Origin: Planctomycetota bacterium
Lineage (GTDB): Bacteria > Planctomycetota > PLA2
Direction of reading: 5' to 3'
DNA: 50,285 nucleotides
Assembly: GCA_027297745.1 (NCBI GenBank)
Contig: JAPUHK010000140.1
Coordinates: forward strand, 1-50,285
The position numbers were made by a program, and so were the translations under genes. The notes beneath the pieces are model-generated. The model did no database searches. It was given only the letters and a program-made list of their open reading frames with translations, and had not been told where the DNA came from. Below, piece by piece: positions 1 through 50,285 of the stretch (positions are counted from its first letter, which is position 1; each line of letters starts with the position of its first letter).

Positions 1-1
1 C

Positions 2-244
2 GCCTTGCAGTGCCAGCCGGGCCTCGCGCGCGCGTTGGGCTTTCCCACTCTGGCGGCGGCGCTCGAGCAGCTTCAGGAGGCTCCGGCCGCGATCCCCGAA
101 GTCTTGCGCGGCGCGCGTTGGGCGTCGTTCGTCCTGGCGCCTGCGTCACACACGCTACGGCGCGGCAACGCGCTCGCGGGTTGGCTCGCGCGGCGCAAGC
201 TGGCGTCCGGCCTGGGCTCCCGGCTGGCGCGTGTCCGCCTGTGA
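2..244 (+). CDS. 3' end of an unidentified gene (partial)
   Basis: The frame is open from the window edge to a TGA at 242-244, so this is probably the last 80 codons of a gene that begins upstream. The visible part is rich in Ala, Leu and Arg (for example LGSRLARVRL at the end) and shows no motif I recognise. It converges on the next gene, whose stop lies only 9 bases away, which is a normal arrangement for two real genes. A chance open frame in GC-rich DNA cannot be excluded. Confidence 0.35.
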   Translation, partial: ALQCQPGLARALGFPTLAAALEQLQEAPAAIPEVLRGARWASFVLAPASHTLRRGNALAGWLARRKLASGLGSRLARVRL

Positions 245-253
245 GCCGCTGCG

Positions 254-1561
254 CTATTGCGGCGGCAACAGCAGGTCGTACAGGCGCCCCCCGCCCTTGG
301 GGAACTGCGGGCAGACGTCGCTGTAGACGCGCACTTCCAGGCCGCGCGGTGTGTCGCCTCGAGGGTCGAGCGCTCCGCGTTGGAAAGTGATCTGCAGCGT
401 GTCCCCCTCGGGGTTACAGACGTCGACGATCTTCCAGGGCTCGCGCGTGTCGGTGAACAGGGGTTCGCTGAGCAGCCATTCCTGTTTTGGGCTCCAGCCC
501 TGGCCGCCGCGGCCGTTGTGCAGGAAGTGATACATGTATCCGGCATCGCTGCGCACGGCGAGTGCGAGGATCAGTCCGCGCCCGAACGCGGCGACGCGCG
601 CGGACACGATCCGCGCGTCATCCGTGAGCCCTTCCAGGCCGGGCTTCAGCACTTGCGCGCGTTCTCCCCGCTCGACGCGGATCGTCAAGCCGCGCCGGCC
701 GGTAACGCTGACCGCCACGTGACGCCCGTCGGCCGTGACGGTTTGGTTCAGGAGGCGCCGTCCGGTTGCCGCGCGTCCGGACCCCGCGGGGTTGGCTTGC
801 GCCCGTCGCGCGAGCACGATGCCTATCTGGATCGGCGTCGCGTGCGGGGGGAGCCATCGGTTCTTCGTCTCGTCGTGGTTGCCGCCGATCAGCAGCCCGT
901 GCGCTTCGGCCTTGCCCGGCTCCGCCCACGGCAGGGCCTTCTGCAGGGACGTTTCCACCAACGCGCCGAGCCCGAAAATGAAACGGAAGCGCAGCTCGCG
1001 GCCGGGGCGGTACGCCTTCAGGAACTCGCTCCACTCGGCGGGCGACATGCCCGCCAGACATTCGTAGGCTTTGCTGCCGATGCCCTGCGGAGGCGGGTCC
1101 GGACAAACGAAGTATTCGAGCCCGGCGAGCCGCCGCGCCTCGGGGAATGTCTTCGCGTCGAAGTACAGGACGGGGTCGCCGTCTTTGGTCGCGGCCACAC
1201 CGAGCGACAAGCGGGAGTCGATCGAGAGCGCTTGGAGCAGCGGCTGCAGCTCTTTCGCGAAAAATCGGTGGCCGTTCTCCTCCTGCAGCTTCCGGCGGAT
1301 CTCCTTGCGGCGCGCTCCCACGAGCTCGCCCCAGAGGCGCTGCCCTGCAGGGGTCCGAAGCCTGCGGTAGAGCCGGTCGAGCAAGGGGGCCGCTTCGGTG
1401 AGGGCAAGCTTGTGGAAACGGACCGCGACGGCCTCGTGCGCGTGCTCGTCGTCGAAGAGCGCGGCCAGCATCTGCAGCTCCGCTTCCCGACCGGTTGTGT
1501 CTTCGGCGGCGTGCACGGCGGCACATGTGAGCAGGACCAGGATCGGGACGTAACGTCGCAT
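254..1561 (-). CDS. Secreted protein of unknown function
   Basis: A 435-residue protein with a clear N-terminal signal peptide (MRRYVPILVLLTCAAVHAAED, cleavage likely after VHA), so it is exported. The start is well supported: AAAGGAGG lies 7 nt upstream of the ATG. The mature part begins with a charged, probably helical region (about residues 25-110). A region containing FVCPDPPP and YECLAGMSPAEW follows, then a C-terminal half that looks beta-rich (repeated short strands, VTADGRHVAVSVTGRRG). I do not recognise a family. The gene lies downstream of a small membrane-protein gene on the same strand, 139 bp away, and may be read with it. Confidence 0.75.
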   Translation of the reverse strand: MRRYVPILVLLTCAAVHAAEDTTGREAELQMLAALFDDEHAHEAVAVRFHKLALTEAAPLLDRLYRRLRTPAGQRLWGELVGARRKEIRRKLQEENGHRFFAKELQPLLQALSIDSRLSLGVAATKDGDPVLYFDAKTFPEARRLAGLEYFVCPDPPPQGIGSKAYECLAGMSPAEWSEFLKAYRPGRELRFRFIFGLGALVETSLQKALPWAEPGKAEAHGLLIGGNHDETKNRWLPPHATPIQIGIVLARRAQANPAGSGRAATGRRLLNQTVTADGRHVAVSVTGRRGLTIRVERGERAQVLKPGLEGLTDDARIVSARVAAFGRGLILALAVRSDAGYMYHFLHNGRGGQGWSPKQEWLLSEPLFTDTREPWKIVDVCNPEGDTLQITFQRGALDPRGDTPRGLEVRVYSDVCPQFPKGGGRLYDLLLPPQ

Positions 1562-1700
1562 GACGCATCCTCCTTTCGCGGGCAGGCGCGGCAGGCTGCA
1601 TGCGCAAAGCGCGTACCGGCAAACGCGCGGCGCGGCGCGCGGGAGGTGCGCAGGGCCTGTCGGGCCCGGCGACAGCGCTGGTCAGACTCTGAGCAGGGGG

Positions 1701-2183
1701 CTACCCCGCCCCCTTCTTCTTCAGGTTCTTCGAGGTCGTCTCGAACCAGACGGTGAAGACGTTGACCAGCTTGTGGATGCCGTCCGATCCACCCGCAAGA
1801 AGTCCGGCGGTCAGGAAGACGTCCACGGCATGGAAGAGCGACCGTTGAAAGCGTGGGACGTCCTTCCACTGGTCGAGGTCGACCAGCGGGTAGAGTCCCC
1901 GCACGCCGAGCGCGCTGACCGCAACGCCGAGGACCATCGTGGCGATGAACACGGATCGCTGCGTCTGTTTCTTGTCGCCTTCTGCAAAGCTGGCGACGAA
2001 GACTTCAGCCGCCCTCTCCATGAACGTGGCAACGAGGAAGAGCGTTCCAAAGATGCGGCCGATGTCCGCGGGCCCGAAATCGCGGAACGGTATGAATTTC
2101 GGGTCGAAATGGATGACCGCGACCAGGATGCCCGCGATCACGCCCCACAAGAGGAAGTATCGACTCCCCTTCCCGAGTTTCAT
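1701..2183 (-). CDS. Small integral membrane protein, unknown function
   Basis: A 160-residue protein with about four hydrophobic segments: residues 8-25 (YFLLWGVIAGILVAVIHF), 42-60 (IGRIFGTLFLVATFMERAA), 77-97 (VFIATMVLGVAVSALGVRGLY), and a weaker one near 115-135. The C-terminal motif GGSDGIHKLVNVF and the basic tail KNLKKKGAG are typical of small bacterial inner-membrane proteins, but I cannot name a family. It is divergent from the glycosyltransferase gene (start 2280), with a 96-bp shared upstream region in which I see no strong promoter. Confidence 0.75.
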   Translation of the reverse strand: MKLGKGSRYFLLWGVIAGILVAVIHFDPKFIPFRDFGPADIGRIFGTLFLVATFMERAAEVFVASFAEGDKKQTQRSVFIATMVLGVAVSALGVRGLYPLVDLDQWKDVPRFQRSLFHAVDVFLTAGLLAGGSDGIHKLVNVFTVWFETTSKNLKKKGAG

Positions 2184-2279
2184 GCCTGTGCCCTACCGGA
2201 TCGGCCCTGGGCCGTCCAGGCAAAACGGTGGAGTGATGGGTTGAATGGAAACGGCCGACGCGCGAAGATCGTGCGCCCG

Positions 2280-3335
2280 ATGCGCATCCTGTTTGCCACG
2301 AATTACACCTACCCGCCGGATCGCGTCGGCGGGTCGCAGTCGAGCACGCACGATCTGTGCACGCTGCTCTCGGAGCAGGGTCACGAGGTGGCCGTGCTGG
2401 CCACCGCCGCCCCCGGGCACAACGGCGTGTCTCGCTTCCGCTTCGCAATGGACACGACTATGGGCTATCCCGTGTACCGCGTGGGGGAGCCGGCGCGCTG
2501 CGCCGCCGAGCTGCAGCGCGCGTTCCATCCGGCGGTAGTGGTGATCCAGCCGGGCTTCCCCATGCTCCTGGCCGCGGCCTTCCTGGATACCGGTGTGTGC
2601 ACTGTCGTTTATCTGCGCGACACGCGCTTCGAAGAGCTCGGAGGCGAAGTGCGCACACATCCGCGCCTCGGCTATCTGGCATGCTCGCGTTTCATCGCAG
2701 ACACCTACCGCGAGCGCTTCGGCATCGAGGCCGCGGTGCTGCAGCCGCTCGTACGGCCGGAACGCTACCGGGTCGAGCGCACGGGGAACAAGGTCTTGTT
2801 CGTGAACCCGCACCCGTTCAAGGGAGTGGAGACCGCTCTGCATCTCGCCGAACGACGCCCGGACATCCCGTTCCTGTTCATCGAGTGTTGGGACATGCCC
2901 GACGCCGTGCGGGAAGCGTCCCGGGAGCGCGCCGCGCGGGCGGGCAACGTCGAGTGGCGCGCATCGGTTCTCGACATGCGCCGGATCTACCAGGAGGCGC
3001 GCATGTTGATCGTGCCCAGCCTTTCGTCGCCCGAATGGGAAGAGGCGTGGGCGCGGAGCGTGACCGAGGCGCAGGTCAGCGGCATCCCGGTGCTGGCGAC
3101 GCGCGGCGGAGGGTTGCCCGAGTCGGTCGGCCCGGGCGGCATCCTCGTCGAGCCCGGTGCGAACGGTGCCTGGGAAGACGCGCTGGCGCGCGTGTGGGAC
3201 GACCCGGGCGAGCATGCGGTGCTTTCGCAGGCGGCTCTGAGACACGCGGCCCGCGCGGAGATCCAACCGGAAGCGCTCGCGGCGCGCTTCCTCGACTTCG
3301 TGGCGCAATACGCATCGGCCGGGGAGGAGACGTGA
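2280..3335 (+). CDS. Family 4-type glycosyltransferase
   Basis: A 351-residue GT-B glycosyltransferase. The N-terminal Rossmann domain starts MRILFATNYTYPPDRVGGSQ with the glycine-rich acceptor-domain loop, and EQGHEVAVLA follows. The C-terminal donor domain holds the retaining-GT4 signature around residues 245-300: VPSLSSPEWEEAWARSVTEAQVSGIPVLATRGGGLPE, including the E-x7-E arrangement that positions a nucleotide-sugar. It probably transfers a sugar to a surface glycan or lipid on the cytoplasmic face of the membrane; donor and acceptor are unknown. The frame is open far upstream, but the ATG at 2280 begins the conserved first strand. The DUF599 gene follows 4 nt after the stop, so the two are probably one operon. 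Confidence 0.85.
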   Translation: MRILFATNYTYPPDRVGGSQSSTHDLCTLLSEQGHEVAVLATAAPGHNGVSRFRFAMDTTMGYPVYRVGEPARCAAELQRAFHPAVVVIQPGFPMLLAAAFLDTGVCTVVYLRDTRFEELGGEVRTHPRLGYLACSRFIADTYRERFGIEAAVLQPLVRPERYRVERTGNKVLFVNPHPFKGVETALHLAERRPDIPFLFIECWDMPDAVREASRERAARAGNVEWRASVLDMRRIYQEARMLIVPSLSSPEWEEAWARSVTEAQVSGIPVLATRGGGLPESVGPGGILVEPGANGAWEDALARVWDDPGEHAVLSQAALRHAARAEIQPEALAARFLDFVAQYASAGEET

Positions 3336-3339
3336 ACGA

Positions 3340-4026
3340 GTGAGCGACCTGAAGGATTGGATCGCTAGTAGCGAGGCGGCCGACTGGATCGGCGTGGTGC
3401 TGTGGTTCCTCGTTTTTCCCGTCTACCACGCGACCTATCCCTTTCTCGTCCGGGCGCTGCCCGGCAGGACGACAAAGGGGCGCGTCGACATCTACCGCCG
3501 CTCCTGGATCGAGCGCATGCTCGAGCGCGGCGACGTGCTGGTCGGGGTCCATCAGACGCGCAACCTGACGATGGTCAACTCGCTGTTGGCCTCGTCGGCG
3601 TTGATCCTCATGGGGTTCACCGCCAACGCCGTGCTTCAGGCCCCAGGGGAAGGGAACACTGCGGCTGCGAAATTGCTCACGGAGCCCGGGAACATGCACA
3701 AGCTGTGGCTGCTGATCGTCGTCTTCGGAGTTGCCTTCACCTATTTCATGGCCGCGTTGCGGCACCTCGGTTTCTTCAACATCATGATCGGCGCCGACCC
3801 GAAGGTCGTGGAGGAGCACGAAGGCTCGAGCACCGACTTCTACGTCGGGCTGATCAGCCGCGCCTCGAGCCGCTACACGAACGGAGTGCGCTGCTTCTAC
3901 TCCGCCTTTCCCATCTTCATGTGGGTCTTCAATGCGTGGCTGTTCATCGGCATGACCACGTTCTTCGCGATCAAGTTCATCGGCTTCCAGGACTTCGCGC
4001 ACGCCTGGGTCAAGCCCAGCGCTTAG
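3340..4026 (+). CDS. DUF599-like membrane protein
   Basis: A 228-residue membrane protein with a GTG start just after the glycosyltransferase stop; GGGGAGGAG lies about 10 nt upstream. Hydrophobic segments lie near residues 17-38, 83-100, 123-143 and 188-212. The block WIERMLERGDVLVGVHQTRN followed by VNSLLASSALILMG is typical of DUF599 proteins, which have no established function. The repeated LxxSSRYTNGVRCFYSAFPIFMW region is also family-like. Close spacing to the glycosyltransferase suggests a shared envelope role. The family assignment is from memory of the motif. Confidence 0.75.
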   Translation: MSDLKDWIASSEAADWIGVVLWFLVFPVYHATYPFLVRALPGRTTKGRVDIYRRSWIERMLERGDVLVGVHQTRNLTMVNSLLASSALILMGFTANAVLQAPGEGNTAAAKLLTEPGNMHKLWLLIVVFGVAFTYFMAALRHLGFFNIMIGADPKVVEEHEGSSTDFYVGLISRASSRYTNGVRCFYSAFPIFMWVFNAWLFIGMTTFFAIKFIGFQDFAHAWVKPSA

Positions 4027-4034
4027 GGTCGGCG

Positions 4035-4322
4035 CTACCGCCGCGCCTGGCCGATGGCGATTACCGGGCAGCGCGCGCCCGCCACCACGTCCAGCGCGAA
4101 CGAGCCGAACAGCCGGCGCCGCCCCGCCCCCGTCCCGAGGCCCAGCACGACGAGGTCGGCCTCTTCCGAGTAGCGCACGATGGAGGCCACCGCGTTGTCC
4201 GACCACTCGACGGTGCAGGCCGACGGGGGCAAGCCGAGATCGTCCGCCGCGATCTCGAGCTGTTGCTGCGCCCGCTCGCGATCCTGCCCGTGCCGAGCAC
4301 GCGCAAGGGCGTCGCCGAACAC
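4035..4322 (-). pseudogene. Universal stress protein (UspA) remnant, N-terminus missing
   Basis: On the minus strand, about 75 residues match the C-terminal half of a UspA domain: ADLVVLGLGTGAGRRRLFGSFALDVVAGARCPVIAIG, which corresponds to the G-x2-G-x9-G-(S/T) nucleotide-binding loop and the last strand. The conserved N-terminal strand (hydrophobic VLV-D-S-x-x-S) is absent. The frame stays open upstream for another 450 bp but reads as arginine-rich shadow of the SGNH gene. A GTG at 4320-4322 would give a 95-residue product. A neighbouring frame reads ARVLGMLLQRGE just upstream, as expected of the missing part, which hints at a frameshift. I read this as a decaying usp gene; a functional mini-domain is less likely. 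Confidence 0.5.
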
Positions 4323-4396
4323 TCCCCCCGTTGCAGCAGCATGCCCAGCACACGCGCGCGCAGCGGGTCGATTCCATGTGGTCGTGCCGGCTCTCG

Positions 4397-4402
4397 TATA
4401 CT
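4397..4402 (+). promoter_or_regulatory. Candidate -10 box of the SGNH hydrolase gene
   Basis: TATACT lies 9 nt upstream of the TTG proposed as the start of the SGNH hydrolase. This spacing recurs before several other genes in the window and would give an almost leaderless transcript. No -35 consensus is visible. Confidence 0.35.
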
Positions 4403-4411
4403 GCCGGTCTC

Positions 4412-5530
4412 TTGACCGGCGCCGCACCGTCCGCAAACGCCGCGGAGCACAAACACCCGCTCTGGAAGAAGCTGCTGCTCGCGGCCTCGACGGTCTTTCT
4501 CTTGCTGCTCGTGCTCGAGGGCGCGCTGCGCATCGCCGGAGCCAAGCCCAAGACGGCGACGGTCTTGAGCCACTTCTTTCAGCACCACGCTTCGTACGGC
4601 TGGCACGGAATTGCCGGAGCCTCCTTTCAATTCGCCACGGTCGATTTCGACGTTCGCATCTCCCACGACGACGACGGGCTGCGGCGCTGCGGGCTACAGT
4701 CGCGCATCGACGAGGACGCCGCCTTCCCGGGGACCATGGTTTGGGTGCTCGGCGATTCGACCACATGGGGTTGGGGCATCGCCGACGAGGAGACCTACGT
4801 CGACCGCCTGAACCAGCTCGGCCCGGACGATCTGGAGTTCCGCAATCTCGGCATGACCGGCTTCGCGACCCCCCAGGAGCACTTGCTGCTGACGGACTAC
4901 TTCGAGCGCGGGCGGCGTCCCGATCTGGTGCTGATCCTCTATTCGGGCAACGACCTGAATGAGAACCTGAGCAAGGGCGGCATCCGCCCCCGCTTCGAGG
5001 TCGTGGACGGCAAGGTCGAGCTCCGCAACCACCCGGTTCCCCGCAGTGCGAAGTGGAACGTCAGCGCGCGGCTCAAGAAGAGCTCGCTGGTCTACAACTA
5101 CCTCCACTTCTACCTCACCACCCTCAAGTTGAAGTTGAGGACGAGGGCCCGGGAGGCGAAGTACGAGCAGGCCAGGGAGCGCAGCCGGTTGGGCCGCGTG
5201 CCGCCGACCGAAGAGCAACTCGTCGCGTTGCGGGAGGGCTACGGGATGATCCAGCGGCTCTGCCAGGACCATGGTGTGCGCTTCGCCGTAATCGCGAAGA
5301 TCCGGAACGAGGCCCGGGACGTTGCCTTGGTCTGCCCCGAGCTCGGGGTGCCGGTGCTGGACCTGAGCGACGCATGGACGCGTCATCTAGAGGACGAGCA
5401 TGCTCCGTCCCTGAGATTCCGCTCGGATCCACATGCGAACGCAACCGGCCACCGCCTGATCGCCGAGAGCCTCTATCCGAAGGTCAGCGCTCTCTTGGCC
5501 GAACACGGCCCGCCCGCCAGGTCGGGCTAG
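4412..5530 (+). CDS. Membrane-anchored SGNH/GDSL hydrolase
   Basis: About 372 residues. A short cytoplasmic N-terminus is followed by one membrane anchor (KKLLLAASTVFLLLLVLEGALRI) and a periplasmic SGNH hydrolase domain. The family blocks are visible: block I GDSTTWGWG carries the nucleophilic Ser, the oxyanion Asn/Gly block is NLGMTG, block III is SGND, and block V is DPHANATGH with the catalytic Asp and His. Such anchored proteins often act as O-acetyl esterases or transferases on surface polysaccharides, but the substrate here is unknown. The start is uncertain: TTG at 4412 fits the TATACT box; the ATG at 4376 is the alternative. Its upstream part overlaps the UspA remnant on the other strand. 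Confidence 0.75.
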   Translation: MTGAAPSANAAEHKHPLWKKLLLAASTVFLLLLVLEGALRIAGAKPKTATVLSHFFQHHASYGWHGIAGASFQFATVDFDVRISHDDDGLRRCGLQSRIDEDAAFPGTMVWVLGDSTTWGWGIADEETYVDRLNQLGPDDLEFRNLGMTGFATPQEHLLLTDYFERGRRPDLVLILYSGNDLNENLSKGGIRPRFEVVDGKVELRNHPVPRSAKWNVSARLKKSSLVYNYLHFYLTTLKLKLRTRAREAKYEQARERSRLGRVPPTEEQLVALREGYGMIQRLCQDHGVRFAVIAKIRNEARDVALVCPELGVPVLDLSDAWTRHLEDEHAPSLRFRSDPHANATGHRLIAESLYPKVSALLAEHGPPARSG

Positions 5531-5541
5531 GATCCCGCGCG

Positions 5542-6432
5542 ATGGGAAAGCGTGCGCTGGCCGCCACGGTGTTGCTCGTGGGCGTCGTCGCGGCGCAGGA
5601 CGGCGCAGCCTGGAAGCTCCCCGCCGCGGGACCCGAAGTCCTGCTGAAGCTCAAGCTGTCGAAGCGCACGTACATCCTCGGCCCGGAAAGCCGCGCCCCG
5701 AAGGAGGCCGATGGTCCCGAGCGCATCCAGCCGAAGCGGGAGAGCTACGACCAGGGCTTGCTGAAGGTGGCCCGCTACCAGATCGAGCACGGAGAGCTCG
5801 ACAAGGCCGAAAAGCTGATTGCGGAGGTGGTGGAACGCAACACAGCCGATGCCGGTGCGCTCACGCTGAAGGCGCTGCTCTTGCACAAACAGGGCAAACC
5901 GAAGCAAGCCCTTGCCGCCTTGCGCGAGAGCCTGATCCAGAACCGCCGTAATCCCGATGCGTGGCGCCTGCTGCGGCAGGTCGCCAAGGACCTCGGCCGC
6001 AAGGTCGTGCGCCCCCGTTTCCGCATCCGGGCCTGGGTCAAGCAGGTACGCAAGGGAATCGAAGTCGCCTTCGCTCCCGACACGGAGAAGAACTTCCCCT
6101 GGATCTACTACGCCTCGGCGCGTGCCGTCTACCGCTACGAGGGGGAGTTTCAGGCGGCCTTCCCTGAAGCCAAGGAGTACCGCTTCACCTTCCGCGAGCA
6201 GTTGTTCGCGATCGGCGCGCTCGTTCGCGGAACGGAGTCCGAGCAGAAGGAGAACAAAGTGGCCTCCGACCTCAAGCGCCTGCTGCGCGAGAGCCGCAAG
6301 AAGGACGTCGTCGCCTACGTCTTCTGGGCCACCTACCCCGAGCCCCTGCCAGCCACGCCCGAGGCGTGCTTCGGGGCCCTACGGCCGAAGCTGGAGCGCT
6401 ACTTCGACGAGCACATCGTCGTGAACCGCTAG
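5542..6432 (+). CDS. Secreted TPR-containing protein
   Basis: A 296-residue exported protein (signal MGKRALAATVLLVGVVAAQ). Residues about 70-150 hold two to three TPR-like helix pairs (YQIEHGELDKAEKLIAEVVERNTADAGALTLKALLLHKQGKPKQALAALRESL). The C-terminal 140 residues form an unrecognised domain (PWIYYASARAVYRYEGEFQAAFPEAKEYRFTFREQ). It begins 11 nt after the SGNH gene stop; TAGGAT lies 8 nt upstream of the ATG. It probably acts as a periplasmic scaffold. A frame open upstream of this ATG is the shadow of the SGNH gene. Confidence 0.75.
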   Translation: MGKRALAATVLLVGVVAAQDGAAWKLPAAGPEVLLKLKLSKRTYILGPESRAPKEADGPERIQPKRESYDQGLLKVARYQIEHGELDKAEKLIAEVVERNTADAGALTLKALLLHKQGKPKQALAALRESLIQNRRNPDAWRLLRQVAKDLGRKVVRPRFRIRAWVKQVRKGIEVAFAPDTEKNFPWIYYASARAVYRYEGEFQAAFPEAKEYRFTFREQLFAIGALVRGTESEQKENKVASDLKRLLRESRKKDVVAYVFWATYPEPLPATPEACFGALRPKLERYFDEHIVVNR

Positions 6433-6491
6433 CGCCTGGCCGGCGCTGTACGTTCTGGGGCGGCGTCTTCGCCGGGCTTGCGCGGCCCGGC

Positions 6492-6497
6492 TACAAT
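6492..6497 (+). promoter_or_regulatory. Candidate -10 box upstream of the M64 peptidase
   Basis: GCTACAAT occurs here, in the same context as at 11512 and 24282. It lies 10 nt before an ATG at 6508 and 61 nt before the GTG at 6559. No matching -35 is apparent. Confidence 0.4.
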
Positions 6498-6558
6498 TTC
6501 GACGCCGATGGACTCAGGTGCCGCGCGGATCCACCGATACGAAGGGCGAGGAACTCTC

Positions 6559-8112
6559 GTGCGCCGGCTGCGCTTGATCACCCTGCTCTCCCTTCTGCTC
6601 CTGCTCGGGATGCCCGTGCGCGCGCAGGACGACGAGCAGGACGACGCCCGGGAGACGAACGACGAGGCGCTGGCCGCCTACGACAAAGCGTTGAAGGCGC
6701 AGCGCAAGCGCAGATGGAAGTCGGCCAAGCGGGCCTTCCGCAGGTTCATCAAGCGCTATCCTGAGTCCCCGCTGGTCGAGGACGCTCGGGAGCGTTCCGG
6801 CGACAACGCCTACCTGGGCTGCGAGATCCTGTGGAAGAGCGGGCCCGCCTCGCGCCGCATCGACGTCGCGGTCATGGGCGACGGCTTCACGATCGATGCC
6901 TCCGACCAGAACAGGTTGGGGAAGTGGGCGGAGCTGTGCATCGACGTTCTGTGGCACGAGAAGGGTTTCGGGCACTACAAGAACTATTTCAACGTCTACT
7001 TCGTGCGCCTCGCGTCCCTGGAGGAGGGTGTCGACCCGAACCTGAGCCCGGAGGAGATCGAGAAGAAGCGCAAGAAGAACAAGCAGCGCCGGCGCGCCCT
7101 GAACTACAAGATCGACTACAGCACCGCGCTCGACGCCAAGGCCGCCGGGCCGCAAGGCCAGGTCATGATGAACCGCGGGCTGGTCTACAAGTGGCTGGAG
7201 ATCGCCCACAAGAAGGTGCCGGGCGCGGGCGACGACCGTCTGGTGATCGCCTTTGCTCAGTTCGGCAAGCTGGGCATGGGCGGCGGCGGCATCGCTCACG
7301 TCGGTCGGCCGGACAAATCGATCACGACCCACGAGTTCGGGCACGCGTTTGTGGGCCTGCTCGACGAGTACCAGGGCAACCCGACTCCGCCGCCCCCCGG
7401 CGGCCGGCGCTGGGTGCGCGCGGCCAACGCGTCCGTCACCGACGACCCCCAAAAAGTGCCGTGGGCCCACTTCCTGAAGCAAAGGGTCAAGCGGGTCGGC
7501 GTCTACGAAGGCGGTGCGACCTACAACAAGGGCGTGTGGCGCCCCGCGCGCACGTGCGCCATGAACGCGGCGGGCGCGACAGCCTTCTGCCCCGTCTGCC
7601 GGGAAGCGGCGATCCTGGTCATCTACGAGTACGTGCGGCCCATCGACACATACGCGCCCGGCACCGAGACGGAGATCAAGGCGCTGCAGGGCGACGACTC
7701 CAAGATCACGGTCACGCCGATGCAACCCAAGAAGCCGCTCAAAGTGCGCTGGTACGTCGCTGTGCGCGAGCCCGAGGACCCGGGCGTGGACGACCTCACC
7801 ATCGAAGAGGACCCCGAGCAGTGGCCGCCCATGTACGCGGGCCGCGGCGGCCGCGGGTTCGGCGGCAAGCGCGCGAACGCGGACCGCAGCGAGTACGACG
7901 AGCCGCCTCCCGGTGAGCTGAACAAGCTCGCCAAGAGGCTGAAGGGCAAGCCGCGGCGTTACGCGTTCCCGCTCGGCAAGTTGCCGCCGGGGCTGTACAC
8001 GATCACGGTCGAGGTCAAGGACGAGACCAAGTTCGTGATCAAGGATCCGAAGCACCTGCTAGAGGATCGCCAGACCTGGCAGGTGCGCGTCGATCCCAAG
8101 CCCAAGCGGTAA
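6559..8112 (+). CDS. Secreted M64-family (IgA-peptidase-like) metallopeptidase
   Basis: A 517-residue exported zinc peptidase. The signal peptide MRRLRLITLLSLLLLLGMPVRAQ begins at a GTG with GAGGAA 5 nt upstream; an ATG at 6508 in the same frame would give a longer, less typical leader. After an acidic linker and a TPR-like helical segment (about residues 35-75) comes the M64 catalytic domain. Residues near 258-271 read HEFGHAFVGLLDEY: two zinc His, the catalytic Glu and the downstream Asp-Glu. ARTCAMNAAG and FCPVCREA follow, as expected before the end of the domain. The C-terminal 150 residues are beta-rich, with a Gly/Arg-rich insert (MYAGRGGRGFGGKR). It probably degrades proteins outside the cell; the substrate is unknown. 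Confidence 0.88.
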   Translation: MRRLRLITLLSLLLLLGMPVRAQDDEQDDARETNDEALAAYDKALKAQRKRRWKSAKRAFRRFIKRYPESPLVEDARERSGDNAYLGCEILWKSGPASRRIDVAVMGDGFTIDASDQNRLGKWAELCIDVLWHEKGFGHYKNYFNVYFVRLASLEEGVDPNLSPEEIEKKRKKNKQRRRALNYKIDYSTALDAKAAGPQGQVMMNRGLVYKWLEIAHKKVPGAGDDRLVIAFAQFGKLGMGGGGIAHVGRPDKSITTHEFGHAFVGLLDEYQGNPTPPPPGGRRWVRAANASVTDDPQKVPWAHFLKQRVKRVGVYEGGATYNKGVWRPARTCAMNAAGATAFCPVCREAAILVIYEYVRPIDTYAPGTETEIKALQGDDSKITVTPMQPKKPLKVRWYVAVREPEDPGVDDLTIEEDPEQWPPMYAGRGGRGFGGKRANADRSEYDEPPPGELNKLAKRLKGKPRRYAFPLGKLPPGLYTITVEVKDETKFVIKDPKHLLEDRQTWQVRVDPKPKR

Positions 8113-8209
8113 CAGTTACTCTTCCGAGTCGTCGTGTCTTGCTGCCGGCGGCCACGTTGCGCCGTTTGTCCCGCGGCATGCGTGCCGCAGCGTGGAGCGT
8201 AACGGTTAC
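8109..8209. repeat. Intergenic element with GTAACnGTTAC ends and a GC palindrome
   Basis: Between two convergent genes: GTAACAGTTAC at 8109-8119 and GTAACGGTTAC at 8199-8209 bracket a stem-loop, GCGGCA-TGCG-TGCCGC, at 8173-8188. Both gene stop codons (TAA) lie inside the 11-bp end palindromes. The same combination occurs at 45692-45883. It probably acts as a two-way terminator or is a small repeat family. Confidence 0.6.
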
Positions 8210-8682
8210 TTCGTGCGCCAGAGACGACGCGCCAGCGCGGTTTGACCGGCGTGCCACGTGTCGTGGCGGATGACCATCGCCAGGAACTCGTCCATCCGCA
8301 TGCCGTTTCCCACGACCTTCTGCAGGTCTGCATCCTCGAGATCCGCGATGGCCGCGCGCTGATCGTTGTGCGCTGCGTCGAGCTCCGCGCGGTCCTCCTC
8401 GAGCGACGCGGACGGCGTCCGCTCGGGAACCGGCGGGCGGTCCACGCTGTCCGGTGAGCGGATGAGCAGCGCGTAGTGCCGCTTGCAATGCGCGATGTGC
8501 GCGACCTGCCAGCGGATCGTGCCGGGCGGCGGCCAACCCTCCTCGCGCTCTTCAGCGGCGTAACAGGGCGGCTGCCAGGCGGCTTCTTCTTCGCTCACGC
8601 CGTCGAGCACCGCGCGCAGCGACTCCCACTTGTGCTCCCAAGCATCGTCGAGTTGCCTCAGGTACGTTTCCACGCCCGTCAC
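8206..8682 (-). CDS. DinB-family metal-dependent protein
   Basis: A 158-residue four-helix DinB/YfiT-like protein. The metal-ligand histidines are visible: WQVAHIAHCKRHYA (residues about 60-70) and IRHDTWHAGQTALARR near the C-terminus (H-x3-H). DinB-like proteins include thiol transferases and damage-inducible proteins, and many members are uncharacterised. The GTG start at 8682 has GGGAGGA 7 nt upstream. Its stop lies inside the repeat element shared with the M64 gene end. It is followed upstream, on the same strand, by the small zinc-binding gene. Confidence 0.85.
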   Translation of the reverse strand: MTGVETYLRQLDDAWEHKWESLRAVLDGVSEEEAAWQPPCYAAEEREEGWPPPGTIRWQVAHIAHCKRHYALLIRSPDSVDRPPVPERTPSASLEEDRAELDAAHNDQRAAIADLEDADLQKVVGNGMRMDEFLAMVIRHDTWHAGQTALARRLWRTK

Positions 8683-8755
8683 GGGGTGTCCTCCCGGCGC
8701 GCGTCAACAGCGGCACCGGCCGGCCGGGACCGCTGCGGCTCTGAAATGTGCGACG

Positions 8756-8956
8756 TTACGTGCCGACGGCCTTTAGAAACTCGGCGACCGCCGCCGACTT
8801 CGCGTCGTGATCGGCGGCCGTCTTGATCTTCTGAAGGTGTCCGGGGGCGTCGACCTTGTCGGTGCACCCGTCGCAAAGCCTCACCGTCGTCGGGGCGGTT
8901 CCCTGAAAGACGGAGTGGTCGAACGTCGCATGCTGTCCGCACATCATGCAGCGCAT
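8756..8956 (-). CDS. Small McsA-like zinc-finger protein
   Basis: A 66-residue protein with two CxxC pairs 23 residues apart: CMMCGQHATFDHSVF... and ...VRLCDGC. This spacing resembles the first zinc finger of McsA, the activator of arginine kinase McsB, and UvrB/UvrC-type motifs, but the rest of McsA is missing. The tail (AADHDAKSAAVAEFLKAVG) is helical. The start is firm: GGGAGGAA lies 5 nt before the ATG. No arginine kinase or clp gene is nearby, so the partner is unknown. Confidence 0.7.
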   Translation of the reverse strand: MRCMMCGQHATFDHSVFQGTAPTTVRLCDGCTDKVDAPGHLQKIKTAADHDAKSAAVAEFLKAVGT

Positions 8957-9011
8957 CGCTTCCTCCCTTCGTGGGCCAGATCATACCGGGACCACTTCAC
9001 CCAGGGAAGGG

Positions 9012-10106
9012 CTACTGCTTCATCGTTACAACCCGCTGCGGGAACGGGATTTCGACGCCTGCCTCGTTGAAGCGCTTGTAGATGGCGGTGTTCAGGGCGT
9101 CGACGGCGCGCCCGTGGACCACGGGCTCGGCGACATAGGCGCGCAGCTGGAAGAGGAGCGCCGAGTCCCCGAACTCGCGGAAACGCACGCTGGGCGGCGG
9201 ATCCTGGTCGATCAACTCCTCCTTGAGCGCGACGTCCAGCAGGATCGCGCGCACCTGGTCGATGTCGCTTCCGTAAGCCACCCCGACGTTCACGCGCACG
9301 CGCATCTTCATATACGGGCCGCCCGTCTCGTTCATGATCTTGGCGTTGGCCATGATCGCGTTGGGCAGCGTGATCTCGATGTCGTCGCGCGTGATCAACC
9401 GCGTCGAGCGGATGCCGATGTCGGTCACCCGCCCGCGCTCGCCGCTGTCCAGCACGATGAAGTCGCCGATCTTGTAAGGCGCGTCCGCCATGATGAAGAT
9501 ACCGGCGAACAGGTTGGCGAGGGTGTCCTTGGCCGCGAAGCCGACGGCGATGCCCACGATGCCGGCGGACGCCATGAAGGGCGTGAGGTCCTTGTCCCAG
9601 ACGGCCAGGATGGACCAGATCCCGCCCGCGACGATGAGCAGCTTGGAGGTGATGTCGTAGAGCGGCAGCGAGCGGGTCTGGATCCACTGGAACTGGTCCG
9701 CGCGGCGTGCCATCGCGTCCAGCAGCACGTCCGCGATGCGCAAGAGGCCCCGGATCCAGAACAGGATCGCGATCGTGACCGCGGTCCTGTCGAGCGTCGC
9801 GAGTGAATCCTCGCTGAACCCCCACTCGAATTGGACGGCTGCGCGGTCCAGTGTGGCCCCCAGGCCCAGCAGCACGATCGTGACGAACAGCGGCAGGCCG
9901 AACGCGCGAACGATGTGGTCGTCGATCTGCGTGCTCGTCTTGCGCGTCAGGCCGAGCAGGAGACGCGTCAGGATCCAGCGGATCAGCCAGGCGCCTACGA
10001 CCGTGGCGACCAGAACGTGCCACCACTCGAGCTTGCCCCAATACTCCTGGATCTCTTCCAAACTAGGCACCCGCCCATGATGCGATCCGGGTGGGACGCT
10101 CCCCAT
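9012..10106 (-). CDS. MscS-family mechanosensitive channel
   Basis: A 364-residue inner-membrane channel. Four to five hydrophobic segments occupy residues about 28-200. The pore-lining helix is FMASAGIVGIAVGFAAKDTLANLFAGIFIM, with the Ala/Gly packing expected of TM3. The MscS beta domain follows directly (YKIGDFIVLDSGERGRVTDIGIRSTRL, then NAIMANAKIMN), with a C-terminal alpha/beta domain. It would release solutes on hypo-osmotic shock. A GTG at 10070 is an alternative start. It lies 36 bp downstream of the predicted selenoprotein gene and is probably co-transcribed with it. Confidence 0.9.
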   Translation of the reverse strand: MGSVPPGSHHGRVPSLEEIQEYWGKLEWWHVLVATVVGAWLIRWILTRLLLGLTRKTSTQIDDHIVRAFGLPLFVTIVLLGLGATLDRAAVQFEWGFSEDSLATLDRTAVTIAILFWIRGLLRIADVLLDAMARRADQFQWIQTRSLPLYDITSKLLIVAGGIWSILAVWDKDLTPFMASAGIVGIAVGFAAKDTLANLFAGIFIMADAPYKIGDFIVLDSGERGRVTDIGIRSTRLITRDDIEITLPNAIMANAKIMNETGGPYMKMRVRVNVGVAYGSDIDQVRAILLDVALKEELIDQDPPPSVRFREFGDSALLFQLRAYVAEPVVHGRAVDALNTAIYKRFNEAGVEIPFPQRVVTMKQ

Positions 10107-10142
10107 CCCATCGCCCGCCAGGGCTCAGGCTTGAGGGCAGCG

Positions 10143-11429
10143 CTACTCGATGACCTTGAGCTGCAGCGTCTCCCGCTTGCCGTTGCGGATGCGCTCGACC
10201 GGGACCCTGGTGCCCACCTTCTGCGTCAGGCGGAACCAGGCGTGGTAGTGGTTCATGTCCCGGAAGTCGTGTTTGCCCGCGACGGAGAAAATCACGTCGC
10301 CCTTGCGGATGCCCGCCTGCCGGGCATTATGGCCGGTTTGCCTGTTCGGGCCCCAGGTGACCAGGTAGTTGACGCGGAAAGCGAAGTGATCCTCGGGCAG
10401 GCCGAGCGCCTTCTTCTCGGCCGCGTCCAGGGGCTTGCCGCCGAAGCCGGGCTTGGGGCTCAGCGACCACTTCGAGCCGCGCCACGAATAGACCAGCGGC
10501 GTGGGCTCCTTCCATCCCTTGGGCAGCCGCAGCGTCTTCGTCCAGGCCTCACGATCGCTCTTGAAGCCGAGCGCCAGCCGCGTGCTGCCGCCCGAGGTCT
10601 CGTGCAGGACGCGCTGCACGTCGCCGAAAGTGCGCACGCTGCGCCCGCCGATCCCGGTGATGTGGTGGCCCGCCTCGACACCCGCCTTGTCCGCCACGGA
10701 GCCGCGTGCGACCTGCTTGACGAGCGTCTGGTCGTCGCGGTCCAGCGTCAGGCCGAGCTGCACCGGGTCGGGCCACAGCCAGGCCTGCTCGCGGGTCCAG
10801 CGCCGCCGCTCCTGCAGGTCCTCGATCCGCCCCTCGTAGACCATGTGGCAGTGATAGCAATCCCGCGCCTTGCCGTTCTTGATCTCGCGCGCCCAGCGCG
10901 GGATCTGCTCGATCGTGCGCTTCTTCTTGCGCCTTGGCGGCCGCGGGTTCTTCACGTACTCGTCGTGGTCCTGAAGCGTCTCGTTCAGCACGCGCACGAA
11001 GCCCGGCAGCGAGAGGTGCGACAGGGCGCTGCTGGAATCGCGCCCCGCGTAGGTGCGATACACCGTCCCGTCCGCGTTCATGAGCAGCGCCGCGAACGTG
11101 AGGTCGTAGTCGAAACGGTAGACGTTGAGGTCGACCCCCGCCATGTTCGTGACGCGGACGGGGATGTAGTTCTTGGTGGCCTCGATCAGCTCAGCGGTGG
11201 GACGGACAACCTGCCCGTCGAAGGATGCGCAGTCCTTTCAGGGCTCTCATCTGAAGACGGCCAGCAAGGGCCTGCCCGTCTTTCGTGCTTCGGCCCGCGC
11301 CGCGTCGAGGTCGGTGCGCCACAGGATGCCGACCGGGCCCACCTCGGCCGTCGCCTGTGCGCCCTGTCCTGCCACCCACGCGGCGGCCCCGAGCACCGCC
11401 AATCCCGCCGCCAACCGCAGTCCCTTCAT
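10143..11429 (-). CDS. Predicted selenoprotein: thioredoxin-like UxxU, CxxCH and two PDZ domains
   Basis: One continuous frame of 428 codons, interrupted only by TGA at 11247-11249 and 11238-11240. Reading TGA as selenocysteine gives RPLLAVFR-U-E-P-U-KDC, U61 and U64, exactly where a thioredoxin-like fold carries its CxxC. The start ATG has GGAGG 5 nt upstream and opens a signal peptide (MKGLRLAAGLAVLGAAAWVAG). After the thioredoxin-like domain (about residues 35-150, VYRFDYDLTFAALLMNADGTVYRTYAGRD) come CYHCH at 191-195 (a c-type heme or metal motif) and two PDZ domains (about 205-290 and 345-428). Cys homologues with this domain order are, from memory, common in planctomycetes. A SECIS-like hairpin follows the TGAs. 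It is probably a periplasmic redox protein; substrate unknown. Alternatives: a pseudogene or a readthrough artefact, both less likely because the frame resumes perfectly. Confidence 0.8.
11201..11219 (-). promoter_or_regulatory. SECIS-like hairpin of the selenoprotein gene
   Basis: On the minus strand, GACGGGCA pairs with UGUCCGUC (eight pairs, one of them G-U) around a GGU apical loop. The loop GG lies about 27 nt after the second UGA and 36 nt after the first, within the distance known for bacterial SECIS elements (roughly 16-37 nt) read by SelB. The loop context GCAGGU resembles that of the E. coli fdhF SECIS. One hairpin might serve both UGAs. Confidence 0.65.
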
Positions 11430-11475
11430 CGCGTCCTCCAACGTTCTTTAAGGGTAGCCTGAACGTAGGTCGTTC

Positions 11476-11494
11476 CGGACCCCCGGGGGGTCCG
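11476..11494. promoter_or_regulatory. Palindrome in the selenoprotein/kinase divergent promoter region
   Basis: A 19-bp palindrome (arms CGGACCCCC and GGGGGTCCG around one G) lies midway between the divergent starts. It sits 17 nt upstream of the TACAAT box at 11512 and about 19 nt from a TACCCT box (minus strand, 11451-11456), so it would cover the -35 region of both promoters. It is a good candidate operator for coordinated control. Confidence 0.45.
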
Positions 11495-11511
11495 TAGAGC
11501 CGGCAAGTCGC

Positions 11512-11517
11512 TACAAT
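11512..11517 (+). promoter_or_regulatory. Candidate -10 box of the kinase gene
   Basis: TACAAT in the context GCTACAATTCG lies 38 nt before the ATG of the kinase gene, which has its own GGAG ribosome site. The same GCTACAAT word precedes the genes at 6508/6559 and 24294. Confidence 0.45.
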
Positions 11518-11555
11518 TCGCACCCGCCGCGGGAGGCGGCGCGGGCGGAGAACCG

Positions 11556-14500
11556 ATGCTGAATCTTACGGGCAGCAGCCTCGGCATCTACGAGGTCGGC
11601 GCGGAGATCGGACGGGGCGGTATGGGCACCGTCTATTGCGCCCGTACGACCGCAGCGGGCCCCGCGGGCAAGCCCGGCAGCATCGTCGCCGTGAAGGTCT
11701 TCCACCCCGAGCTGGTCGAGGACGAGCGCATCGTCCAGCGCTTCCAGCGCGAGGCGGAGATCGGGATGAAGATCGACCACCCCCACGTGGTCAGCACATA
11801 CGAGATCTGCACCGCGGAGGTGGACGGCAAGCCCTACTGCTTCATGGTCATGGAGCTGATCGAGGGCCAGTCCCTGCGCGAGGTTCTGGTCGAGCTGGGG
11901 ACGCTGCCCGAGCACCTCATCTACCAGATCGCCGACCAGGTGCTGGACGCGCTCGGTGCCGTGCACGACGTAGGCATGATCCATCGCGACGTGAAGCCCG
12001 AGAACATCGTGCTCACGCTGGAGCACAAGGTGCTGCTGATGGACCTCGGCGTGGCGCGCCTCCAGCAGGAGGGGCGCGACCTGACGCGGGCGGGGGAGTT
12101 CGTCGGTTCCATTCACTACGCCGCGCCCGAGCAGTTCACGGACCAGGACAATGTCGGCCCGCTGATCGATCTGTACAGCTTCGGCGTTGTCCTGTACGAG
12201 CTGGCCACCGGCAAGAACCCCTTCGGCGCGGCCGAGCTGACCACTCTGCTCACACAGAAGGTGCAGGGGCTCGTGCGCCGGCCGCGTCTGGCCTCGCGCG
12301 ATATCGACCCCTTCCTGGACGAGGTCATCCTGACCTGCCTCAAGTCCGATCCGGCTGAGCGCTTCAGCTCCTGCGGAGAGCTGCGCGCCGTCATGGCTCA
12401 GGGCGAGGACGGAACGTGGTGGCAGGAGCGTACGCAGGGCGAAGCCTTCCCCGCGGCCACGCGTGCGCTCAAGTGCTTGCGGGCGCAGCGCGAAACGCCG
12501 CTGGTCGGGCGCGGTTCGGCGCTGGACCACCTGCACAGCACGATCGAACGCGCGCAGACCGGCGCCGGCCGGGTCGTGCTGCTGGCCGGCGCAGCCGGCA
12601 CGGGCAAGTCGCGCCTCGTGCACGAGTTCCTCGAAGAGTTGATCGCGCCCGACGGGCCCATCCTGCTCGCGGGCCGTTGCCCCGAGGGGGGCGGCCGCGC
12701 CTACCAAGCGCTCATCGAAGCGGCGCACGGGTTCTTCGGGGAGCGCGCGGACCTCGAGCAGCGCCTGGAACAGCTGCTGCCGGAGATGGTGGGGGACGTG
12801 CCGAAGGTGGCGCAGTTCCTGCGCGGCGAAAGCGATGAGCTTCTCAGGGACACGCTGCTGAGCGCGTATGGCAGCCTGCTGCGCAACTTGAGCGCCGGGC
12901 GCCCGGTCGTGCTGGTGATCGAGGACCTGCACCGCGCTGGGCCGGAGACGATCGAGCTGTTCGGCTATCTGGCGCGCATCGCGCCCGAGATGGCGCTCCT
13001 GATGGTCGGCACCTACCGGCCCGAGGCCGTCGAAGGCGGCTCCGAGTTGCACTCCATGATCACCGTGACTGCGGCCCGCCCCGAGGCCGACCAGGTCTCC
13101 ATCGAGCCGCTCTCGCGCGAGTCGGCGGACGAGGTCATCCGCTGCATCGTGAAGCAGGAGCGCACCGTCCGCTCGCTGGGCCGCCCGCTGTACGAACGCA
13201 GCGACGGAAACCCGCACGTCTTGCTCGAGATGCTGGCGCACCTGCGCTCGACTGGCGTGCTGCAAGAGACGGAGGACGGGCTGGCCGTCTCCGGCAACAT
13301 CGAGGACGCTGACCTGCCCTCCGGCCTGCGCGACCTGATCGCCCGCAAGCTCCAGGAGCTCGAGCCCGACGAGCGCGAGATGCTGGACGCGGCGGCCGTG
13401 CAGGGTGCGGAGTTCGAGGCCTCGTTGCTGGCAGCCGCAACGGGGCAGAAACGCATCCGCCTGCTCAAGCGCCTGGCCGTGCTGGAACGCAAGCACCGGC
13501 TGGTGCTCAGCTCCGGCAAGAACGCCTTCCGCTTCGCGAGCCAGATCCTGCATCACGTCGTGTACGCGCAGATCCGCGGCCAGAGGCGCACGGATTACCA
13601 CGCGAAGTTCGCGGAAGCGCTCCTGGAAGCCCAGGAGGGCAAGGACGCCTGGTCCGGCGAGAGCGCGTACAGCTACGTGCACCACTTGCTGCGCGCGGGG
13701 CGTATGGCCGAGGCGAAGGAGCACCTGTCCGCGGCGGTGGAGCACTGCGCCACGAACCACCACCCGGCCCACGCGGCCGCCTTCCTCGGACAGCTGCTGG
13801 CTGCGCTGGGCGAAAACAACTCGGAAGCGCGCTTCGACGTTTGCATCAAGCTCGCGGAGGTGCACGCCATGCTCGGCCGGCGTGAGGAGCGCATGGGTGC
13901 GCTGAACCGGGCCGGCGTCGAGGCGGCCAGGCTAGGCTTGCCCGGGCCGCGCGGCCGCGTGCATGCGGGCCTGGCCGAGGCTTACCTGCGCGCGGGCAGC
14001 TACGACAAGGCGGGGGCCGAAGCGCGCGAGGGGCTTGCGCTCGCCACCGAGGCGGGCGATCGCGGCGGCGAAGCGGACTGCCTGCACACGTTGGGCTCGA
14101 TCGCCTACCGGCGCGGCGATTTCTCCGCATGCGCGGCCTTCTGCAAGGACGCGCTCGTCATCCGCCGCGCGACCGGCGACGCCCGCGGCGAAGGCGCCGC
14201 CATGCAGGCGCTCGGGGCGGTCATGCCCGAGATCGGCCAGGTGGACGAGGCGCTCGATACGAAGAGGGCGGCGCTCGAGATCTACCGCGAGCTCGGCTAC
14301 CGACGTGGCGAGGGGGCCGCGCTCAACAACCTGGGCAACTCGTACATGGAGGCGCAGCAGGTTCAGGAGGCCGTCGTCTGTTACGAGCAGGCCATTCAGC
14401 TGGCGCGCGACGTGGGCGACCTGCCGGCCGAGGCGAACGCCCGCTACAACAGGGGGCGCGCGTTGGCCGTGCTGGCGCGCATCGAGGACGCGCGCGACAG

Positions 14501-15215
14501 CCTCGAACGGGCCCTCGATCTGTTCCGCGAGATCGGCGATCCCAGCGGCGAGGCCGAAGTGCTCGATGAGCTCGGCTCGGCCGTCGCCACCGTCGGCGAG
14601 CGCGAGGAGGCGCTGACCTTCCTCGAGTCCGCACGCAACTCGGCGTGCCGCACCGGCCAGAACGCGCTCTTGGGGCGCGTGCTGCGCCATCTCGCGAACG
14701 TGCACCACGAGAACGGCTCGCTCGACAAGGCGTGGCGCTTCTACGTGGAGGCATTGGGTCTCGCCACGGCCCGCAGCCGGATCTTGACGCTGGCGGACAT
14801 GGGCAACGCCGCCCTCAAGGAGGGCGCGTACGACCGTTCCGTGAAGCTATTGCAGGAAGCGGTGGAGTCGGGCAAGGGAGGGAGCCGCATGCTGCTCTCC
14901 TTGTGCCGGCTGGCGCGGGCGCACAAGGAGGCGGGGCGCGACGACAAGGCCGAGGAGTACGGCAAGCAGGCCGAGAGGCTGCTCGAGGAGCAGGCGCAGA
15001 TCGCCCCCCAGTACGGGCCGGAGATCTACTACAGCCTTGGCACGGTCTTCGAGGTGGGGGAGCGCGGCCGGCGCTACCTGGCTACCGCAAACGAGCTGCT
15101 GGGCGCGCGCACGCGCTCCATCCGCAGCATCGTGCACCGCCAGCACTACCTCACGATGACCTGGCCCAACCGCGAGATCCTCGACGAGGCCAGGCGCATC
15201 TTCCAGCAGAGCTGA
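11556..15215 (+). CDS. Ser/Thr protein kinase fused to AAA-type ATPase and TPR array
   Basis: A 1219-residue regulator. The kinase domain spans residues about 10-275: glycine loop GRGGMGTVY, catalytic Lys near 47, HRDVKPEN at 143-150, DLG (for DFG) at 163-165, and the activation segment ending in APEQF, so it looks active. A STAND/AAA-type ATPase follows: Walker A GAAGTGKS near 344-351 and a Walker B-like VVLVIEDLHRA near 455. The last 500 residues are TPR-like repeats (for example GEGAALNNLGNSYMEAQQVQEAVVCYEQAI). No membrane segment is seen, so it is cytoplasmic. The layout resembles PknK-like and myxobacterial or planctomycete sensor kinases, in which the TPR part senses a partner. The target is unknown. 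Confidence 0.92.
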   Translation: MLNLTGSSLGIYEVGAEIGRGGMGTVYCARTTAAGPAGKPGSIVAVKVFHPELVEDERIVQRFQREAEIGMKIDHPHVVSTYEICTAEVDGKPYCFMVMELIEGQSLREVLVELGTLPEHLIYQIADQVLDALGAVHDVGMIHRDVKPENIVLTLEHKVLLMDLGVARLQQEGRDLTRAGEFVGSIHYAAPEQFTDQDNVGPLIDLYSFGVVLYELATGKNPFGAAELTTLLTQKVQGLVRRPRLASRDIDPFLDEVILTCLKSDPAERFSSCGELRAVMAQGEDGTWWQERTQGEAFPAATRALKCLRAQRETPLVGRGSALDHLHSTIERAQTGAGRVVLLAGAAGTGKSRLVHEFLEELIAPDGPILLAGRCPEGGGRAYQALIEAAHGFFGERADLEQRLEQLLPEMVGDVPKVAQFLRGESDELLRDTLLSAYGSLLRNLSAGRPVVLVIEDLHRAGPETIELFGYLARIAPEMALLMVGTYRPEAVEGGSELHSMITVTAARPEADQVSIEPLSRESADEVIRCIVKQERTVRSLGRPLYERSDGNPHVLLEMLAHLRSTGVLQETEDGLAVSGNIEDADLPSGLRDLIARKLQELEPDEREMLDAAAVQGAEFEASLLAAATGQKRIRLLKRLAVLERKHRLVLSSGKNAFRFASQILHHVVYAQIRGQRRTDYHAKFAEALLEAQEGKDAWSGESAYSYVHHLLRAGRMAEAKEHLSAAVEHCATNHHPAHAAAFLGQLLAALGENNSEARFDVCIKLAEVHAMLGRREERMGALNRAGVEAARLGLPGPRGRVHAGLAEAYLRAGSYDKAGAEAREGLALATEAGDRGGEADCLHTLGSIAYRRGDFSACAAFCKDALVIRRATGDARGEGAAMQALGAVMPEIGQVDEALDTKRAALEIYRELGYRRGEGAALNNLGNSYMEAQQVQEAVVCYEQAIQLARDVGDLPAEANARYNRGRALAVLARIEDARDSLERALDLFREIGDPSGEAEVLDELGSAVATVGEREEALTFLESARNSACRTGQNALLGRVLRHLANVHHENGSLDKAWRFYVEALGLATARSRILTLADMGNAALKEGAYDRSVKLLQEAVESGKGGSRMLLSLCRLARAHKEAGRDDKAEEYGKQAERLLEEQAQIAPQYGPEIYYSLGTVFEVGERGRRYLATANELLGARTRSIRSIVHRQHYLTMTWPNREILDEARRIFQQS

Positions 15216-15250
15216 AGCGCGGAGGACGCCGGGCACGCGTTCGCGGCTGA

Positions 15251-15424
15251 AAATGAACCGCAAGGGACGCCAAGAATGCGAAGAATGAAATGAGAGGCGC
15301 GCCGATCGCGCCCGGTCCATCGGTGCGACTGGGCCGCGGCCAGGCCGCTACGAAGCGTGGAAAGCCCTCACCCCGCACCTTGTTCACTTTCATTTGCGTC
15401 CCTTTGCGGCCTTTGCGGTTCAAC
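15251..15424. repeat. Imperfect inverted repeat, AACCGCAAGGGACGC family
   Basis: This fills most of the 303-bp gap between the kinase and FKBP genes. The left arm, 15251-15294, contains GAACCGCAAGGGACGCCAAG. The right arm, 15383-15424, is its imperfect complement, with TTGCGTCCC and TTGCGGTTC. GAACCGCAA (15255-15263) and TTGCGGTTC (15413-15421) are exact complements. Similar rich-in-CGCAAAGG words are, from memory, widespread between genes in environmental bacteria. No gene is seen in the gap. Confidence 0.6.
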
Positions 15425-15518
15425 CTCGAACCTTGCAGCGTGAGAGGTCTCGTGCCAGTCAAGGCTGAGGCTGGGCCTTACACTGGCGCGTCCCTTACCT
15501 CGTGCAGCGGAGAATCCC

Positions 15519-16658
15519 ATGCCCCGCATTGCCCTGATCCCCGTCGTCCTCATGCTCGTCGTTCCCGCCCTCGCGGAAGATCCCCCGATCCCGGCGGACA
15601 CGGAGATCGTGACGCTGCGGTCGGGCCTCAAGTATTCCGTGCTGAAAGCGGGCGGCGACGGCTCGAAGCCGAAGCGCGGCGAGAAGGTGCAGGTGCACTA
15701 CACAGGCTGGCTGACGAACGGCAAGGTCTTCGACTCCTCGCGCAAGTCGCACAAACCCGCCGAGTTCAACGTCGGCAGCCTGATTCCCGGATGGAACGAG
15801 GCGCTGACGATGATGACCCCCGGCGCGCGCTGGAAGCTCACCATCCCTCCCGAGCTGGGTTATGGGGACCGCGCGATCCCCGGCATCCCCGCCAACTCGA
15901 CGCTGATCTTCGACGTGGAGCTGGTCCAGGTCTTCAGCCTGCCGGAGTTCCACAAGGCCAACCCGGCCAAGCAGAAGACCACGCAGTCCGGCATCAGGTA
16001 CGAACTGCTCAAGACCGGGGCCGGCGAGGTTACGGAGGAAGGCGACGCGCTCGAGCTCAAGTTCGCGTTCTGGAACCCGCAAGGCCGCCTGGTGGAGTGC
16101 ACGGAGCAGAAGGGCATGACGATCAAGGGAACGGCCGCGTCGATGGGCTATGCGTTCTTGAAAGAGATGGCGCCGCAGCTCCGGAAGGGAGACCGCATGC
16201 GCCTCGAGGTTCCCGCGAAGCTGTTCGGGAACCGGGTGCCCTACACCACGGTGTGGGAGCTGGAGCTGGTCAGCGTGCGCAAGCCCCTTCCGATCCCCGA
16301 GTTCACAAAGCTGGATGTTGACAAGACGGAGCAGAAGCCCAGCGGCCTGAAGGTCCAGAGAATCAAGGAGGGCGAAGGCACCTCCCCCGGGCCTTCCGAC
16401 ACCGTGACCGTCCACTACGCCGGTTGGTTTACGGACGGCAAGCTGTTCGACGCCTCCCACGGCCAGGGCGAACCGACTACGTTCGCGCTCCGCGGCGTGA
16501 TTCGCGGCTGGCAGGAGGGCCTGCGGCTGATGAAGCCCGGTGCGGTCTATCTGTTCGAGATCCCTCCGGGCCTCGCCTATGGCGCCGGGGGGCGCGGCGG
16601 CATCCCCGGCAACTCGACGCTCATCTTCCGCATCGAGTTGCTGAAGGTCGGCGAGTAG
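15519..16658 (+). CDS. Secreted FKBP-type peptidyl-prolyl isomerase with three FKBP domains
   Basis: A 379-residue exported protein (signal MPRIALIPVVLMLVVPALAED; GGAG 6 nt before the ATG). Domain 1 (about residues 28-140) is complete: VQVHYTGWLTNGKVFDSS, IPGWNEAL, and YGDRAIPGIPANSTLIFDVELV. Domain 2 (about 150-250) is degenerate: it keeps the fold outline (GIRYELLKTGAGEV, RMRLEVPAKLFG) but has lost the VHYTG and active-site Phe/Asp pattern. Domain 3 (about 270-379) is again complete (VTVHYAGWFTDGKLFDAS, GAGGRGGIPGNSTLIFRIELL). It probably speeds proline isomerisation during folding of exported proteins, with the middle domain acting as spacer or binding site. Confidence 0.9.
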   Translation: MPRIALIPVVLMLVVPALAEDPPIPADTEIVTLRSGLKYSVLKAGGDGSKPKRGEKVQVHYTGWLTNGKVFDSSRKSHKPAEFNVGSLIPGWNEALTMMTPGARWKLTIPPELGYGDRAIPGIPANSTLIFDVELVQVFSLPEFHKANPAKQKTTQSGIRYELLKTGAGEVTEEGDALELKFAFWNPQGRLVECTEQKGMTIKGTAASMGYAFLKEMAPQLRKGDRMRLEVPAKLFGNRVPYTTVWELELVSVRKPLPIPEFTKLDVDKTEQKPSGLKVQRIKEGEGTSPGPSDTVTVHYAGWFTDGKLFDASHGQGEPTTFALRGVIRGWQEGLRLMKPGAVYLFEIPPGLAYGAGGRGGIPGNSTLIFRIELLKVGE

Positions 16659-16689
16659 CGAACGAGCACGAGAGCGAGCACGAACCCGA
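16659..16689. repeat. Short low-complexity repeat between convergent genes
   Basis: The 31-bp gap between the FKBP and arsM stops holds CGAACGAGCACGAGAGCGAGCACGAAC, built from repeated ACGAGC words. It is another instance of simple repeats placed at convergent gene ends in this window. It may simply be a short spacer. Confidence 0.35.
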
Positions 16690-17535
16690 CTACGGTTCAG
16701 GTGCGCGGTCGGGCGGCTTCCTCCCCGAGATGCGGATGCTCTGGACCTTGCCCGCCAGCTCCGCAAAGGCTCCCGCGACATCCGTCGGATCGATGCCGAA
16801 GCTGCGCAGGTCGCTCTCCACGAGGCCGCAGATCTGATCTGCGTCGTACACGATGCGCTCGCTCACCTCGATCTCGACCAGGCCCGCCGCGCGCAGCCCG
16901 GCGACATACTCTTCCTCGGAGACGGCGCCCGCCACGCACGCGGAGTAGGCCTGCGCGTGCTCGCGAACCCACGGGGGCAAGTCGTGCGCGACGATGTCCG
17001 AGACGCTGAAGCGCCCGCCCGGCGCCAGCACGCGCTCGATCTCCTTGAACACACGCTCCTTTTCGGGCGACAGGTTGATCACGCAGTTGCTGATCACCCA
17101 GTCCACGGAGCCGTCCTCGACGGGCAGCTCCTCGATCAAGCCCTTGCGCACCTCGATGTTGTCACGGCCGGCCTTGCGGATGTTGTCTCGCGCGACCTCG
17201 ATCATCGCGTCGGTCATGTCGACGCCGATCACCTTGCCTTGCGCGCCGACCTTGTCCGCGGCGATCAGCAGGTCGAATCCGGCGCCCGATCCGAGATCAA
17301 GCACGGCCTGGCCCTTCTCGACGCCGGCGAAGGCCAGCGGATTGCCGCAGCCGAACGAGCTTGCGCCGGCTTCCTTGTGAGTGTCCAGCTCGGCCTCGTA
17401 GCCGGCCAGCTTCGCCACGGTACCGGCGGGCGTCGCCGGTCCGCAGCAGCTGCCCGAGCCTTGTTGGGCTTGCCGAATCGCGGCCGCGTAGGCGTCGGCG
17501 ACCTGTTTGCGAGTCTCTTGCTCAGCTTGGCTCAT
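16690..17535 (-). CDS. arsM: Arsenite S-adenosylmethionine methyltransferase
   Basis: A 281-residue ArsM. It methylates trivalent arsenic with SAM to volatile or less toxic forms in the cytoplasm. The SAM motif I is VLDLGSGAGFDLLIAA, with GKVIGVDMTDAMIEVAR after it. The arsenic-binding cysteines are present: CC in GSGSCCGP near the N-terminus, SFGCGNP, ISNCVINL and AYSACVAGAV. The start is the ATG at 17535, which overlaps the arsR stop by 4 nt (ATGA), so translation is coupled and expression should follow arsenic release of the ArsR repressor. An in-frame extension upstream is the shadow of arsR. Confidence 0.93.
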   Translation of the reverse strand: MSQAEQETRKQVADAYAAAIRQAQQGSGSCCGPATPAGTVAKLAGYEAELDTHKEAGASSFGCGNPLAFAGVEKGQAVLDLGSGAGFDLLIAADKVGAQGKVIGVDMTDAMIEVARDNIRKAGRDNIEVRKGLIEELPVEDGSVDWVISNCVINLSPEKERVFKEIERVLAPGGRFSVSDIVAHDLPPWVREHAQAYSACVAGAVSEEEYVAGLRAAGLVEIEVSERIVYDADQICGLVESDLRSFGIDPTDVAGAFAELAGKVQSIRISGRKPPDRAPEP

Positions 17536-17888
17536 CGTTTCTCCCCGCTTGAGCCGCAACAGCTCTTGCGGCACTCTTCCAGTCCGTCCGCGAAGGCTCG
17601 CAGGGCCGTGGCCAGCGCACCGCAATCCAAGCGGTAGCGCACCTCGCGCCCCTCCCGTTGGGCCTCCACCAGCCCGGCGTCGCGCAGCGCCGCCAGATGC
17701 CGCGAGACCCCCGAGAGGTGGACCCCGCAGCAGCCCGCCACCGCGGTCACCGTGAGGGGCTCCGCAGCCACCGCCAGCCGCGCGATCAGCGTCAGCCGGG
17801 TCGGGTCCGCCAGCGCCTGGAATACCTCCGGCCGCAGGTGGGGGCCCAGCGCCTCGGCGCAGGGCTCGGGCAGGTCCTGGATTTCCAT
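17532..17888 (-). CDS. arsR: ArsR-family metalloregulator
   Basis: A 118-residue winged-helix repressor: HLRPEVFQALADPTRLTLIARL, then the recognition helix region CCGVHLSGVSRHLAALRDAGLVE and the wing EGREVRYRLD. The Cys pair in VAGCCGVHL and the C-terminal ECRKSCCG are candidate arsenite ligands. It is coupled to arsM by an ATGA overlap, so it very likely controls it. I chose ATG 17888 because an inverted repeat typical of ArsR operators covers 17905-17924; an ATG at 17918 would place the operator inside the coding region. No Shine-Dalgarno site is seen at either. Confidence 0.9.
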   Translation of the reverse strand: MEIQDLPEPCAEALGPHLRPEVFQALADPTRLTLIARLAVAAEPLTVTAVAGCCGVHLSGVSRHLAALRDAGLVEAQREGREVRYRLDCGALATALRAFADGLEECRKSCCGSSGEKR

Positions 17889-17904
17889 GTCCGCGAGGAC
17901 TCTA

Positions 17905-17924
17905 GCATACTTGTGCAACTATGC
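17905..17924 (-). promoter_or_regulatory. Candidate ArsR operator
   Basis: GCATA-N10-TATGC lies 17 bp upstream of the arsR start, with TATGCT as a possible -10 inside it (minus strand). Such AT-rich dyads overlapping the core promoter are typical ArsR/SmtB sites. The region from 17925 to 18228 holds no gene I can support; it contains a CTCGAG-TGGCG-CTCGAG stem. Confidence 0.5.
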
Positions 17925-18228
17925 AAATATATGGCCTGTGTCCCACTGCCGGCCGGCATCGCGCACTTCCACGTTGCGTACGACGGGACTGGTTCCGGGT
18001 CGATCCACCTTCCCCCCGCGCGTCCGTGATCGGGGCTCGTGTGCCTCTTGGAACAAGAGCGTCCGCCCTCGAGTGGCGCTCGAGCGGCCAACGGAGAGAC
18101 CCCGGCGGATGGTGCGGGATGCTGGATCACGGGTGGGTGGTCGCTGGTCTTGTAGCGGGGATAGTTGCAGAAGCGGCCGGAGTATACTCTCCGCGCTTTG
18201 TGCACCGCCGTGCGCAAGGAGTGGACGG

Positions 18229-19527
18229 TTGAAGCGGCTGAGTGGGTGGGGACGGTACCCGCAAATCGAGGCACACGAGCGTCGCTCGGAGGACCTCGCA
18301 CGCATTTGTGAGGGTGTCGTGCTGACCCGCGGCCTCGGACGCAGCTACGGCGACGCTTCGCTGCCGCCCGCCGGCGGGCACACCGTCGCGGCCTCGCCTC
18401 TGGCCGACCGCATCCTGGAATACTCCCCGGCCAGCGGCGTGCTTCGTGCGGAAGCCGGGCTCAGCCTCGAAGCCTTGAACCGCAGCTTCTTGCCGCGCGG
18501 TTGCGTCGTCCCCGTGTCGCCCGGCACGCAACACGTGACGCTCGGCGGCATGGTGGCTGCGGACGTGCACGGCAAGAACCACCACGTCGACGGGTGCTTC
18601 GGGGAGCACGTGCGCAGGCTCGTGATGCTCATGCCCGACGGCCGCATCCTGGAGGTCTCCGAGAATCACGAACGGGAGTTGTTCCATGCGACGCTGGGCG
18701 GGATGGGGCTGACGGGCCACATCCTGGAGGTGGAATTCCGCATGAAGCCGGTGCCCTCTCCGTGGATCCGCACGGAGACCGAGCCCATCGCGGATCTCGA
18801 GGCGCTGGCGCCGCGCCTGTCCAAAGCGGGGGAGACCTGGCCCTACACCGTCGCCTGGGTCGACTGTCTCGGCCGGGGCGCGTCCTACGGACGTTCCGTC
18901 CTGATCAAGGGCCGCTGGGCCGATGGAGGCGACTTGCCCGGTCGGACGCCGCAGCCCACGATCCCGCGCCGGCGTCCGCGTCCGCTGCGGCTCCGGGCGT
19001 GGTTCGTGCGGCTCTTCAACGCGCTGCATCACTGGCGCCACAAGGCGCGGCGCAGCGCGCTCGAAAGCCCCTACGAGTTCTTCTACCCGCTCGACGGCGT
19101 GCGCAACTGGAACCGCTTCTACGGCAAGCGCGGCTTCACGCAGTACCAGTGCGTGTTGCCGGAGGAGACGGCGCTCCCGCGCTTCTTCGAGTTGTTGCGG
19201 CGCGAGCGCATCCGCCCCTTCCTGTGCGTCGTGAAGGACTGTGGCGCGCAGGGACGCGGCATGCTCTCCTTCCCGCGCCCCGGAGTCACCGTTGCGCTGG
19301 ACCTGCCCATGCACGGCACGATTCAGAGGGAAGTCGACCTCATGAACGAGCGCGTGATCGAAGAGGGCGGGCGCATCTACCTGGCCAAGGACGCGCTCAC
19401 GCGCGCGGAGCACTTTCGCGCCATGGAGCCCCGGCTCGACGCCTGGAGCCGCGTGCGCCTCAAGTGGGACCCGGAGCGCACGTTGCGCAGCGCGCAGTCG
19501 GTGCGGCTGCTCGGAGACCCGGCATGA
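18229..19527 (+). CDS. DprE1-like FAD-dependent oxidase (decaprenylphosphoryl-ribose 2-oxidase type)
   Basis: A 432-residue VAO-type flavoenzyme. The TTG start has a perfect AAGGAG 7 nt upstream. The FAD domain shows TRGLGRSYGDASL and HGKNHHVDGCFGEHV (H114 on), both hallmarks of DprE1. The substrate domain continues with ESPYEFFYPLDGVRNWNRFYGKRGFTQYQ, and the C-terminus with YLAKDALTRAEHFRAMEPRLDAW. In mycobacteria DprE1 oxidises decaprenyl-phospho-ribose to the 2-keto form, the first half of the epimerisation to decaprenyl-phospho-arabinose. Here the polyprenyl length is unknown. Overlap (ATGA) with the reductase gene and the following UbiA-type gene make the pathway call strong. Confidence 0.88.
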   Translation: MKRLSGWGRYPQIEAHERRSEDLARICEGVVLTRGLGRSYGDASLPPAGGHTVAASPLADRILEYSPASGVLRAEAGLSLEALNRSFLPRGCVVPVSPGTQHVTLGGMVAADVHGKNHHVDGCFGEHVRRLVMLMPDGRILEVSENHERELFHATLGGMGLTGHILEVEFRMKPVPSPWIRTETEPIADLEALAPRLSKAGETWPYTVAWVDCLGRGASYGRSVLIKGRWADGGDLPGRTPQPTIPRRRPRPLRLRAWFVRLFNALHHWRHKARRSALESPYEFFYPLDGVRNWNRFYGKRGFTQYQCVLPEETALPRFFELLRRERIRPFLCVVKDCGAQGRGMLSFPRPGVTVALDLPMHGTIQREVDLMNERVIEEGGRIYLAKDALTRAEHFRAMEPRLDAWSRVRLKWDPERTLRSAQSVRLLGDPA

Positions 19528-20261
19528 ACGCAGTTCTGTTGGGAGCGACGCGCGGCATGGGGCGGGCGCTCGCCCGCCTGATGGCCGCGCGCAAAGACCG
19601 GCTGTTCCTGCTCGGGCGGGACGCCGACGAGCTGCAGCGCAGCGCGCACGACCTCGAGGCACTCGGCGCCGCCGGCGAAGTCGGGTTCGCGCAGTGCGAC
19701 CTCGAACGCGCGGACGGCTTCGCGGCGGCCTTGGATCGCGCGCAGGACGCCCTCGGACGGCTCGAGACCGTCGTAGTCACTGCGGCGCAGTTCGCGTCGC
19801 AGGAAGAGCTCGAGAACGACGCCGCGTTGCGCGACCGGCTCTTGACGGTCAACTTCACGAACACGATCCACTTCTGCGAGGAGGCGCGGCGACGGCTGCT
19901 GGAGGGCGGCGGCGGTACGCTGTGCGTCTTCAGCTCGGTGGCGGGCGACCGCGCGCGCAAGCCAGTGCTTCTGTACGGCGCCACGAAGGCCGGCCTGAGC
20001 CACTATCTCAACGGTCTGGATCACAAGTTCCGCCGCAGCGGCCTCAAGACGGTTCTGATCAAGCCGGGCTTCGTGCGCACCTCCATGACCGCGGGGCTGC
20101 CCGAGCCGCCCTTCACGGGAGAGCCGGGGCAGGTGGCGCGCATAGCTTTGCGTGCCCTCGATCGCGGAAAGCCAGTAACTTATGCGCCGAAGATCTGGCG
20201 TTGGGTCATGTTCTGCGTGCGCCTTCTGCCGCGCGCAGTCATGAGGAGGGCGAAGTTCTGA
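19524..20261 (+). CDS. DprE2-like short-chain reductase
   Basis: A 245-residue SDR: NAD(P) loop LLGATRGMGRALA, catalytic Ser in CVFSSVAGDRA and Y-x3-K in LLYGATKAGLSHY. The C-terminal hydrophobic tail (WRWVMFCVRLLPRAVMRRAKF) is like that of DprE2, which reduces the keto intermediate made by DprE1 to polyprenyl-phospho-arabinose. Its ATG overlaps the stop of the DprE1-like gene, and its own last codons carry the ribosome site of the UbiA-type gene, so the three are translationally coupled. Confidence 0.87.
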   Translation: MNAVLLGATRGMGRALARLMAARKDRLFLLGRDADELQRSAHDLEALGAAGEVGFAQCDLERADGFAAALDRAQDALGRLETVVVTAAQFASQEELENDAALRDRLLTVNFTNTIHFCEEARRRLLEGGGGTLCVFSSVAGDRARKPVLLYGATKAGLSHYLNGLDHKFRRSGLKTVLIKPGFVRTSMTAGLPEPPFTGEPGQVARIALRALDRGKPVTYAPKIWRWVMFCVRLLPRAVMRRAKF

Positions 20262-21124
20262 GCATCCCGCGAGCCTTGATCCGGCTGGCGCGACCGTCGC
20301 AGTGGCTGAAGTCCGCCTTCATCTTCATGCCCGTTCCGTTCGCCTACGCGGACGGGGCGCAGATCGACTGGGTCGGCTTCCTCACCGGGGCGCTGGGCTT
20401 TTCCCTGGTCAGCTCGTCGATCTACGTCATGAACGACCTGCTCGACGCCCCCCGCGACCGCCTGCATCCCACCAAGCGCGAGCGCCCGATCGCCTCCGGT
20501 CGCATCACGCGGGCGGTGGCCATCCCCTACGGCGTGCTGCTGCTCGCGGCCGGCACCGCTCTGGTGTGGAGCGTGCACAAGCCCGCAGCCGTCTTTCTGC
20601 TCGCGATCTACCTCGCCACGAGCGCCTTCTACTGCATCGACGGAAAGAACCTCCCGCTCGTGGACGTGTTCCTGCTCTCGGCGGGCTTCCTGCTGCGGGT
20701 GCTGTTCGGCACGGCCTTGATCCCTGCGCCCGCATCCAGCTGGCTGCTGTTGTGCGCCTCGACGCTGGCGCTCTTCCTGGCCTTCACGAAGCGGCGCTCG
20801 GACCTCGTGGCCGGCGTTGGCCAGGAGCACCGTCCCAGCCTCGCCGGCTACAACATGACCTTCCTCAACCAGGCCATGGGTTTCAGCGCCGGCATCGCGC
20901 TCTTCAGCTACGCGCTGTACAGCATGAGCCCCGGCGCCTTCATCCCCGGGCGCGAGTTCGCTTCACTCCCGTTCGCCGCCTTCGGCATCCTGGAGTTCCT
21001 GCGCCGTGCTTACGTGCACGGCGAGGGCGGTTCGGCCGCGGAGGTGATCTGGACCTCGCCGCCCATGCTGATCGCCGCCCTCGGTTGGGTCTTGGCAGTG
21101 CTGTGGAGCCTCGACGTCGCCTGA
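20258..21124 (+). CDS. UbiA-type phosphoribosyl-polyprenyl transferase (DPPR synthase-like)
   Basis: A 288-residue membrane enzyme with about eight or nine hydrophobic helices. Motif 1 is NDLLDAPRDRLHPTKRERPIASG (N at residue 59), and the second Asp-rich loop is CIDGKNLPLVDV. NDxxDxxxDRxHPTKRxRPIAxG is the form seen in mycobacterial DPPR synthase (Rv3806c), which joins PRPP to decaprenyl phosphate, the step before DprE1/DprE2. The likely start is a rare CTG at 20258: it overlaps the dprE2 stop (CTGA) and has GAGGAGGG 7 nt upstream. A TTG at 20276 is the alternative but lacks a well-placed site. With the two genes upstream it forms a complete three-step route from PRPP. Confidence 0.85.
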   Translation: MSIPRALIRLARPSQWLKSAFIFMPVPFAYADGAQIDWVGFLTGALGFSLVSSSIYVMNDLLDAPRDRLHPTKRERPIASGRITRAVAIPYGVLLLAAGTALVWSVHKPAAVFLLAIYLATSAFYCIDGKNLPLVDVFLLSAGFLLRVLFGTALIPAPASSWLLLCASTLALFLAFTKRRSDLVAGVGQEHRPSLAGYNMTFLNQAMGFSAGIALFSYALYSMSPGAFIPGREFASLPFAAFGILEFLRRAYVHGEGGSAAEVIWTSPPMLIAALGWVLAVLWSLDVA

Positions 21125-21145
21125 GGGCGCGCAGAACGAGAACGA

Positions 21146-21233
21146 CCCTACCCCTACCCCTCATGCCTCCCCTGTTTTCGAGGGGTGAAGGGCAGGGGCA
21201 GAGGTAGGGGCAAGGGTAGAGGTAGAGGCGGGG
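21146..21233. repeat. Polypyrimidine/polypurine inverted repeat, CCCCTACCCCT family
   Basis: Between convergent genes: the left arm, 21146-21174, is CCCTACCCCTACCCCT and relatives; the right arm, 21179-21233, is the G-rich complement with GGGCAGGGGCAGAGGTAGGGG. The G-rich strand could also form a G-quadruplex. A sister element lies at 25444-25541. Probably a two-way terminator. Confidence 0.6.
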
Positions 21234-21235
21234 TG

Positions 21236-22042
21236 CTAACGGACGGCGAGCTCGACCCAGTAGCAAGGATGGTCCGAGGCGCGCAGATCAATGCGCCCAC
21301 CCGCGACGACCCGCAGGCCGCGCGTGAGGATCCAGTCCACGCGCCTGGCGGGGTCGTCCCCCTCCACGGTGGCGTGGATGGCGTCCAGCGCCTCCCCTCC
21401 GTCGATCAACTTTCGGAGCAGCTGTGCGTCCCCGCGCGTGTTGAGATCGCCCATGAAGATGGCTCGCTGGTGCCGCGTGAAGCTGTGGAGCGCCGGCCCC
21501 AGGGATCCGTCCGGCGTCCCCACGCGCAGGTGTGTGAGCAGCACCGGGATTTCGTGTTTGCCTACGCGTACGTTCGCACGGAGCAGGGTGCGCCTGCCGC
21601 GCAGGGGCTCCCGGCGCCAGGCGCCGACGGGAAAGCTGCTCAAGAAGCCGTTGCCGTAGTCGTCCCGATACCAGCGTCGTTCCGCAGGCACGAACAGGTA
21701 GCCCATTCCCAACAGCTCGCCGAGACGTTGCGCCTGGTCCGGCTCGCCGCCTGCGACCTCGTTGAGTGCGATGATGTCGAATCCCTGCAGCGTTTTCGCC
21801 GTCCGCTTCAGGTCCCGCACGCCGTCCATGCCCTTGCCCCTGCGGATGTTGAACGTCGCGACGCGGAACGTCGCGGGCTCGCCCGTGCGCCACGCCGCCG
21901 CCGCGTGGATCCCGTGACCCTCCGCGAAGCCGGCCGGTCGCCTGGTGGAAGCGTGCAGCACGGTGAGCCCGGGCAGCCCGATGGCGACCGCCCATAGAAA
22001 GACGAGCACACCGAGCCGGGGCTGGGTACGGTCGGCGTTCAT
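21236..22042 (-). CDS. Endonuclease/exonuclease/phosphatase (EEP) family protein, membrane-anchored
   Basis: A 268-residue protein with an N-terminal hydrophobic segment (LGVLVFLWAVAIGLPGLTVL) that exports or anchors it. The EEP domain starts at about residue 58: FRVATFNIRRGKG, DIIALNEV (metal-binding Glu), LLTHLRV (catalytic His), IFMGDLNTRG (Asp-x-Asn) and RASDHPCYWVEL (terminal Asp-His). All catalytic residues are present. Substrates in the family range from DNA to phospholipids and inositol phosphates; the export signal favours an extracellular phosphodiesterase. It lies downstream of the lipoprotein gene on the same strand across a 147-bp GC-rich gap with several hairpins. Confidence 0.8.
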   Translation of the reverse strand: MNADRTQPRLGVLVFLWAVAIGLPGLTVLHASTRRPAGFAEGHGIHAAAAWRTGEPATFRVATFNIRRGKGMDGVRDLKRTAKTLQGFDIIALNEVAGGEPDQAQRLGELLGMGYLFVPAERRWYRDDYGNGFLSSFPVGAWRREPLRGRRTLLRANVRVGKHEIPVLLTHLRVGTPDGSLGPALHSFTRHQRAIFMGDLNTRGDAQLLRKLIDGGEALDAIHATVEGDDPARRVDWILTRGLRVVAGGRIDLRASDHPCYWVELAVR

Positions 22043-22189
22043 CGTGCCGGGGATGGTACTGCCTCACGAGCGTTTCCCGTAAACCTGCCCCTGCCCGCTG
22101 CCCGCGTGGCCTACACGTGTACGTGTGCAGGCGCCGGGCATGGGCAGCGCACGCGTACGTGGTGGGGCGCTCCGGGGGGCCTACGGCTC

Positions 22190-24094
22190 CTAGGGGGGCG
22201 CGTAGCGGACGTAACGCAGCACCGTGTCGGCCGTGTCGGAGTCGCCGTTCAGGTCGGCGCCCTCCATCGTCTCCGCGGTGGGGAAGGCGAACACGTTGCC
22301 GCCCGCCCGCAAGGGAGCGCTCGAGCCCAGGCCGCCGGTTCCGGCGAAGAAGGGAGTGTTGGACACGGCTCCCGGCGGGTCGAAGCTCGGGTTCACCCCC
22401 AACAGGGTGATCGCGTTGTCGTTCACGCCGTTTCCGTTCAGGTCGCCGAACGTGGGCGACTGGCCCTCCACGAGCAACACTCCGATGCGGATCTCCGCGG
22501 GTCCGAAGCGGAAAAAGGAAAGCGAGGTCGGAACCGCGATGAGGTTGCGGGGCGCCGGCACGAAGTCGGCCAGGTCCAGGTAGTGCACGACCGCGTCGAG
22601 CGTGTCCCCGTCCATGTTGAGGTCGCGCGGACCGTGGTCGCTTTCGGAAACCGTGACCAGCAGGTCTGTACCCGAAAGCGAGAAGCCGGTGACGGCCAGC
22701 CCGAGACTGGTGAGCGTTCCGGGAACCGTCGAGGTGTCGATGCGGAAGGCGACACGGTCCGCCGTGTCCACGTCGCCGTTGAAGTCGCGCATCACGCCGG
22801 TCGGGCCGCCTTGCGCGGCCTCGTCCGCGGCGACGACTCCCATGAGCCCGTTGATCGCAGGCGGAATCGTCGAGACCGCCAGTCCGGGGTCGGGGCCAAG
22901 GGGCGGGATGTGCACGCGGGGCGGCGCCACCGTCGTGTCGATCCAGACGACCACGTCGTCCAGCGAGTCGAGGTCGCCGTTCAAGTTGCCCGTAAACGCC
23001 GCGCCGAGGTTGACGTTGTCTCTTTCCCGCAGGGCCAGCACGGCCCGCGTGGCGCTCGTGGCGATGCCCAGCTGCGGCGCGCCGGCGACGCCCGCGGCCG
23101 GGATCAGGCCGCCGGGAGTGATGGCGAAGGCCTCGAGGCGCGTCCTGAAGTCGAACACGGCCACGATCGCGTCGTTGTTGTCGCCGTCGCCGTTGAAATC
23201 GAAGCCCGCTTCGGTCGCTTCATCGACCATGTAGACCGCCGCGTTGTCCGTTAGTGCGTAGGGGTGCGCGGCGACGGAGCGCGGCCCGACCGGTCCGATC
23301 GGGATGGCGGCGCTCAGTCCGCCCTGCGTGAAGTCGAAGCCCAGCAACACCATGTCCGTTCCGTCGCCGTCCCCGTTGAAATCGGTGGTGATGGTGGCGT
23401 TGGACATGGCCGCTTCGCTGGCGAGCACCAGCACGCGTCCGGACCGCGCGACGAGTGAGGTCCCTGTGGCGTGTGCGAAGGGGATGCGCGCGGTCTGACC
23501 CGTGGCCAGGGCGTATTCGACGAAGATGTTGTCGGCCGTGTCACCGTCGGCCGTAGCGTCCGCGCCCACGGCCGACTCGGCTTCAAGGAAGACGAAACCG
23601 CCTGCCGTGCCCACCGCGGGCTGCGGCGCGGCCGTCGACATGATCGCCAGGTTGACCGGCGTGCCCTGCGCCGGATCGAGCAGGTGCCAGCTGGCGTCGA
23701 TGAAGTCGCCGTCGCCGTTGAGGTCGGTGCCGCCGGGTCCGCCCTCGGGGACCAGGAAGGCGAAATGGGTACCGGAGCTGAGCATCGGACCGACGACGGC
23801 CAGGCGCAGGTTCGTGTTCGTGTCAGTCGTGGTATCGACCAGGTGCGCCACCGCATCGAGCATGTCGCCGTCGTTGTTCAGGTCCTGCTGGGACTCTCTT
23901 TCGGAGACGGTGACCAGAAGCGTGTTGCCGATGCTTACAAAAGTGTCGAAGCGCCCGGCGATGGCCAGGTTGGAGTTCACCAGCGTGGCGAAGGTCTTCC
24001 CGCCGCCGCCGCCGGAACCACCACCACCACTACCACCGCCCCCGCAGGCCGCGAGGGAGGTTGCACAAACTACAAGGACAGCCACCGTCCTCAT
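22190..24094 (-). CDS. Lipoprotein with ten Ca-binding-like DxNxDGDxxD repeats
   Basis: A 634-residue lipoprotein: MRTVAVLVVCATSLAACGG has an LAAC lipobox, followed by a Gly/Ser linker. The start at 24094 is supported by GGAG just upstream. Ten repeats of about 55-65 residues each carry an EF-hand-like acidic loop, for example DLNNDGDMLD, DLNGDGDFID, DFNGDGDGTD, DFNGDGDNND, NLNGDLDSLD, DFNGDVDTAD, DLNMDGDTLD, DLNGNGVNDN and DLNGDSDTAD, each followed by a short hydrophobic strand ending in Asp. Between them are strands of the LLVTVSE / VLALRE type. It is probably a beta-propeller-like surface protein stabilised by calcium. I do not know a characterised homologue. Confidence 0.8.
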   Translation of the reverse strand: MRTVAVLVVCATSLAACGGGGSGGGGSGGGGGKTFATLVNSNLAIAGRFDTFVSIGNTLLVTVSERESQQDLNNDGDMLDAVAHLVDTTTDTNTNLRLAVVGPMLSSGTHFAFLVPEGGPGGTDLNGDGDFIDASWHLLDPAQGTPVNLAIMSTAAPQPAVGTAGGFVFLEAESAVGADATADGDTADNIFVEYALATGQTARIPFAHATGTSLVARSGRVLVLASEAAMSNATITTDFNGDGDGTDMVLLGFDFTQGGLSAAIPIGPVGPRSVAAHPYALTDNAAVYMVDEATEAGFDFNGDGDNNDAIVAVFDFRTRLEAFAITPGGLIPAAGVAGAPQLGIATSATRAVLALRERDNVNLGAAFTGNLNGDLDSLDDVVVWIDTTVAPPRVHIPPLGPDPGLAVSTIPPAINGLMGVVAADEAAQGGPTGVMRDFNGDVDTADRVAFRIDTSTVPGTLTSLGLAVTGFSLSGTDLLVTVSESDHGPRDLNMDGDTLDAVVHYLDLADFVPAPRNLIAVPTSLSFFRFGPAEIRIGVLLVEGQSPTFGDLNGNGVNDNAITLLGVNPSFDPPGAVSNTPFFAGTGGLGSSAPLRAGGNVFAFPTAETMEGADLNGDSDTADTVLRYVRYAPP

Positions 24095-24179
24095 CTGATC
24101 TCCGTCTCTCTCGGTGGTGGGACCCGTCGAGCGCGCCCTGACAAGTATAGGCCGCGAACCGTCACAAGCGGACCACACC

Positions 24180-24201
24180 AGGCCCCTTCCCACAGGGGCC
24201 T
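24180..24201. promoter_or_regulatory. Hairpin in a divergent upstream region
   Basis: AGGCCCCT-TCCCAC-AGGGGCCT, a perfect 8-bp stem, lies between the divergent lipoprotein and SDR genes. It has no T-tract and is not at a gene end, so it may be a protein-binding dyad and not a terminator. Confidence 0.35.
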
Positions 24202-24281
24202 CCGGAAGCCTAGCAGGGCCCGTTGGCTTTGCAACCGGAGTGCGGGAAAGACCCTACAGCACGGGGTCTGTGCCGCCCCGC

Positions 24282-24287
24282 TACAAT
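24282..24287 (+). promoter_or_regulatory. Candidate -10 box giving a leaderless SDR transcript
   Basis: TACAAT is followed after 6 nt (CCGCGC) by the ATG of the SDR gene. The same 15 nt, TACAATCCGCGCATG, precedes the small membrane-protein gene at 38195. Transcription would begin at or next to the ATG. Confidence 0.5.
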
Positions 24288-24293
24288 CCGCGC

Positions 24294-25145
24294 ATGGGCC
24301 GCTTGGACGGGCGTACGGCGATCGTGACGGGAGCGAGCGGCGGCATCGGTCTGGCGACGGCGCGCCTGTTTCATGCAGAGGGAGCGCGGCTCGTGCTCAA
24401 CGCCCGCCGCGCCGACCGGCTGCAGGCGGCCGCGCAGGAGACCGGCGCGGAGTCGGTGTGCGGCGACATCACCGATCCCGCCGTGCGTACCAATCTGGTG
24501 CAGGCCGCCGGCGGGCGCGTGGACATTCTGGTCAACAACGCCGGCTACGGCCAGCCGGGGCCCTGCGAGGCCGTTCCCATCGAAGCGGCGCGACGGCAGA
24601 TGGAGGTCAACTTCTTTGCTGCCGCGGAGATGACGCGTGCGGTGTTGCCCGCGATGCGCGGTGCGCGCTCGGGCCGCATCCTGAACGTCTCGTCGATCGC
24701 CGGCCGCTTCGGCTACCCGCTGTTCGGCTGGTACTGCGCCTCCAAGCACGCGCTCGAAGGCTGGAGCGACGCCTTGCGTCTCGAGCTGGCGCCGTTCGGG
24801 ATCAAGGTCGTCTTGATCGAGCCGGGGCCGGTACGCACGGATTTCTTCGAAGTCGCGCGCGCGCGCGGGGACGCGCTGCTGAGCGACAAGGAGTCGCCGT
24901 ATCGGGACTTCTACGTCGCCGTGGACGACATCGAAGCGGACATGATGAAGCAGGCGGGCGAGCCCGAAGGCGTGGCGCGCGTGCTGCTGAAGGCGGCCTG
25001 CAAGCGGCGCCCGCGGGCGCGCTACGCGGTGACCGGCATGGCGAAGATGATGAGCGTCCTGCTGCGCGTGCTGCCGCGCAGTTGGCTGGACGCCGCGGTC
25101 AACCGCCAGTTCCAGGTTCCCAAGCGCGCGCCGCCGGAGGAGTGA
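24294..25145 (+). CDS. Short-chain dehydrogenase/reductase
   Basis: A 283-residue classical SDR: NAD(P) loop VTGASGGIGLA, NNAG at about 81-84, catalytic Ser in NVSSIAGRFG and Y-x3-K in WYCASKHALEG. The C-terminal extension ends MMSVLLRVLPRSWLDAAVNRQFQVPKRAPPEE, like SDRs acting on hydrophobic substrates. No ribosome site precedes the ATG; TACAAT 6 nt upstream suggests a leaderless mRNA. The MoaD/ThiS-like gene starts 2 nt after the stop and is probably in the same operon. The substrate is unknown. Confidence 0.88.
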   Translation: MGRLDGRTAIVTGASGGIGLATARLFHAEGARLVLNARRADRLQAAAQETGAESVCGDITDPAVRTNLVQAAGGRVDILVNNAGYGQPGPCEAVPIEAARRQMEVNFFAAAEMTRAVLPAMRGARSGRILNVSSIAGRFGYPLFGWYCASKHALEGWSDALRLELAPFGIKVVLIEPGPVRTDFFEVARARGDALLSDKESPYRDFYVAVDDIEADMMKQAGEPEGVARVLLKAACKRRPRARYAVTGMAKMMSVLLRVLPRSWLDAAVNRQFQVPKRAPPEE

Positions 25146-25146
25146 C

Positions 25147-25425
25147 GTGCCGCTCGTCGCGCTGGGTCTTCCGGAAGCGTTTCGCGCCTACGCGGGCGGG
25201 CGCAAACGGGTCGAGCTCGAGGCCCGCACGGCCGGCGAGGCGCTGGCCCGCTTGCTGGATCTGCATCCCGATCTGCGGAAGCGCACGCTGAACACGGACG
25301 GTGCGCTGCACCCCTACCTGATCTTCACCTGCAACCGGGAGCAACTCGACCCACGCGCGCTGGACGCCCGCACGCTGCGCGAGGGCGACCTGCTCGAGCT
25401 GATCGCCGCCGCCTCGGGGGGGTGA
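25147..25425 (+). CDS. MoaD/ThiS-like sulfur-carrier protein
   Basis: A 92-residue beta-grasp protein starting at GTG: VALGLPEAFRAYAGGRKRVELEARTAGEALARLLDLHPDLR, a central PYLIFTCN, and a C-terminal LREGDLLELIAAASGG. The terminal Gly-Gly is the site that is adenylylated and thiocarboxylated by a MoeB/ThiF-type E1 enzyme. MoaD-like proteins are frequent beside aldehyde ferredoxin oxidoreductase genes, and one lies directly downstream on the other strand, so this carrier may supply dithiolene sulfur for the tungstopterin. The E1-like enzyme at 42071 could be its partner. Confidence 0.8.
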   Translation: MPLVALGLPEAFRAYAGGRKRVELEARTAGEALARLLDLHPDLRKRTLNTDGALHPYLIFTCNREQLDPRALDARTLREGDLLELIAAASGG

Positions 25426-25443
25426 GGGGGGGGCTGCGCGCGG

Positions 25444-25541
25444 CCTACCGCTACCCCTGCCTCTGCACCTTGCCCTTCGCCAGCAAGGGGAACCGGTAGG
25501 GGGCAAAGGTAGGGGTAGCGGCAGAGGTAAGGGTAGGGGTG
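25444..25541. repeat. Inverted repeat of the CTACCCCT family
   Basis: Left arm 25444-25474 (CCTACCGCTACCCCTGCCTC) and right arm 25495-25541 (GGTAGGGGTAGCGGCAGAGG, GGGTAGGGG) are complementary and lie between convergent stops. The words match those of the element at 21146-21233, so the two are copies of one family. Confidence 0.6.
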
Positions 25542-25542
25542 C

Positions 25543-27393
25543 CTAGCCCAACCCCTCCTCCACCAGCATCGCGTCGAAGGTCTCGTTCACCTTGGTGCTC
25601 AGCCGGGCGAAGAAGTCGCGGTCGTTGAAGTACGGCAGCTGGATGTTCGGCCGTTCGTCGTGGCTCTCGTCCGGCATGGTGTAGTCCGCCGCCGTGAAGC
25701 CGACGCGCTTCTCGAGAGCGTACCCGCGCAGGAACGTGCGCCGAACGATCTGCTTGAGATCGCCCTTGCCGATCTCGAGACCCGTGAGCGCCCGGATGCC
25801 GTCGGCAACGAGGTCGTCGCGCACGCCGCTGAACTTGCAGATGCCGACGATGTCATCGCGCAGAATCCCGATCCCGCGCTTGGTGATGGCCTTGACCCAG
25901 TAGTCGAAATCGGTCTCCTTCTCGAACACGAGCAGCAGGTACGTGCGCATGGACATGTGGCCGCCAGCCAGCGCCCAGGGGTAGCCCGGGTTCGTGTGCG
26001 GAAGATAGGCGGGGAACTCCACGCCCTTGCAGTGCATGGCGTAGCCCGGCTCCCCGGTCTGCTCCGAGAGACGCAAGCTCCCCTGGCCGAGCTCGGGCAG
26101 CCGTCCCTCGCCGATCTCGATCAGCGTGCGCTGGACGGCTTCGAAGTCGCCGAAGCGGAGGCCTCCCGCCAACTGGTCCTCGCCCTCGTGCCGCCGGTTG
26201 TATTCCATCGCGTAGCCGAGCGTGGCGCCGCAGGAGATGGAGTCCATGCCGAGCTCATCCACCAGGTCGACCAGCGTGCAGGCCTGGTCCGGATCGTAGA
26301 TGCCGATGTTGGAGCTGAGCAGGTTCAACGGCTCGTAGTCGAGCTTCGCGCGGAACTTGCCGGCCTTGCCCTCGGCGTCTTTGTCGTAGACGTTCTTGTG
26401 GCAACTGATGCCGCAGCGGTAACAGGACGCGTCCTTGACGATGAAGGGGCCCGCTTCCACGTTGGCACGAATCAACGGCGCGGAGGCGTCTGTGCCGGTC
26501 GGCGCGAAGTTCTCCTCGGGCACGGCGCCGATGGGCTGCATCGCGGCGTAGTTGTGCCAGGTGCCGCCGAGCCCCTCGCCCTTGCTCTTCTCACGGTAGT
26601 AGCGGCTGCCCTCGCCGCGCGCCACCTCGCCGTTGATGTCCTTCAGCACGGGCGGGGCGGGCGGGCGCTTGGGGTCCGTCGTGTCGGCCACGATGCCCAA
26701 CAGGTTCTTGCTGCCCATCACTCCGCCCATGCCGCCGCGCCCGGCGAAGCGCATCTTGGCGTCGCCGCTGCGCAGCTGGTTCTCCGTGCTCAGACCGATC
26801 GCGGCGTAGCGCACGTTCGCGTAGTTCTCGCCGGCCGGACCGATGGCGGCGAAGTGTGCGTCCGGGTAGCTCTTGTACAACGTCTGGATCTTGTCGTTGA
26901 TGTGCTTGCCCGCAAGAGCCGCCGCGTCCTCGAACGAGAAGCGCACCTCGCTCTGCAGATCCGCGGGATCGGCGCGGTGGATGTGCAGCACCACCGGTTG
27001 CGGGGAACGGCCGCTAAACAGCACCTCCTGTACGCCCAGGTGGCGCAGTTTGGTGCCGAACTTGCCGCTGCCCGCCGCCCACATGGCCGACGGCTTGCCG
27101 CCCAGCGAGCGCTTCAGCGGCGAGTAGGCGTGGAAGAACGTGCGCAATCCCGTCATGAAGTCGGTGCCGCTCAGGATGCCGAGGTTCATGATCAAGGTCG
27201 CCGCCGCGTCGTACGCGTCGTCCACCTCGCGCCCTTCGAGCAGCTTGAAGCCGCTGGCGATGCCGCCGAGCACGTCTTCGAGGTCCTGGCATCGGACGTC
27301 TTCGGTGCGCACTTCGTGGCTCGTGAGATCGACGTGGTGGCGCGTGTAGCGAAAGTCCGTAACCGGGCGGCTCGCGGGGGCATCCGTTACCAT
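25543..27393 (-). CDS. Tungsten-type aldehyde ferredoxin oxidoreductase family protein
   Basis: A 616-residue AOR-family enzyme. The start ATG has a perfect AGGAGGT upstream; a longer open frame upstream is the shadow of the divergent gene. The N-terminal domain 1 carries the pterin-binding RFAGRGGMGGVMGSKNL; domains 2-3 carry the [4Fe-4S] ligands CYRCGISC (C324, C327, C331) and the distant Cys in DDIVGICKFSG (C519). EENF and EPLNLLSSNIGI are also family-like. It would oxidise aldehydes to acids with ferredoxin or another acceptor, using a bis-pterin tungsten (or molybdenum) cofactor in the cytoplasm. It is divergent from the acetolactate-synthase-like gene and converges on the MoaD-like gene. 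Confidence 0.92.
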   Translation of the reverse strand: MVTDAPASRPVTDFRYTRHHVDLTSHEVRTEDVRCQDLEDVLGGIASGFKLLEGREVDDAYDAAATLIMNLGILSGTDFMTGLRTFFHAYSPLKRSLGGKPSAMWAAGSGKFGTKLRHLGVQEVLFSGRSPQPVVLHIHRADPADLQSEVRFSFEDAAALAGKHINDKIQTLYKSYPDAHFAAIGPAGENYANVRYAAIGLSTENQLRSGDAKMRFAGRGGMGGVMGSKNLLGIVADTTDPKRPPAPPVLKDINGEVARGEGSRYYREKSKGEGLGGTWHNYAAMQPIGAVPEENFAPTGTDASAPLIRANVEAGPFIVKDASCYRCGISCHKNVYDKDAEGKAGKFRAKLDYEPLNLLSSNIGIYDPDQACTLVDLVDELGMDSISCGATLGYAMEYNRRHEGEDQLAGGLRFGDFEAVQRTLIEIGEGRLPELGQGSLRLSEQTGEPGYAMHCKGVEFPAYLPHTNPGYPWALAGGHMSMRTYLLLVFEKETDFDYWVKAITKRGIGILRDDIVGICKFSGVRDDLVADGIRALTGLEIGKGDLKQIVRRTFLRGYALEKRVGFTAADYTMPDESHDERPNIQLPYFNDRDFFARLSTKVNETFDAMLVEEGLG

Positions 27394-27478
27394 TGAGACC
27401 TCCTGAGAGGGCGCCATTCTATGGGATTGAGTGGCGCGGCCGACAGAGGGTGCACATAGTCCCGACGAGGGAGCCGCA

Positions 27479-29188
27479 ATGAAAGCCTCCGACTTGTTCG
27501 TCCGTTGTCTCGAGAACGAGGGCGTGGAGTACATCTTCGGCGTGCCGGGCGAGGAGAACGCCGACCTGATGATCTCGTTGCTCGACTCGTCGATCCGCTT
27601 CGTGGTCTGCCGGCACGAGCAGGGCGCCGCGTTCATGGCCGACGTCTACGGGCGCTTGACCGGGCGCGTCGCGTGCTGCCTGGGTACGCTCGGCCCCGGC
27701 GCCACGAACCTGATCACGGGCGTGGCCAGCGCCAACATGGACCGCTCGCCGCTCGTGGTGATCACCGGCCAGGCGGCGACCACGCGGATGCACAAGGAGT
27801 CGCACCAGGCCATGGACCTCGTCGCGCTGTTCGCGCCCACGGTCAAGTGGGGCACCTCGATCCAGCACCCCGACTCGATTCCCGAGATCGTCGGCAAGGC
27901 CTTCCGGCTGGCGACGACGGACAAGTTCGGCGCCTGCCACATCGACCTGCCCGAGAACGTGGCCAGGATGCAGACCCTGGCGCGCCCGATCGCGCGGTCG
28001 GTGGTGGACCGCAGCGCGCCGAACCCCGCGCCGGTCGCGGCGGCCGCGGAGGTGATCCGCAAGGCGTCTTTCCCCGTGATCCTGGCCGGCAACGGGGTCC
28101 TGCGCAACCTCGCAAGCGAGTCACTGCGCGCCTTCGCGCGGCAGAACGGCATCCCGGTGACGAACACCTTCATGGGCAAGGGTTGCTTCCCGCCGTCGGA
28201 CCCGCTGTACCTGTTCACGGTCGGGCTCGGCGGCCGCGACTTCACGGACGCGGCCATCGAGCGCGCGGACTGCGTCGTCGCCGTCGGCTTCGACATGGTC
28301 GAGTACCACCCGTCCTCGTGGAACCGCGGCGAAGACAAGGCCATCATCCACGTGGACATGAGCCCCGCGGAGGTGGACCGCAACTACCGCACGGAGTGCG
28401 AGATCGTGGGGGATATCGGCCTCAGCCTGGATGCGCTGACGCGGGCTACGGCGGGCATGCCGAAGGTCGACGCGGCGCGCTACGCGGAGTTCCGCGACGC
28501 ACTCGCGCGGGACCTGAGCGCCTACGACGACGACCAGGGCTTCCCCATCAAGCCGCAGCGCATTCTGGCCGACGTGCGCCGCGTGCTCGACGACCGGGAC
28601 ATCGTGCTCTCGGACGTCGGCGCGCACAAGATGTGGATCGCGCGCTACCTGCACACCGAAGAGCCGAACACGGTGCTGATCACGAACGGCTTTTGCTCCA
28701 TGGGCTTCGCTCTGCCCGGGGCGATCGGCGCCAAATACGCGTGCCCCGACCGTAAGGCGCTGGCGATCTGCGGCGACGGCGGCGTCATGATGAACATCCA
28801 GGAGCTGGAGACGGCGGTGCGCGAAAAACTGCCGATCGTGGTCCTGGTGTGGACCGATTCCCAGTACGGCCTGATCAAGTGGAAGCAGCAGACGCAGTTC
28901 GGGAAGTACTCGCACATCGACTTCACAAACCCGGACTGGATGAAGCTGGCCGAAGCCTTCGGCATGGCGGGCTTCCGCGTGACCGCAGTGGACGAGCTGG
29001 CGCCTGCGCTGCGGGAGGCCTTTGCCGCGGGAAAGCCGGCCCTGATCGAAGTGCCGGTCGACTACGCCGAGAACATGAAGCTGACGCGCGCGCTTCAGAA
29101 CCTGCCCTTCGAGGAGCTGTGCAGCCGGTTGAAGGGCGCCGACCTGATCGGGGAGCTACCGGACTCCACGCTGCGCGTGCTGGCGTAG
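27479..29188 (+). CDS. Acetolactate synthase-like ThDP enzyme
   Basis: A 569-residue thiamine-diphosphate enzyme. The start at 27479 is supported by GAGGGAG upstream; an open frame begins 48 nt earlier without such a site. N-terminal PYR domain: GVEYIFGVPGEENADL and VVCRHEQGAAFMAD with the activating Glu. Middle domain: 190-330. C-terminal PP domain: ALPGAIGAKYACPDRKALAICGDGGVMMNIQELETAVREKLPIVVLVWTDSQYG, where GDGG-x-MMN binds Mg-ThDP. IKWKQQ is common in catabolic acetolactate synthases (AlsS type), which join two pyruvates. No regulatory IlvN subunit is next to it. Glyoxylate carboligase or oxalyl-CoA decarboxylase activity is less likely. Confidence 0.85.
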   Translation: MKASDLFVRCLENEGVEYIFGVPGEENADLMISLLDSSIRFVVCRHEQGAAFMADVYGRLTGRVACCLGTLGPGATNLITGVASANMDRSPLVVITGQAATTRMHKESHQAMDLVALFAPTVKWGTSIQHPDSIPEIVGKAFRLATTDKFGACHIDLPENVARMQTLARPIARSVVDRSAPNPAPVAAAAEVIRKASFPVILAGNGVLRNLASESLRAFARQNGIPVTNTFMGKGCFPPSDPLYLFTVGLGGRDFTDAAIERADCVVAVGFDMVEYHPSSWNRGEDKAIIHVDMSPAEVDRNYRTECEIVGDIGLSLDALTRATAGMPKVDAARYAEFRDALARDLSAYDDDQGFPIKPQRILADVRRVLDDRDIVLSDVGAHKMWIARYLHTEEPNTVLITNGFCSMGFALPGAIGAKYACPDRKALAICGDGGVMMNIQELETAVREKLPIVVLVWTDSQYGLIKWKQQTQFGKYSHIDFTNPDWMKLAEAFGMAGFRVTAVDELAPALREAFAAGKPALIEVPVDYAENMKLTRALQNLPFEELCSRLKGADLIGELPDSTLRVLA

Positions 29189-29191
29189 GAC

Positions 29192-29515
29192 ATGGAGGAT
29201 TGCTCCTTCGCCGCGGGCGACACGATCTTCAACGAGGGGGATCCGGGCGACGCGCTGTACATCGTGCATTCCGGGCGTGTCGCGATCCGCCGCGCAGGCA
29301 CCGAGATCGCTTCCCACGGTCCGGGCGGCGCCTTCGGCGAGATGGCGGCCCTGAGTGGCGAGCCACGCATTGCCAGCGCGGTGGCCGTGGAGGACGTGCA
29401 GGCCAGCCGTCTGAAGGGGGAGTCCTTCCGCGAGCTGGTGCGCGCGCAGCCCGAGATCGGTCTCGACGTCAGTCGCATCCTGGCCAAGCGGCTTGCTGAG
29501 AGCATGGGTCAGTAG
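29192..29515 (+). CDS. Stand-alone cyclic-nucleotide-binding domain protein
   Basis: A 107-residue protein consisting only of a CAP/PKA-type cNMP domain: FAAGDTIFNEGDPGDALYIVHSGRVAIRR, then the phosphate-binding cassette FGEMAALSGEPRIASAVA, where GE and the Arg contact the nucleotide. It has no DNA-binding part. The start is 3 nt after the acetolactate-synthase stop (GAGG is inside the ATGGAGGAT start region, and a TAGGAC stop context precedes it), so it is in the same operon and could modulate that enzyme or another effector. Confidence 0.8.
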   Translation: MEDCSFAAGDTIFNEGDPGDALYIVHSGRVAIRRAGTEIASHGPGGAFGEMAALSGEPRIASAVAVEDVQASRLKGESFRELVRAQPEIGLDVSRILAKRLAESMGQ

Positions 29516-29564
29516 TTGACGCCGGGACCTGCGGCCGGTGCAACCTGCGGGTAGGGTGTTGCCG

Positions 29565-32348
29565 GTGCGCCACCTCCTGCTGTTGATTCTGCTGCTCCCG
29601 CCCGCGCCCGCCTCCGCGCAGGTGCCCAACGTCGAGCAACTGCTCCGTGACCACGCGGCGGCGCTGGGCGACGCAGGCTCGGTGCGCTCGCTGGCAGCCG
29701 CGAGCTTCTTCCAGACCGGCGGCCGCAGGTTGGAGCTCGAGGAGGTCTGGCGCCTGCCCGGGGAGTGCCGCCGAGCCTACCGGAGTGTCTACGGGCTGCA
29801 GCAGGAGCTGTTCGGGCCCGCAGGCGCGTACACGCTGATCGCCGCGCTGCCCCATCGCTGGCGCGCGGGGACGATCTCCGGACGAGCGGGCTATGCCCTG
29901 TTCCGCACGCTGGCCCACCCGTTCCCGCTGCTGCCGTATGCGGCCGACCCCGCGGCCGCGAAGAGGCTGCGGCGAGTGGCGGTGAAAGGCGAGGGGCTGG
30001 TCGGCCTCGCCACCGCGCCCGACCGCGACGGGCTCGAAACGATCTACGTGCTCGACGCACAGCATCACTTGCGTGCCGTGTGGACCCGCGAGCGGGGCCA
30101 GCAGCCGTTCGCGATCGTCACCTACGACATGTTCCGCAAGGTGGAAGTCGCCAAGGAAGCCAAGGGGGCCAAGGAAGCCAAGAAGGAGTTCGTGTTGCTG
30201 CCGCACCTCGTGCAGACCGAGGTGATCCACGCGCAGTCCGATCCCGTCGTCGGCAGGTGGAAGCGGGCGCCGGAAACGCGTTTGATGCGCGTGGAAAAGT
30301 ACGAGCTGAACCCCGAGGTGGCGGTGCGTTTCGTCCCGCCGGCTGCCACGCCCGGCAAGGGCATGGGCTTCGAGCGGCGCACGCTGGCGACGGGCCCGAA
30401 CCCGCAAGCCGTCGCTGCGGCCGACCTCGACGGCGACGGTGTGACGGACTACGCCACCGCCTGCGACGGGGGACTGTACGTGCACTTCGCCGGCGCGGAG
30501 GACCGGCCCGTGCACGTGCCCCTCGGCAAGGGGACGCATCGGGGCCTGGCGGTCACGGACATGAATCTGGACGGCCGTCCGGAGCTGGTCACGGTCTCTC
30601 ACGTGGAGCCCGGGGAGACGATTTTCTTCGTCACCTTCGACAGGGCGCGCAAGCCGGCGGTGCAGAAGTTCCGCGGCGCGCCGGCTGGAACGTCCGTCGT
30701 GCTCGTCCGTGACCTGGACCTGGACGGGATTCCCGACCTGATCCTGTCCGGCGTGCAGGGGCGCGCGGTGCAGATCCTCTACGGCAACGGCTTCGTCGGC
30801 CTGCGCCCGGTGGGGGTGCGCCCGAACCTCGACCCCGAGAAGGAGGGCCGTTTCGGCTACTCCGTCGCCGTGAGCGACCTCAACGGAGACGGTCTTAGCG
30901 ATCTCGTCGTCGCGGACGGGCGCAGCCTCGTGTTGCTGCACGGAACGCCGCAGGGTGGCTTCAGCTTCGGCGCGCGCACCAAGGCGGGGCCCCGTCCCAC
31001 CACGGTGGCGCTGATGGACCTCGAGCGCGACGGTTTCGAAGACGTACTCGTGGTGAACTCACACCCCTACCAGGCGATGCCCGGCGCCGAGTTGATCGTG
31101 CTGCGCAACGACGGCAAGCAACTCACCCGCGGCAGGCAGGTGGATGTGGGCGCCATGGTCGTAGCGCTGGCGACGGGCGACTTCAACGGCGACGGCCTGC
31201 GCGACCTCGTCTCGGCCTCGTTCACGCGCGGCCAGGTCGGTATCCTGCACGGCGATGGGAAGGGCGGCTTTGGGCGCCCGGCCTACTACGCGAGCGGCCG
31301 CGGCGTTCAGTACGTGGCGGTCTTCGACGTCGACGGCGACGGCCGCGACGACGTGCTCGCAGCCAACGGCGTCGACGACTCCTTTTGCGTGTTCCGCAAC
31401 ACCGGGAACTTCGCTCCGCCGGCGCGTCCCGAATTGCGCTGGGCGCGGTTGTGCCCGCCGCCCACGAAAGCGGAGTTCAGGCTCGAAGGGCTTAGCCGTA
31501 CCTACGAGTTCGCGGGTGAGTTCCGGCTGCCGGCCGACATTCAGGACCCGTCCGGCCTCGGCTACCTCAGCGGCGGCGAGTACTCCACGCGCCTGGTGCT
31601 CGTGTCCGACAAGCAGTCCGCCCTGTTTCGCGCGACGCTGGACCGCGTGGAGGGCCGGCTGCTGGTCGGACCGGCAATCCCCTTGCTCGGGTTGAACGCC
31701 GCCGGGCCGCTCGACTTCGAGGCCATCGCCGTCGACCGCAAGACGCTGACGCTGTTCATCGGTCTCGAAGCCGACTCCACGGTCCTGCGCACGACGCTGT
31801 ACGGTCACGTGCTCGGGCGGGCCAAGACTCCCGTCAAGACCGACGGCCGCGACGGCATCGAGGCGCTGGCCACACGGCGCGTCGGCGACGACGTCCTGCT
31901 GTACGTGTTCAAGGAGCGCGTCGGGAAGACGCTCAAGCGGCCGCCCGTGTTCATCCTCGCGGCCCGCGACGATCCGTTCGCGCTGGAGCTGCGGGGTGAG
32001 ACGCCCCTCCCGGTCTACGTCGCGGACCAGACCGGCGCAGCGTACGACGGCGAGTCGCTGCTGGTCGTCAGCCGCCTGGCGCGCGAGATCCTCGAGGTCC
32101 CGCTCACCGACAGCGGCTTCGGCGGCCCCGTGCGGCGCGCGTCGTTCCGGAAGTTGACCGACACCAAGCTCGGGCTCGTGTCCGGGGACCCCAAGCGGCG
32201 GCTGTTCGGTATGGTCGAGGCGATCGCAGTCAGCGTGCACGGTGACCTCTTCCTGCTGGTCGACAACAACCGCGAGAAGGTGGGGATCGTGGGCCGCAAT
32301 CGAGGGGCAGAGGGCCGCTTGCTCTGGTTCCGCGAGGTGGCCAAGTGA
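29565..32348 (+). CDS. Secreted VCBS/FG-GAP propeller protein with a C-terminal SdiA-regulated-like domain
   Basis: About 927 residues, exported (signal RHLLLLILLLPPAPASAQ). The start is uncertain among GTGs at 29538, 29556 and 29565. The N-terminal 180 residues resemble an outer-membrane lipoprotein-sorting fold. Residues about 270-640 contain seven FG-GAP/VCBS blades, each with a Ca-binding loop: DLDGDGVTD, DMNLDGRPE, DLDLDGIPD, DLNGDGLSD, DLERDGFED, DFNGDGLRD and DVDGDGRDD. That number fits a seven-bladed propeller. The last 280 residues (GPLDFEAIAVD, DGIEALATRR, GAAYDGESLLVVSRLAREILEV) resemble SdiA-regulated or phytase-like propellers. It overlaps the parvulin gene by 4 nt. A repeat word forms the VAKEAKGAKEAKKE segment. 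Confidence 0.78.
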   Translation: MRHLLLLILLLPPAPASAQVPNVEQLLRDHAAALGDAGSVRSLAAASFFQTGGRRLELEEVWRLPGECRRAYRSVYGLQQELFGPAGAYTLIAALPHRWRAGTISGRAGYALFRTLAHPFPLLPYAADPAAAKRLRRVAVKGEGLVGLATAPDRDGLETIYVLDAQHHLRAVWTRERGQQPFAIVTYDMFRKVEVAKEAKGAKEAKKEFVLLPHLVQTEVIHAQSDPVVGRWKRAPETRLMRVEKYELNPEVAVRFVPPAATPGKGMGFERRTLATGPNPQAVAAADLDGDGVTDYATACDGGLYVHFAGAEDRPVHVPLGKGTHRGLAVTDMNLDGRPELVTVSHVEPGETIFFVTFDRARKPAVQKFRGAPAGTSVVLVRDLDLDGIPDLILSGVQGRAVQILYGNGFVGLRPVGVRPNLDPEKEGRFGYSVAVSDLNGDGLSDLVVADGRSLVLLHGTPQGGFSFGARTKAGPRPTTVALMDLERDGFEDVLVVNSHPYQAMPGAELIVLRNDGKQLTRGRQVDVGAMVVALATGDFNGDGLRDLVSASFTRGQVGILHGDGKGGFGRPAYYASGRGVQYVAVFDVDGDGRDDVLAANGVDDSFCVFRNTGNFAPPARPELRWARLCPPPTKAEFRLEGLSRTYEFAGEFRLPADIQDPSGLGYLSGGEYSTRLVLVSDKQSALFRATLDRVEGRLLVGPAIPLLGLNAAGPLDFEAIAVDRKTLTLFIGLEADSTVLRTTLYGHVLGRAKTPVKTDGRDGIEALATRRVGDDVLLYVFKERVGKTLKRPPVFILAARDDPFALELRGETPLPVYVADQTGAAYDGESLLVVSRLAREILEVPLTDSGFGGPVRRASFRKLTDTKLGLVSGDPKRRLFGMVEAIAVSVHGDLFLLVDNNREKVGIVGRNRGAEGRLLWFREVAK
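30150..30187 (+). repeat. GCCAAGGAAGCCAAG repeat inside a coding region
   Basis: GCCAAGGAAGCCAAGGGG followed by GCCAAGGAAGCCAAG is a tandem pair that encodes AKEAKGAKEAK in frame. The same 15-mer occurs at 38888-38902 in an intergenic region, suggesting that an intergenic repeat has entered this gene. Confidence 0.55.
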
Positions 32349-32878
32349 CGATGCGTGCGCTGTGCGCCGCGCTGTGCGCCCTGCTGTTGACGGCCTGTGA
32401 GAAGTCGCCGGGGCCGGAATCGGTCCTGGACCGGGCTCCCCGCAACACGCCGGCCCCGGTCCGAAAGGCGGCCCCGCGTCCCCGGCCGGGCGCCGAGCCG
32501 GAGCGCGTGATCGTCGACCGCATCCTGATCTCGTTCAAAGGTGCGCACGCCGCCTTGCACGCGTCGCGGTCCAAGCAGGAGGCGCGCAAGCTGGCCTACG
32601 AGCTCTACGAGAGGATCCGCTCGGGCGCGCGCTTCGTGGAGCTGCGAAACGCCTACAGCGACGACCGCGTGGAGGGGGCGCCGCAGCCGCGCGAACCGTT
32701 CCGCATCAGCAACTTCGGCGTGCAGACGGCTCCCATCGGTGAGTTCGCGCGCGAGCGGAGCAACGAGCCCGCCTTCACCGATCTGGCGTTTGCGCTCAGG
32801 CCCGGCGACGTGGGCATGGTGGACTACCACCCCAAGGATGCCAACCTCGGCTGGTCCATCGTCAGGCGCTTACGCTGA
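32345..32878 (+). CDS. Parvulin-like (PpiC) peptidyl-prolyl isomerase lipoprotein
   Basis: A 177-residue lipoprotein: MRALCAALCALLLTAC gives a lipobox ending at Cys, followed by a proline-rich linker. The parvulin domain begins near residue 52 with VDRILISFKGAHAA, continues with RSKQEARKLAYELYERIRSGARFVELRNAYSDD, and ends with AFALRPGDVGMVDYHPKDANLGWSIVRRL. It probably assists folding of exported proteins. Start at GTG 32345, which overlaps the upstream stop (GTGA), or ATG 32351. Coupling to the propeller gene suggests that the isomerase serves that protein. Confidence 0.82.
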   Translation: MTMRALCAALCALLLTACEKSPGPESVLDRAPRNTPAPVRKAAPRPRPGAEPERVIVDRILISFKGAHAALHASRSKQEARKLAYELYERIRSGARFVELRNAYSDDRVEGAPQPREPFRISNFGVQTAPIGEFARERSNEPAFTDLAFALRPGDVGMVDYHPKDANLGWSIVRRLR

Positions 32879-32899
32879 ACGAGCAGATACGCCTGTTTG

Positions 32900-33005
32900 G
32901 ACCACGGAGACGACGGAGAGGATCGTCGGGTCCGCGTTGGGCGTCGACCGCAGGCGTTCAAGACACCTCTTGGCGTCCGGCGGTTTTCTTCTCCGTGTTC
33001 TCCGC
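32900..33005. repeat. Inverted repeat, ACCACGGAGA family
   Basis: Between convergent genes: GACCACGGAGACGACGGAGAG on the left and TTCTTCTCCGTGTTCTCCGC on the right are complementary. The same words recur at 36659-36787. It fills the gap and probably acts as a terminator. Confidence 0.55.
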
Positions 33006-34139
33006 CTAGCGCTCGATCAGCTTTGCGAGCTGTGCGAGGCGCTTGCGCAGGACGTTCGCGCGCGGGTTGTCTGCCTGGAAGGCCGCGTCCACGAGCCGGG
33101 TGGCTTCGTCGAGCCGGTCCGTGAAGCGACTGCGCGCCTCCGACTCGGCGCTCGCATCCTTTTGGGCGCGCGCGAGGTCGTACCGCAACCGGTCCTGGCT
33201 GAAGCCGGGAGAGTTGACGGCGGCGTGCGCGGCTGCGGTGCGTAACTCGTCCGGCAGCGTGCCCCCTTCGACGATCCTGCGCAGGGTGCGCAGGGCGCCG
33301 ACCTCTTCCCGTTTCGTGAAGGATGTCAAAAAGCGGCTGCGCGCCCGCACCGTGATGCCCTCGTCGTTCAGCAAGCGGGCTGCGGTGGCCTGCGCCGCCG
33401 CGAGCTGCATGGTCTCCAGACCCGCGGCGAGAACGATCGGGTCGCGCCCGTCCTGGCCGCGCGGGGCGTCGGTCTCCATGCGCCGCGCCGTGCCGCTCGG
33501 ATCCGTCTCCGCGGCCAGCCGCACGATCCTCTGCAGAGTCGGCAGCGTGACGGGCTGCGGCGCGGTCTTCAAGGCGCGTTCGAGCACGAGCGGCGCCCAG
33601 TCCCGCTCGCCGCGTTGCTGCAGCAGCCGCGCGATGAAGTAAGACTCCTCGATGGACTCGGTCGTGTCCAAGACCTCGCCGAGCGCTTCCGTCGCCTCCT
33701 CCGACGGGATCGCGCTCAACGCCTCCAGATAGGCGGCCCGCACGGTGGGGTACTGATTCAGCTCCCCGTCCATGTAGCTCCACGAGGGGCGCCGGTGGGT
33801 GACCAGATCCTCCCCCGCCAGCAGGAAGGACAGCAGATGGGGCACCGCCTCCCCCCCCTGCGTGCTGCAGGCCATCACGAAGGCGGCCATGCGCTTCTGG
33901 GAAGCCGGAGACAACGGGTTCGAGCGGATCGGCTCCAGAATCTCCGGAAGCTCCTTCGGGTTCCTCGGCTGCCCGGTTGTCCCGCTGCCGCCGCCGTTGC
34001 CGGACGGTCCCGGCCGGAAGGGGCTCCCGATGCCGGTGCTCCGGCGGGCGCCGTTGCTGTGCCCGGACTCGGCGCCGCCGACCAGCAGGCCGCCCAGGAA
34101 GCCCGTCGCCAACGCCAAAACCGGGATGATCCACCGCAC
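33006..34139 (-). CDS. Membrane-anchored HEAT-repeat-like protein
   Basis: A 377-residue protein with one N-terminal membrane segment (MRWIIPVLALATGFLGGLLVGG), a Gly/Ser/Pro linker and an all-helical body made of HEAT-like pairs (VRAAYLEALSAIPSEEATEALGEVLD; YFIARLLQQRGERDWAPLVLERALK). The C-terminus is a charged helix (RLDEATRLVDAAFQADNPRANVLRKRLAQLAKLIER). It is probably a periplasmic interaction scaffold; I see no enzyme motif. GTG start with TAGACT 7 nt upstream, no ribosome site. Confidence 0.72.
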   Translation of the reverse strand: MRWIIPVLALATGFLGGLLVGGAESGHSNGARRSTGIGSPFRPGPSGNGGGSGTTGQPRNPKELPEILEPIRSNPLSPASQKRMAAFVMACSTQGGEAVPHLLSFLLAGEDLVTHRRPSWSYMDGELNQYPTVRAAYLEALSAIPSEEATEALGEVLDTTESIEESYFIARLLQQRGERDWAPLVLERALKTAPQPVTLPTLQRIVRLAAETDPSGTARRMETDAPRGQDGRDPIVLAAGLETMQLAAAQATAARLLNDEGITVRARSRFLTSFTKREEVGALRTLRRIVEGGTLPDELRTAAAHAAVNSPGFSQDRLRYDLARAQKDASAESEARSRFTDRLDEATRLVDAAFQADNPRANVLRKRLAQLAKLIER

Positions 34140-34156
34140 GGAATGGAGTCTACAGG

Positions 34157-34347
34157 ATGGCTATCAGCCATCGGCTGTGAGCTATCAGCTCGATGCGGGC
34201 AGACGTGTCGTGCGTAGAGGGCGAATCCCTCCGGACAAGGCTCCAGATACGGAGGAGCGGAAGCTGGCCATGCCGGTCGGAGCCCGTCTGAAACGGCCTG
34301 CGCGGCCTGTTGTGAGTTGACGGCCGATAGCTGACGGCCGACAGCTA
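34157..34347. repeat. GCTATCAGC-type repeat pair
   Basis: GGCTATCAGCCATCGGCTGTGAGCTATCAGCT on the left (34157-34194) and TTGACGGCCGATAGCTGACGGCCGACAGCTA on the right (34314-34347) form an imperfect inverted pair built from the GCTATCAGC/GCTGATAGC word. The 115 bp between hold no gene I can support. It lies upstream of the HEAT gene and at the 3' end of the dehydrogenase gene. Confidence 0.5.
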
Positions 34348-35400
34348 CTTCTTTGCGCGGCCCTCCTCCAGCTTGCGCTCGGCCAGCAGGATGGCGGCCC
34401 GGTTGGTGGAGATGTCCTCCGCGTTCGCCTTGGCGAGGATGTCGCGCACCGCGTCGTAGATGTTGCGCACCTTCTCCAGCGCGCGCCTCTCGTTGTAGCC
34501 TTCAGGCTCCAACTCCACCGAGACGTTGATGATTCCGCCGGCGTTGATTACAAAATCCGGCGCGTACAGGATGCCGCGCTCGCGCAATCGGTCGCCGTGC
34601 TCGACGGTCAGGCACTGGTTGTTGGCGGGTCCCGCCACGATCTTGCACTTGAGCCGCGGGATGGAGTCGTCGTTGATCGTCGCTCCCAGGGCCGCCGGGA
34701 CGTAGATCTCGCACTCGACGTCGTAGATGGCTTCCGGATCGACCACCGTGGCGCCGTATTCCTCTGCCACACGCCGGACCTTCTCCTCCACGATGTCCGT
34801 GACGATCAGCGTGGCGCCGGCCTCGTGCAGATGCCTGCACAGGTAGCGGGCTACGTTGCCGGTGCCCTGAACGGCTATGCGCACGTTCTTGAAATCGTTC
34901 GTGCCGAGCGCCATCTCGACGCAGGCCCGCATGCCCAGGAAGCAGCCGTAGGCCGTGTAGGGCGAGGGGTCGCCGCTGCTGCCCATCTCCCGCGGCAGGC
35001 CCGTCACGTGCCTCGTTTCCTCGCGCACCAGGACCATGTCTTCGACGGTCGTTCCCACGTCCTCGGCCGTGGTGTAGAGCCCGTTGAACTGGTCCACGAA
35101 GCGGCCCATGGCGCGGAACACGGCTTCCGACTTGTCGGTCTTCGGGTTGCCGATGATGACCGACTTCCCGCCGCCGAGACCTGTGCCCGCCACAGCCGAC
35201 TTGTAGGTCATCCCCTTGCTCAAGCGGTTGACGTCGGTGAAGGCCTCTTGGTCGGAGAGGTAGGGCCACATGCGCAGGCCACCCAGCGCGGGGCCCAGCG
35301 TGGTGTCGTGGACGGAGATCAGAGCCCGCAGGCCTGAGTCGGAGTCGTCGCAGCGCACGACTCGTTCGTAGCCGGGGACGTCGATTTCCGTCAGCTTCAT
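34345..35400 (-). CDS. Leucine/phenylalanine/valine dehydrogenase-type amino-acid dehydrogenase
   Basis: A 351-residue ELFV dehydrogenase. The start ATG has AGGAGAGG upstream. N-terminal domain: LGPALGGLRMWPY and the catalytic-lysine block LSKGMTYKSAVAGTGLGGGKSVI. C-terminal Rossmann domain: IAVQGTGNVARYL, then APDFVINAGGIINV. These motifs are those of Leu/Phe/Val dehydrogenases, shorter than hexameric glutamate dehydrogenases. It reversibly deaminates a branched-chain or aromatic amino acid to the 2-oxo acid with NAD. In branched-chain metabolism it would work with an acetolactate synthase, but the genes are 5 kb apart. It is divergent from the desaturase gene. Confidence 0.9.
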   Translation of the reverse strand: MKLTEIDVPGYERVVRCDDSDSGLRALISVHDTTLGPALGGLRMWPYLSDQEAFTDVNRLSKGMTYKSAVAGTGLGGGKSVIIGNPKTDKSEAVFRAMGRFVDQFNGLYTTAEDVGTTVEDMVLVREETRHVTGLPREMGSSGDPSPYTAYGCFLGMRACVEMALGTNDFKNVRIAVQGTGNVARYLCRHLHEAGATLIVTDIVEEKVRRVAEEYGATVVDPEAIYDVECEIYVPAALGATINDDSIPRLKCKIVAGPANNQCLTVEHGDRLRERGILYAPDFVINAGGIINVSVELEPEGYNERRALEKVRNIYDAVRDILAKANAEDISTNRAAILLAERKLEEGRAKK

Positions 35401-35603
35401 TCGCCTCTCCTGATGCCGGTCTGCTCTCCCTGCGGCCTGCGGGGTGCGCACAACATACGGGCACCGCACCGGATCGTCAAAAGGCCGACGCTCGCGAGCC
35501 GCCGTTCGGCGCGCCCCGCTTGGAGCGCGTCGTAACCGGCGCCGGTCCAACAGGTTGGGAGTGCCGGAAACGGGCGCCGGAACGCGGCGGAGACTCTGAA
35601 ACC

Positions 35604-36611
35604 ATGGGCTCGCGTAGACTTACGGCAGTGAGCAGCGTGGAGATCGAGCCTCGGGAGGTGCCGGGACGCTGGTACGCGGAAACCGCGAACCTGCGCCGGG
35701 AGCTCAAGCAGCTCCTGGACCTGGACCGCATCCGGGCGCTGCACCGCGTGTCCTGGGCGCATCACGCCTTCGTGGCCGTGCGCCAGTTCCTGCTGCTCGT
35801 GGGCTGCGCCCTGCTCATCGTCTGGGCGCCGGAGCGGGCGTACGTCTGGGTCCCCGCTGCGGTGCTGCTGGGCTTCGTGCTCTTCTCGCTGACGATCTTG
35901 CTGCACGAGGTCGTGCACCTAGCGGTGTTCGAGCGCCGCCGGACCCCCTGGAACGCGGTCCTGGGCTGGCTTTACGCTTTGCCCACAGGCCTGAGCCGCT
36001 CCCAGTTCACCCGCTGGCACCTCGACCACCATGCCGAGCTCGGCTCCGACAAGGACGATCCCAAGCGCCACCACTTGACGCCCAAGATCGTGCGCCGCTG
36101 GTACAAGGCGCTCTACCTGACGCCCTTCCTGTTCCCCCTCTATTTCCGGGCGGCGGTGCGGGAGGCGCGCGGCTACGAGCCGGCGTTGCGTAGCCGGCTG
36201 CGCCTGGAGCGGACCGTGACCATGTTGCTGCACGTGGGCCTCGCAGCGGCCATCGTCCACTGGGGGAGTTGGGCCCTGCTGCTGCGCGTCTATGTGATCC
36301 CGCTGTTCTTCGTCTTCCCCATCGCCTTCACCGTCAACCGCCTCGGGCAGCACTACGACATCGAGCCGGACGATCCGGCCGCCTGGGGCACGATCATCAA
36401 GACGAACGGCATCTGGAACTTCCTGTTCTTGTGGTCGAGCTACCACATGGAGCACCACTACTTCCCGGGCGTGCCCTTCTACAACCTGCCGGCGCTACAC
36501 CGAGAGTTGCGGCCCGTGCTGGAGCGCCACCCGATGCGCGTGCGCACCTACACGGGCCTGCTCTTCGACTGGCTCATCCGCAACAAGGCGCCGCATACCT
36601 CCTGGCACTAG
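35604..36611 (+). CDS. Membrane fatty-acid desaturase
   Basis: A 335-residue integral membrane di-iron enzyme with the three His boxes: HEVVH (HxxxH), HLDHH (HxxHH) and YHMEHHYFP (HxxHH), between hydrophobic segments near residues 60-110 and 200-245. It would insert a double bond or hydroxyl group in a lipid acyl chain or related lipid with O2. No strong ribosome site is seen; ATG 35604 is chosen because the upstream open frame runs into the divergent promoter region. A GTG at 35629 is possible. Confidence 0.88.
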   Translation: MGSRRLTAVSSVEIEPREVPGRWYAETANLRRELKQLLDLDRIRALHRVSWAHHAFVAVRQFLLLVGCALLIVWAPERAYVWVPAAVLLGFVLFSLTILLHEVVHLAVFERRRTPWNAVLGWLYALPTGLSRSQFTRWHLDHHAELGSDKDDPKRHHLTPKIVRRWYKALYLTPFLFPLYFRAAVREARGYEPALRSRLRLERTVTMLLHVGLAAAIVHWGSWALLLRVYVIPLFFVFPIAFTVNRLGQHYDIEPDDPAAWGTIIKTNGIWNFLFLWSSYHMEHHYFPGVPFYNLPALHRELRPVLERHPMRVRTYTGLLFDWLIRNKAPHTSWH

Positions 36612-36658
36612 CTCTCGCGCCCGAGTCCGATCGCCGCCCGCGCTCGCGGCCATCAAGA

Positions 36659-36787
36659 CGACTACGGAGACCACGGAGTACACGGAGAAGAAGCAAACCC
36701 CCAAGACGCCAAGGAGTACGGGATCTACTGGGACGCAGTCGAGAGCAGGCCCTCTAGCTACATCTCCGTGCATTCTCTGTGGTCTCG
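36659..36787. repeat. Inverted repeat, ACCACGGAGTACACGGAG family
   Basis: Left arm 36659-36691 (ACGGAGACCACGGAGTACAC) and right arm 36762-36787 (TCTCCGTGCATTCTCTGTGG) are complementary, between convergent genes. The element shares its words with 32900-33005. The middle holds a CCAAGACGCCAAGGAG word. Confidence 0.55.
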
Positions 36788-36825
36788 GGGGCTCAACATT
36801 GCTCCATCGCCCACCGCCGCCCGGG

Positions 36826-37386
36826 CTACGTGCGCGTTCTGAAATCCGTTCGGAACAGGATTCCCACCCCACCCGTGAACGTTATGCGGGGGAAGCTGAA
36901 ATCGCGCGTGAGCTCCACGAAGCCCAGCTTTTTGTGCAAGTCGATGGTGGCGCGGTTTTGCGCGCTCGCGAAGTAGTAGGCGCAAGCTGCTCTTCCCTCA
37001 ACCCAGTGGAGACGCGCCTGCGTCAGGGCGTGCCCGATCCCGCGTCTGCGGTGGGCCGGGTCGACGATCACACCGGTCAGGTACCAACCGGCCGGCACCG
37101 CGCGATACGCGGGCTCGTCCCGAGGATCGATGCAGCGCGCGCTCCCGAAGGCGACCTGCTCACCCAGGATCACGGCGACGAGTATCAGCGCGCGCTCCTC
37201 GTCCTGCGCCTCCTGAAGCGCGATCCGCCAGCTGCGCAGATGGTCATGCTCCTGGCCGCCGTGGCGTTGCCGGGAGAGTTGCGCCAGCCGGGGAACGTCC
37301 CGCACGCACGCCTTGCGGATCGCCAGGGCGCGCGCCGCGACGGGCCGCCCCTGCGCGGCGGGTTCGTATTCCGCGAAGAGGCTCAC
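36826..37386 (-). CDS. GNAT-family N-acetyltransferase
   Basis: About 186 residues. Core: IRKACVRDVPRLAQLS, then YLTGVIVDPAHRRRGIGHALTQARLHWVEGR, where RRRGIG is the acetyl-CoA pyrophosphate loop, then YYFASAQNRATIDLHKKLGFVEL, the conserved N-x-x-A-x-x-x-(Y/H)-x-K-x-GF. The open frame extends upstream to 37494, but GTG 37386 has a TAACGT box 7 nt ahead and no long Arg-rich tail. The substrate is unknown. Confidence 0.82.
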   Translation of the reverse strand: MSLFAEYEPAAQGRPVAARALAIRKACVRDVPRLAQLSRQRHGGQEHDHLRSWRIALQEAQDEERALILVAVILGEQVAFGSARCIDPRDEPAYRAVPAGWYLTGVIVDPAHRRRGIGHALTQARLHWVEGRAACAYYFASAQNRATIDLHKKLGFVELTRDFSFPRITFTGGVGILFRTDFRTRT

Positions 37387-37497
37387 GCGACAGACGTTAC
37401 CGGATCGAGGGAGGCGGAGCTGCGCGACTCGCAAACGAATCGCCTGCTGCGGGCGGCGGCGGTCGCGAAGGAGAGCAGCCAGAGCTGGGCTCAAGCG

Positions 37498-38010
37498 CTA
37501 CTCTTCCCCGGTAGCCGCAACGTACACCTCGCACACCGCGCGGAGCTTCTGCACCGCGGCGTCGAGCGTGGCCTGCGGGACCTTGATCGGGTGCAGCGAG
37601 ATCAGCGGCCGCCGGTCCTTGCCGGGCGCGACCAGGTCCAGCAGCTTCGCTACGTCGGTGTACGTGGCGCCCTTTCCGGCTTCGTCGGCCACTACGAAGG
37701 ACCCGTCCGCGTTCATCTCGACGATGTACTCGTCGGGCAGCTGCGGCACCGGCTCGACGCTGTCGATGACCGGGATCCCCTCCATCTCTTGTGCCAGCCG
37801 CCGGCGCGCGTCCTCTTCGTCTTGCTCCCGTTGCTTCTCGATCAGCGCGTCCAGCTCCTCTAGCGTGCGCGGCGTGTTCGGATCCGCCGCCCGCTCCCCC
37901 TCGGCTCTTGCCACCACGTCACGGCGGCTCTCTTCGGTGAGTTGCGACACCCACACGGCCAGCGTGCCGATCACGGTGACGCCGAAAGCGATCAGAAAGG
38001 TCCCCTTCAA
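37498..38010 (-). CDS. Membrane-anchored protein, unknown (ExbD-like C-terminus possible)
   Basis: A 170-residue protein with one N-terminal membrane segment (GTFLIAFGVTVIGTLAVWVSQL), an acidic coiled segment (EELDALIEKQREQDEEDARRRLAQEMEG) and a small alpha/beta C-terminal domain (RPLISLHPIKVPQATLDAAVQKLRAVCEVYVAA) that recalls ExbD/TolR-type domains; this is weak. The TTG start overlaps the stop of the upstream membrane-protein gene (TTGA), with GGAGG just ahead, so the two are coupled. Confidence 0.65.
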   Translation of the reverse strand: MKGTFLIAFGVTVIGTLAVWVSQLTEESRRDVVARAEGERAADPNTPRTLEELDALIEKQREQDEEDARRRLAQEMEGIPVIDSVEPVPQLPDEYIVEMNADGSFVVADEAGKGATYTDVAKLLDLVAPGKDRRPLISLHPIKVPQATLDAAVQKLRAVCEVYVAATGEE

Positions 38011-38195
38011 GACTCGTCCTCCGGGATCTCGCCGTCCGGATGAGTGCGCTTGTACCACTCGCGATAGAGGTCCGGATGCCGCTTGCGCAGGCGGTCCCGG
38101 AAGATCACGTAGCCGATCACCCCGCCCGTGACCAGGGTCAGCGGGACGGTCCAGGCGTGGATCTCGAGGGGAAAGCGGAAGACGCCGAGCAGCAT
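38007..38195 (-). CDS. Small single-pass membrane protein
   Basis: A 62-residue protein: MLLGVFRFPLEIHAW, one hydrophobic helix (TVPLTLVTGGVIGYVIF) and a charged cytoplasmic tail (RDRLRKRHPDLYREWYKRTHPDGEIPEDES). The ATG at 38195 follows TACAAT by 6 nt, so the mRNA is probably leaderless; the longer upstream frame is not supported. It is coupled to the next gene by a TTGA overlap, which suggests that the two products form a complex. Confidence 0.65.
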   Translation of the reverse strand: MLLGVFRFPLEIHAWTVPLTLVTGGVIGYVIFRDRLRKRHPDLYREWYKRTHPDGEIPEDES

Positions 38196-38201
38196 GCGCG
38201 G

Positions 38202-38207
38202 ATTGTA
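38202..38207 (-). promoter_or_regulatory. Candidate -10 box, leaderless transcript
   Basis: On the minus strand, GATACAATCCGCGCATG: TACAAT is 6 nt before the ATG at 38195, identical over 15 nt to the promoter-start junction at 24282-24296. Confidence 0.5.
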
Positions 38208-38309
38208 TCTCCGGCCCACGCTGGGACGCCCCCGGATCGGGTGCCGTTTTTCCCCCACGGTCCAGAATCTGGAGTTAGACTCCCAGATCTACGCGTTGGG
38301 AGGGCAGGT

Positions 38310-38885
38310 ATGAGGAGTTCTGTGGACTCGGGTGGGCCGGACCCCACACCGTTTATCGCCCGTCTCTCGAACGGAGATGCGTTCCGGCGAGAGGCCGCAG
38401 CCGAGTCTCTTGGCTCCATCGGAAGCCCCCGCGCCGCGCGCCCGTTGGCGGGCCTGCTCTTGCGCGAGCTCAGAAGCGTAGAGCGCTCCGGATACCTCGA
38501 TCACGGTGACGTCGTGCGCGCCTGCAGCGTGGCCATCCGCCGCCTCGGAGCGACGGAGGCGCTGTACGCGTTGGTCAAGGGGCTGTGCGTCCTGGCCCGC
38601 GCGCGCGGCGTTGACGAAGAGCTGATCGGCGAGATGGTCGACAGCCTGGCCGAGGTCGGAGGGCCGAACGCGGTGCGCGAGGGGGCCGACCGGCTGGTGC
38701 AGAGCCTGCGCAACTATTCGCCCGACCGTAACGGCAACGGCCACGCGATCGAGACGGTCGCCACAGTGGTCTTCGAGCGGCTGAGCCTGTGCGGCGATTC
38801 GGCGCAGTTCAACCTGCGCCGAATCCAGCTCGGCGGGCCGCCGGTGCTGCGCCCGATCGCGGCCGACATCCTGGCGCGCTTCTAG
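38310..38885 (+). CDS. HEAT-repeat protein
   Basis: A 191-residue all-helical protein. It begins MRSSVDSGGPDPTPFIARLSNGDAFRREAAAESLGSIGSPRAARPLAGLLLRE, a classical HEAT/PBS-lyase repeat, and continues with about three more pairs (VVRACSVAIRRLGATEALYALVKGL; EMVDSLAEVGGPNAVREGADRLVQSL). No catalytic motif. Start ATG 38310 with GGGAGGGCAGG upstream. It is probably a protein-interaction module. Lies between the two small membrane-protein genes (divergent) and topA (convergent). Confidence 0.75.
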   Translation: MRSSVDSGGPDPTPFIARLSNGDAFRREAAAESLGSIGSPRAARPLAGLLLRELRSVERSGYLDHGDVVRACSVAIRRLGATEALYALVKGLCVLARARGVDEELIGEMVDSLAEVGGPNAVREGADRLVQSLRNYSPDRNGNGHAIETVATVVFERLSLCGDSAQFNLRRIQLGGPPVLRPIAADILARF

Positions 38886-38887
38886 TA

Positions 38888-38925
38888 GCCAAGGAAGCCA
38901 AGAGAGCCAAGGAATCCAAGAGGCT
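38888..38925. repeat. GCCAAGGAAGCCAAG intergenic repeat
   Basis: Just after the HEAT gene stop: GCCAAGGAAGCCAAG-AGA-GCCAAGGAATCCAAG. The 15-mer matches 30150-30164 inside a gene. The rest of the 299-bp gap to topA (38926-39184) holds GGGGCGGCCCTATGTGGCCGCCC, which can form a stem, and no gene I can support. Confidence 0.5.
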
Positions 38926-39184
38926 CCGCGGGGCACCGACACCTTGTAGGGGCGGCCCTATGTGGCCGCCCTGCCTGCTCGACAACCTGTTACGCGCGCC
39001 GATGTACGATTGAGCCGTGCGTACGCGGTACTGCGTCGCGCTGATCAGCGCCCCCTTTCCCGTCTCTGGTGGATGGCATTGAGTCGGTCAGCGGACTGCA
39101 TTGACGCGGTGGATCTCGGCTCGGGGAGGACGATAGGAACCTTCGTGCGACCACGCTCCAGCCGCCAGTGGGACTGGCAGCCGG

Positions 39185-41479
39185 CTAGCTAGCCTTCGCC
39201 TTCGCCTTGGCCGGCTCGGCGGGCTCTTTCTTCTTGATCGGCAGCGTCTTGCGGCACTCGGGATACCCGGTGCAGGCGATGAATGCGCCGCGGCGGCCGC
39301 GGCGGATGATCATGTCCTTGCCGCACTCGGGGCATTTCACATCCGCTTTCTGCGGCCGCACCGGGTTGCCCTCCTTGTCCACGGACAAGGTGAACTTGCA
39401 GTCCGGATAGGCCGAGCAGGCCAGGAACTTCCCGAAGCGCCCGGAGCGCAGAATCATCTGGCTCTGGCACTTGTCGCACTTGTGCTCCGTGAGCTCGCGC
39501 ACCTTTTCCTTGCCGTCGCGGTCCAGCGCGATCGTGGTGCGGCACTCGGGATAGTCCACGCACGCCAGGTACTTCGAGGACCCGCGCCAGCGGTAGACCA
39601 TGCCCTTCTTGCACTCGGGGCACTTGCGGTCGGCTTTGACCGGGTCTTTCTTGTAGTTGCGCATCTCCGCCTTGGCCTTGTCCAGGTCCTTCGAGAAGGG
39701 CCCGTAGAAGTCCTGCAGGACCTCGATCCAGTTGGCCCGCGCCGCCTCGATGCTGTCCAGCTTGTCTTCCATGCCGGCCGTAAAGGCCACGTCGAGGATC
39801 TCGGGGAAATAGGGCCGCAACATGTCCGTCACGACCTCGCCGAGCTCCGCGGCGTGGAACTTGCGCTCCTCCTGATAGACGTACCCGCGGTCCTGGATAG
39901 CGGACATGATGCTGGCGTACGTCGAGGGGCGGCCGATGCCCTGCTTCTCGAGCGCCTTGACCAGCGTCGCCTCGCTGAAGCGCGCGGGCGGCTTGGTGAA
40001 GTGCTGCTCCGCCTGCGGGTCGCCCTCGCGCCGGACGCCCAGGTAGTCGTCCGACTGCTGGTCCGCCGGGTCGACTCGCAACGGGGGCAGGAGCACGTCG
40101 TCGTGGCGCGCGCCCACCAGTCTCTGGTAGCCGTCGAACACGCCTGTGCGGCCCTGCACGCGGAACAGGTACTCGGGCTGCCCGTCCTTGCTGGCCGTGA
40201 CGTCCACGTCCTTGATGTCGAAGACGGCGGGCGTCATCTGGCAGGCGACGAAGCGCTTCCAGATCATCTCGTAGAGGCGTAGCTGATCCTTCTTCAGGTA
40301 CTGCGCCATCATCTCCGGCGTGCGGCCGGCCGACGTGGTGCGGATCGCCTCGTGTGCCTCTTGCGCACCCTTGCGCGCGCGGTACACGTTCGCCTTGTCC
40401 GGCAGGTACTTGTCCCCGAACGCGTGCTGGATGTGCTCGCGCGCCTCGGTGATCGCGTCCGAGCTCAGGTTGAAGCTGTCGGTCCGCATGTAGGTGATCA
40501 GACCGACCGACTCGCTGCCGATCTCGACGCCCTCATAGAGCTGCTGTGCGACCATCATGGTGCGCTTCGCGCTGAAGCGCAGCCCCGTCGAGGCGGCCTG
40601 CTGCAAGGTCGAGGTCTTGAAGGGCGGCGGCGGGCGGTCCGTCTTGCGGCGGTGCGTGACCTTGGAGATGCGCCAGTCGGCCGCCTTCAGATGCGCCACG
40701 GCCTGCTTGGCCTGCTCCTCGTTCTCCGGCTCGTACAGCTTGCCGTCGCGCTTCTTGAGGTGGACCGTCATCTTGGCGTCGCCGCCGTTGAGGATCAGGA
40801 GCTCCTGGGCGATCTTCCAGTACTCCTTGGGCACGAAGGCGCGGATCTCGCGCTCGCGGTCGACGATCAGCATCGTGGACACGCTCTGCACGCGGCCTGC
40901 GCTGAGATTGCGGGAGATCTTGTCCCACAAGAGCGGCGAGAGCTGGTAGCCGACGATGCGGTCCAGGATGCGGCGCGCCATGTACGCGTCGACGCGGTTC
41001 TGGTCGATGGCAGTGGGGTTTTCGAGCGCATGATCGAACGCGGCCTGCACCGCGCGCTTGGTGATTTCGTTGAAGGTCACGCGGTGCACGCGGTCGTCGG
41101 ACAGCTTCAGCGCGTCCTTCAGGTGCCAGGCGATGGCCTCGCCCTCACGGTCGGGGTCGGGGGCCAGGTAGACGTCGTTGCACTGCTTGAGCGCCTTCTT
41201 CAGCTCGTCCACGACGGGCTTGCGGTCGCGCATGACCAGGAACTTGGGCTGGAAGTTGTCTTCCAGGTCCACGCCCATGCGGGACTTGGGCAGGTCTCTC
41301 ACGTGTCCCATCGAGTGGCGCACCAGGAACTTGTTGCCCAGGTACTTCCCGATCGTGCGTGCCTTGGCCGGCGACTCGACGATGACCAGCGACTTGCTCG
41401 GCTTGCGCGTGGTCTTCTTACGCGAGCTCTTCCGCTTCGCCTTCTTCTTCTTGGCGGTGGTCTTCTTTGCGGTGGCCAT
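39185..41479 (-). CDS. topA: DNA topoisomerase I
   Basis: A 764-residue type IA topoisomerase that relaxes negative supercoils. It opens with a lysine-rich tail (MATAKKTTAKKKKAKRKSSRKK), unusual in length. The Toprim domain starts LVIVESPAKARTIGKYLG, with the metal-binding APDPDREGEAIAWHL. The active-site Tyr is in GLITYMRTDSFNLS. The C-terminus has three tandem four-Cys zinc ribbons: CPEC...CVDYPEC, CDKC...CSAYPDC and CPEC...CTGYPEC, followed by another Lys/Ala-rich tail. The total is slightly shorter than the E. coli enzyme (865). The gene stands alone on its strand. Confidence 0.97.
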   Translation of the reverse strand: MATAKKTTAKKKKAKRKSSRKKTTRKPSKSLVIVESPAKARTIGKYLGNKFLVRHSMGHVRDLPKSRMGVDLEDNFQPKFLVMRDRKPVVDELKKALKQCNDVYLAPDPDREGEAIAWHLKDALKLSDDRVHRVTFNEITKRAVQAAFDHALENPTAIDQNRVDAYMARRILDRIVGYQLSPLLWDKISRNLSAGRVQSVSTMLIVDREREIRAFVPKEYWKIAQELLILNGGDAKMTVHLKKRDGKLYEPENEEQAKQAVAHLKAADWRISKVTHRRKTDRPPPPFKTSTLQQAASTGLRFSAKRTMMVAQQLYEGVEIGSESVGLITYMRTDSFNLSSDAITEAREHIQHAFGDKYLPDKANVYRARKGAQEAHEAIRTTSAGRTPEMMAQYLKKDQLRLYEMIWKRFVACQMTPAVFDIKDVDVTASKDGQPEYLFRVQGRTGVFDGYQRLVGARHDDVLLPPLRVDPADQQSDDYLGVRREGDPQAEQHFTKPPARFSEATLVKALEKQGIGRPSTYASIMSAIQDRGYVYQEERKFHAAELGEVVTDMLRPYFPEILDVAFTAGMEDKLDSIEAARANWIEVLQDFYGPFSKDLDKAKAEMRNYKKDPVKADRKCPECKKGMVYRWRGSSKYLACVDYPECRTTIALDRDGKEKVRELTEHKCDKCQSQMILRSGRFGKFLACSAYPDCKFTLSVDKEGNPVRPQKADVKCPECGKDMIIRRGRRGAFIACTGYPECRKTLPIKKKEPAEPAKAKAKAS

Positions 41480-41711
41480 AAAGGAATAGGGTCTCGCCGT
41501 TTCAGATCGGCTGTTTAAACGGGCGGGATTAGCCGCCGGTTGAGCCGTCTATTCTTGGTGCCCCGTCCAGATCGTCAACGGGCGTTCTCGTAAGTCGTTG
41601 TGTCGCAGGCACTTGGATGCTGCCCTCGCGCGCGCGCGAGGAAAACCCCTCGGGGCTATGGGCAGGCCGGTCCGGTATGGCCGGCTGGGGGTCGCATGCT
41701 CAGTTGCGAGC

Positions 41712-42002
41712 TCAGGGGCAGAGGCGGTGCAGCAGGTCGTAGCTGTAGATGCCGGTGTCGTGGCCGTCGCTCCACTTGAACTGGAGCGCGTAGTTGCCCA
41801 CGCTCACGATCGAGACGGGCCGTACGTCCTCGGCGACGGACTTGGGCTTCAGCAGGGCCTTCCCGCTCGTCTCGTCCACGCAGTTGGCACAGGGGCAGGC
41901 CAGCCGCAGATCGCGCACGGCGTACGTGCACTGCTTCTCGTCGTCCCAGCGGATGTAGAGCTCGGTCGGGCCGGCCTGGCGCACTTCGAGCGGAATCGCC
42001 AC
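41712..42002 (-). CDS. DUF971 (gamma-butyrobetaine-hydroxylase-like N-terminal domain) protein
   Basis: A 96-residue protein: LEVRQAGPTELYIRWDDEKQCTYAVRDLRLACPCANCVDE, ending FKWSDGHDTGIYSYDLLHRLCP. The LR-x-x-CPCAxC block and the WxDGH-x-GIYSxxxL end are those of DUF971 proteins, which are often near iron-sulfur or Mrp/ApbC genes. The frame is open to 42050, but GTG 42002 gives the normal family length, and CACAAT lies 6 nt upstream of it, as at other leaderless starts in the window. Divergent from the E1-like gene. Confidence 0.85.
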   Translation of the reverse strand: MAIPLEVRQAGPTELYIRWDDEKQCTYAVRDLRLACPCANCVDETSGKALLKPKSVAEDVRPVSIVSVGNYALQFKWSDGHDTGIYSYDLLHRLCP

Positions 42003-42008
42003 GGCGCC

Positions 42009-42014
42009 ATTGTG
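42009..42014 (-). promoter_or_regulatory. Candidate -10 box of the DUF971 gene
   Basis: CACAAT followed by GGCGCC (6 nt) and the GTG start, on the minus strand. The spacing is identical to those at 24282 and 38202. Confidence 0.35.
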
Positions 42015-42031
42015 CCGCCTGGGGCGCCCGT

Positions 42032-42061
42032 TTGCGCGCTTCCGCGCCACACCGGTATCCT
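42032..42061 (+). promoter_or_regulatory. Candidate promoter of the E1-like gene
   Basis: TTGCGC (42032-42037), an 18-nt spacer and TATCCT (42056-42061), 9 nt before the ATG at 42071. This is the only case here in which a -35-like box is also plausible. It overlaps the divergent DUF971 promoter. Confidence 0.4.
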
Positions 42062-42070
42062 GGGGGGCCC

Positions 42071-43222
42071 ATGAGCTCCAAGGACCAGGTGCTGGGCGAG
42101 CTGCGCAAGCGCATCCGCGAGGTCTCGCCTGAGGAGGCGCTGGAGATGGTGAAGGACGGTGCCGCGCTGATCGACGTGCGCGAGGCGGAGGAGGTGCAGG
42201 AGGGCTCCGCTCAGGGTGCCATCCTGCTCTCCCGCGGTTGGCTGGAGCTGCGCGTGGAGCAGCAGGTACCCGACAAGAAGCGGTCCGTGATCGTCTTTTG
42301 CCGGCAGGGCCTGCGCTCTCTGTTCGCCGCAGAGGCGCTCGAAAAGCTCGGATACCAGGACGTCGCTTCCATCGCGGGTGGCTACGAGGCCTGGAAGGGT
42401 GCGGGGCTGCCCACGTCGGCGGCGTCGGGCCTGAGCGCCGCAGAGCACCGGCGCTACGCGCGCCACATCACGATTCCCGAGGTCGGCGAGGAGGGACAGC
42501 TCAAGCTGCGCGAGGCCTCGGTGCTGATCGTGGGCGCAGGCGGGCTGGGGTCGCCCGCCGCCATCTACCTGGCCTGCGCCGGGGTCGGGACGCTCGGGCT
42601 CGTGGACTTCGACGTGGTCGAGGAGTCGAACCTGCAGCGGCAGCCTCTGCACGACACGACGCGCATCGGCATGCCGAAGGTCGACTCCGCACGCAGCACG
42701 CTCGAGAAGCTGAACCCGTTGGTAGAGGTGCGCACGTTCAACGAGCGCCTGACCTCCGACAACGTCGACGACATCGTGCCGCAGTTCGACATCGTGCTAG
42801 ACGGTGCGGATAACTTCCCGACGCGCTACCTGCTCAACGACGCGTGCGTGAAGCATGGGAAGCCGAACGTGCACGGCTCGGTCTTCCGCTTCGAGGGGCA
42901 CGCGAGCGTCTTCGTGCCGGGCCGCGGACCCTGCTATCGCTGCCTGTTCCCGGAGCCGCCGCCGCCGGAGCTGGCGCCCTCCTGCGCCGAGGCCGGCGTG
43001 CTGGGCGTACTGCCCGGCATCATCGGCCTGATCCAGGCGGTCGAGGCCATCAAGCTCGCGCTCGGCGCGGGCGAAGGGCTCGTGGGCCGGCTGCTGATCT
43101 ACGACGCCCTGGCGGGCACCTTCCGTGAGGTCTCTGTGCGGCGCAACGAAGCCTGCAAGGTCTGCGCGGACGGGCAGGCGTTTCCGGGCTACATCGACTA
43201 CGAGCATTTCTGCGCGGGCTAG
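42071..43222 (+). CDS. Rhodanese-MoeB/ThiF-type E1-like adenylyltransferase fusion
   Basis: A 383-residue fusion. The N-terminal rhodanese domain spans residues about 12-118 with its active-site loop VFCRQGLRS (catalytic Cys). The E1-like adenylyltransferase follows: ATP loop VLIVGAGGLGSPAAIYLACAGVGTLGLVDFDVVEESNLQRQ, DGADNFPTRYLLND, the zinc-type CYRC and CKVC pairs, and the GVLG-x-x-PGIIG region. Such enzymes adenylylate the C-terminal Gly-Gly of MoaD/ThiS-like carriers, and the rhodanese domain delivers sulfur. In the usual MoeBR/MOCS3 form the rhodanese is C-terminal, so this order is reversed. A likely partner is the carrier at 25147. The stop (TAG) overlaps the first base of a MITE-like element. 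Confidence 0.88.
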   Translation: MSSKDQVLGELRKRIREVSPEEALEMVKDGAALIDVREAEEVQEGSAQGAILLSRGWLELRVEQQVPDKKRSVIVFCRQGLRSLFAAEALEKLGYQDVASIAGGYEAWKGAGLPTSAASGLSAAEHRRYARHITIPEVGEEGQLKLREASVLIVGAGGLGSPAAIYLACAGVGTLGLVDFDVVEESNLQRQPLHDTTRIGMPKVDSARSTLEKLNPLVEVRTFNERLTSDNVDDIVPQFDIVLDGADNFPTRYLLNDACVKHGKPNVHGSVFRFEGHASVFVPGRGPCYRCLFPEPPPPELAPSCAEAGVLGVLPGIIGLIQAVEAIKLALGAGEGLVGRLLIYDALAGTFREVSVRRNEACKVCADGQAFPGYIDYEHFCAG

Positions 43223-43362
43223 GTGTGTTTGAGAGTCCACCTGGCTTCGCCCTCCAGCGAAGCCGCCAGGCGCGGGCGCTCCTCCTTGACGACTCTCATG
43301 CGCTTGCTTGCCTGGCGTCCGGTGTGCGGGCTCGGGCCTGACGGTGGCCCCTCAAACACACC
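43222..43362. mobile_element. MITE-like element, 141 bp, 12-bp terminal inverted repeats
   Basis: Perfect 12-bp inverted ends: GGTGTGTTTGAG (43222-43233) and CTCAAACACACC (43351-43362). Both are flanked by CTA (43219-43221 and 43363-43365), consistent with a target duplication of CTA or TA, as made by IS630/Tc1-type transposases. Inside are a nested GAGAGTC/GACTCTC pair and an 8-bp hairpin (GGCTTCGC-CCTCCA-GCGAAGCC). It encodes nothing. No second copy is visible in the window. An alternative is a structured regulatory RNA between two genes. Confidence 0.6.
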
Positions 43363-43365
43363 CTA

Positions 43366-44133
43366 ATGGCCAAACCCAGTCCCAGCGCGGTCGCAGCGCG
43401 TATCAAGAAGGAGCTACGCGCGCGCGGCAAAGCGGCCGTCGCCGAGAGCATACGCCGCTTCTTCAAGAGCAGCGCGCGCGTGCGCTTCATCGGCGTGACG
43501 ACGCCCGATATGCGCAAAGTTGCGCGCGGCGTCTACAACGACGTCAAGAAGGTGTGGGCGCTCGAGGACGCGCTTGCGCTCGGCGACATGCTGCTGTGCG
43601 ATGCGCACATCGAGGCGCGCGCCTGCGGGCTCGCGGTCCTGGCCCGTTTCAAGAAGCTGTTCGCGCCTTCGATGCTCCCCACGATGCGCGGCTGGATCGA
43701 GAGCGGGCGGCTCGACAACTGGGCGCTCGTCGACCACATCTGCATGGAGGTGTTCCATCCGCTGATCCAGAGCCATCCGGAAATCGTCAAGAAGACCTCG
43801 AAGTGGGCGTCGCACCGGAGTCTGTGGATGCGGCGCGCGTCCGTCGTTTGCCTGTGCAAGGCGGCGCGCAAGGGCGAGCACCTGGATGCGGCGTACGCGG
43901 TGGCGGCGGAGCTGCTCGGCGACTCGGAGGACCTGATGCACAAGGCCGTCGGCTGGCTGCTGCGCGACGCCGGGGACGCCGACCAAAAGCGCCTGCGTGC
44001 CTTCCTGCTCGAGCACGGCCCGGCCATTCCGCGCACGGCCGTGCGCTACGCCCTCGAGCACTTTCCCGAGCCGGCGCGCAAGCGGCTTCTGGCCCGCACG
44101 CGCGGAGATCACGTCCGTGCACGGCGCCGTTAA
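43366..44133 (+). CDS. AlkD-like DNA alkylation repair protein
   Basis: A 255-residue HEAT-like-repeat DNA glycosylase of the AlkC/AlkD superfamily, which removes 3- and 7-alkylpurines without base flipping. Family marks: FIGVTTPDMRKVAR near residue 40, SGRLDNWALVDHICMEVF with the catalytic Asp after NW, and SLWMRRASVVCLCKA, corresponding to the Trp-x-x-Arg wall. The start ATG lies 3 nt after a MITE-like element and has no ribosome site. Without that element it would overlap the upstream stop as TAATG. Confidence 0.88.
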   Translation: MAKPSPSAVAARIKKELRARGKAAVAESIRRFFKSSARVRFIGVTTPDMRKVARGVYNDVKKVWALEDALALGDMLLCDAHIEARACGLAVLARFKKLFAPSMLPTMRGWIESGRLDNWALVDHICMEVFHPLIQSHPEIVKKTSKWASHRSLWMRRASVVCLCKAARKGEHLDAAYAVAAELLGDSEDLMHKAVGWLLRDAGDADQKRLRAFLLEHGPAIPRTAVRYALEHFPEPARKRLLARTRGDHVRARRR

Positions 44134-44144
44134 CATCTAGCGCC

Positions 44145-45695
44145 ATGCGCTGCCTTCTGCCGCTCGCCCTGCTCTGCCTCGCCGCCCGGGCCGAGGATTC
44201 CCTGGAGCAGCCGCTTGGGGACCTGCGTGCCGCCTCACACAACGCCGGTGCCGTGATGGTCGAAAGCATCGTGGCCGGGCAGCCGTCGCTGGAGGCGGTG
44301 CTGAACGCCCTCGAGAAGGGTGTGCCCGTGCCGCGCGACAAGGCGGGCTGGCAGACGCTCAAGGCCGTGGATGAGGCGGGTACGGTGCGTCCCTATCATC
44401 TCTACATCTCGGAGAAGGCGCACGCGTCGGCGGAGCCCGTGCCGCTGTTGGTCGACCTGCACGGCGGCATCGCCACGCCGAACTACCGCCCGCCGGAGGC
44501 CGTGCAGTACCGGCGGCAGCTGTGGGAGGCCATCGCCGACGCCGGTGGGTTCGTGATCGCCTTTCCCGTCGGGCGCGCCGATTGCGCGTGGTGGACCGAC
44601 GCCGGCGTGCGCCACGTGCGCGCGTGCGTGCGCGACGCCAAACGCCGCGCGCACATCGACGACGGACGCATCGTCGGCGCGGGCTTCAGCGACGGCGGGT
44701 CGGGTTGCTATTACATGGCGCTCAGCGGCCCGGATCCCTTTGCCGCGTTCCTACCGCTCAACGGCTCCCCCGCGGTCGCTTCCGGCGCCGGCGGACGCCA
44801 GCTCTATCTGCGCAACCTGCGGCTGACGCCGTTGTTTGTGGCCATGACCGACTCGGACCAGCTGTATCCCGCGAAAAGCGTGTTGCCGCACCTGAAGCGG
44901 GCGCTGGAAGCCGGCGCGCCGATCCGGCACTTCTCGGTGCCGGGCGGTCACGAGCTGGTCTACTTCGCGGACAAGAGCGGCGAGTTCATGAAGTTCGTGG
45001 CCGATGCCAAGCGCGAGTCGCTGCCCGCGAAGTTGGAGTGGCTGTGCGCGGAGCCCGAGCTAGGCGAGGTGCGCTGGTTGAAGATCCTGGAGCTGGGCCC
45101 GACCGCCGGCGATGCCGCAGCGCTGCCGGACCTGAACGTGATGACCGAGAAAGGGCGCGTGCGGCTCGGAGTGCACACCTCGCGCACCTTCATGGGGCCC
45201 GGCGTGAGCGTAGAGAAGGTGGTCGAGGGCTCCGCCGCCGAGCGCATGGGCCTGAAGCCGGACGATCTCATCTTCGAAGTGGACGCGGTGCCGATCGAGA
45301 CGCTGCAGGACCTGCGCGCCGCGCTCGGGGCCAAGACCTACGGGGAGGAAGTGCTGGTCAAGGTCGTGCGCGGCGACGAGGACCTGCTGCTCAAGGGGCG
45401 CTTCCCGCCCTTCAAGCCGGAGCCGATCTATCCGCGCGCCAAGCCCGCCGCGCATCTCACCCTGTCCGCGGAAGGCAACACGCTGACCGTGACCTCGCGC
45501 AACGTGAGGCGCTTCAAGCTGCTGTTGTCGCCGCGGCAGTTCGATCTCTCGAAGGAGATCGTGGTCACGGTGAACGGCAAGGAGCGCCTGCGCAAGAAGT
45601 TTGCGCCGGACCTGGCCTACCTGCTGCACGGCTACGTACGCAACGCCGACGCCGGCCGCCTGTTCGCCGCGGAAGCCGTCATAGACCTGAAGTAA
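44145..45695 (+). CDS. Secreted alpha/beta-hydrolase (esterase-like) with C-terminal PDZ domain
   Basis: A 516-residue exported protein (signal MRCLLPLALLCLAARAE). Esterase domain, about residues 60-290: LLVDLHGGIATP (oxyanion HGG), GAGFSDGGSGCYYM with the nucleophile Ser in G-x-S-x-G, MTDSDQLYPA with the acid, and SVPGGHELVYF with the His. A PDZ domain follows at about 335-430 (GVSVEKVVEGSAAERMGLKPDDLIFEVDAVPIETLQDLRAALG), then a small beta domain. It resembles secreted polyhydroxybutyrate-depolymerase-like or feruloyl-esterase-like enzymes; the substrate is unknown. TAACAT lies 8 nt upstream of the ATG and overlaps the alkD-like stop. Confidence 0.83.
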   Translation: MRCLLPLALLCLAARAEDSLEQPLGDLRAASHNAGAVMVESIVAGQPSLEAVLNALEKGVPVPRDKAGWQTLKAVDEAGTVRPYHLYISEKAHASAEPVPLLVDLHGGIATPNYRPPEAVQYRRQLWEAIADAGGFVIAFPVGRADCAWWTDAGVRHVRACVRDAKRRAHIDDGRIVGAGFSDGGSGCYYMALSGPDPFAAFLPLNGSPAVASGAGGRQLYLRNLRLTPLFVAMTDSDQLYPAKSVLPHLKRALEAGAPIRHFSVPGGHELVYFADKSGEFMKFVADAKRESLPAKLEWLCAEPELGEVRWLKILELGPTAGDAAALPDLNVMTEKGRVRLGVHTSRTFMGPGVSVEKVVEGSAAERMGLKPDDLIFEVDAVPIETLQDLRAALGAKTYGEEVLVKVVRGDEDLLLKGRFPPFKPEPIYPRAKPAAHLTLSAEGNTLTVTSRNVRRFKLLLSPRQFDLSKEIVVTVNGKERLRKKFAPDLAYLLHGYVRNADAGRLFAAEAVIDLK

Positions 45696-45883
45696 CAGTT
45701 ACCTCGTGCAACGATCGCAAATGGGTCACGCCGCTGCGCTTATGTCGCCCGACTGCGGCATTGCTGTCCACACTTGTGGATGCCCAGTTTGATTTGCGGC
45801 ACGCGTGCCGCAGTCAAAACGCCGCATCTCTAGTGGGGCCGTGCGCTTGCGACTGTTACATCCGGTAACTGTTGCTCCGTTAC
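45692..45883. repeat. Intergenic element, second copy of the GTAACnGTTAC/GC-palindrome type
   Basis: GTAACAGTTAC (45692-45702) contains the stop of the esterase gene. A perfect 16-bp palindrome GCGGCACGCGTGCCGC is at 45796-45811, a 10-bp inverted pair GACTGCGGCA/TGCCGCAGTC at 45751-45760 and 45806-45815, and a TCCACA-CT-TGTGGA hairpin at 45767-45780. GTTAC-ATCCG-GTAAC and a final GTTAC lie by the stop of the convergent permease gene. Relative: 8109-8209. No gene is seen. Confidence 0.6.
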
Positions 45884-46674
45884 AGAAGACGCTTGCGGAT
45901 CTGCCAGGAGAGCATCTCCGAGCCGAAGACCAGCAGGACGATCACCAGGAGGAACGGCCCGGTTCTTTCCCAGTGGAACTGCTTGATATGGAGGAGGACG
46001 TAAAAACCGAGGCCACCGCCCCCGACCACACCGAGAATCGTTGCATCGCGTACGTTCATCTCGAACCGGATCGCCAGATGCGCCAGCATCTGCGGCAGCA
46101 CCTGGGGAACGAGGCCGTGTTGCAAGACCTGCAGCTTGGAGGCCCCGGTCCCCTTGATCGCCCGCAGCGCCCTGGGATCGGTCGCCTCCACCTCCTCGGC
46201 CACGTAGCGGCCCAGGACCCCGATGGAGTGGATGGCGATCGCCAGCATGCCGGGGAAAGCTCCCAGGCCGAAGGCGGAGATGAACAGCAGGGCTAGCAGC
46301 AGCACGGGACACGAACGGATGAGCGCCAGCACTGCCTTCGTAGGCAACTGGATCCACGTCGGCGTCCAGTTCGAGGCGGCCAGCACACCCAGGGGGTAGG
46401 CGAACAACGCACCCAGAAACGTGCCGGCGACCACTGTGTGCAGCGTCTCCAGGGACGCCTGCCAAAGCGTCTCCGCCGCCGGCCATTCCGGTGGCACCAT
46501 GCGGCTGGAGAAGAGGGAGACCAACTGGGGAACGCCTCGCCACAGCCGCTGCGCCGAGAACTCCGAACCCAGGAAGGACCAGTAGAGAAAGGCGCTAAGT
46601 GTCGTGAACAGGCCGATCCAGACGACCCAGCGCCCAACCGATGGCCGCGGCACCCGTGCTTTCCAGCTCGACAT
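45880..46674 (-). CDS. PhnE-type ABC transporter permease
   Basis: A 264-residue inner-membrane permease with about six helices (for example WVVWIGLFTTLSAFLYWSFL, VLALIRSCPVLLLALLFISAFGLG, LLVIVLLVFGSEML). The coupling EAA loop is ALRAIKGTGASKLQVLQHGLVPQVLPQMLAHLAIRFEMNVRDATILGVVGGGGLG, and FEMNVRDATILG is typical of PhnE, the phosphonate/phosphite permease. AAGGAGAAGACC precedes the ATG at 46674. The start overlaps the end of the ATPase gene by 80 bp. It is the last gene of the four-gene operon. Confidence 0.87.
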   Translation of the reverse strand: MSSWKARVPRPSVGRWVVWIGLFTTLSAFLYWSFLGSEFSAQRLWRGVPQLVSLFSSRMVPPEWPAAETLWQASLETLHTVVAGTFLGALFAYPLGVLAASNWTPTWIQLPTKAVLALIRSCPVLLLALLFISAFGLGAFPGMLAIAIHSIGVLGRYVAEEVEATDPRALRAIKGTGASKLQVLQHGLVPQVLPQMLAHLAIRFEMNVRDATILGVVGGGGLGFYVLLHIKQFHWERTGPFLLVIVLLVFGSEMLSWQIRKRLL

Positions 46675-47437
46675 GGTCTTCTCCTTGCGCACCCCGGCGG
46701 TACACCTCTCGAATCCTCTCCGGGGAAACGTCCTCGGATGCCAGGTCCCACAAGATCCTGCCTTCCTGCAGGGCGATCACGCGGTGCGCGTACTGACGTG
46801 CCAGATCCGGCAGGTGGAGGTTCATTAGCAACGTCAGCCCATGGGCATCACAGATGGCCATCAGCAGATCGAGGATGGACCCGGTCAAGGCGGGATCGAG
46901 GTTGGACACGGGCTCGTCCGCCAGCATCATCACCGGCTGCTGGGCCAGGGCACGAGCGATCGCCACCCGCTGCAGTTCACCTCCGGACAAGCTGCGGGTG
47001 GCCCGATGCAACTTGTCGTCGAGGTTGACCTCCCGTGCAGCGTCAAGACAGATCCTCAGCTCCCGCTCCGGATAGACACCCAGGACGGTGCGCCACAGCG
47101 CATTGGAGCCCAGCCGGCCGTGGATCACGTTGCGCCATACGCTTTCCCGGCCGATGAGGTCGAAGTGCTGGTGGATCATCCCGATCATCCGGTGGAACTC
47201 ACGCTCGCGTTTGCCGTTCTCGATCGGAAGGGTCTGACCGAGCACCTCCACCCGGCCCCGGGTCGGCGTGACGAAACCCTTGATCAGACGCAGCAGCGTC
47301 GTCTTGCCCGCCCCGCTGCTGCCAATGATGGCGACCCGCTCCCCCTGGCGGATGTCCAGCTCGTCGATCGCGAGGACCTCCTTCTCGTCGATGGTGACCC
47401 TCACGTCTTCCAGGCGAACGATGCGCTCGTGCATCAT
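46595..47437 (-). CDS. PhnC-type ABC transporter ATPase
   Basis: A 280-residue ATPase: Walker A IIGSSGAGKTT, Q-loop MIHQHFDLIGRESVWRNVIHGRLG (PhnC-like), signature LSGGELQRVAIARALAQQP, Walker B VMMLADEPVSNLDP, and H-loop LLMNLHLPDLA. It powers import through the adjoining permease. Its ATG overlaps the PhnD-like stop (ATGA). The C-terminal 35 residues, which overlap the permease gene, are not conserved in type. Confidence 0.88.
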   Translation of the reverse strand: MMHERIVRLEDVRVTIDEKEVLAIDELDIRQGERVAIIGSSGAGKTTLLRLIKGFVTPTRGRVEVLGQTLPIENGKREREFHRMIGMIHQHFDLIGRESVWRNVIHGRLGSNALWRTVLGVYPERELRICLDAAREVNLDDKLHRATRSLSGGELQRVAIARALAQQPVMMLADEPVSNLDPALTGSILDLLMAICDAHGLTLLMNLHLPDLARQYAHRVIALQEGRILWDLASEDVSPERIREVYRRGAQGEDHVELESTGAAAIGWALGRLDRPVHDT

Positions 47438-48384
47438 TTCAGGAACCCATACTCACGCGCCATCTGCTCAACCGCCTTGTAGGTCTCGTGGGTGACCTCG
47501 ACGTAGCTCTCCGTTCCGTACAGGGCGGAAATCAGCTTCCGGTTGGCGGGCTCGTTCAGCTTCAGCATTGCGTGGATGAATTGCTCACGCAGCTTTTTGT
47601 CGAGGTCCTTGCGAACGACGACGCAGTGGCTCGGGATGCGGACCGACTCGCCGATCGTGGTGATCGCATCCCGGTCCTCGAGACGAAGCAGGTTGAGCGC
47701 AAACTCGCCGATCCCGGCGGCATCGACGTGCTCGTTGTACACGGCTTGAATTGCCTGCTGGTCGCCACCCGCGAAGTAAACCCGTTTGAAGAATCCGCCC
47801 CTCGGTTTGTCGAGATCCTTGATCAGACCCGCTCGAACCAGGATGTCGTGCGGGTACAAGTAACCGGAGCTGGAGATCGGATCGACATAGGCAATCGTCT
47901 TGCCCCGTAGGTCTGCGAGGGTCTTGATCCCGCTGTCCTTGCGAACAAAGATCTTGGAGTAGTAATAGGGTCGCCCCGCGTAGACCTCGCCCAGGACCGC
48001 CGTTGCACCCGTCCGAGAGTGGGCGAGCACATACGGTAAGGGCGAAAGGAAGCTCACGTCGGCGTGGCCGGCGGCCAGCGCCTCGACCGCGGCAGAGTAA
48101 TCGAGCGTGACGAATGCCTTGATGGGCCGTCCCAATTCCGTCTGCAGGAAAGAGAGGGCGGGTTCGGCCTTGTCGATCAACCTCTCCGGGTTCTCGTAGG
48201 GGATGAAGGCAATGCGGAGCGGAGGCAGTTTCCGGTCGACCTGCGACTCCGCTTCCCCGCCCTCTTTCTTGTTGTTGAGCGGGCTGTTGTCCCCCTCGCT
48301 ATCACAGCTGGCCGCGGTCAGCAGTGCGGCCAGGAGCCCAGCCGTCCACAGCGTGGTGAACCTGCGTCCCTTCCGTATCCTCAT
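47434..48384 (-). CDS. PhnD-type periplasmic substrate-binding lipoprotein
   Basis: A 316-residue lipoprotein (lipobox near LLTAASC). The binding domain shows LRIAFIPYENPERL, VSFLSPLPYVLA, IAYVDPISSSGYLYPHDIL (the S-x-SGY loop that binds phosphonate, phosphite or phosphate in this family), and HVDAAGIGEFALNLL. PhnD-like proteins bind oxyanions or phosphonates; a few relatives (AioX type) sense arsenite, so the substrate is open. The ATG overlaps the peroxidase-like stop (ATGA) and the stop overlaps the ATPase start. Confidence 0.85.
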   Translation of the reverse strand: MRIRKGRRFTTLWTAGLLAALLTAASCDSEGDNSPLNNKKEGGEAESQVDRKLPPLRIAFIPYENPERLIDKAEPALSFLQTELGRPIKAFVTLDYSAAVEALAAGHADVSFLSPLPYVLAHSRTGATAVLGEVYAGRPYYYSKIFVRKDSGIKTLADLRGKTIAYVDPISSSGYLYPHDILVRAGLIKDLDKPRGGFFKRVYFAGGDQQAIQAVYNEHVDAAGIGEFALNLLRLEDRDAITTIGESVRIPSHCVVVRKDLDKKLREQFIHAMLKLNEPANRKLISALYGTESYVEVTHETYKAVEQMAREYGFLK

Positions 48385-50285
48385 TTGAGGTTTTCCGCGT
48401 TGCGCTCGAACAAGCGGCGGTACTCGGCCACCTTGGTGTCCACCCGCTCGTATCGACGGGCGCGGTTGAGCCGATACGCCTCGTCCATCAGGGCCGCAAG
48501 CTCCTCCATGACGGGCCGGTATTCCGGATCCTGCAGCTCCCATTTGTGGTTTCTCATTTCTGTCGCGATCGTCTGGAACGTCAAGTCCATCAGTTCGCGC
48601 TTTTCGATCCGCTTGAGATATTCGTAGGTCGAGAGGAAGAAACCGAACTCCTCCATCTCAGCGTCGAGGTAATAACGGGTTCCCTCGTACGCCTCGACGC
48701 CGTCCCCCACCGTCTTCAGGTACGTCGTGAGGTCATCCACCTCCTGACGGCCAAGCTCCAATCTGTATTCGTTGTTGAACCAGGTCACGACCGAGCGCAG
48801 GGTCGGAAGGCTGCCGTCGTGGAAGTACGGCGCGGTGAACTTGGCCCCCAGCAGAGTCGGAGTATCGAGAGCGCCGTCTCGCGCATACCTTCCGGAGCCT
48901 TTCAGCGAGCCGATGTCGTGCCGCTTGTGGTCGAGAAAGTGGGCCGAGGGGATGTGGCAATCTGCGCAGCTCCGGTCTCCCATCTGCGAAAACTTGCGCT
49001 GGAAGATCTTCTCCCCGCTCAGGGCTGCCTTCGTCGCCTTCCCGGAGAGCCTTCCGTCCCGTTCGAGATACGTGTTGGGCAGGAACTCGAACTGGTTCAT
49101 GTAGGCGATCAGACCGTCGAGCAACTTCGGGTCCGGTTCCGGACCGTTGAATTCGTGGACGATCACGTTGCGGACGAACCCGCGCAGCGAGGCGAACCGC
49201 CCGTCGCGCCCATACGGCGCGGTGAAGCGGATCCCGCGCAGGTCCGGGATGTCGGTCCGCTCGAACACGCCGTTGTTGGCGTGCCCGGCGAAGAAGCTGT
49301 TCGTGACGTCGAACCCTCCCGGCCGCTTCGACAGGCCGGGAATGAAGAACCCCGGGTTGGTGACGCCCTTGTTGTGGCAGGTGTTGCAATTGATGCCGAG
49401 ACTGCGGGCCGGCTCACCGAAGATGTGCGAGCTGTCGAAGGCCATGTCTCCCAGCGCGATCAGGCTCGTCTCCGACTCGTCGACGCCGCGAGCCGCCATG
49501 CCCAGGATTTGGCGCGGACGGGGCACCTGCTTGTTGATGTCCGCGGCGGGAGGCAAGCGGATCGGCAACCGTGCCGAGGGATCGTAGGTCGGACTGGTTT
49601 TCGGTCGCGCCGAGAGCACCCGCTCCTCGCCCGCACGAAAGCCCAGGTAGTTGGCCGTCAAGTAGCGCATGATGGGCTTGACTTCCGCCCTTAGCGCGGC
49701 AGGATCCGGCGGCTTTGCCCCCGCCCCCAGAATGCCCCGGGTGCCCAGCTGGGAAAAGGCGGCCAGCCAATGGACGCCCAGGCGCTTCCAGGCCCCGGGA
49801 TCGTGGTGCGGCAAGACTTCGGCGAACGCGTCGAAGATCTGGCGGGCTAGCTGCAGGTGTCGGCCGCGCTTGTGCGGCTCCGTCGCCTCGCTGGCCAGCT
49901 CCAAGTGCCGGATGACCAGTCCGGCGACCGCCCGGGTGGCTGCGGTGAAGACCAAGCGCCGGCCCTTTTCCCGAGCTTGTACCGGGTCCGGTTCCTCGCC
50001 ACGCTGAGACGGCGGCAGGGCAATCTTGCGTGCCGCGGCAATCGCGTCACGAAAAACGGCGCACCGTTCCGTATCCAGGCGCCGCAAGTGATTCGCGATC
50101 ACCTCCATCTCAGGCCACACTTGCTCCCAGACCACGGGGTTGAGATTGAGAATGAAGGTGGCGTTGCGGTAGGACGCGGCTACGGGGTCGAGTCTTTCCG
50201 GCGGGATGATGTGAGCGACGCTGGTCCGGATGTTGAGAAAGAGGAGAGTGCCCAGAAAGACACAGAGTCCGGTCGTGAACCTCTT
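48381..50285 (-). CDS. Di-heme cytochrome c peroxidase/MauG-like protein (5' partial)
   Basis: At least 634 residues; the frame is open to the window edge, with an N-terminal anchor (TTGLCVFLGTLLFLNI) lying upstream of the first in-frame GTG at 50135, so the true start is beyond 50285. Two c-type heme sites are present: NCNTCH (49375-49389) and SCADCH (48954-48970). After each comes a CCP/MauG-type core (TSFFAGHANNGVFERTDIPDLRGIRFTAPYGRDGRFASL; ALDTPTLLGAKFTAPYFHDGSLPTL). The N-terminal 200 residues are unknown. It is periplasmic and membrane-anchored, probably reducing peroxide or oxidising a partner. It is the first gene of an overlapping operon with a PhnD-C-E importer. Confidence 0.88.
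   Translation of the reverse strand, partial: KRFTTGLCVFLGTLLFLNIRTSVAHIIPPERLDPVAASYRNATFILNLNPVVWEQVWPEMEVIANHLRRLDTERCAVFRDAIAAARKIALPPSQRGEEPDPVQAREKGRRLVFTAATRAVAGLVIRHLELASEATEPHKRGRHLQLARQIFDAFAEVLPHHDPGAWKRLGVHWLAAFSQLGTRGILGAGAKPPDPAALRAEVKPIMRYLTANYLGFRAGEERVLSARPKTSPTYDPSARLPIRLPPAADINKQVPRPRQILGMAARGVDESETSLIALGDMAFDSSHIFGEPARSLGINCNTCHNKGVTNPGFFIPGLSKRPGGFDVTNSFFAGHANNGVFERTDIPDLRGIRFTAPYGRDGRFASLRGFVRNVIVHEFNGPEPDPKLLDGLIAYMNQFEFLPNTYLERDGRLSGKATKAALSGEKIFQRKFSQMGDRSCADCHIPSAHFLDHKRHDIGSLKGSGRYARDGALDTPTLLGAKFTAPYFHDGSLPTLRSVVTWFNNEYRLELGRQEVDDLTTYLKTVGDGVEAYEGTRYYLDAEMEEFGFFLSTYEYLKRIEKRELMDLTFQTIATEMRNHKWELQDPEYRPVMEELAALMDEAYRLNRARRYERVDTKVAEYRRLFERNAENLK

Follow-up and report, generated by a model that had tools for sequence, protein, structure and literature searches.

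A probable Trx7/PDZ selenoprotein gene of Planctomycetota with two in-frame UGA codons, a SECIS hairpin that may serve both, and a second hairpin that accompanies the first UGA

SelL is a selenoprotein with a UxxU motif, and the rules for bacterial SECIS elements are stated per UGA; to our knowledge, it is not settled how a ribosome gets past two adjacent UGAs without termination. Published lists hold other UxxU selenoproteins, namely Prx-like, the FmdB family and the UxxU metal-binding family NF041115 (PMC13188914, PMC9312934), Prx-like 2 (PMC2398784) and variants of SELENOW (PMC7539508). They carry two selenocysteines (Sec) in a CxxC-type site, as the protein described here would, but they belong to different protein families. 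NF041115 was not found when 392 genomes from the phylum were searched, but the controls of that search matched nothing either. Our gene lies in a stretch of 50,285 nucleotides from a Planctomycetota bacterium, which as a whole is referred to below as the window, and its protein is a full-length member of NCBIfam NF041199, "Trx7/PDZ domain-containing (seleno)protein", covering model positions 2-390 of 390 with the same domain order.

That this family already had a name escaped an earlier sequence-only reading of the window, and the printed form of the family is CxxU. NF041199 is listed as CxxU with one Sec in PMC13188914, and a "PDZ domain-containing protein", also CxxU, is listed in PMC9312934; in contrast to both printed lists, the site is UxxU in the window protein and in 65 further distinct members. 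The Global Ocean Sampling study described a selenoprotein named "Putative secreted serine protease MucD" with a CxxU site and a SECIS-like element, its family then consisting of two Sec sequences and 12 Cys homologues, and the passages on "MucD" in that paper make no mention of a second Sec or a second hairpin (PMC2398784). The "MucD" selenoprotein and NF041199 are apparently the same family, since the reviews list the PDZ/Trx7 entry under the citation of the Global Ocean Sampling study.

The gene is a single minus-strand frame of 428 codons followed by TAG and interrupted by two in-frame TGAs (Table 1). These are nine bases, or three codons, apart in the peptide context VFR-U-EP-U-KDC, and they fall at the CxxC site of a predicted exported protein composed of a Thioredoxin_7 domain, a CxHCH motif and two PDZ domains. 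The sequence-only reading had proposed two TGAs in one frame at a CxxC position, a start codon with GGAGG upstream, and a CYHCH and two PDZ domains downstream, and its coordinates hold when read on the minus strand. It had also expected standard annotation to split the gene, and a plain ORF finder does return two pieces, 11247-11441 (64 aa) and 10143-11144 (333 aa). No further UGA-interrupted frame in the window was printed by a crude scan that asked for at least 60 open codons before the TGA under strict GC limits, a design that would miss genes with a short part upstream of the TGA.

Table 1. Coordinates of the selenoprotein gene and its features in the window
Feature	Position	Strand	Basis
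Trx7/PDZ selenoprotein gene, two internal TGA	10143..11429	-	frame; NF041199 398.4 bits vs cut-off 300
Start codon ATG	11429-11427	-	sequence
Stop codon TAG	10143-10145	-	sequence
GGAGG, ribosome-binding-like, 5 nt upstream of ATG	11435..11439	-	sequence
Signal-peptide-like N-terminus, residues 1-26	11352..11429	-	read by eye from sequence
UGA1, first Sec codon, residue 61	11247..11249	-	family: TGA in 66/136, Cys in 70/136
UGA2, second Sec codon, residue 64	11238..11240	-	family: TGA in 98/136, Cys in 38/136
Hairpin A, immediately 3' of UGA2, 5 bp AAGGA/UCCUU	11221..11237	-	family-wide, UxxU only; weak in the window
Hairpin B, bacterial SECIS	11201..11219	-	8 bp GACGGGCA/UGUCCGUC, GGU loop at 11209-11211
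Thioredoxin_7 with U-x-x-U, residues 37-118	11076..11321	-	PF13899, 40 bits vs 27
CYHCH, residues 191-195	10845..10859	-	CxHCH in 136/136 distinct members
PDZ domain 1, residues 225-286	10572..10757	-	Pfam, over cut-off
PDZ domain 2, residues 369-426	10152..10325	-	Pfam, over cut-off

PF13899 was found in 70/70 members of our alignment A3. An AlphaFold model built from 70 family members has a mean pLDDT of 92.9, with values below 50 in segments 1-6, 12-26 and 29-32, and the AF2 model of the domain has a thioredoxin fold in which strand 26-30 and helix 39-46 (domain numbering) flank the site. AGR2, ERp18 (TXNDC12), DsbD-gamma and DsbH are among the closest solved folds, at TM scores of about 0.5-0.66, and the sequence-profile matches of the domain include 3fk8, 2k8v, 1sen and AGR2; we know of no CxHCH linker with two PDZ domains in AGR2, ERp18, DsbD-gamma or DsbH. 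A third Cys stands three residues beyond the second site (UxxUxxC, window residues 61-67) in 60/66 UxxU members and in 126/136 of all forms, and is possibly a resolving residue. We considered an HtrA/MucD serine protease and rejected it: Pfam gives Thioredoxin_7 and PDZ only, with no trypsin-like protease domain, and the HtrA matches lie in the PDZ part.

At E 1e-15 the family has matches in 128 of the 392 genomes from the phylum, 109 of them over the family cut-off, and a pattern scan for close relatives returned two loci, both from Planctomycetota. The 136 distinct members that we sampled from the matches listed, the window included, comprise 66 UxxU, 32 CxxU, 38 CxxC and 0 UxxC proteins, CxxC being undersampled because the sample draws on listed matches only and leaves out fourteen listed "no stop" rows. 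Five domain hits that lack the motif (L040 and the second pieces of L129, L130, L135 and L143) were dropped, as were identical proteins and the copies L022 (of L113), L023 (of L101) and L077 (of L041). The structure alignments kept 61 of the 66 UxxU and all 32 CxxU rows. The second site, at which the printed CxxU form has its Sec, is TGA in the window and in most of the sample (Table 1), and the window has TGA at the first site too. Cys homologues had been suggested as a check, and C is indeed aligned with both U in the 38 CxxC members, so that the in-frame TGAs align with the Cys of homologues, as in other bacterial selenoproteins. TGA occupies both sites in 66 members and the second site alone in 32, and the double TGA is confirmed as real and not a chance occurrence.

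A tree from which the site columns had been left out shows 20 changes at the first position and 4 at the second. These states fit an order CxxC -> CxxU -> UxxU; the tree is unrooted, and gain and loss are indistinguishable in it. One locus (L105, G058 contig C255), in a genome of 12.3 Mb, has adjoining UxxU and CxxU copies. In two further loci, L138 and L254 (the latter outside the 136), the UxxU frame ends after PDZ1 with TGA or TAA, and these are either shorter forms or damaged genes.

The genome from which the window comes (3.69 Mb, 312 contigs) has selA, selB, selD and tRNA-Sec, all over their cut-offs, which were the genes that the sequence-only reading had named as a check. selD, selA and selB adjoin on contig C106 (L144, G000, about 4762-9179) and tRNA-Sec is on C217. 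The selD gene itself has a TGA, in the context SAGG-U, and its hairpin shares the CAGGU motif with hairpin B and has its loop 33 nt from the selD UGA; a 4-bp hairpin lies between the two. Across the genomes with listed family rows, selA was found in 69 of the 75 that have a TGA-bearing member among the members listed, versus 14 of the 44 with listed uninterrupted members only when strong matches are counted (Fisher 6e-12), or 20 of 44 when six weak matches (E 1e-42 to 1e-83) are added (Fisher 3e-8). The six TGA-form genomes in which selA was not found (G004, G005, G171, G217, G263 and G279) are 67-92% complete. With Cys homologues, sel genes and the SECIS rules discussed below all favourable to the earlier proposal of a selenoprotein, the window gene is very probably a UxxU selenoprotein, a two-Sec variant within a known selenoprotein family.

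Hairpin B was placed exactly by the sequence-only reading, GGU loop included. The distances that it gave, 27 and 36 nt, are counts to the first loop base; the gap before the loop is 26 nt from UGA2 and 35 nt from UGA1. According to the published rules, the loop of a bacterial SECIS lies 16-37 nt from the UGA and contains a G, with limits on loop size and energy (PMC13188914), and hairpin B agrees with them in loop size, loop G, spacing and energy and is conserved in the U forms only. Folded alone, the window's hairpin B has an energy of -10.5 kcal/mol (z -4.11), which none of 200 shuffles equalled and which is well within the SECIS limit of -7.5 kcal/mol or lower; hairpin A alone, at -2.3 kcal/mol, would fall outside that limit. 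The loop of B begins 25-26 nt after UGA2 in 63/66 UxxU and 29/32 CxxU genes (92/98 U forms) and in 0/38 CxxC genes. A second scoring finds B stems of 4 bp or more in 63/66 UxxU, 31/32 CxxU and 8/38 CxxC genes, and the three UxxU genes with no scored B (L087, L098 and L122) have, by eye, a B with one mismatch. The loop is AGGU, AGUU, GGUU or CGGU in 66/66 UxxU and 30/32 CxxU genes; AGGU or CGGU occurs at the same position in 6/38 CxxC genes as well. Pair-preserving changes on both sides were seen in 7 of the 8 pairs, and 56/66 UxxU genes taken singly have a B that beats their own synonymous control at p 0.05. Since CxxU genes have B at 25-26 nt, B occurs without A, and on the tree it does not follow UGA1 (1.0 same versus 0.8 opposite, of 10 pairs).

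The sequence-only reading missed hairpin A, the 17 bases of which are located precisely between UGA2 and hairpin B. We noticed it by eye as complementary arms that flank the next Cys codon immediately behind UGA2, and the rows that suggested the idea are also those used to test it. A stem of at least 4 bp is present in 63/66 UxxU genes, 8/32 CxxU genes and 11/38 CxxC genes (Fisher for UxxU versus CxxU, 4.8e-13). Partition-function folding, which does not depend on this stem scoring, gives 4.29 expected pairs in A for UxxU, 1.03 for CxxU and 0.61 for CxxC, CxxU being slightly above CxxC (p 0.015), and at least 3 expected pairs are reached in 56/66, 1/32 and 0/38 genes, respectively. When compared with a synonymous control, in which the protein sequence is kept and the codons are drawn from the same gene, UxxU genes have an excess of pairs (4.29 versus 1.22; 60/66 above control, p 4.5e-12; 37/38 genus means positive), and no excess was found for CxxU (1.03 versus 0.92, p 0.54) or CxxC (0.61 versus 0.52, p 0.83). 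Because the UxxU genes exceed controls that encode the same protein, the excess resides in the choice of codons. Taken singly, 19/66 UxxU genes beat their synonymous control at p 0.05, which places the signal in the set. The window is not one of the 19: its hairpin A alone is weak (z -0.81; p 0.23 against its own synonymous control), and a 57-nt segment of the window folds no better than shuffles (z 0.58).

The association with UGA1 is also seen on the tree: of 13 independent pairs, A changes with UGA1 in 8.9 and against it in 0.3 (median p 0.008, range 0.002-0.109); among the Sec forms only, the figures are 7.3 and 0.2 of 10 pairs (median p 0.016, range 0.008-0.125). For example, in the subfamily L130-L143 the UxxU genes (L131, L133, L135, L140 and L143) have A stems of 5-6 bp around TGY, whereas the CxxU genes (L130, L132, L134, L136, L137 and L139) have 2-3 bp at that place. 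The three UxxU genes that lack A by the criterion used are L083, L091 and L117. At one locus, L116, CxxC and UxxU copies adjoin, and the CxxC copy has a 5-bp hairpin A and no hairpin B, as if a UxxU gene had reverted to Cys. Two further classes were searched after the prediction had been fixed; the genomes that they returned were among those already used, and the sole gene from outside the table, L254, has 2.69 expected A pairs, which is under the line of 3, above the CxxU mean of 1.03 and below the UxxU mean of 4.29.

Little or nothing of hairpin A came out of consensus folding or of folding the window sequence by itself; it emerged solely from the tests across the family, with their synonymous controls, and from the tree. 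Among 61 rows, 23 have AU and 16 have CG at one pair of A; with helix A fixed in a single register, 64.9% of the cells are paired in UxxU rows versus 48.7% in CxxU rows. RNAalifold recovered 3 bp of B and none of A from the 61 UxxU rows, and no structure from the 32 CxxU rows. The two-helix structure as a whole beats column shuffles in the CxxU rows too, though by less than in UxxU. The proposal that one SECIS serves the two UGAs was incomplete: hairpin B was borne out, and across the family a second hairpin, A, goes with UGA1. Hairpin A is likely to be needed for UGA1. Neither a two-Sec Trx7/PDZ protein nor a second hairpin was found in the literature listings, although Haft and Tolstoy 2025 may already say UxxU, and the term "tandem SECIS" was not found in the ten papers listed by one of the searches. 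As far as these searches show, a hairpin A that accompanies UGA1 is a new RNA feature.

Hairpin B is like the bacterial SECIS of genes with a single UGA, such as the selD of the same genome, in its short stem, its GGU loop and its distance of 26 nt from UGA2. Unlike them, it would have to serve UGAs at both 26 and 35 nt, and in UxxU genes it is preceded by A. The explanation that we favour, with somewhat more confidence than doubt, is that the product is a UxxU protein for which the SECIS B serves both UGAs, A being a spacer for UGA1 that folds away. Two UGAs nine bases apart would both be read as selenocysteine to give a U-x-x-U active site, and a single SelB-binding element, B, would serve both codons. 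While the ribosome stands at UGA1, hairpin A would fold up the intervening 17 bases and so bring B near the decoding site despite the 35 nt; with the ribosome nine bases further on, at UGA2, A would be melted and B would lie at 26 nt, as it does in CxxU genes. On the role of A as a spacer taken by itself, we lean slightly towards it.

A comparison that bears on the spacer comes from selD genes of the phylum. Where the SECIS loop is at least 30 nt away, the intervening stretch has 3.39 expected pairs versus 1.96 in synonymous controls (13 genes, 10 above control, p 0.04), and where the loop is at most 28 nt away the values are 0.53 and 0.53 (11 genes). A first, cruder scoring had given 11.45 versus 9.79 for the far group (11 genes) and 5.88 versus 6.46 for the near group (17 genes). 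In this comparison 24 of 50 loci passed the filter, the rows were chosen by a motif rule and some of the SECIS calls are doubtful, so that the support it may lend to the spacer idea is thin.

Several other explanations have to be weighed against a single SECIS with a spacer. The TGAs might be ordinary stops, marks of a pseudogene or sequencing errors, with the downstream part a separate or dead gene, and a plain ORF finder does split the gene. However, 98 of the 136 distinct members have TGA at one or both of exactly these codons, the SECIS is conserved, the sel genes are present and 69 relatives align full length to the window protein at 29-56% identity; this explanation appears largely contradicted by the relatives, and we regard it as very improbable. 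It could also be that hairpin A is a second SECIS, each UGA having its own SelB-binding hairpin. Among the 63 UxxU genes with A, its loop begins 13-17 nt after UGA1 (16 nt in 37 of them) and 50 have a G in the first two loop positions, which is near the published rules, and A is tied to UGA1, not to the presence of UGA2 by itself. Yet the loop G comes mostly from the conserved Cys codon TGY, and the B-type loop sequences GGU or AGUU occur in the loop-A stretch in only 1/66 UxxU genes. Since loop A lacks a SelB-type sequence, we prefer a spacer to a second SECIS, which we consider unlikely. Alternatively, B alone might serve both UGAs while A acts in a different way, for instance by slowing down the ribosome or impeding the release factor at UGA1. 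This possibility is supported by the published range of 16-37 nt, which already admits the 35 nt between UGA1 and B with no spacer (PMC13188914), and by the selD of the same genome, the loop of which is at 33 nt. By itself, however, it leaves unexplained both the exact place of A between UGA2 and B and the intervening hairpins that far selD SECISs tend to have, and it seems to us rather improbable.

The nature of the CxHCH motif raises an alternative of a different kind, compatible with any of those above, in which a c-type heme on the motif would be the second redox element, making the product mainly a small exported cytochrome. CxHCH, which contains the heme-attachment motif CxxCH, is present in 136/136 members, and the genome encodes cytochrome c assembly proteins (PF01578, two matches over the cut-off). 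The only columns of alignment A3 in which C, H or M is conserved at 90% or more, however, are C61, C64, C67, C191, H193, C194 and H195; the lack of any other conserved His or Met leaves no evident sixth ligand and counts against heme, and the two Cys of CxHCH could equally form a second dithiol or a metal site. We regard the cytochrome as possible but doubtful.

The product with two Sec would be an exported redox protein, probably related to thiol/disulfide or peroxide chemistry. UxxU is a diselenide site of low potential, and the two Sec could work together as a diselenide/selenol pair on a redox partner that the PDZ domains may bind and perhaps hold. The passage on diselenide potentials in PMC10134987 does not treat the UxxU motif. 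Clustering of 474 neighbour ORFs around the family loci gave no constant partner gene, and gene context therefore gives no function. The most widespread cluster, from 10 loci, is apparently a wrong-frame ORF; it is followed by protein kinases, which occur at 8 loci in varying positions. Genes near the selenoprotein gene in the window encode an MscS channel, a DinB-like protein, an M64 peptidase, an FKBP and a Ser/Thr kinase with AAA and TPR regions, the last of these lying at 11556-15215 in divergent orientation to the selenoprotein gene.

In the Planctomycetota genomes sampled the two-Sec site is the commoner U form, with 66 UxxU versus 32 CxxU distinct proteins, whereas the printed list gives one Sec, and gene finding of the plain kind cuts the UxxU window protein in two. 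Because the family offers close UxxU and CxxU relatives and natural before-and-after pairs, the addition of a second Sec can be tested with a simple reporter. A more general proposal, on which we are evenly divided, is that of a tandem-UGA module in which one SECIS would recode both codons, a hairpin that folds away would set the distance for UGA1, and A and UGA1 would have been repeatedly gained or lost together. If this is true, the change from Cys to Sec at the first site would be accompanied by the evolution of an RNA spacer inside the coding sequence.
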